32,191 bases of DNA, taken from the NCBI GenBank assembly GCA_004297845.1, contig SCSP01000118.1:1-32191 (forward strand), in the 5' to 3' direction. Below, piece after piece: positions 1 through 32,191 of the stretch. This DNA is from Bacteroidota bacterium (GTDB lineage: Bacteria > Bacteroidota > Bacteroidia > Palsa-948). The translations under genes were made by a program, and so were the position numbers. Below the pieces are notes generated by a model, which was given only the letters and a program-made list of their open reading frames with translations, ran no database searches and was not told the DNA's origin. How positions within the stretch are numbered: the first letter of the stretch is position 1; each line of letters starts with the position of its first letter.

Positions 1-93
1 GGTTATTATTCGTTTAACGAATTTTAAGAAAAGGCTGTCGGAGAGGTCAATACCTCCTATGTGTTGGGTAGTAGTTAGATATATCAAATGTCA

Positions 94-101
94 TATATTT
101 G
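94..101 (+). promoter_or_regulatory. Candidate Bacteroidota -7 promoter element TATATTTG upstream of the OLD-like gene
   Basis: TATATTTG at 94-101 matches TAnnTTTG, 20 nt before the ATG at 121; no clear -33 TTTG at the expected spacing. Confidence 0.4.
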
Positions 102-120
102 GACTCCAAAATGAGATAGA

Positions 121-1914
121 ATGATAACACGGATTCAAATAAAAAACTTCAAAAAATTACATGATGTTGATATTGAGCTGGGTAAAGCCGTGGTATTTAT
201 AGGGCAGAATAATTCTGGCAAAACTACCGCTCTTCAAGCTTTGGCTTTATGGGAAATCGGGTTGAAAAAATGGAATGAAAAAAGAAAGGACAGATCATCT
301 CCCGAAAAAAGGCCAGCTGTTACAATTAACAGAAATGATTTAATTTCAATTCCAATTCCATATTTGAAATTGCTTTGGCATGATATGCGCATTAGTAATT
401 TTAAGGGGTTTTCTGATAAGGCAAAAAAATCAAAACCTACATCTGAAAGAATCAAGATTGATATTACTGTTGATGGTATTACGAATGGAAAACCGTGGTC
501 ATGCGGATTTGAATTCGAGTATGCAAATGATGAATCCTTTTATTGCAGACCGCTTCGATTAAGTGAGGGCAAACAACCGCAGCGAATGTCTGTACCCATT
601 GAATCATCGGACATTAAAATTGCTTTTCTACATCCGATGTCTGGATTGGCTGCTGTAGAGCCAATAGCTCAACCGGGCAGAATAAATGTTTTATTAGGAG
701 AAGGACAAACAGCTCAAGTGCTTCGTAATCTTTGCTACCAAACATACGAGGAGTCAAGGGCGACTAATCTTTCATTAATTGGATCACCAGCTGACCAAAA
801 AAAATCGAAATGGGAACAGCTTACTAGTCACATGAAAAAACTTTTTGGTGTAGAGATTTTGCCACCCAAATACATAGTTGAGCGCGGAGAGATTACGATG
901 AGATATAATGAGATAAATGATGTTGAGTTAGATATTTCTTCCTCTGGAAGAGGATTACAACAAACCCTTTTACTCCTTGCATATTTATATTCCAACCCGA
1001 AAACAATTTTATTACTAGATGAACCGGATGCGCATTTGGAGATTTTACGTCAGCGCCAGATATATCAGCTGATTACAGAAATATCGGAACAACAGGGGTC
1101 GCAAATAATTGCAGCTAGTCATTCAGAAGTTGTTTTAAATGATGCAGCAGATAGAGACATGGTAATTGCTTTTGTTGGCAAACCGCATCGAATTGATGAT
1201 AGAGGCAGTCAAGTAGTAAAAGCTTTAAAGGATATTGGATATGACCAATACTATATGGCAGAACAAAAAGGCTGGGTATTGTATTTAGAAGGCTCTACGG
1301 ACCTCGCTATTTTAAAAAGTTTTGCAAAAACACTTAAACATCCAGCTCTTGAAGTTTTAGAAAATGCACCATTCTTTCATCCGATAGGAAATAATGTTCC
1401 TAGCGAAGCAAGAAGGCATTTTTTCGGATTAGTAGAAGCTAAGAAGGATTTGCGAGGTATTGCCATTTTTGATAAACTAGAATTGGAATTACAAACGAAC
1501 ACCCCTATCGTTGAAGTGATGTGGAGAAAAAGGGAAATCGAAAACTACCTGTGTTTCCCAGAAATATTACTGGCTTATGCTTCAAGCATTGAAAATTCAA
1601 CATACCAATCACCTAATCTTTTCACTACAGCAGAAAGCGAAAGAAGAACAGTTGCGATGAAGGAATCAATACAAGAAATAACTAAAGCATTAAAAACACT
1701 TAACAAACCTTCTCCTTGGGATGACACAACAAAAGTAACAGATGCTTTTTTAGATCCCTTGTTCGAAAAGTATTTTGAAAAATTAAATTTAGATAATCTA
1801 CTTAGAAAAACAGATTATCATATTTTGGCTGGATTTGTCCCGGTAGAAAAAATTGATAAGGAAATAGTTGCAAAGCTTGACATGATCCTCAAGGTTGCTT
1901 CTGGCAAAAAGTAA
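121..1914 (+). CDS. OLD-family-like AAA ATPase with Toprim-like domain (putative ATP-dependent endonuclease)
   Basis: N-term ITRIQIKNFKKL and Walker A GQNNSGKT; LLLDEPDAHLE Walker B; ASHSEV switch; LEGSTD Toprim-like motif; REIENYL motif. Confidence 0.85.
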   Translation: MITRIQIKNFKKLHDVDIELGKAVVFIGQNNSGKTTALQALALWEIGLKKWNEKRKDRSSPEKRPAVTINRNDLISIPIPYLKLLWHDMRISNFKGFSDKAKKSKPTSERIKIDITVDGITNGKPWSCGFEFEYANDESFYCRPLRLSEGKQPQRMSVPIESSDIKIAFLHPMSGLAAVEPIAQPGRINVLLGEGQTAQVLRNLCYQTYEESRATNLSLIGSPADQKKSKWEQLTSHMKKLFGVEILPPKYIVERGEITMRYNEINDVELDISSSGRGLQQTLLLLAYLYSNPKTILLLDEPDAHLEILRQRQIYQLITEISEQQGSQIIAASHSEVVLNDAADRDMVIAFVGKPHRIDDRGSQVVKALKDIGYDQYYMAEQKGWVLYLEGSTDLAILKSFAKTLKHPALEVLENAPFFHPIGNNVPSEARRHFFGLVEAKKDLRGIAIFDKLELELQTNTPIVEVMWRKREIENYLCFPEILLAYASSIENSTYQSPNLFTTAESERRTVAMKESIQEITKALKTLNKPSPWDDTTKVTDAFLDPLFEKYFEKLNLDNLLRKTDYHILAGFVPVEKIDKEIVAKLDMILKVASGKK

Positions 1915-1931
1915 TTTTTGAAAGTATCTGT

Positions 1932-2192
1932 ATGAATTATTTACATTACGAATATCCTTACTTAAATGTTGGAACAAGAATTGAAGTAAAACTTGACAAG
2001 CAAGCTAATGCTAGATTATTGGATGAGAGTAATTTTAGAAATTATCATAACGGCAGGCAATACAATTTCTATGGCGGATTAGTAACTGTAACTCCTTTTT
2101 ATTTAACAGTTCCTTTTAATGGAAAATGGCATGTAGCCATTGATTTAGGTGGACAGGGTGGCACAATAAATGCCGAGGTAAAAGTTCTATAA
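1932..2192 (+). CDS. DUF1883-like small protein
   Basis: 86 aa, MNYLHYEYPYLNVGTRIEVKLDKQANARLLDESNF...YYGG-like..FNGKWHVAIDLGGQGG, the pattern I recall for DUF1883; starts 17 nt after the OLD-like stop. Confidence 0.72.
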   Translation: MNYLHYEYPYLNVGTRIEVKLDKQANARLLDESNFRNYHNGRQYNFYGGLVTVTPFYLTVPFNGKWHVAIDLGGQGGTINAEVKVL

Positions 2193-2485
2193 TTTCTAAG
2201 CATGCGACAGCTATGGTTGCCAGTCCGCAAATGGCAAGCCCATGGCGTATGAGCGACAACCGTAGGTTGCGACCGAAGGTCATCCATTATAGTATGCATG
2301 CGCCAAGCACTTGCCATTTTTAAGGCATTGTGCCAGCAGACAGCATTGTGCAAGGACGCACTCGACAAACACCATCTTTCAATTTATACTTGTGCAACCC
2401 GGACAGCTACGCTCTACTCCGTAGACATAATCGCGCTCCGCACACGGCAGACACTAAAACAGACGACAGCAAGGGTGGTGCCTGG

Positions 2486-2618
2486 GCTTATAACAGCGGT
2501 TTGGCTCAATGGCGGTTTCCTCTATGAAATAATATGATTGCAATTAAGTATATTTGTAATGGCAGACGGGCTTGTGGTTTCAAATCCGCCACTGCACAAA
2601 CCCGCGGAATGATATAGC
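2486..2618. repeat. attC-like imperfect inverted repeat (candidate integron-type recombination site)
   Basis: Arms gcggtttggctcaatggcggttt (2496-2518) and aaatccgccactgcacaaacccgc (2582-2605) are imperfectly complementary; flanking ends gcttataac (2486-2494) and gatatagc (2611-2618) are also near-complementary. Confidence 0.55.
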
Positions 2619-2620
2619 GT

Positions 2621-3142
2621 TTATTCTCTTTGGTTCAAGTCGAATAAAATTTTCCTTCCCCTGCTTTTGAATGCGGGTGTCTCTTGTTCCCGTCTGTCCT
2701 CAATTATCGACTTGAGCTCCCCTTTGATCTCAGGATATTTTTTGGACAGATTATAGAGGGTGGTCATGGAATAGGCTTTGATCGCGCCAGGTACTGAATA
2801 GTTTTCCAGAAACCCGAAGCAGGCCTGCATTACTTTACCCTGATATTTTTTCGGGATATTGATAGCCTCAAGTATTCGTACGGAATTTCGTATCACCGCA
2901 TTGTGCACATCTTTGCGTGAAATCACATCCACGAGGTATTTGATATGGGGAGCAACCAGTTTCGGGTTCATTCTTCCGGCAATGCTTACACTCCATGCTG
3001 CCCGCTGTGCCAGCACATAATCGTGGGAAGAATAACATTGTATTAGTTCTTTGAAATTACTGTTGCTTCGACAGGCGTAACGGGCAATCCGGTTGGCCTG
3101 TCTTTTGGAATGTTCTCTGAGTAATTCCTTTTTGATGTTCAT
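2621..3142 (-). CDS. HEAT-repeat-like conserved hypothetical protein
   Basis: 173 aa, helical repeat pattern (YVLAQRAAWSVSIAGRMNPKLVAPHIKYLVDVI). Confidence 0.6.
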   Translation of the reverse strand: MNIKKELLREHSKRQANRIARYACRSNSNFKELIQCYSSHDYVLAQRAAWSVSIAGRMNPKLVAPHIKYLVDVISRKDVHNAVIRNSVRILEAINIPKKYQGKVMQACFGFLENYSVPGAIKAYSMTTLYNLSKKYPEIKGELKSIIEDRREQETPAFKSRGRKILFDLNQRE

Positions 3143-3154
3143 GTTAAGGAGAAA

Positions 3155-5188
<2,034 letters not shown>

Positions 5189-6142
5189 CTACTGATATAT
5201 TAGCATTCCGCTTGCAAACCTGTCTTTTCCACTCATATCTTTTTTTACTTCTACATTCTTAAATTCTTTTTCTTCCAGAAGTTTTTTTACATCACTCCCC
5301 AGCGCTTCATTGATTTCAAAATAGAGTTTTCCGTTTGGAGACAGGTTTCGTAAAGCAAAATCCGCAATGGCGTTATAGAACAGCAGCGGATTACTGTCAT
5401 TTACGAATAGGGCAGCAGGAGGTTCAAAATCCAGCACATTTCTGTCCATCTTTTTTTTTTCGGAAAGCCGCACATAGGGAGGATTGGAAACGATGATGTT
5501 AAAAGTACCTTTCACCTCCCCCGCAACCTCTTTCCCCGGGGAGAGGGAAGAAAGAATATCCGCCTGCAGAAAGTTTATTTTAGTTTGATTCAGTATGGCA
5601 TTTGCCTTCGCTACCAGTAGTGTATCTTCCAAAATATCAATAGCTGAAACATTAGCCATAGGAAGTTTTTTCTTCAATGCAATAGCAATGCATCCGCTTC
5701 CTGTTCCTATGTCTATGATATTGATCTCCCCTTTGCCTTGTTGTTCCGCTAAAGCGTTTCGCGAAGGCGAATAAAAGGGGTTGGAGGGATTTGTATTTTT
5801 TCTAATGTCTGACACAATTAATTCAACCAACTCCTCCGTCTCCGGCCTGGGGATCAGGACATGTTCGTTCACTCTTAATTTACATCCGTAAAACTTTGTA
5901 GAGCCGAGTATGTACTGGATAGGCTTGTGGGTTTTCAGTTCGCTTATTACCGTGTGAAGTTTTTCTGCCTGCTTGAGCTTTGCCGGTTCTCCCATTCTTA
6001 AATTGAAATCATCCCGTATAATGCCTGTGATTTCCTCTATGGAAATAAAAAAGAATGCATCGATTTCTTCTTTGGAGTAATCATTTTTTAACTCCGTATG
6101 GAAAAGATTTCTTATTTCCTCCAGGGTAGGCGCTGTATTCAC
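5189..6142 (-). CDS. prmC: Peptide chain release factor N5-glutamine methyltransferase
   Basis: IDIGTGSGCIAIALKK SAM motif and IVSNPPYV (NPPY) motif. Confidence 0.95.
   Translation of the reverse strand: MNTAPTLEEIRNLFHTELKNDYSKEEIDAFFFISIEEITGIIRDDFNLRMGEPAKLKQAEKLHTVISELKTHKPIQYILGSTKFYGCKLRVNEHVLIPRPETEELVELIVSDIRKNTNPSNPFYSPSRNALAEQQGKGEINIIDIGTGSGCIAIALKKKLPMANVSAIDILEDTLLVAKANAILNQTKINFLQADILSSLSPGKEVAGEVKGTFNIIVSNPPYVRLSEKKKMDRNVLDFEPPAALFVNDSNPLLFYNAIADFALRNLSPNGKLYFEINEALGSDVKKLLEEKEFKNVEVKKDMSGKDRFASGMLIYQ
5508..5552. repeat. GC-rich palindromic element within prmC (copy 1)
   Basis: cacctcccccgcaacctctttccccggggagagggaag, hairpin around ctttccccggggagag. Confidence 0.65.
5726..5790. 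repeat. GC-rich palindromic element within prmC (copy 2)
   Basis: ctccccttt (5726-5734) versus aaaagggg (5773-5780), with nested cgctaaagcg and ttcgcgaa palindromes and a ttggaggga tail. Confidence 0.65.
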
Positions 6143-6157
6143 ATGACGAAAGTAAAG

Positions 6158-6165
6158 TATATTTG
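6158..6165 (+). promoter_or_regulatory. Bacteroidota -7 element TATATTTG for ribD
   Basis: TATATTTG ending 5 nt before the ribD ATG (6171). Confidence 0.5.
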
Positions 6166-6170
6166 TTTAG

Positions 6171-7214
6171 ATGAACATTCATGAAAAATACATGAAATGC
6201 TGCATGGAACTAGCTCAGAACGGCATGGGAAAAGTTGCTCCTAATCCCATGGTGGGTTGCGTAATTGTTCATAAAGATAAAATTATCGGGAAAGGATATC
6301 ATGAGAAATACGGTTTCGCGCATGCTGAGGTGAATGCAATTAATTCTGTAGAGACACGAAATCTTGCGTCTCTGAGAGAGGCAACATTGTATGTCAACAT
6401 CGAGCCTTGTTCTCATTTTGGAAAAACTCCTCCTTGTGCTGACCTTATAATAAAGACAGGCTTTAAATACGTGGTGATTGGTACCCTGGATCCCAATTCC
6501 CTCGTAACGGGAAGAGGGTTGCAAAAGCTGGTCTCTTCAGGTTGCGATGTGAAGGTGGGCATACTTGAAAAGGAGTGCAGGGAACTAAATAAACGATTCT
6601 TTACTTTTCACGAGAAGAAGAGGCCTTATGTAATATTGAAGTGGGCGCAGACGAAAGACAAATACATGGGGATTACAAATTGCAGATTACAGATCACAGG
6701 CCATGAAACAGCCAAGTTGGTGCATCAATGGAGAGGGGAGGAGCAGTCGATAATGGTGGGGACGAACACGGCTTTGACGGACAACCCTAAACTTACAATC
6801 AGAAAGGCAAAAGGGAGTAACCCGACTCGTATTCTTATAGACAGACAATTGAAGATTCCTTCCTCCTTTCATTTGCTGGATGGATCGGTTCCGACCATCG
6901 TTTTTACGTCCCGGAAAATAGCTGCGAAGAAAAACCTTGAATATGTTGTTGTTGATTTTAAAAAGGATACGTTGAAACAGGTGATGCAAGAACTTCACCA
7001 TAGGGAGATACAATCGTTAATCGTTGAGGGAGGAGTACAACTTCTGACTTCATTTATTGAAAATGATCTCTGGGACGAAGCGAAGGTCTTTACAGCTGAG
7101 AAATCATTGTCTGTAAAAGCTGATGGGAGAGGTGCACCAATGATGAAAGCGAAGCGTGTCGGCAGCAAGAAGGTTGGGAGTGATCTGCTGGAGTTATATG
7201 ACAATCGCGAATAA
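6171..7214 (+). CDS. ribD: Bifunctional riboflavin deaminase-reductase RibD
   Basis: HAEVNAI, EPCSHFGKTPPCADLI deaminase motifs; C-terminal reductase IVEGGVQLLTSFI. Confidence 0.97.
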   Translation: MNIHEKYMKCCMELAQNGMGKVAPNPMVGCVIVHKDKIIGKGYHEKYGFAHAEVNAINSVETRNLASLREATLYVNIEPCSHFGKTPPCADLIIKTGFKYVVIGTLDPNSLVTGRGLQKLVSSGCDVKVGILEKECRELNKRFFTFHEKKRPYVILKWAQTKDKYMGITNCRLQITGHETAKLVHQWRGEEQSIMVGTNTALTDNPKLTIRKAKGSNPTRILIDRQLKIPSSFHLLDGSVPTIVFTSRKIAAKKNLEYVVVDFKKDTLKQVMQELHHREIQSLIVEGGVQLLTSFIENDLWDEAKVFTAEKSLSVKADGRGAPMMKAKRVGSKKVGSDLLELYDNRE

Positions 7215-7451
7215 TTTCTTTTTCTTTTTCTTTTTCTTTTTCTTTTTCTTGTATCTCTCTCTATAATCTCTTTGCTGTGGCAGCACTATCCCACGTATTT
7301 TTAACTGTTGTATTATTTTTCGCACATTTTTGCTTCTGAATAAATCCCTTACCTGATCTCTCTTTAGCTTTAGTTGTTGTGCAATTAGTTTATAGCCCAG
7401 CCCTTCCTTGCGTAACCGAACGATACCCTCTTTTGTTTTTTTATAAATCAT
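7194..7451 (-). CDS. Small HTH-like hypothetical protein with C-terminal poly-lysine
   Basis: 85 aa; IVRLRKEGLGYKLIAQQLKLKRDQVRDLFRSK looks like an HTH; the tail is encoded by a (CTTTTT)n tract and overlaps the ribD 3' end. Confidence 0.55.
   Translation of the reverse strand: MIYKKTKEGIVRLRKEGLGYKLIAQQLKLKRDQVRDLFRSKNVRKIIQQLKIRGIVLPQQRDYRERYKKKKKKKKKKKKLFAIVI
7213..7250. repeat. Hexanucleotide microsatellite (CTTTTT)n
   Basis: C residues at 7218, 7224, 7230, 7236, 7242, 7248 separated by T5. Confidence 0.97.
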
Positions 7452-7462
7452 ATTATAGTGTA

Positions 7463-7867
7463 TTAAAAGTACTTTTTCATCTTTTCCAGAAAATTCTCCG
7501 GAGCGCTTATAGGTTTATTTGTTTTTATGTCAATAAAAACCAGCGTAACTTCTCCTGTGTTAAGCAATTCACCCTTCTCATTATATATTTCATGCGAAAA
7601 AGCAATTCTTGTCATAGGAATTTTCTTGATACTTGTTTTTACAGTCAGCATATCATCGTAAAAAGCAGGCTTCATATACTTAACATTGAATGTGTACACA
7701 GGCAACATGATCCCGCTGTCCTCCATATCCTTATAATTCATACCTAACTCACGGAGGGCTTCCACGCGGGCAACTTCAAAATACTCTGCATAATTGCCAT
7801 AATACACATAACCCATGCGGTCTGTTTCCCCGTACCTGACCCGTATTTTTACCTCTGAAACGAACAT
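7463..7867 (-). CDS. Acyl-CoA thioesterase, 4HBT/YbgC-like
   Basis: VRYGETDRMGYVYYGNYAEYFEVARVEALRELG hotdog thioesterase motif. Confidence 0.93.
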   Translation of the reverse strand: MFVSEVKIRVRYGETDRMGYVYYGNYAEYFEVARVEALRELGMNYKDMEDSGIMLPVYTFNVKYMKPAFYDDMLTVKTSIKKIPMTRIAFSHEIYNEKGELLNTGEVTLVFIDIKTNKPISAPENFLEKMKKYF

Positions 7868-8152
7868 GTTTTATAGTTTAATTTTCGTATATTTATGTCA
7901 AAGTTATTCATTATTTTGCAGGGGGAAATAAGGTTTTTGTGTCAGATGAATCATTACTTTAAGTGATTGCGGGAAAGATATACTAATTATTCAATCCGAA
8001 AAATAAAAATCAAATTTATTTTTGAGGTTTCCATCGCATCGATGAAATATTTTTTGGCGCATCATACGAAAATATGAGTACGCAAAACATTAGGCTAAAA
8101 ATAAATTTTTAATATTTTTTTTTTTAAGGTGCGCTTAATTGAAATACTTTTC

Positions 8153-8160
8153 TACATTTG
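8153..8160 (+). promoter_or_regulatory. Candidate -7 element TACATTTG upstream of dnaA
   Basis: TACATTTG at 8153-8160, 72 nt before the likely dnaA ATG at 8233; no clear -33. Confidence 0.4.
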
Positions 8161-8232
8161 AAGCATCGTTCAGGCAAAGCAGAGATTTTCATAGGTAAAA
8201 ATAGCGGTCCGCTCTTAAAAATTTTAGTGTTA

Positions 8233-9660
8233 ATGAAAAAAGAGTTTGAAAAAGTATGGGAAAGTTGTCTTGAGATAATAAAAGACAACGTAAATGCACA
8301 AAGTTTCAAAACATGGTTCGATCCAGTAAAACCAATCCGATTACAAACCAATGTACTAACCATCCAAGTTCCCAGCCAGTTTTTCTACGAATGGCTTGAG
8401 GAACATTATGTTGCGTTGCTGAAGAAGGTGGTTCGTAAGGAGTTAGGTGCCGAAGGAAGGCTTGAATACAGCATCGTAATGGAGAATATATACGGTGTAA
8501 AGCCTTATACGGTACGAATGCCTGCATCCAATAAAAAGGAAGTAAGAAACCCTTCCATGAACATGCCGATAGACATTAAAGGAGGGGGGATAAGAAATCC
8601 TTTCATCATTCCTGGACTGAAGCAGCCTATTGTACAATCCAATCTTAATCCTGATTATTCATTTGAAAATTTTGTGGAAGGAGATTGCAACCGCCTTGCC
8701 CGATCTGCCGGCTACGCTGTAGCAAATAAACCAGGGGAAACTTCTTTCAATCCATTACTTATATATGGTATCACCGGTTTAGGAAAAACACATTTGGCTC
8801 ACGCAATCGGCATAGAGATAAAGAAAAGAAACCCCGAAAAACAAGCATTGTATGTTCCTTCCGAAAAATTCACTAATCAGTTCATTGACGCTATCCAGAA
8901 TAACAATACCAACGATTTTGTAAATTTTTACCAGATGATAGATGTGCTCATCATTGACGATGTGCATTTTTTCTCCGGAAAGGAAAAGACCCAGGATGTG
9001 TTTTTTCACGTGTTCAACCACCTGCAGCAGAACAAGAAGCAGATCGTGATGACATCAGACCGCGCTCCTGTGGATCTACAGGGCATTGAGCAGCGCTTAC
9101 TTTCCCGCTTCAAATGGGGATTAGCTGCCGATCTTCAGGCTCCGGACCTCGAAACCAGAATTGCCATCCTTGAAAAGAAGGCTTATGCCGATGGAATCGA
9201 GATGCCAAGAGATGTGATAGAATATATCGCTTATAGTATCACTTCCAATGTTCGTGAGTTGGAAGGCGCTTTGATATCTCTCCTTGCTCAAGCTTCTCTC
9301 AACAAGAAAACGCTCAATATCGACTTGGCGCGCCAGATGATAGACAAGTTTGTGCGCAATACTGCAAAAGAGGTTTCTATCGATTATATCCAAAAGGTGG
9401 TTTGCGATTACTTTAACATGGGTATTGACCTGTTAAAGTCTAAAACCCGCAAACGCGAGGTGGTTCAGGCAAGGCAGATCGCGATGTACTTTTCCAAGCA
9501 GCTTACCAAGTCATCTTTGGCTACCATCGGAATGCACTGCGGAGGCAAAGACCACGCTACTGTTCTTCATGCCTGCCGCACGGTGAACAACCTGATGGAT
9601 ACCGACAAGAAGTTCAGGCACTATATTCAGGAACTGGATAAGAAGATAAATCTAGCTTAG
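8233..9660 (+). CDS. dnaA: Chromosomal replication initiator protein DnaA (start moved to ATG 8233)
   Basis: FNPLLIYGITGLGKTHLAHAIG, VLIIDDVHFFSGK, ARQIAMYFSKQLT and GGKDHATVLHA; the listed start at 8158 is a TTG inside the promoter-like region. Confidence 0.97.
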   Translation: MKKEFEKVWESCLEIIKDNVNAQSFKTWFDPVKPIRLQTNVLTIQVPSQFFYEWLEEHYVALLKKVVRKELGAEGRLEYSIVMENIYGVKPYTVRMPASNKKEVRNPSMNMPIDIKGGGIRNPFIIPGLKQPIVQSNLNPDYSFENFVEGDCNRLARSAGYAVANKPGETSFNPLLIYGITGLGKTHLAHAIGIEIKKRNPEKQALYVPSEKFTNQFIDAIQNNNTNDFVNFYQMIDVLIIDDVHFFSGKEKTQDVFFHVFNHLQQNKKQIVMTSDRAPVDLQGIEQRLLSRFKWGLAADLQAPDLETRIAILEKKAYADGIEMPRDVIEYIAYSITSNVRELEGALISLLAQASLNKKTLNIDLARQMIDKFVRNTAKEVSIDYIQKVVCDYFNMGIDLLKSKTRKREVVQARQIAMYFSKQLTKSSLATIGMHCGGKDHATVLHACRTVNNLMDTDKKFRHYIQELDKKINLA

Positions 9661-9661
9661 T

Positions 9662-9689
9662 AGCCCCCGCCCCTAAAGGGGAGGAATGA
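9662..9689. repeat. Intergenic copy of the GC-rich palindrome
   Basis: agcccccgcccctaaaggggaggaatga. Confidence 0.6.
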
Positions 9690-9690
9690 G

Positions 9691-9720
9691 ATAGGAATTG
9701 GTTGAAAGACTAATTCCTAT
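9691..9720 (+). terminator. Candidate terminator hairpin after dnaA
   Basis: ataggaatt (9691-9699) / aattcctat (9712-9720) perfect 9-bp arms, then ttctacttt. Confidence 0.5.
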
Positions 9721-9743
9721 TTCTACTTTATAAGAACTTATAC

Positions 9744-9783
9744 GCCCTTCTTCCCTCTCCTTGAGGAGGGGGTAGGGGTGAGG
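9744..9783. repeat. Intergenic copy of the GC-rich palindrome
   Basis: cgcccttcttccctctccttgaggagggggtaggggtgagg. Confidence 0.65.
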
Positions 9784-9789
9784 TCCTTT

Positions 9790-10248
9790 ATGAAAAGCGT
9801 ACTGTTCGTCTGTCTGGGCAATATTTGTCGTTCTCCTTTGGGAGAAGGCATTCTGCGTGATAAGGTGAACCGGAAGGGGCTGGACCTGAAGATAGATTCG
9901 GCCGGTACTGAGTCCCTTCATGTGGGAGAAAGCCCGGACAGAAGGTCAACCAAGACGGCCAGGGAGAAAGGCATTGATATCTCCAAACAGGTGGCTCGCC
10001 AAATCCGCATATCCGACTTTGATGAGTTTGACCTAATCTTGGTGGCCGATGCACAGGTATACCGGGAGGTGATTTCGATGACGCGGAATGAAACGGATAA
10101 GAAGAAGGTGGACTTTATGATGAATATGCTAAAACCCGGATCCAATACCGCTGTGCCAGACCCCTATTACGGAGGGCAGGATGGGTTTGAGAAGGTTTAT
10201 GATATGTTGAACAGGGCGTGTGATTCGTTGCTGAAAAACCTTAAATGA
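9790..10248 (+). CDS. Low-molecular-weight protein-tyrosine phosphatase
   Basis: VLFVCLGNICRSPLGEG (CX5R loop) and VPDPYYGG; ATG at 9790 preferred over the GTG at 9778. Confidence 0.95.
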   Translation: MKSVLFVCLGNICRSPLGEGILRDKVNRKGLDLKIDSAGTESLHVGESPDRRSTKTAREKGIDISKQVARQIRISDFDEFDLILVADAQVYREVISMTRNETDKKKVDFMMNMLKPGSNTAVPDPYYGGQDGFEKVYDMLNRACDSLLKNLK

Positions 10249-10249
10249 T

Positions 10250-10337
10250 TGGATACCAATAACGAATGACTACGAATATTATCAACCGGTGTGTGTATTC
10301 ATTCGTTACATTGGTAGACATTTGTTATTAGTATCCA
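10250..10337. repeat. Imperfect inverted repeat upstream of the rsmI-like gene
   Basis: tggataccaataacgaatg (10250-10268) versus catttgttattagtatcca (10319-10337), 17 of 19 positions complementary. Confidence 0.8.
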
Positions 10338-10349
10338 AATTAGTATCCA

Positions 10350-11117
10350 ATGAAAGGAGTCCTGTATTTAATTCCCGTTCCAATCTCCGATGAGGAAGAA
10401 AACTCAGGCTTGGTATATCCTTTGCTGGAATCAACTGTTAACACCCTTTCTGAATTCATAGTAGAAGACCTCAAAACTACCAGGCGTTCCCTCCGTAAAA
10501 TTTTTTTTACAGGCGAATTTGATAAAATGACCTTTCACGTTTTGAATAAACATACGGATACAAAAAGCATTGGAAGTTTTTTAGCCAGTGCTGACAAAGG
10601 AAAAAATATTGGTTTACTCAGCGAAGCCGGTATGCCCTGCATTGCAGATCCCGGAAGTGATATTGTGCGTTTGGCTCACAGCAAAAACATCAGGGTTGTT
10701 CCGCTTTACGGGCAATCCTCCATCTTCTTGGCCCTCGCAGCATCCGGATTGAACGGACAGAATTTTATTTTCCATGGTTATTTGCCGAAGGAACAGAAAG
10801 AGAGGAGAAAGAAACTGAAGGAACTCAGCCCATCCCTGCCTTCCCAAAGGGGAGGTACTACTACAAGTCCTTCTTCCCTTCAGGAAGGATTTAGGACGGG
10901 CTTGGGCTGTACTCACATTTTTATTGAAACTCCGTACCGCAACAACCACCTTTTATCAGATATCCTCTCAACATGTTCTCCCGAAACGCTGCTCTGTGTT
11001 GCCATGAACGTAACCGGTAAATCAGAAATGATCCTCACAAAATCAATTGCGGAGTGGAGGAAGGTGGTGCTTCCAAGCCTTGATAAACAGCCGACTGTGT
11101 TTTTGTTGGGGAGATAG
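10350..11117 (+). CDS. SAM-dependent methyltransferase, RsmI/tetrapyrrole methylase-like
   Basis: GKNIGLLSEAGMPCIADPGSDIVRLAH, VVPLYGQSSIFLALAASGLNGQNFIFHGYLPK, IFIETPYRNN. Confidence 0.88.
   Translation: MKGVLYLIPVPISDEEENSGLVYPLLESTVNTLSEFIVEDLKTTRRSLRKIFFTGEFDKMTFHVLNKHTDTKSIGSFLASADKGKNIGLLSEAGMPCIADPGSDIVRLAHSKNIRVVPLYGQSSIFLALAASGLNGQNFIFHGYLPKEQKERRKKLKELSPSLPSQRGGTTTSPSSLQEGFRTGLGCTHIFIETPYRNNHLLSDILSTCSPETLLCVAMNVTGKSEMILTKSIAEWRKVVLPSLDKQPTVFLLGR
10826..10909. repeat. 84-bp composite palindromic element in-frame inside the rsmI-like gene
   Basis: Outer cagcccatccc...gggcttgggctg, inner cttcccaaaggggag and ccttcttcccttcaggaagg hairpins; encodes SPSLPSQRGGTTTSPSSLQEGFRTGLGC. Confidence 0.85.
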
Positions 11118-11138
11118 AACGTGACAGAAATGGCTATT

Positions 11139-12071
11139 CTATATATTTTCGAGGGAAAAGGTTTCCTTCAGCCTCACTCCCTTTTCAGTTTTTTGAACTG
11201 TGCAGCACTCGTTAATTGGGTCGTGCTCAAAAAACAAAACGTATTTTTCTTCCGCAGCTTTATTTAGAAACTTTTCTTTTTCTTCCAATGTGATCAGAGG
11301 ACGGGTATCATAACCCATTACATAGGGAAGCGGAATATGGCCGGTTGTAGGTATCAGATCTGCGACATATACAACTGTTTTGTCTTTATATTTGATATGA
11401 GGATGCATCATCGCATCGGTGTGGCCGTGGGAAAATAATACCCCACTCCAACTCTCCCCAAAGGGGAGAGAGCCATACGCCAAACCTTCTCCCCCTTGGG
11501 GGGAGATAAGAGAGGAGGTGGGATAGGTAATGAATTTTAGGTGACCACTTTCTTTGATCGGTAAAATATTCTCACTAAGGAAACTTGCTTTTTCTCTCTT
11601 ATTGGGTTTGGTTGCCCATTCCCAATGTTGCTCGTTACTCCAATAGGTGGCATTCCTGAAGGTAAGTTCAAAATCATCTTTTAAATATACACTCCTGCTA
11701 TCCCCCCTTTGGGGCGTGGGAGGGTGTTTCCATTTCACGCTGCCTCCGCAATGATCAAAGTGAAGGTGTGAAAGAAATACGTCCGTAATATCATTGGAAG
11801 TAAATCCATATTTTCCCAAAGATTTTTCAAGCGTATTGTCACCATGCAAGTAGTAATAAGAAAAGAATTTAGCATCCTGCTTGCTTCCCATGCCATTGTC
11901 AATCAGGATGAGTTTGTTTCCATCTTCTATCAGCAGCGCACGCATGGCAAGAGATATCATGTTGTTCTCATCGGCAGGATTGGTTCTGTTCCAGATGGAT
12001 TTTGGAACCACTCCGAACATAGCGCCTCCATCAAGTTTGAAGTATCCTGTATTTATTGAGTAAAGTTTCAT
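11139..12071 (-). CDS. MBL-fold metallo-hydrolase
   Basis: DVFLSHLHFDHCGG (HxHxDH), FSHGHTDAM, VVYVADLIPTTGH. Confidence 0.92.
   Translation of the reverse strand: MKLYSINTGYFKLDGGAMFGVVPKSIWNRTNPADENNMISLAMRALLIEDGNKLILIDNGMGSKQDAKFFSYYYLHGDNTLEKSLGKYGFTSNDITDVFLSHLHFDHCGGSVKWKHPPTPQRGDSRSVYLKDDFELTFRNATYWSNEQHWEWATKPNKREKASFLSENILPIKESGHLKFITYPTSSLISPQGGEGLAYGSLPFGESWSGVLFSHGHTDAMMHPHIKYKDKTVVYVADLIPTTGHIPLPYVMGYDTRPLITLEEKEKFLNKAAEEKYVLFFEHDPINECCTVQKTEKGVRLKETFSLENI
11441..11524. repeat. Composite palindromic element inside the MBL hydrolase gene
   Basis: ccccactccaactctccccaaaggggagagagcc...ccttctcccccttggggggagataagagaggaggtgggat; two hairpins within outer arms. Confidence 0.82.
11694..11727. 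repeat. Second, shorter palindromic element inside the MBL hydrolase gene
   Basis: ctgctatccccccttttggggcgtgggagggtg-type sequence encoding HPPTPQRGDSRS. Confidence 0.6.
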
Positions 12072-12092
12072 CCTGGTTACTAATAAATGAAT

Positions 12093-12175
12093 CAGTTACG
12101 AATGTTATTAATCAGTACGGTAAAGTTAAAAATTAGGTGAATACTAATACGTGTGATTCGTTACATTCGTAACCG
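12093..12175. repeat. Imperfect inverted repeat upstream of mpl
   Basis: cagttacgaatgttattaatca (12093-12114) versus tgattcgttacattcgtaaccg (12154-12175), 18 of 22 complementary. Confidence 0.75.
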
Positions 12176-12188
12176 ATTTGTAATTCGT

Positions 12189-13568
12189 ATGCGGGTACAT
12201 TTTATAGCGGTTGGCGGAGCGGTTATGCACAATTTAGCAATTGCTCTACACAAAAAGGGATTTTCAGTAACCGGCTCTGATGACGAAATTGTGGAGCCTT
12301 CTAAAACGCGTTTAGAGAAGTTTGGCTTGCTTCCGGCAGAGATGGGATGGTTCCCTGAAAGGATATCTAAAGAACTGGATGCGGTAATACTTGGTATGCA
12401 TGCTCGTCTGGATAATCCGGAACTGGTGCGAGCGCAGGAATCAGGTCTGAAAATTTATTCTTACCCCGAATATATTTATGAGCAGACGAAAGATAAAATA
12501 AGGATTGTAGTTGGTGGCAGTCATGGAAAAACTACCATCACCGCGATGATCCTTCATGTATTAAAGAGTTGTGGTAAGGATTTTGATTACTTGGTTGGCG
12601 CACAGGTAGAAGGTTTTGACACCATGGTCAAGCTTACAGATTCTGCAACTGTTGCAGTTTTTGAGGGAGATGAGTACCTTGCTTCCCCTATAGACCGCAG
12701 ACCTAAATTCCTCCTCTATAAACCGGATGTTGCTTTGTTAAGCGGAATTGCCTGGGATCACATAAATGTATTTCCGACTTTTCAAAGTTACGTAGAGCAA
12801 TTCAGGAAATTCATTGATTGCATTGAACAGTCCGGTTCATTGGTGTATTGCGAAGTGGATGAAGAAGTGATAAAGCTTGTGAAGGCTGCTCGTAAGGATA
12901 TTCGGGAATATCCATATTCGATCCCAAAACATAAAATTGAAAATGGAATAACATACTTAACTCCAACTCTTCAGGGTAGAGCAGGGGAAGGACTTTATCC
13001 TTTGCAGATTTACGGTGATCACAACCTGATGAATATTAATGGAGCCCGTTTGGTTTGCAAACAGGTGGGCATCAGTGATGAGCAGTTCTATCAGGCTATA
13101 TCTGCCTTTAAAGGCGCTGCAAAGCGGCTTGAGCTGATCGCTAAGAACGAAAACTGTTCCTTCTACAAAGACTTCGCACATTCCCCCTCAAAAGTAACAG
13201 CCACCATTGAGGCAGTTAAAAAACAGTTCCCTGAAAGAAAACTGACCGCTTGTCTTGAACTTCATACATTTAGCAGTCTTAATGAAAATTTCATGAAAGA
13301 GTATGCGGGATCAATGAATCTGGCAGACGAGGCTATAGTTTATTTCAATCCACATACTATAGAACATAAAAAACTTAAGCCAATTAGCGAAGAACAGGTG
13401 AAAGATTCGTTTGGCAGAAAATCCCTGAAAGTGATTACTGATTCGAAGCTGATTGCTCAGTATATCTCCGAACAGAACTGGGAAAAACAAAATCTCCTCA
13501 TGATGAGTTCCGGTACTTTTGACGGGATGGATTTTAAAGCAATTGGAGAGAAAATTAATTCTCGCTGA
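12189..13568 (+). CDS. mpl: UDP-N-acetylmuramate:tripeptide ligase (Mpl/MurC-like)
   Basis: MRVHFIAVGGAVMHNLAIALHKKGFSVTGSDD, GGSHGKTTITAMILHVL, YKDFAHSPSKVTATIEAV; ATG at 12189 preferred. Confidence 0.88.
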   Translation: MRVHFIAVGGAVMHNLAIALHKKGFSVTGSDDEIVEPSKTRLEKFGLLPAEMGWFPERISKELDAVILGMHARLDNPELVRAQESGLKIYSYPEYIYEQTKDKIRIVVGGSHGKTTITAMILHVLKSCGKDFDYLVGAQVEGFDTMVKLTDSATVAVFEGDEYLASPIDRRPKFLLYKPDVALLSGIAWDHINVFPTFQSYVEQFRKFIDCIEQSGSLVYCEVDEEVIKLVKAARKDIREYPYSIPKHKIENGITYLTPTLQGRAGEGLYPLQIYGDHNLMNINGARLVCKQVGISDEQFYQAISAFKGAAKRLELIAKNENCSFYKDFAHSPSKVTATIEAVKKQFPERKLTACLELHTFSSLNENFMKEYAGSMNLADEAIVYFNPHTIEHKKLKPISEEQVKDSFGRKSLKVITDSKLIAQYISEQNWEKQNLLMMSSGTFDGMDFKAIGEKINSR

Positions 13569-14070
13569 TCTTCGGCTTTCTAACAAGGAATGAAGAAAGC
13601 ATAAACGAAAGCACGGTTCCTGTTCCTAGAATTCCTACCAGAGCGACAGTGGCCTGTTTGAAAGGCGAATAGAATTCAGTAAGCATCTTAATGGCCTCTT
13701 GAATTTCAGCTTCAGATTTATTTTCCTGAGCGCCCAGTCGTTTTGCTTCCGCAATCCAATGGACAATAACTTCTCTGTCTATGTAAGAATAATGAATGTA
13801 CGTGTAGAGTGCAATGAGCAAGCATGCGGAGATTGATATTTTAACTCCGGCAACCATCACTTGCCGTATGTTAATAAAGCCTCCGAATTTCTGATCTCTT
13901 TTATGTCTAATTCCTGCATATAAAGGAAATCCGGTTAGCCCGAGAGTAATTAACCCGGAATATGCGCCAACGCCTGTAAATTGAGTGTGTGTAAAAAAAG
14001 CAGCGAGCTTAATTGCAATATATATCCCGGTGGAGAGCAGGGCGCACCTAAAAGAATAGTTCAGATTCAT
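13555..14070 (-). CDS. DUF4199-like membrane protein
   Basis: Multi-TM protein with GIRHKRDQKFGGFINIRQVMVAGVKISI; overlaps the mpl 3' end by 14 bp (convergent). Confidence 0.75.
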   Translation of the reverse strand: MNLNYSFRCALLSTGIYIAIKLAAFFTHTQFTGVGAYSGLITLGLTGFPLYAGIRHKRDQKFGGFINIRQVMVAGVKISISACLLIALYTYIHYSYIDREVIVHWIAEAKRLGAQENKSEAEIQEAIKMLTEFYSPFKQATVALVGILGTGTVLSFMLSSFLVRKPKISEN

Positions 14071-14072
14071 TC

Positions 14073-15617
14073 CTAGCTGTTCATTGAAACAAGGAACTCC
14101 TCATTGCTTTGCGTATTCTTCATTCTTTCCTTGATAAATTCCATGGCTTCCAGCGGAGTCATGTCCGAAAGATGTTTGCGGAGTATCCATAGGCGCTGCA
14201 GTGTTTCCTTGTCAACCAGCAGATCATCTCTTCGGGTGCTGGATGCGGTGATATCAATGGAAGGATAGATGCGTTTGTTGGCAAGTTTTCTGTCTAATTG
14301 CATTTCACTGTTCCCTGTTCCTTTAAATTCCTCAAAGATCACATCATCCATTTTAGAGCCGGTTTCCGTAAGAGCTGTAGCAAGAATGGTAAGTGAACCG
14401 CCATTCTCAATTTTTCGTGCAGCGCCAAAAAAGCGTTTTGGCTTTTGAAGCGCTGTTGCTTCCACACCGCCCGATAAAACTTTTCCGGATGAAGGGGAAA
14501 GAGTATTGTAAGCTCGTGCAAGGCGAGTGATGGAGTCGAGGAGGATTACGACATCGTGTCCGCACTCAACCATGCGCTTTGCTTTTTCCAATACAATATT
14601 TGCAATACGTGCATGGCGCTCGGCAGGTTCATCAAATGTGGAAGAAATAACTTCGGCATTTACGCTGCGTGCCATGTCCGTAACTTCTTCCGGACGTTCA
14701 TCGATTAAAAGAACGATGAGGTAGGCTTCCGGATGATTGGCTGAAATAGCGTTTGCCAGTTCTTTCAATAGAACTGTTTTTCCTGTTTTGGGTTGTGCAA
14801 CAATAAGTGCGCGCTGCCCTTTTCCGATAGGAGTAAAAAGATCTATGATACGCATAGACATATTTTGTTCCTTTGGTTTTGCGAGCTTGAATTTTTCGTT
14901 CGGAAATAGCGGAGTAAGATGGTCGAACGGAACCCGGTCGCGAACATAAGAGGGATCGCGCCCGTTAATGCTTTCTACTTTTATGAGCGGAAAATATTTT
15001 TCACCTTCTTTCGGTGGGCGGATAGCGCCTTTTACTGTATCACCGGTCTTCAATCCAAACAAGCGTATTTGAGACTGTGATACATATACATCGTCCGGTG
15101 AATTCAAATATTGGTAATCGGAAGAGCGCAGAAATCCATAGCCATCGGGCATTATCTCCAAAACACCTTCTCCATCAACAATTCCGTCAAAATTTATTTC
15201 AACTCGTTTTTCCTGGCGTTGAGAATCCTGTGGTTGTTGCTGTTGTACATCTTCTCTTGTTTCGCTTGGAGAAATCACGGGATCAACAGGAAGTGAGAAT
15301 TTCTCTGTTTCGTGGTAGGATTGCTCCGTACGGGATAGCTGCTCATTAGCAGAGGAATTGTCTCCATTATTGTCGTTAATGTAATTGTCATCGCCCATTT
15401 TTTGAGGTTTAGAGGAAGAGGCTCTTTTATCATCGAAGCCCACTTTTTTGTTTTTAGGAGTATCGGCTGTTTTGGCAGAATTTACAGCTTGAAAGTCAAG
15501 TATCTTGTAAATGATATCCTGTTTTTTGAGTGAATCGAATTTAGGGACGTTCAGCTTTTCAGCAATATCACGAAGATCGTTGAGGGCTTTGCCGTTTAGT
15601 TCAATAATGTCGTACAT
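14073..15617 (-). CDS. rho: Transcription termination factor Rho
   Basis: Walker [40 protein letters not shown]; acidic/Asn-rich N-terminal insertion. Confidence 0.98.
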
Positions 15618-15885
15618 AGGTGGGTAGAAATTTGAAATTAAGGGTTAAAAAATTATGAATTTTGGAAGAGAAAAATATCTAAATAAAAATTGTATATAAA
15701 TAGCGTAATACGCTGATAATCATTAAACTATTTGTATTGATAGATATATCGCCCAAGAATAAAACGAGTGCTAACCAATAAGTGTTTTTTATCAAGAAAA
15801 TGAGGCAGATAAGTATTTGGAATTATTAATGAACCAGTCCGCAGGACTCCTAACGGAGAGGAATAACACGCCAAAGATAGGAAGA
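15618..15885 (-). promoter_or_regulatory. Long 5' leader of rho with hairpins and an upstream TATCTTTG -7 element
   Basis: On the minus strand, TATCTTTG (15873-15880) precedes tcctctccgttaggagtcctgcggact (agtcc-tgc-ggact hairpin), ~255 nt before the rho ATG. Confidence 0.4.
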
Positions 15886-15951
15886 AATTTGAATATATAA
15901 TGCTGAATCAATAATTAATTTTTTATTGAATAATGGTCATTTTACATGCGC

Positions 15952-17310
15952 CTAGTGCGTCAGGGAGTTAAACCGCTTCATCCCTATCAACTGGTCGTAA
16001 TTGCTGTTAATGGGTTTGTGGTAAACATAAATTACATAATCGTTCTCCGTTTCATAATGTGAGCCTTCAATGTAGGATTCATCCCCTGCTTTTTCATTGT
16101 CATTTAAATACATGTATTCGTAATTGTAATACCCCTGTTTCAAATAAAGGGTTGCCTCGTATCCTCCCAAAGTTTTGTTGTAATGCATTTTATTCTCATT
16201 GCTGTATTTCCAGTTGCTGAGCGCGCCAAAAACATACAGACTTCCGTTTTCTGCCGCTTCTTTCATTGGCAATGTAAAATGCACATACACGTATTCCGCC
16301 TCTGTTTCGCTGGCAGCAGGGGAGCTTTCCTGGCGGGTAATTTTATATTTCCCGTTTATATCCCTGTCTGACAAATACTGAAGGAAGTTTCTTTTTGTGC
16401 CGGGGAAAAGATAAACGTGATCCTTTTTTGCCGAGTCGGATGAATTGGATTTCACGAACTCCGAATTCCATCGCAGGCTTTTGATGTCAAAATTCCGGAA
16501 TTCGTTTCCTCCAGGAAAAACATTATCCTGGTCGTGATCATAGGTAAGTTCATTGTCTTTTACAAAAATCGGTTTCAGTTTGGTAATGGCGTTATCCCAT
16601 CGGTCATTTTGCATGACTACTACTTTCAAGTCCTGATAAGGGTTTGTGATCTGGTATCCGCTGGTTTGGATGGAAAAATCAATTTCCTGTTTGTAATTGT
16701 ATTCATCCAGAATGGTTGCGTGGTGAATATCGGGTATTATGTTAACACGTTCATCAATTACCATAAAACATTTTGTCAGAATCAGGTCATTCTGCTCGTA
16801 ATCCAGGAAAACTTTCAGAAGGTAATTTCCGGATTTGGTGGGTTTCAGGTTTTCGGTCGGAAATAAAAGTTCGTAATGCAAGTATCGCTGAATGGTGTTT
16901 TTCGAGTACTGGTAATCATTTATGTTGTCGTCAAAAAAACCGCTGATGTACTCGGAGGGAAGCATCCTGTCGCTGGGCATCCAGTTTGCATCGCAGTGAA
17001 TGATGGTGAATTTGTAACTCTTGGATTCTCCGTCCAGATCGTCAAATGTGAGTTTTAGCTTCTCGGTGGAGCCAAGTTTAATAACCGGAGCAGAAAATTC
17101 CCAATCCTCTTTTTGAAGCTGCACAGTACGTATGTTCTTCTTGTAGGTATAATCCTCATAGCGCAGAAAGTTTTTCTCGTAGTATGGTGGATTTTCTGTC
17201 TGTGAGAAGGAAAATGAAGGGAATATCAGGAAGAGCAGATAACAGACAATAGGCAGTCGACAATTGTTTTGTTTGTTGTTTACTCTGAATTGTCTGCTGC
17301 AACATTTCAT
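15952..17310 (-). CDS. Type IX secretion plug-like protein (DUF5103 type)
   Basis: Signal-like N-term then ENPPYYEKNFLRYEDYTYKKNIRTVQL..PVIKLGSTEKLKLTFDDLDGESKSYKFTIIHCDANW; YYNYEYMYLND. Confidence 0.85.
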   Translation of the reverse strand: MKCCSRQFRVNNKQNNCRLPIVCYLLFLIFPSFSFSQTENPPYYEKNFLRYEDYTYKKNIRTVQLQKEDWEFSAPVIKLGSTEKLKLTFDDLDGESKSYKFTIIHCDANWMPSDRMLPSEYISGFFDDNINDYQYSKNTIQRYLHYELLFPTENLKPTKSGNYLLKVFLDYEQNDLILTKCFMVIDERVNIIPDIHHATILDEYNYKQEIDFSIQTSGYQITNPYQDLKVVVMQNDRWDNAITKLKPIFVKDNELTYDHDQDNVFPGGNEFRNFDIKSLRWNSEFVKSNSSDSAKKDHVYLFPGTKRNFLQYLSDRDINGKYKITRQESSPAASETEAEYVYVHFTLPMKEAAENGSLYVFGALSNWKYSNENKMHYNKTLGGYEATLYLKQGYYNYEYMYLNDNEKAGDESYIEGSHYETENDYVIYVYHKPINSNYDQLIGMKRFNSLTH

Positions 17311-17330
17311 TTTTCAAAAATCGAGAATGA

Positions 17331-18056
17331 TTAATTTATATTGCCTGCCTCTCCCGTTTCTTCCTCCGGCTCCTGGAACGCAAGCAGTGTCATGTGTCCC
17401 AGATGCCACACCGGATTGATGCTCACATGGTCGATAAATTTGGTTTCCGAATAGCAGGAGGCTGTTTCATTAATGGGCTTCTGTTGTATTCCTCCACGCA
17501 TAATGATAAAAACTACGGGAAATAAAATTGGGATAACAATAATTTTTCGTTTTGTAGGGGCGGTGGAGTAGGGCATCACCATCAGCATCAGCGCACGGAA
17601 CAGTAAAACAAAAATCGTGATCACCACTGCTACACCAATACATACGCCAACCAGTTCAAGGGTGGTCATGTAAGGAAACATTTTCGCGGGCGCAATGAGA
17701 TAATATAAAGTATTGTAGTTGATCAGGGCGTTCCATTCCCCGTACATGACGATATTTGAAATGCAAAGCAAGGTAATCACAGAGATCATTGCCAGGTTAT
17801 AAAAGTGATTAATCTTGTTGAGAAAATTATTTTTAAAGAACTGCTGGATCGCCCAAAGGAGGAGCGGAATGGCGACAAGGTACGCGATGGTGGCAATATC
17901 GAGCCTGAATCCGTACAGGAATGAGGTAAGGGTCTCCGCGTATTTTCCGTCCGGGATTTTACTTGGATAGAGGAGGATGAAAGCCACCCTGTACAGGGTA
18001 AAAAACACCATCCAATACAAAGAAAGCTTCAAAAAATATAATAAGCCTCTGAGCAT
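17331..18056 (-). CDS. LTA synthase-like N-terminal membrane domain; sulfatase domain absent
   Basis: 241 aa: YPSKIPDGKYAETLTSFLYGFRLDIATIAYLVAIPLLL ... INETASCYSETKFIDHVSINPVWHL, then stop with no sulfatase motifs. Confidence 0.65.
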   Translation of the reverse strand: MLRGLLYFLKLSLYWMVFFTLYRVAFILLYPSKIPDGKYAETLTSFLYGFRLDIATIAYLVAIPLLLWAIQQFFKNNFLNKINHFYNLAMISVITLLCISNIVMYGEWNALINYNTLYYLIAPAKMFPYMTTLELVGVCIGVAVVITIFVLLFRALMLMVMPYSTAPTKRKIIVIPILFPVVFIIMRGGIQQKPINETASCYSETKFIDHVSINPVWHLGHMTLLAFQEPEEETGEAGNIN

Positions 18057-18802
18057 CAGTTCTGTTTAATGAGTTTTCCTGTTCCAACACCTTTCAGTAA
18101 TATTGCAGGGTTCCCTGCGTAGTAAATATTTCCTTCCCAGTCAATGGTTGCCGCAAGATCTGTTTGAACATTTACATGATCATTGCCTGAAGATTTTGAA
18201 TGTACCCAGGCAATCTCAGTCTGCAACTCTTCGCAGTGCAAATATCCTTCCCCCACATGCCAGCTGCCCAATATGTTGGTTTTCCCATGCAGTGTCAGGT
18301 CAGCGGTTGTATGCATATTCGTGTAAATAACACTTGCATTAACCGTAAGGTCGACATCCCCGGATTGGTGCGCCCAGATATCCAAGGTGTCACAAGTGAT
18401 TGTATCATCTGATTTCACAAGGCCGCTTCCAAGATTCCAGAGAAAGCGTAATGTTGGCATCGTAATGTACACATTGATGTTGCCTCGCTTGTAACTGCGT
18501 GCCCAATTGCAGAGATTTTTATTATCTATTTCCAATATCCCGCTGTCAACCTCAGTTTTTATGAGCGGAATCAGATTATTGCCTGCCTCAATGCTAACTT
18601 CCTGCGTGGTCCCCTGCTTAATAAATACATCTACATTACCTCTTACGCGGATCTTGGTGAAGGGAGATATCGTTCGCGACTCCGTAGCAACCTTCCCGGT
18701 GCGCTTAATGCAGTCCCACCTGTTTTCTTTATTGCATGAAAGATGAAACAAAGCGGGGAAACCCACAGCCAAAAACAGAAGCGTTCCGGATTTTTTTCTC
18801 AT
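18056..18802 (-). CDS. Head GIN domain (DUF2807-like) lipoprotein
   Basis: SRTISPFTKIRVRGNVDVFIKQGTTQEVSIEAGNNLIPLIKTEVDSGILEIDNKN; lipobox-like HLSC. Confidence 0.88.
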   Translation of the reverse strand: MRKKSGTLLFLAVGFPALFHLSCNKENRWDCIKRTGKVATESRTISPFTKIRVRGNVDVFIKQGTTQEVSIEAGNNLIPLIKTEVDSGILEIDNKNLCNWARSYKRGNINVYITMPTLRFLWNLGSGLVKSDDTITCDTLDIWAHQSGDVDLTVNASVIYTNMHTTADLTLHGKTNILGSWHVGEGYLHCEELQTEIAWVHSKSSGNDHVNVQTDLAATIDWEGNIYYAGNPAILLKGVGTGKLIKQN

Positions 18803-18885
18803 ATAATAAGGATGGCGAAGGTAAAAATATTTATCCGAATAGACAATTCTTAATGTTTTTTTATTTTTGATTAAAAAATTTTATG

Positions 18886-18893
18886 TAGGTTTG
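18886..18893 (+). promoter_or_regulatory. Candidate -7 element TAGGTTTG for the TPR glycosyltransferase-like gene
   Basis: TAGGTTTG at 18886-18893, 6 nt before ATG 18900; TTTG at 18866-18869. Confidence 0.5.
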
Positions 18894-18899
18894 AATGGA

Positions 18900-21050
18900 A
18901 TGACGGGAAAATTAAAACTTCCTCACCCGCTTGTACTTATCATCGGCATTGGCTTTTTGCTATATGCACGGTCTCTTTCTTTTGATTACACCAATTTTGA
19001 CGATAATAGCCTGATCCGGGATAATCAAAGCTACCTCCGCGACCTTTCCAACATGGGGGACGCATTTAAGAGAACCGTTTTCATCACCGGCTCGGATGTT
19101 TTCTACAGGCCTATAGAGACAATTTGGTTAATGCTAAACGCCCGGGTTGGGGGAGAAGACCTTTTTTTCTATCACCTGTCTTCCTTGTTGCTGCATTTTT
19201 TGGCCGTGTACCTTGTTTTTATTTTGCTGAAGCGTTTGAATAATTCTGAAGAAACCTCTTTGTTTTTGTCTCTGATCTTTTTAGTGCATCCGCTGTTTGC
19301 TCAAGCCGTTGCCTGGGTGCCGGGTGTGGTTGACGTGCTTGCGTTGATTTTTTCCGTTGCGGCTTTTCTTTTCTTTCTTGATTTCGTGGATACCCGTCAA
19401 CGGAAACATTTTGTCCTGCACCTGCTATTTTTTGCGCTTGCGCTTTATACGAAGGAGATATCTGTCGGTATAATGGCTGTTTGTGTTTGCTATCTGCATT
19501 TTATAAAGAAGGAAGACCTTGTTTCTTATAATAAAAAAGTGTTCTTATCCGGGTGGATAATCCTGTTTGTTCTCTGGTTCCTGATGCGGAATGCTGCCTT
19601 GCAGGGACAAAAGCAAAAAGGGATAGTTGAAATGGCGCTCTCCATCGGAAATAACCTGCCTGCATTCCTTCAATATATCGGCAAAGCACTGTTGCCCTTT
19701 AATCTTTCCGTGATGCCGATAATGGGTGATACAACCTTTATCTATGGAGCAGTGGTGGTGTTGGCTATCATTCTTGCTCTGTATTTTTCAAAAGAAAAAA
19801 GAAATGCATGGATATTATTTTCTGCGATCTGGTTCCTTGTTTTTCTTTTGCCTACTTTCATTCAGACAAGTGCCTTCCGGATACATCAGGCGTACGAACA
19901 CAGGATGTATCTCCCCATGGTTGGTTTCTTGCTTCTCTTTGCGGAAACCGACTGGCTGAAGAACTTTTCAACTGAAAAGACAATTTATAGAATTACTGCT
20001 CCTGCAGTTCTTATTTTTTTCTTTGTATTGACTTTCATGCATGTGAAAACATTCAGCGATACAAAAACCTTTTTGGACAATGCGGTGAACACGGCTCCGG
20101 GTTCCTCCCTGGCGCACCGGAATATGGGAATTCATCACCAGGATAATAACCTGCTCCTGGAAGCATCGGAAGAGTATTTAAAATCCCTTGCCTTGAACCC
20201 GCATGAAGCAGACCTGCATAACAACTTGGGTGTTATTTACGATACATGGGAAAAAAAGGATCTGGCCGAACAGGAATACCTTACAGAAACCCGGATGAAC
20301 CCGGCTGGCAGTCAGGCATTTCATAACCTGGGTGTTCTGTTTGCCGCAAGGGATGAAAATGAAAAGGCGGAATTCTATTTCAAAAAAGCCCTTGCAGTAA
20401 GGCAAAGCAGAGGCACGTTAGAGCAGATGGCACTGCTGTATAAAAAAACAGGCCGGCAGGAAGAGATGAATAAGGTCATTCAGGTGCTTCAACGCATGGA
20501 TAATGCAGCAAGCGCTTCAGGCAGTATTGTTTCAACTCCTAACCCAACTCTTTCCTCTTCCGACTCTCCAATGCCTGTCAATGATCCAATAGCTTTAGGC
20601 AGGCAATTAATGCAGCAGGGAAAATTACAGGAAGCCGAGGCTGTCTTCAAGCAGGTACTGATGCGTGATTCAATGAATACAACAGCGCTTTTTAACTTAG
20701 GATTGATTTATTATTCCTCTGAACAATTGGATGCCGCAGAATCATTATGGAGGAAGGCAGTACGTATTGACCCTGCTTATACGGATGCATTTAATAACCT
20801 GGCTATTTCTCTTGCCCGGCAGGGGAAAAATGACGAAGCGGAAATTGTTTTGAAGAAGCTGATTTTTTCCAATCCGAATTACATGGACGGTTATTTTAAT
20901 ATCGCGAACTTTTACGCGCGCGCAGGAAAGGACAAAGAGGCTCTTTTTTATGTAACTGAATTGAAAAAGAGAGGAGCCGCAAAAGAACAATTTCAGCAAA
21001 GAGGAATCAAGCTAAGCGCTGAACTTGAAAAAGTATTTGAAAAGCAATAG
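18900..21050 (+). CDS. Multi-TM glycosyltransferase-like protein with C-terminal TPRs (TMTC-like architecture)
   Basis: Polytopic N-half (FDDNSLIRDNQSYL...YEHRMYLPMVGFLLL) and TPRs (ALNPHEADLHNNLGVIYDTWEKKDLAEQEYL; AVRIDPAYTDAFNNLAISLARQGK). Confidence 0.85.
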   Translation: MTGKLKLPHPLVLIIGIGFLLYARSLSFDYTNFDDNSLIRDNQSYLRDLSNMGDAFKRTVFITGSDVFYRPIETIWLMLNARVGGEDLFFYHLSSLLLHFLAVYLVFILLKRLNNSEETSLFLSLIFLVHPLFAQAVAWVPGVVDVLALIFSVAAFLFFLDFVDTRQRKHFVLHLLFFALALYTKEISVGIMAVCVCYLHFIKKEDLVSYNKKVFLSGWIILFVLWFLMRNAALQGQKQKGIVEMALSIGNNLPAFLQYIGKALLPFNLSVMPIMGDTTFIYGAVVVLAIILALYFSKEKRNAWILFSAIWFLVFLLPTFIQTSAFRIHQAYEHRMYLPMVGFLLLFAETDWLKNFSTEKTIYRITAPAVLIFFFVLTFMHVKTFSDTKTFLDNAVNTAPGSSLAHRNMGIHHQDNNLLLEASEEYLKSLALNPHEADLHNNLGVIYDTWEKKDLAEQEYLTETRMNPAGSQAFHNLGVLFAARDENEKAEFYFKKALAVRQSRGTLEQMALLYKKTGRQEEMNKVIQVLQRMDNAASASGSIVSTPNPTLSSSDSPMPVNDPIALGRQLMQQGKLQEAEAVFKQVLMRDSMNTTALFNLGLIYYSSEQLDAAESLWRKAVRIDPAYTDAFNNLAISLARQGKNDEAEIVLKKLIFSNPNYMDGYFNIANFYARAGKDKEALFYVTELKKRGAAKEQFQQRGIKLSAELEKVFEKQ

Positions 21051-22202
21051 CTAAAATCTATACCCCGCGCCAAATTCAATATTTTCTGCGGTGAACCAAT
21101 GTGTCTTTAAAGTGTAATTCAGAATCAGGCGCTTGGTCATATACACCCGCAGTCCAACCCTGTGATAGAAAGAGCCGTCCGCAGTAGTTTTGGTGTAATA
21201 ATAAGTTCCCATTTCTATGGGTAAGGCAATTTTTCCGACAACAATTTCATATCCAAGACGAAAACCCGCCTGAAGGTTATTTAATTTATTGCTCGTATCA
21301 AAAGTTCCTTTTTCTTCTGCTTTGGCGAGGTTACTCATATAATAAAAAAGGTCGTTCCCGGCACAGAACCTGCTTTTTGGAGAAACAGTTTTCCAAACTG
21401 ATAGTGTCAGGGCGAATGTGCCATATTTTTTTCCGTTCCTGTAATTCGTTTCATTGATTCCGGATAGAAAGTTTGTCGTAACAAATAGTTTTTTGCTGAT
21501 TTTTTCGGAAGAGGTATCACGGGCTGTTTTGGGAATACCTTTTTGTGAATCGAATTTGTAAAAACGGAGTCCTAAATTCATTGTCATAATGTTGATCCCA
21601 AGGTTTGGAACTGCCCAGTTGCCGTTTGAAAGATGTGTTAATCCGACCCCTGTCTGCATCTGAATATTTTTAAATGGGTGAAAAACGGAGTATAATCGCA
21701 GGTAAATAAATTCGTTAAAGTAGGAACCATTGATATTGTTCTTGTGGTTTAATTTTTTTTCATAGGGTTTGGTAATCAGCCCTAAGCCATTTCCGGTACG
21801 GACGAACAATTTGAATTTTCTGCCGGGATTAAGAGGAAAATTTACGAATGGAAAAAGTCCTATAGCTTGTCCGAGTTGCAGCGGGTTTCCCAGTTCAGCC
21901 AGATAAAATCCCAGTCCCTTCTCCGGATTATTATAAACTCTTTCCCAGTTTTTTTCTCCTTGGGTTTGTAAGGCAAGAGAGACTTCACCCCCTCCGATAT
22001 GGCTTTTGATGAGATACTCCATGTTTGGATTATGGGCCATGATAAATCCGTAGTGTGTGCTGACGGTTATAAAAGGTTTTGCCCCTGCCCCTGAAGGGGT
22101 TCGGAGGGTATCCTGTGCAGAAAAAAGTCCAATGAAAGAAAAATTGCAAAGCAGCAACAGGCTAATTACTCCCTTTAGGGTCGGGGTGTAGGTTTTTTTC
22201 AT
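21051..22202 (-). CDS. Acyloxyacyl hydrolase / lipid A 3-O-deacylase (PagL-like)
   Basis: Beta-barrel-like sequence with THYGFIMAHNPNMEYLI, VGLTHLSNGNWAVPNLGIN (HxS) and C-terminal GAGYRF. Confidence 0.85.
   Translation of the reverse strand: MKKTYTPTLKGVISLLLLCNFSFIGLFSAQDTLRTPSGAGAKPFITVSTHYGFIMAHNPNMEYLIKSHIGGGEVSLALQTQGEKNWERVYNNPEKGLGFYLAELGNPLQLGQAIGLFPFVNFPLNPGRKFKLFVRTGNGLGLITKPYEKKLNHKNNINGSYFNEFIYLRLYSVFHPFKNIQMQTGVGLTHLSNGNWAVPNLGINIMTMNLGLRFYKFDSQKGIPKTARDTSSEKISKKLFVTTNFLSGINETNYRNGKKYGTFALTLSVWKTVSPKSRFCAGNDLFYYMSNLAKAEEKGTFDTSNKLNNLQAGFRLGYEIVVGKIALPIEMGTYYYTKTTADGSFYHRVGLRVYMTKRLILNYTLKTHWFTAENIEFGAGYRF
22081..22112. repeat. Short GC-rich palindromic element inside the PagL-like gene
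   Basis: gcccctgcccctgaaggggttcggagggta. Confidence 0.55.
22168..22192. repeat. Short palindromic element in the PagL-like signal-peptide region
   Basis: actccctttagggtcggggtgtagg; encodes TPTLKGVI. Confidence 0.45.
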
Positions 22203-22294
22203 TAGTGCAAAGCTAAAAATATAGCCACAAATTCCACCAATTAACGCGAACTGAATTAGTGAAAATTTGTGTAATTAGTGGCTAAAATATCTCT

Positions 22295-22302
22295 TATGTT
22301 TG
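22295..22302 (+). promoter_or_regulatory. Candidate -7 element TATGTTTG
   Basis: TATGTTTG at 22295-22302, 15 nt before ATG 22318. Confidence 0.45.
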
Positions 22303-22317
22303 CAAGGCGTACATTCA

Positions 22318-24024
22318 ATGAAACAAAATTCCAAAAAGAAACATCAGGCAACCTCTTCTCCTGCATCTTCTTCAAAAAAGAAAGCAGATAACGCTTCGCT
22401 TTTTGCGAACCTGTCAGGGAACAGTAATTTCTATTCAATATTAATTGCATTAGTTGTGTTTGCGGTGCTGGTGATACGCTGGCGTTTTGTCAATATGCCG
22501 CTGGAAAGAGACGAGGGTGAGTACGCCTATTTCGGTCATTTGATATTGAACGGAATCACTCCTTATACTGAGGCTTATAATATGAAGTTGCCGGGCATCT
22601 ATTATATGTATGCACTGATAATGGCGGTTTTTGGCGAGTCGTACCGCGGCATTCACATTGGTTTTGTGTTACTGAATGCGGGAACGATGGTTCTGTTTTT
22701 TTATGCGCTGAAACATTTTTTTAGTCCGATGACCGCTGTGCTCACTGCCGGTTTTTATGGATTAATGGGAATGAGCATGCACGTGCTGGGTTTTGCCGCC
22801 CATGCCACTCATTTTTCGGTATTCTATGTTGCTCTTAGTTTATTCTTCTTTTCAAAATACGAACAGAAAAAAACACTTCTGTATGCCATGCTTACAGGAG
22901 GAATGTTAGGTATGTCCTTTTTAATGAAACAACAGGCAGTTTATTTCATCCTCTTTGGTGGAATTGTTTTTTTAATTTTTGAGTTCATGGAAAAACCCGT
23001 CAGCCTGCGTAAGATCACACGGAATATTTTTGCCTTTTCCGCGGGCGTTTTTATTCCGTATGCGCTGGTTTTGCTGGTCATGTTGGTTACCGGCACTTTT
23101 GATAAGTTTTGGTTCTGGACAGTTCAGTACGCAGGCGCGTATGTTTCCGGGGTGCCCTGGTCGCAGGGAAGAGAATTATTAAGCATGACGTTTACCCCAA
23201 TCTGGAATGAATTCAAATGGATATGGATACTGGCGATAGCAGGCGCGCTGATAGTTTCGCTTACAAAATTTACCCTCAAACAAAAAATAGTTGCTTTGGC
23301 TTTTTCGCTCTTTGCTTTTTTAACCACTACTCCCGGCTTTTTTTTCAGGCAGCATTATTTTGTGGTTTTTTTACCGGCCGGAGCGATGATGGCAGCTATT
23401 GCCCTGGATTTTGCCGGACAATTTATTATAAAGCAGATAAAAGTAAATGTTGTTGGACTGGCGCTGCCGCTCATTGTATTTTTTTTATTGTTTAACAGCG
23501 TCCTTTCGGGCAGTAAATGGTATTATTCCACAGAAAATCCCGTAGGGCTTTGCAAGGCAGTATATGGAACCAACCCATTCACGGAATCTGTGGAAATTGC
23601 AAAATATATAAATGCCAATTCATCCGATACAGATCGGATTGCGGTGCTCGGCTCGGAGCCACAGATATCTTTCTATGCAGACAGGAAATCAGCAACAGGT
23701 CATATTTATACATACGGCTTGATGGAGATTCATGAGTATAATCTTAAAATGCAGGAAGAAATGATAGCTGAAATTGAAAAAAATAAACCTCTGTTTCTGG
23801 TGTTTTGCAATATTTCTATGTCATGGCTTTCCCAAAAAGAATCTCCTATGAAAATATTTGAATGGTACGGAAAATATTCTCAGGAAAATTATAACATTGT
23901 CGGTTTGGTGGATATCCCCGATCAGGGTCCGAGCAGTATTTACTGGGGCGCTGATGCGAATCGAAATCCTAAAAATCAGAATTCGGTTTGGGTGTTTAAG
24001 AGGAAGGAAGAAATTAAAAAATAG
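22318..24024 (+). CDS. GT39/ArnT-like membrane glycosyltransferase
   Basis: NMPLERDEGEYAYFGHLILNGITPYTEAYNMKLPGIYYMYAL; many TM segments; ATG 22318 preferred over TTG 22300. Confidence 0.85.
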   Translation: MKQNSKKKHQATSSPASSSKKKADNASLFANLSGNSNFYSILIALVVFAVLVIRWRFVNMPLERDEGEYAYFGHLILNGITPYTEAYNMKLPGIYYMYALIMAVFGESYRGIHIGFVLLNAGTMVLFFYALKHFFSPMTAVLTAGFYGLMGMSMHVLGFAAHATHFSVFYVALSLFFFSKYEQKKTLLYAMLTGGMLGMSFLMKQQAVYFILFGGIVFLIFEFMEKPVSLRKITRNIFAFSAGVFIPYALVLLVMLVTGTFDKFWFWTVQYAGAYVSGVPWSQGRELLSMTFTPIWNEFKWIWILAIAGALIVSLTKFTLKQKIVALAFSLFAFLTTTPGFFFRQHYFVVFLPAGAMMAAIALDFAGQFIIKQIKVNVVGLALPLIVFFLLFNSVLSGSKWYYSTENPVGLCKAVYGTNPFTESVEIAKYINANSSDTDRIAVLGSEPQISFYADRKSATGHIYTYGLMEIHEYNLKMQEEMIAEIEKNKPLFLVFCNISMSWLSQKESPMKIFEWYGKYSQENYNIVGLVDIPDQGPSSIYWGADANRNPKNQNSVWVFKRKEEIKK

Positions 24025-24030
24025 GAAGCC

Positions 24031-24103
24031 CAGCCCAACGCTCCCGAGGGGAGGGAGATATGCGTGAAAGTCCTTCCCTTTGGGAAGGATTTAGGATGGG
24101 TTG
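24031..24103. repeat. Intergenic composite palindromic element
   Basis: cccagcccaacgctcccgaggggagggag...aagtccttccctttgggaaggatttaggatgggttg; same layout as 10826-10909. Confidence 0.85.
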
Positions 24104-24110
24104 AATAATT

Positions 24111-24758
24111 ATGAACCGCAAAGAACGTTTCGAAAAGATCATCAACTATTTCAGCAAGCATAATCCGCAAGCTGAAACGGAATTGGAATACACCAATCCA
24201 TACGAGCTTATTGTTTCTGTAATTCTTTCAGCCCAATGCACCGATAAGCGTGTTAATATGACCACGCCCGCGCTCTTTAAAAAATTCCCAACTGTTCAGG
24301 ATCTGGCCGGATCAACACCGAATGCAGTATTTCCCTTGGTCCGAAGCATCAATTATCCTAATAATAAATCGAAGCATCTGGTGGGTATGGCCAAAATGCT
24401 GGTGAATGATTTCGGAGGGCTTGTTCCTTCGGAAGTGGATGAATTGCAGAAACTGCCGGGTGTAGGCAGAAAGACCGCCAACGTGGTGGCATCTGTTGTT
24501 TATAATAAACCAACCATGGCAGTAGATACGCATGTGTTTAGAGTATCTGCAAGGCTTGGCCTTACCGTGAAGGCCAAAAACCACCTGCAAACCGAAAAAC
24601 AACTTGTAAAATACATTCCCGAGGATAAAATTGCTATTGCCCATCACTGGCTTATCCTGCATGGCAGATATGTGTGTGTGGCAAGGAAGCCAAAGTGCGG
24701 GGAATGTGGAGTAAAGACATTTTGTAAATATTACGGGAAAAATTTATTCTTTTGTTGA
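24111..24758 (+). CDS. nth: Endonuclease III
   Basis: LPGVGRKTANVV HhH, VDTHVFRV and 4Fe-4S Cys motif CVARKPKCGECGVKTFC. Confidence 0.97.
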   Translation: MNRKERFEKIINYFSKHNPQAETELEYTNPYELIVSVILSAQCTDKRVNMTTPALFKKFPTVQDLAGSTPNAVFPLVRSINYPNNKSKHLVGMAKMLVNDFGGLVPSEVDELQKLPGVGRKTANVVASVVYNKPTMAVDTHVFRVSARLGLTVKAKNHLQTEKQLVKYIPEDKIAIAHHWLILHGRYVCVARKPKCGECGVKTFCKYYGKNLFFC

Positions 24759-24945
24759 ACTGGTATCCATTTCCATACAAGCCATCTCCATTTATAAAAT
24801 CAAAATAAACTCCACTTTCAATGTGTTCTTTTATCATCTCCCATCCTAATGCTTGTTTTGTTTTGAATACTATTTTTTCTTGCGCTTTGTTTTTATGTAT
24901 GCAAGAAAATAAATAATTACCTTTGGCATACTCGCTTATTATCAA
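24757..24945 (-). pseudogene. Remnant of a DDE (IS701/IS4-like) transposase
   Basis: Minus-strand translation KTKQALGWEMIKEHIESGVYFDFINGDGLYGNGYQF resembles the D-x-x-YG region of IS701/IS4 transposases; too short to be functional. Confidence 0.55.
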
Positions 24946-24988
24946 GTTGTTAGACCATAATTGTTAATTTACCAAAGTAGTATTAACC

Positions 24989-25765
24989 ATGAAATTAGAT
25001 ATACTTGCCTTTGGTGCCCACCCCGATGATGTGGAGCTTTCCTGCAGCGGCACTATTCTTAAAAATGTAGCACTGGGGAAAAGGGTTGGCATTATTGACC
25101 TTACCAGAGGCGAACTTGGCACGAGAGGTACCGTTGCTATTCGTTTAAAGGAAGCTACAAACGCTTCGAAGATATTAGGCGTTTTATTCAGAGAAAACCT
25201 GAAAATGGCTGATGGATTTTTTCAGAACGATAAAAAACACCTGCTTGCAGTTATTAAAAAGATTCGTCAGTATAAACCGGATGTGGTGCTTGCCAATTCA
25301 TTAGAAGACCGTCATCCGGATCATGGCAGATCGGCCAAACTTGTAGCAGATGCCTGTTTTTTGGCAGGTTTGGTGAAGATAAAAACCACACAGCGCACGC
25401 AGCCCCCCCTCCCCTCAAAGGGGGGCTTTGCACGCGCAGGCTCCCCCCCTTCGGGGGGTTGGGGGGCTGGATTTCAGGAACCTTGGCGCCCTAAGGCTCT
25501 TTACCATTATATTCAATATAGAAAGCTAAGGCCCGATTTTGCTGTGGATATTACTCCATTCATGAAAAAGAGGATGAAAGCTATCAAGGCGTTCAAATCC
25601 CAGTTTTTCAATCCTGCGTCCAAAGACCCTAAAACGCTTATATCTGACCCGCAATTCCTTGATTATGTCATTTCGCGTGAGGAAGAGTATGGCAAACTGA
25701 TCAATGTAACATACGCGGAAGGCTTTAATGTTAAGGAGGAATACAAGGGAGAGATTCTGATCTGA
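24989..25765 (+). CDS. bshB1: Bacillithiol biosynthesis deacetylase BshB1-like (PIG-L/LmbE)
   Basis: DILAFGAHPDDVELSCSGTILKNVALGKRVGIIDLTRGELGTRGT; DRHPDHGRSAKLVADACFLAGL. Confidence 0.93.
   Translation: MKLDILAFGAHPDDVELSCSGTILKNVALGKRVGIIDLTRGELGTRGTVAIRLKEATNASKILGVLFRENLKMADGFFQNDKKHLLAVIKKIRQYKPDVVLANSLEDRHPDHGRSAKLVADACFLAGLVKIKTTQRTQPPLPSKGGFARAGSPPSGGWGAGFQEPWRPKALYHYIQYRKLRPDFAVDITPFMKKRMKAIKAFKSQFFNPASKDPKTLISDPQFLDYVISREEEYGKLINVTYAEGFNVKEEYKGEILI
25400..25469. repeat. GC-rich composite palindrome inside bshB1
   Basis: Outer cagccccccctcccc...ggggttggggggctg; inner ccccctt-cgggggg hairpin; encodes QPPLPSKGGFARAGSPPSGGWGAG. Confidence 0.88.
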
Positions 25766-25811
25766 TCTGCAACTTTCAATCTCATGCTTACAGATCAGAA
25801 AGAGATTGAAA
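25762..25811. other. Interleaved stems (pseudoknot-like or mutually exclusive hairpins) between convergent genes
   Basis: ctgatctg (25762-25769)/cagatcag (25791-25798) and tttcaatctc (25774-25783)/gagattgaaa (25802-25811), all perfect. Confidence 0.6.
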
Positions 25812-25828
25812 AATGCGGAAGTGCAGAA

Positions 25829-26053
25829 CTATACCTGCTCCTTAGATTCCTCCAGACGTTCGAGGAATGCTGTCAAATCAGTTTTAACTTCTTCATCCAA
25901 GCCTTTTTCATTGATCCATTCGTGGCGTTTGTAGCCGGAACGCATGTTGAATACGATTAATATAAAATCGCTTAACTTTTTACCTCCGGTAAAAAATTCA
26001 GCATGATTTGCCTCAATAGCTTTTTCTTCCTGTACAAATTCTTCGTAGGTCAT
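25829..26053 (-). CDS. Small hypothetical protein
   Basis: 74 aa, acidic, MTYEEFVQEEKAIEANHAEFFTGGKKLSDFILIVFNMRSG; follows lpdA on the same strand. Confidence 0.6.
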   Translation of the reverse strand: MTYEEFVQEEKAIEANHAEFFTGGKKLSDFILIVFNMRSGYKRHEWINEKGLDEEVKTDLTAFLERLEESKEQV

Positions 26054-26082
26054 ACGTGATTTAGTTTTTCTGGTTTTTATTT

Positions 26083-27468
26083 TTACAAATGTATTACTTC
26101 TCCGTAAGCCTGGGCAGCTGCTTCCATGATAGCCTCACTCATGGTAGGATGCGGATGAACGCTCTTTATCATCTCGTGTCCGGTTGTTTCCAGTTTGCGC
26201 GCCACTACGATCTCCGCGATCATTTCCGTTACATTATAACCGATCATGTGTGCACCGAGCAACTCTCCGTATTTAACATCAAAAATAAGTTTTACAAATC
26301 CATCCTTTTGCCCGGCCGCACTTGCTTTGCCCGATGCAGAGTATGGGAACTTGCCTACTTTAATATCAAGCCCCTTTTCTTTCGCCTGCTTTTCAGTATA
26401 TCCGACTGATGCGATTTCGGGAGAAGTATAAGTACAGCCCGGAATGTTGTTGTAATTGAGTGGCTCGGGGTTATGTCCGGCTATTTTTTCTACGCAGATA
26501 ATTCCTTCAGCACTTGCCACATGTGCCAGTGCTTGTCCGCCAATACAATCACCGATCGCATAATAGCCGGGAATGTTTGTCTGGTAATATGGATTAGTCA
26601 TAATTTTCCCCTTATCAGTTGCTATGCCAACTTCTTCCAGTCCGATATTTTCAAGGTTTGTCTGGATTCCAACAGCGGAGAGAACAATGTCACACTCAAT
26701 AATCTCCTCACCTACTTTTGACTTTATTTTCACTTTACAGCCACCCCCTTTTGTATCTACAGAAAGCACTTCGGAAGATGTCATGACAGTCATTCCTATT
26801 TTCTTGAAAGAGCGCTCCAGTTGTTTTGAAACTTCTTCGTCTTCCAATGGAACTAGGTTAGGCAGAAATTCAACCAAAGTAACTTTCGTCCCCATGGTTG
26901 CATAGAAATACGCAAACTCACTGCCGATTGCTCCGGAACCTACCACCACCATACTTTTGGGCATTTTTGGCAGCGCCATCGCTTCTCGGTAACCGATTAT
27001 TTTTTTTCCATCCTGCGGAAGATTCGGCAGCGCACGTGAACGGGCTCCTACTGCAACAATAATGTTCTTGGCATCATACATTGTTTTCTTCCCTCCATCA
27101 TCCACTTCAACTTTTTTACCCGCTTTTACCTTTCCGAATCCTTTAATAACATCTATCTTGTTCTTCTTCATCAGAAACTGAACACCTTTACTCATTCCAT
27201 CCGCCACATCGCGGGAGCGTTTAACCACGGCCGGAAAATCGACCTCTCCTCCATTCACTCTAATTCCGTAGTCGCCCGCATGTTTTAAATATTCAAATAC
27301 CTGAGCGGATTTCAACAGCGCTTTGGTTGGAATGCATCCCCAGTTCAGGCAGATGCCACCCAATTCAGAACGTTCAATAATGGCCGTTTTCATTCCAAGC
27401 TGCGAGGCGCGGATGGCTGCTACATAGCCGCCAGGACCGCTTCCAATTACTATGAGGTCGTAAGACAT
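26083..27468 (-). CDS. lpdA: Dihydrolipoyl dehydrogenase
   Basis: IGSGPGGYVAAIRASQLG, GGICLNWGCIPTKALL redox motif, HPHPTMSEAIMEAA. Confidence 0.97.
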   Translation of the reverse strand: MSYDLIVIGSGPGGYVAAIRASQLGMKTAIIERSELGGICLNWGCIPTKALLKSAQVFEYLKHAGDYGIRVNGGEVDFPAVVKRSRDVADGMSKGVQFLMKKNKIDVIKGFGKVKAGKKVEVDDGGKKTMYDAKNIIVAVGARSRALPNLPQDGKKIIGYREAMALPKMPKSMVVVGSGAIGSEFAYFYATMGTKVTLVEFLPNLVPLEDEEVSKQLERSFKKIGMTVMTSSEVLSVDTKGGGCKVKIKSKVGEEIIECDIVLSAVGIQTNLENIGLEEVGIATDKGKIMTNPYYQTNIPGYYAIGDCIGGQALAHVASAEGIICVEKIAGHNPEPLNYNNIPGCTYTSPEIASVGYTEKQAKEKGLDIKVGKFPYSASGKASAAGQKDGFVKLIFDVKYGELLGAHMIGYNVTEMIAEIVVARKLETTGHEMIKSVHPHPTMSEAIMEAAAQAYGEVIHL

Positions 27469-27488
27469 TTGCAGTTATTAGTTTTTTA

Positions 27489-27958
27489 GTTGCTGGTTAT
27501 AGTTAATCCGTTTTGCAGTTATGGTTTTTTAGGGTTCTGGTTCTGTAAATCGTTCAATTTAAGGAAGCGAATGTAAGCATTTGTTCCTTTTCACAAAGGT
27601 AGTATATTGTTCGGGGATATCATAAGCAATATCATCCGGGATGAATTTTTTGCGAGCTGATTTAATGATATTCCTTTTGGTTTCCTCTGCTTCCCCCTTT
27701 GATATTGTAAGAAAACATTCCTTTTCCTTAATCGACTTCTTATGATAACTCTCGGCAATATTATTAGAGGCAGATGCTGATGATCGTCTTAATTGGTCAA
27801 CACTCCTAAAAATTTCATCTTTAGGAAATTTCTTTGTGATCTCATGAACTTTAATTTCGAGATCTTCCGCCAACTTATATACCCAAAGATTATCTAAACC
27901 TGTTGCCATTATTATACATTGATTATTGCCAGCAAATTATATAACTAAAACCAGCAAC
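27489..27958. mobile_element. Putative IVS-like cassette: four-helix-bundle ORF bounded by inverted repeats
   Basis: gttgctggttatagtta (27489-27505) versus taactaaaaccagcaac (27942-27958), 16 of 17 complementary, enclosing the ORF 27559-27909. Confidence 0.55.
27559..27909 (-). CDS. Four-helix bundle protein (S23 / 23S intervening-sequence protein family)
   Basis: LWVYKLAEDLEIKVHEITKKFPKDEIFRSVDQLRRSSASASNNIAESY. Confidence 0.92.
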   Translation of the reverse strand: MATGLDNLWVYKLAEDLEIKVHEITKKFPKDEIFRSVDQLRRSSASASNNIAESYHKKSIKEKECFLTISKGEAEETKRNIIKSARKKFIPDDIAYDIPEQYTTFVKRNKCLHSLP

Positions 27959-28017
27959 CGCAAAACTAAAACTAATAATCCAAAAACCAATAACTAAAAA
28001 TGACTGATTTTTCAGTT

Positions 28018-28048
28018 TTTGCACATGACATATAAACAAATATCTTTG
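28018..28048 (+). promoter_or_regulatory. Bacteroidota promoter TTTG-N19-TATCTTTG for the M61 peptidase gene
   Basis: TTTG at 28018-28021, 19-nt spacer, TATCTTTG at 28041-28048, then ATG 28067. Confidence 0.75.
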
Positions 28049-28066
28049 ACCAAGTTTAGCAAACCA

Positions 28067-29824
28067 ATGAAATACATCTTTTCATACACTGAGCCACAAA
28101 AACATCTCATCGACATTGAATTCATAGGCGGTAACATTGCGGGCGATGAAACCACCATCCAGTTGCCTGCCTGGAGACCAGGAAGGTATGAATTGGGGAA
28201 CTTTGCCAAAAATGTAAAGCAATTCATAGCGCAGGACGAAAAAGGAAAAGCTCTGGTATTCAATAAAGTGACCAAAGACTGCTGGAAGATTCAAACAAAG
28301 GGCGTAAAAGAACTGCATATCAAATACAGCTATTATTCGGTTGATCTGAATGCCGGTTCAACATTTCTTGATGAAAAGCAACTCTATGTAAATCCCGTTA
28401 ATTGCTGTGTTTATATTCCTGAAAGAATACACGAAGCCTGCACGGTTGAACTGAAAGTGCCTGTTAATTACCAGGTAGCCACCTCCATGCCTTCGGCAAC
28501 GCCCCACAAAAAGCGGGAGGACACTTCGTATAAACATTCCTTATCCGCAAAAGATTATCACGAGTTGGCCGACTCCCCGTTCATAGCCAGCGCCACCATT
28601 CTGCATAATATCTTTTTTATGGATGGCGTTGAATTCAATATCTGGTTTCAGGGAGAGTGTAAGCCTAACTGGGCCAAGGTGATCAACGACTTTTTCATCT
28701 TCATCAATGAGCAGTTTGTGAGTATGAAAGCCCCTATTCCTTCCAACGAGTATCATTTTCTGTTTCAGATATTACCTCATCGTTTCCATCATGGGGTAGA
28801 ACATTTATCATCCACCGTGATTGCACTCGGGCCATCCTACGAGGTAATGCGAGGAGAAACTTTCCTGGAACTCCTCAGCGTAAGTTCGCACGAACTGTTT
28901 CATGCATGGAACATCAAAGCCATCCGTCCGGCTGAAATGTTTCCGTACGATTATACAAAAGAGAATTACTCCCGGCTGGGTTTTGTGTGCGAAGGGGTAA
29001 CAACCTATTACGGAGATTTTTTTCTGTTCCGCTCCGGGATCTATTCCGAGTTTGAATATTTCAGGTCCATGTTCAGGCATCTGCATGCACACTTTGACAA
29101 CTTCGGCAGATACAACCTGAGTGTTGCAGATTCATCATTTGATACATGGCTGGACGGGTACACCGAAATTGTTCCGCATCGGAAAACATCCATTTACAGC
29201 GAAGGTTGTTTGCTTGCGTTGATGACCGATCTGATGATCAGAAAGTATACCCAAAACGAACGCTCTTTGGATGATGTAGTGCGACACCTGTATAACGAGT
29301 TTGCGAAGAAAGAAAAGGGCTATACCGAAGTCGATTACAGGGCCACGGTTGAGAAGATTGCAGGGCACTCTTTTGGCGAGTTTTTCAGCAACTATGTTTA
29401 CAAAGCATCTTCTTACGAAAATGCTTTAAGAGAGTGCATCGAATATATTGGTTTACAATTACTTACAGGTTCATCAAAAAGATACCCGGAACGGTATTAT
29501 GGCTTCAAAATAAGTGAACTCCTGCCCAACTCAAAAGTCATTGCCATCTATCCCGGTTCCATTGCTGAAAAAGCGGGCGTACAGTTGGGCGATGAGATCA
29601 TGGGAATTAACGGATATACCGTTAAAAATAACCTGGCTGAATGGGCTAAATATTTTGGCGTTTCCGAAATAAAACTTACGGTAAATAATGGAGGCAAAAC
29701 AAGGAATGTAACTTTCACCCCTTCGGCTGAAGAATACTACAAAACATATTACGTTCAAAAAGTTTCTTCTCCAACCGGAGATCAGATAAAAAATTTCACC
29801 GCATGGAGCAAACGTAAGTTTTGA
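28067..29824 (+). CDS. M61 family metallopeptidase with C-terminal PDZ domain
   Basis: SSHELFHAWNIKAIRP (HELFH) and PDZ-like SKVIAIYPGSIAEKAGVQLGDEIMGINGY; ATG 28067 preferred. Confidence 0.93.
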   Translation: MKYIFSYTEPQKHLIDIEFIGGNIAGDETTIQLPAWRPGRYELGNFAKNVKQFIAQDEKGKALVFNKVTKDCWKIQTKGVKELHIKYSYYSVDLNAGSTFLDEKQLYVNPVNCCVYIPERIHEACTVELKVPVNYQVATSMPSATPHKKREDTSYKHSLSAKDYHELADSPFIASATILHNIFFMDGVEFNIWFQGECKPNWAKVINDFFIFINEQFVSMKAPIPSNEYHFLFQILPHRFHHGVEHLSSTVIALGPSYEVMRGETFLELLSVSSHELFHAWNIKAIRPAEMFPYDYTKENYSRLGFVCEGVTTYYGDFFLFRSGIYSEFEYFRSMFRHLHAHFDNFGRYNLSVADSSFDTWLDGYTEIVPHRKTSIYSEGCLLALMTDLMIRKYTQNERSLDDVVRHLYNEFAKKEKGYTEVDYRATVEKIAGHSFGEFFSNYVYKASSYENALRECIEYIGLQLLTGSSKRYPERYYGFKISELLPNSKVIAIYPGSIAEKAGVQLGDEIMGINGYTVKNNLAEWAKYFGVSEIKLTVNNGGKTRNVTFTPSAEEYYKTYYVQKVSSPTGDQIKNFTAWSKRKF

Positions 29825-29859
29825 TTACAATTTTTCATGCAATATAAAACCGGAATTAA

Positions 29860-30345
29860 TTGAATAAAATCATTGCCATTCTAGGAGCAGTTCTTGTCTC
29901 AGCAGGGTGCTTTCTTCCCGTACTCTTAGTTCCTGACAGAACATTTAATTTTTTTGACGCCCTGCCTGTGCCAATTCCGGACGTTCCAGAAAACGCCATG
30001 CAGTATGCAGGAATATTGATCATTATCATTGCAACTATTTCAATCACACTCGCTTTTTTAAATAAAACAAAATCCCTTTGGATATCCGGACTTATTACCG
30101 GAGGAATACTGACGGCACTATACTTTGGATTTCATTTCAAACTGGATGAAATGAAAACCCGGGCTGATGAACAGATGAATGGTCTGTTTGGCGGGATGTT
30201 CAAAGGCTTCACTGATTCTCTCTTTGAGGCAGTTGAGCTGGGCGGGACCGGATGGTATGTGATTATTGCAGGAGCTTTGCTCTTAATGGCAGCATCATTT
30301 ACTCCGGCACTGAAGGGAGATAAAGAAAAAATACAAGAACCCTGA
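29860..30345 (+). CDS. Hypothetical membrane protein
   Basis: 161 aa, several TM segments; TTG start. Confidence 0.65.
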   Translation: MNKIIAILGAVLVSAGCFLPVLLVPDRTFNFFDALPVPIPDVPENAMQYAGILIIIIATISITLAFLNKTKSLWISGLITGGILTALYFGFHFKLDEMKTRADEQMNGLFGGMFKGFTDSLFEAVELGGTGWYVIIAGALLLMAASFTPALKGDKEKIQEP

Positions 30346-30375
30346 CAAGGAACAAAAGACAAAAAAAATATCACC

Positions 30376-30918
30376 ATGGAAACCTCCCCTTTCACTCCCG
30401 GACAATCTGCAAGACCTACCTTCCTGAAAGTAGTATGCATTCTCACCTTCATTGGTGCGGGACTGGTCCTGTTGTTTTCATCTTTTGGAATTAACAGCGC
30501 ATTTTTTCAAAGCCCCGATGAAAAAGCCACCATCCGGGAAATGACGGTTGAACAGGTTCTGAAAATGAACTCGGATGCAGACGAGGAGTATGTTTATGAA
30601 GTTTTGTTAGAGAATGAGAAATACGAACAATCCAACCTGATCAACGGAATGGTATTCAGCCTGCTCTCCCTGATAGGAGCATTACTGATGTGGAGAATGA
30701 AAAAGACCGGGTTCTACCTGTACGTTGCGGGCGAACTGGTTACCTATCTGGTAACACTGGTATTGCATGGAGCAGATGGTTTTAAAGCGGGTATTAACGC
30801 TGCTTCGATCTGGAGCAGTTCGTATGAAAGTATGGCAGCAGCCAGCATCGTTCTTATTGCGGCCTTTGATATTGCATTCATTGCCATGTATGCCATGAAC
30901 CTGAAGCACATGAAGTAA
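30376..30918 (+). CDS. Hypothetical membrane protein
   Basis: 180 aa, four predicted hydrophobic segments, ATG start. Confidence 0.75.
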   Translation: METSPFTPGQSARPTFLKVVCILTFIGAGLVLLFSSFGINSAFFQSPDEKATIREMTVEQVLKMNSDADEEYVYEVLLENEKYEQSNLINGMVFSLLSLIGALLMWRMKKTGFYLYVAGELVTYLVTLVLHGADGFKAGINAASIWSSSYESMAAASIVLIAAFDIAFIAMYAMNLKHMK

Positions 30919-30937
30919 AATCCGGGTTTGGGATTTT
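30917..30937. terminator. Bidirectional terminator-like hairpin between convergent genes
   Basis: aaaatcc (30917-30923) / ggatttt (30931-30937), 7-nt loop. Confidence 0.55.
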
Positions 30938-32191
30938 TACAATCCGTACTCACACACGAAATACACCATCATGGTCATTACGATGGCGCCCATTTCCAGC
31001 TCGCGCTTATTCACCTGCTCAAAGGTATCCAGAGCGGTGTGGTGAATGATAAAGTAGCGTTGATTGTCAGGAGTAAATCCCATCAGCGGAGTTCCTTGTT
31101 TTGCCAGCGGGCCAATATCGGATCCCCCTCCTCCCTTTGTAAAATCCCATGCTCCAAAAGGCTGAAAATATTTTTGCCAGCTTTTAATTTTATTTTTCTT
31201 TTCCTCGGGCATGGTTAATCCAAATCCACGGGGAGTAAACCCTCCGGCATCTGATTCAAGTGCAAGAATGTGTTTTTCTTTTTTCACTTCTGCCTGCTTA
31301 GCGTATTCCTCTCCGCCCCTTAAGCCGTTCTCTTCGTTCATGAACATCACAGCACGAATAGTGCGTTTTGGCTTGTGTCCGATCTTTTTAAGCGTACGCA
31401 GTACTTCCACACTTTGCATAACACCTGTACCGTCATCGTGTGCTCCTTCTGCAAGATCCCAGGAATCAAGATGTCCTCCAATGGTGATGATCTCTTCCGG
31501 ATGCTGCGTACCGGTAATTTCTCCGATTACATTGTATGATTTGACATCCGGGAGCGTCTGGCAATTCATTTTGAGGTAAAACATAGCTTTAGTTCCTTTC
31601 CTGATCTCCGCAGAAAGCCATTCTGCGTCTTGTGTGCTGATGGCACACGCAGGTATTTTGGCGATAGTATCGTTGTAGCGCATAGCGCCTGTATTCGGGT
31701 ATTTCGTGATGTAATTCGTCATCGATCGGGTCATAGACGCAATAGCCCCTAGCTTCGCTGCCTCTATGGCACCGGTGGTTCTGTATTTTGCCGCATCACG
31801 ATACATGTCAAAAGGCACTATCTGCGTTACATCAAACGGATAATTAAAAAACACAATTTTTCCCTGTATCTTTTCCTTTCCCAATTTCTTGAGTTCATCG
31901 AAGTTTTTCACTTCAACGATCTCCGCACGCATTCCCTTTTTGCCTGTAGCCACACTGCCGCCCAATGCCACGATGGCAACCTCCCTTGCGGCTCCGGTAG
32001 CGGCATTAATCACTTTTCCGATCTCCTTCTCTCCCCTCTCCCAATGCGGAACCATGCATTCCTGCAAATAAACTTTATCAAAACCATAACCCTTCATCAG
32101 TTCATTGGTCCAGGCAACTGCTTTTTCTGCACCTGGAGATGCTGTTAAACGCGAACCTATTTTTTTGCAGAGGTATTCCAGATTTTTGTAG
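30937..32191 (-). CDS. M28 family aminopeptidase, 5' end beyond window
   Basis: ITIGGHLDSWDLAEGAHDDGTGVMQSVEVLR, MFMNEENGLRGGEEYAK; frame stays open from ATG 32097 to the window edge (YKNLEYLCKKIGSRLTASPGAEKAVAWTNEL). Confidence 0.93.
   Translation of the reverse strand, partial: YKNLEYLCKKIGSRLTASPGAEKAVAWTNELMKGYGFDKVYLQECMVPHWERGEKEIGKVINAATGAAREVAIVALGGSVATGKKGMRAEIVEVKNFDELKKLGKEKIQGKIVFFNYPFDVTQIVPFDMYRDAAKYRTTGAIEAAKLGAIASMTRSMTNYITKYPNTGAMRYNDTIAKIPACAISTQDAEWLSAEIRKGTKAMFYLKMNCQTLPDVKSYNVIGEITGTQHPEEIITIGGHLDSWDLAEGAHDDGTGVMQSVEVLRTLKKIGHKPKRTIRAVMFMNEENGLRGGEEYAKQAEVKKEKHILALESDAGGFTPRGFGLTMPEEKKNKIKSWQKYFQPFGAWDFTKGGGGSDIGPLAKQGTPLMGFTPDNQRYFIIHHTALDTFEQVNKRELEMGAIVMTMMVYFVCEYGL

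Follow-up and report, generated by a model that had tools for sequence, protein, structure and literature searches.

What is an 84-bp palindromic stretch doing inside an rsmI-like methyltransferase gene of an uncultured Bacteroidota bacterium, in frame and free of stop codons? The gene lies in a 32,191-nt stretch of DNA, the whole of which we call the window. The original prediction held that the 84 bp are a palindromic element of 28 codons, that the element has the same order of parts as an intergenic copy farther along the window, and that it is dispersed DNA rather than sequence driven by the protein. The features needed to follow the question are these:

10350..11117, plus strand: host gene, RsmI-like SAM methyltransferase (TP_methylase; Pfam PF00590, TIGR00096 below cut-off)
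10826..10909, plus strand: two-hairpin element, inserted in frame in the rsmI-like methyltransferase gene (sequence, fold, model match, empty sites)
24027..24103, plus strand: intergenic copy of the same subtype as the rsmI-like copy (model match, 88 bits)
11440..11520, plus strand: full copy of another subtype, in frame in a metallo-beta-lactamase-fold gene (11139-12071, minus strand; model match, 37 bits)
11699..11727, no strand assigned: half copy, in frame in the same metallo-beta-lactamase-fold gene (orthologue comparison)
25401..25469, plus strand: full copy, in frame in the bshB1 gene (24989-25765; model match, 30 bits)
9663..9686, no strand assigned: half copy in the spacer after dnaA (sequence)
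9749..9785, no strand assigned: half copy, with the tail TAGGGGTGAGG, just ahead of the next gene (sequence)

The element lies within the ORF 10350-11117, whose product scored 100.7 bits against TIGR00096 (cut-off 167.9), and it encodes the 28 residues SPSLPSQRGGTTTSPSSLQEGFRTGLGC. Its parts run from an outer arm, AGCCCATCC, through hairpin 1, a spacer ending in AAGTCC and hairpin 2 to ATTTAGGAYGGGCT. The 84 bp were predicted to fold into an outer stem enclosing both hairpins (-40.9 kcal/mol, z -4.4), an energy that none of 200 shuffles reached. The intergenic copy at 24027-24103 shares the ends and the order of parts, and it scored 88 bits against 87 for the rsmI-like copy (matched over 10827-10903), figures that are partly so by construction, as the covariance model was built from four copies that included these two. 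Both the palindromic element and its likeness to the intergenic copy were therefore borne out.

Orthologues in the seven genomes of the genus (the source genome and others labelled G001, G002 and so on) showed which sites lack the element. At the rsmI-like site, three of the seven (G001, G005 and G006) are empty and have a short native linker, as do other members of the class that we aligned; a full element is present in the source genome and in G003, a half in G002 and a remnant in G004. The predicted 28 in-frame codons are present, yet the net gain in the protein is only about 19 residues relative to the empty-site orthologues. About nine native linker codons are missing there, so the insertion did more than simply add sequence. 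A three-gene tree of the site has weak branches (51-94), and the linker may record either one old insertion or repeated insertion. In the predicted structure, the insert (residues 165-184, pLDDT below 50) forms a disordered loop that separates a helix from a strand. The G006 orthologue (L014) carries another in-frame palindromic insert (CCTGCCCGTCCGGCAGGCGGGC, ARLPDGQ) at a different site.

Other copies in the window gave similar comparisons. The full copy at 11440-11520 adds a net 18 aa and is missing from G001, G003 and G006, with half copies in G004 and G005; the half copy at 11699-11727 adds a net 13 aa, is common to G005 and is missing from G001, G003, G004 and G006. In the bshB1 gene, whose product matched BshB1 with 285 bits, the net gain relative to five empty orthologues is exactly 23 codons, or 69 nt, which is the unit length. 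That site is empty in five of the seven genus genomes, and G005 has another subtype in the same linker. Elsewhere in the window, in a RibD-like ORF (6171-7214), the peptide ITNCRLQITG resembles a translated copy of another dispersed repeat (ATTACAAATTGCAGATTACAGAT).

We then asked whether it is the DNA or the peptide that is conserved. In 35 aligned matches, 19 of 24 base pairs had changed on both sides, and 93.5% of the paired cells could pair compared to 81.7% in shuffles (0 of 500 reached it), figures biased upward by an alignment that was fitted to the structure and in which many copies appear on both strands. Sliding one arm abolished the signal, and the arm sequences vary plainly by eye among copies. 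The outer stem, AGCCCATCC/GGATGGGCT, forms terminal inverted repeats in which eight of nine pairs changed on both sides. Inside genes, the hairpins fall almost evenly into the three codon phases (24, 23 and 21). The same DNA is thus read as different peptides, which selection on the peptide cannot explain. Sequence comparison thus indicates that the DNA is conserved, not the peptide, and that its stems covary. The consensus is open in four of the six frames, which makes the element tolerable within genes.

The element is common in its source genome. A direct BLAST with the element sequence gave 11 genomic hits, and of the 150 candidates that were scored the covariance model matched 87, a count that includes both strands. 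A 662-kb sample of the genome, some contigs of which were chosen for holding hits or Y1 genes, contained 93 pyrimidine-left hairpins, compared to 2 in a dinucleotide shuffle and 5 in a purine-left control; the density was 140 per Mb in the source genome, 17 in G001 and 9 in other Bacteroidota loci, the last being the control level. A narrow covariance model found about 20 distinct loci in the sample, which extrapolates to roughly a hundred copies per genome. The short element was present in all seven genus genomes and in 25 of the 100 class genomes searched, those seven included; copy counts from these further searches are of the matches listed and are to be read as at least. The nearest named records are metagenome-assembled genomes labelled Bacteroidetes bacterium, one of them from groundwater.

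Most copies lie in genes. The 662-kb sample held 97 clusters, 71 within long ORFs and 26 outside, and a few of the 71 are native motifs rather than elements (for example in PGK and AspRS); among the 29 best genus copies, 22 fall within ORFs of at least 110 aa. In-frame insertions absent from G001 occur in SufC, AspRS, LeuRS (two sites), a UbiD-like protein, a glycosyltransferase and others; here and below, genes without a family search carry the names that we take them to have from recognized sequence motifs. A direct repeat at the borders of 29 copies was no longer than in re-paired borders (mean 1.62 compared to 1.41 ± 0.22, p 0.22), and no target-site duplication was detected in these copies. 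At two loci (L092 15512-15623 and L097 14045-14154), element halves bracket a short hydrophobic, signal-peptide-like helix that starts a large ORF. The original prediction had proposed searching the genome for further copies and the rsmI-like orthologues for empty sites; both searches were positive, and together with the use of all three phases they uphold its view of a dispersed element not driven by the protein. Right about the element, it overlooked the many copies in core genes, the native codons missing at the rsmI-like site, and the nuclease-bearing, full-length relatives described next.

Seeking genes bracketed by hairpins led to a first gene of the DUF559 family. A family search (PF04480) gave 43 matches in the seven genus genomes, and among the 30 of these covered by the flanking count, hairpins lay within 250 nt on both sides of 23 and on at least one side of 28, seven genes being without one or both at the thresholds used. 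Random 320-bp segments had hairpins on both sides in 3 of 1000 cases, and Y1 loci in 0 of 26. Outside the genus, 10 of 26 DUF559 genes had hairpins on both sides and 23 on at least one, compared to 0 and 1 of 26 for windows 700 nt away. The ends themselves are shared: a BLAST with the element sequence matched the right end of a DUF559 element in MutS (C226:9883-9914, 97%, E 1e-8), which matches the intergenic copy of the window over about 30 nt with a single mismatch. The MutS element of G005 has the left end AGCCCATCCCCTAACCCCTTCCCAAAGGGAAGG and the right end TCCTTCCCTTTGGGAAGGATTTAGGATGGGCT. Within single DUF559 elements the outer inverted repeat averages 6.24 nt, compared to 4.73 ± 0.28 when ends were re-paired between copies (0 of 500).

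The nuclease core is intact. The residues D46, E57 and D59 (alignment columns) are invariant in 48 of 48 sequences, as are further residues, and the nearest solved structure is PDB 3HRL, an endonuclease-like protein (E 4e-18). By Pfam, DUF559 lies in frame in or between the domains of MutS, RecJ, TsaD, RecG and an Acs-type AMP-binding enzyme, and within a SpoIIE/PP2C protein and a MeaB-methylmalonyl-CoA mutase fusion; insert-free homologues are known for Acs, PP2C, the mutase and RluD. Across the class, DUF559 was found in 66 of 119 genomes, often within ORFs of 350 to 1890 aa, among them LeuRS (two sites), MetH (two sites) and Acs, named by motif. By a tally made by hand, DUF559 was present in 17 of the 18 class genomes with the short subtype, compared to 38 of the 75 without (p 4e-4). 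Against the link, genome G012 had nine model matches, and DUF559 was not found there. In G004 (C114:35449-36333; L321, L334), two DUF559 genes stand in tandem, and hairpins of a single subtype flank each of them.

Beyond Bacteroidota, a small, unsystematic look at seven plasmid DUF559 genes (Cyanobacteriota, Deinococcota, Sphingomonas), made without a control set, found GC-rich hairpins near each, on both sides in most by eye. The Deinococcus psychrotolerans plasmid gene has a long inverted repeat. On a Synechocystis plasmid (L377), a hairpin-flanked DUF559 gene has a hypothetical ORF on one side and a pglX (BREX methyltransferase) ORF on the other, and may split the gene. Phages were rejected as carriers: the exact core motif was found in none of 2.9 million viral contigs, and the only one that encodes a near DUF559 relative showed no clear flanking hairpins.

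We consider it probable that the 84-bp stretch is a MITE-like, internally deleted, non-autonomous derivative of a DUF559 nuclease element with hairpin ends, likely mobilized in trans. The link between the short element and DUF559 draws on position, shared ends and co-occurrence, and the mobilization is our inference from these sequences. Each end is a pyrimidine-left, purine-right hairpin, and the outer tails are complementary (AGCCCATCC...GGATGGGCT), so that folding of a single DNA strand can bring the two ends together. In the presumed autonomous form, a DUF559 gene (Vsr-like, PD-(D/E)XK fold) lies between the two hairpins; the form of 70-85 bp lacks the gene. The nuclease would recognize the hairpin ends and cut at or beside them, or cut the empty target; the element would then be copied or joined into a new place without target duplication, with the short copies mobilized in trans. 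Copies in genes would survive where they keep the frame, are free of stops and fall in loops, and would be translated as disordered surface loops, as predicted for the rsmI-like host. Inserts occur in essential genes, from which we infer that the host proteins still work. To our knowledge, no known transposition chemistry relies on a PD-(D/E)XK nuclease alone, and movement may therefore require a further factor.

How does this compare with known systems? The palindromic elements of Rickettsia and Wolbachia (RPEs) measure up to about 150 bp, lie in frame in many unrelated conserved genes, where they are tolerated, and also occur between genes (PMC2229807, PMC10969869). In-frame insertion in many unrelated genes and empty sites in relatives are found here too. 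The present element differs from RPEs, which we compare from their descriptions, in belonging to another phylum, in its shorter two-hairpin plan, and in having a nuclease-bearing form with the same ends, a partner that the RPE reviews PMC2229807 and PMC10969869 do not name. MITEs are short non-coding derivatives with terminal inverted repeats and ends in common with a longer coding element (PMC10969869). The present element likewise has terminal inverted repeats and a longer coding form with the same ends, the DUF559 form in MutS for example, but target-site duplication was not detected, and the coding form has a PD-(D/E)XK nuclease gene where no DDE or Y1 transposase was seen. REPs within genes are reported from Opitutus terrae, Rickettsia conorii and other bacteria; over half of these form dimers or groups that encode 20-30 aa, and a CGTC-type REP occurs in Bacteroidetes without a dedicated transposase (PMC3733652). 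The inverted hairpin doublet with a short spacer recalls REPINs, whereas the GTAG/CGTC foot was not seen, no inspected Y1 transposase adjoined the element, and the partner gene is DUF559. As with homing endonuclease genes and inteins, a nuclease gene sits in frame in conserved genes (MutS, RecJ, LeuRS, MetH, TsaD) at recurrent sites with empty alleles. Unlike those, it has hairpin ends; no Hint/splicing (intein) domain was among the Pfam matches of eight DUF559-fused proteins (E 1e-5), and homing by itself would not be expected to leave many short copies at unrelated sites. In the parts of the sources available to us, DUF559/Vsr-like endonucleases (Caulobacter VsrA, PMC12907096; PDB 3HRL) are treated as stand-alone, repair-type nucleases; the domain here is the same (3HRL) and has the invariant D...E-x-D core, but we propose a mobile role for it.

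The comparison points to a known kind, a palindromic MITE/RPE-like element, of which the DUF559-bearing form with the same ends would be so far undescribed. The open-access literature, to which our search extended and from which subscription journals are excluded, yielded no earlier description of the element, and its accessible portions reported no mobile role for DUF559. We lean, with somewhat less assurance than for the origin of the short element, towards regarding the short and DUF559 elements as a new class of mobile element, in which matching hairpin ends enclose a single Vsr-like PD-(D/E)XK nuclease gene. Such elements would settle in frame in essential genes without splicing and be present in at least four phyla, and their deleted short form, at about a hundred sites or more in some genomes of Bacteroidota, would still be adding loops to proteins.

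The chief rival is that the element is an independent MITE moved by some other transposase, and that DUF559 is a homing-type gene that has repeatedly settled, as a passenger, in these safe, pre-adapted elements. As a homing gene would, DUF559 recurs in different genomes at matching linkers of LeuRS, MetH, Acs and RecJ; one LeuRS linker, occupied by DUF559 in other families, has just a half element in the source genome; and many class genomes have DUF559 but no short copies of this model. The recurrent sites fit this rival. The shared and matched ends fit it less well: left and right ends agree better within a DUF559 copy than between copies, as in a single unit, flanking hairpins reappear on the plasmids of Cyanobacteriota, Deinococcota and Sphingomonas, and Y1 transposases, the obvious alternative mobilizer, show no link. 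We judge the passenger arrangement rather unlikely. A REPIN/RAYT system, in which a Y1 (HUH) transposase mobilizes inverted pairs of REPs, would also have two inverted hairpins, a short spacer and no target duplication, and six of the seven genus genomes have Y1_Tnp genes. But those inspected that have palindromes nearby carry others (GCTCCATAGGAGC, GTCCCGTAGGGAC and so on), and none of the 26 testable Y1 loci has the element's hairpins on both sides; the Y1/HUH transposase was rejected as mobilizer within the genus. The model places the element at only one of 32 Y1 loci, about 900 nt away, G001 has copies although Y1_Tnp was not found there, and in place of a GTAG/CGTC tag at the hairpin foot the spacer beside hairpin 2 is mostly AAGTCC, often CTACAAGTCC (listed copies, by eye). 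This explanation seems to us very improbable.

The strong RNA fold could suggest that the insert is removed or skipped at the RNA or translation level, by splicing or ribosome bypass, its sequence being irrelevant to the protein. However, the in-gene copies found keep the frame, and among the 26 clusters outside ORFs, examined for frame-broken insertions as a sign of such removal, none lies in a clearly frame-broken copy of a G001 gene, a modest test given that only 17 had homology nearby and that the ORF-based scan itself favours frame-keeping copies. Nor did any part of the window match Rfam, and we regard removal as still less credible than the Y1 route. Chance, or protein-driven low complexity, could account for the richness of the encoded peptides in S, P and G, but is refuted by the equal use of three frames, the intergenic copies, the covariation and the empty sites, which leave it next to no probability.

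If the short element does derive from a DUF559 element, the widespread DUF559 nucleases, which annotation mostly lists as of unknown function or as repair enzymes, would gain a suggested role. Many orphan palindromic repeats, which are annotated as odd insertions rich in Ser, Pro and Gly, would likewise gain a partner. The long-standing question of how selfish DNA can extend essential proteins with new peptide segments while the host survives becomes testable, and a nuclease element that is directed by hairpins and keeps the reading frame on insertion could also become a tool.

Different palindromes accompany some other genes. At L348 (1477-1815), a DUF559 gene is flanked by copies of a different palindrome, CCTGCCTGCCGGCAGG. 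The Y1_Tnp (RAYT-like) genes of the genus (L039-L046, L217-L240) lie mostly between palindromes of their own, such as GCTCCATAGGAGC, GTCCCGTAGGGAC, CCACGACCTTTAGGTCGTGG and CCCCGACATTTATGTCGGGG, and a CGTC-tagged-looking repeat (ACGTCATTGC...GCAATGACGT) at about 1145-1255 of L043 is also present in the source genome.
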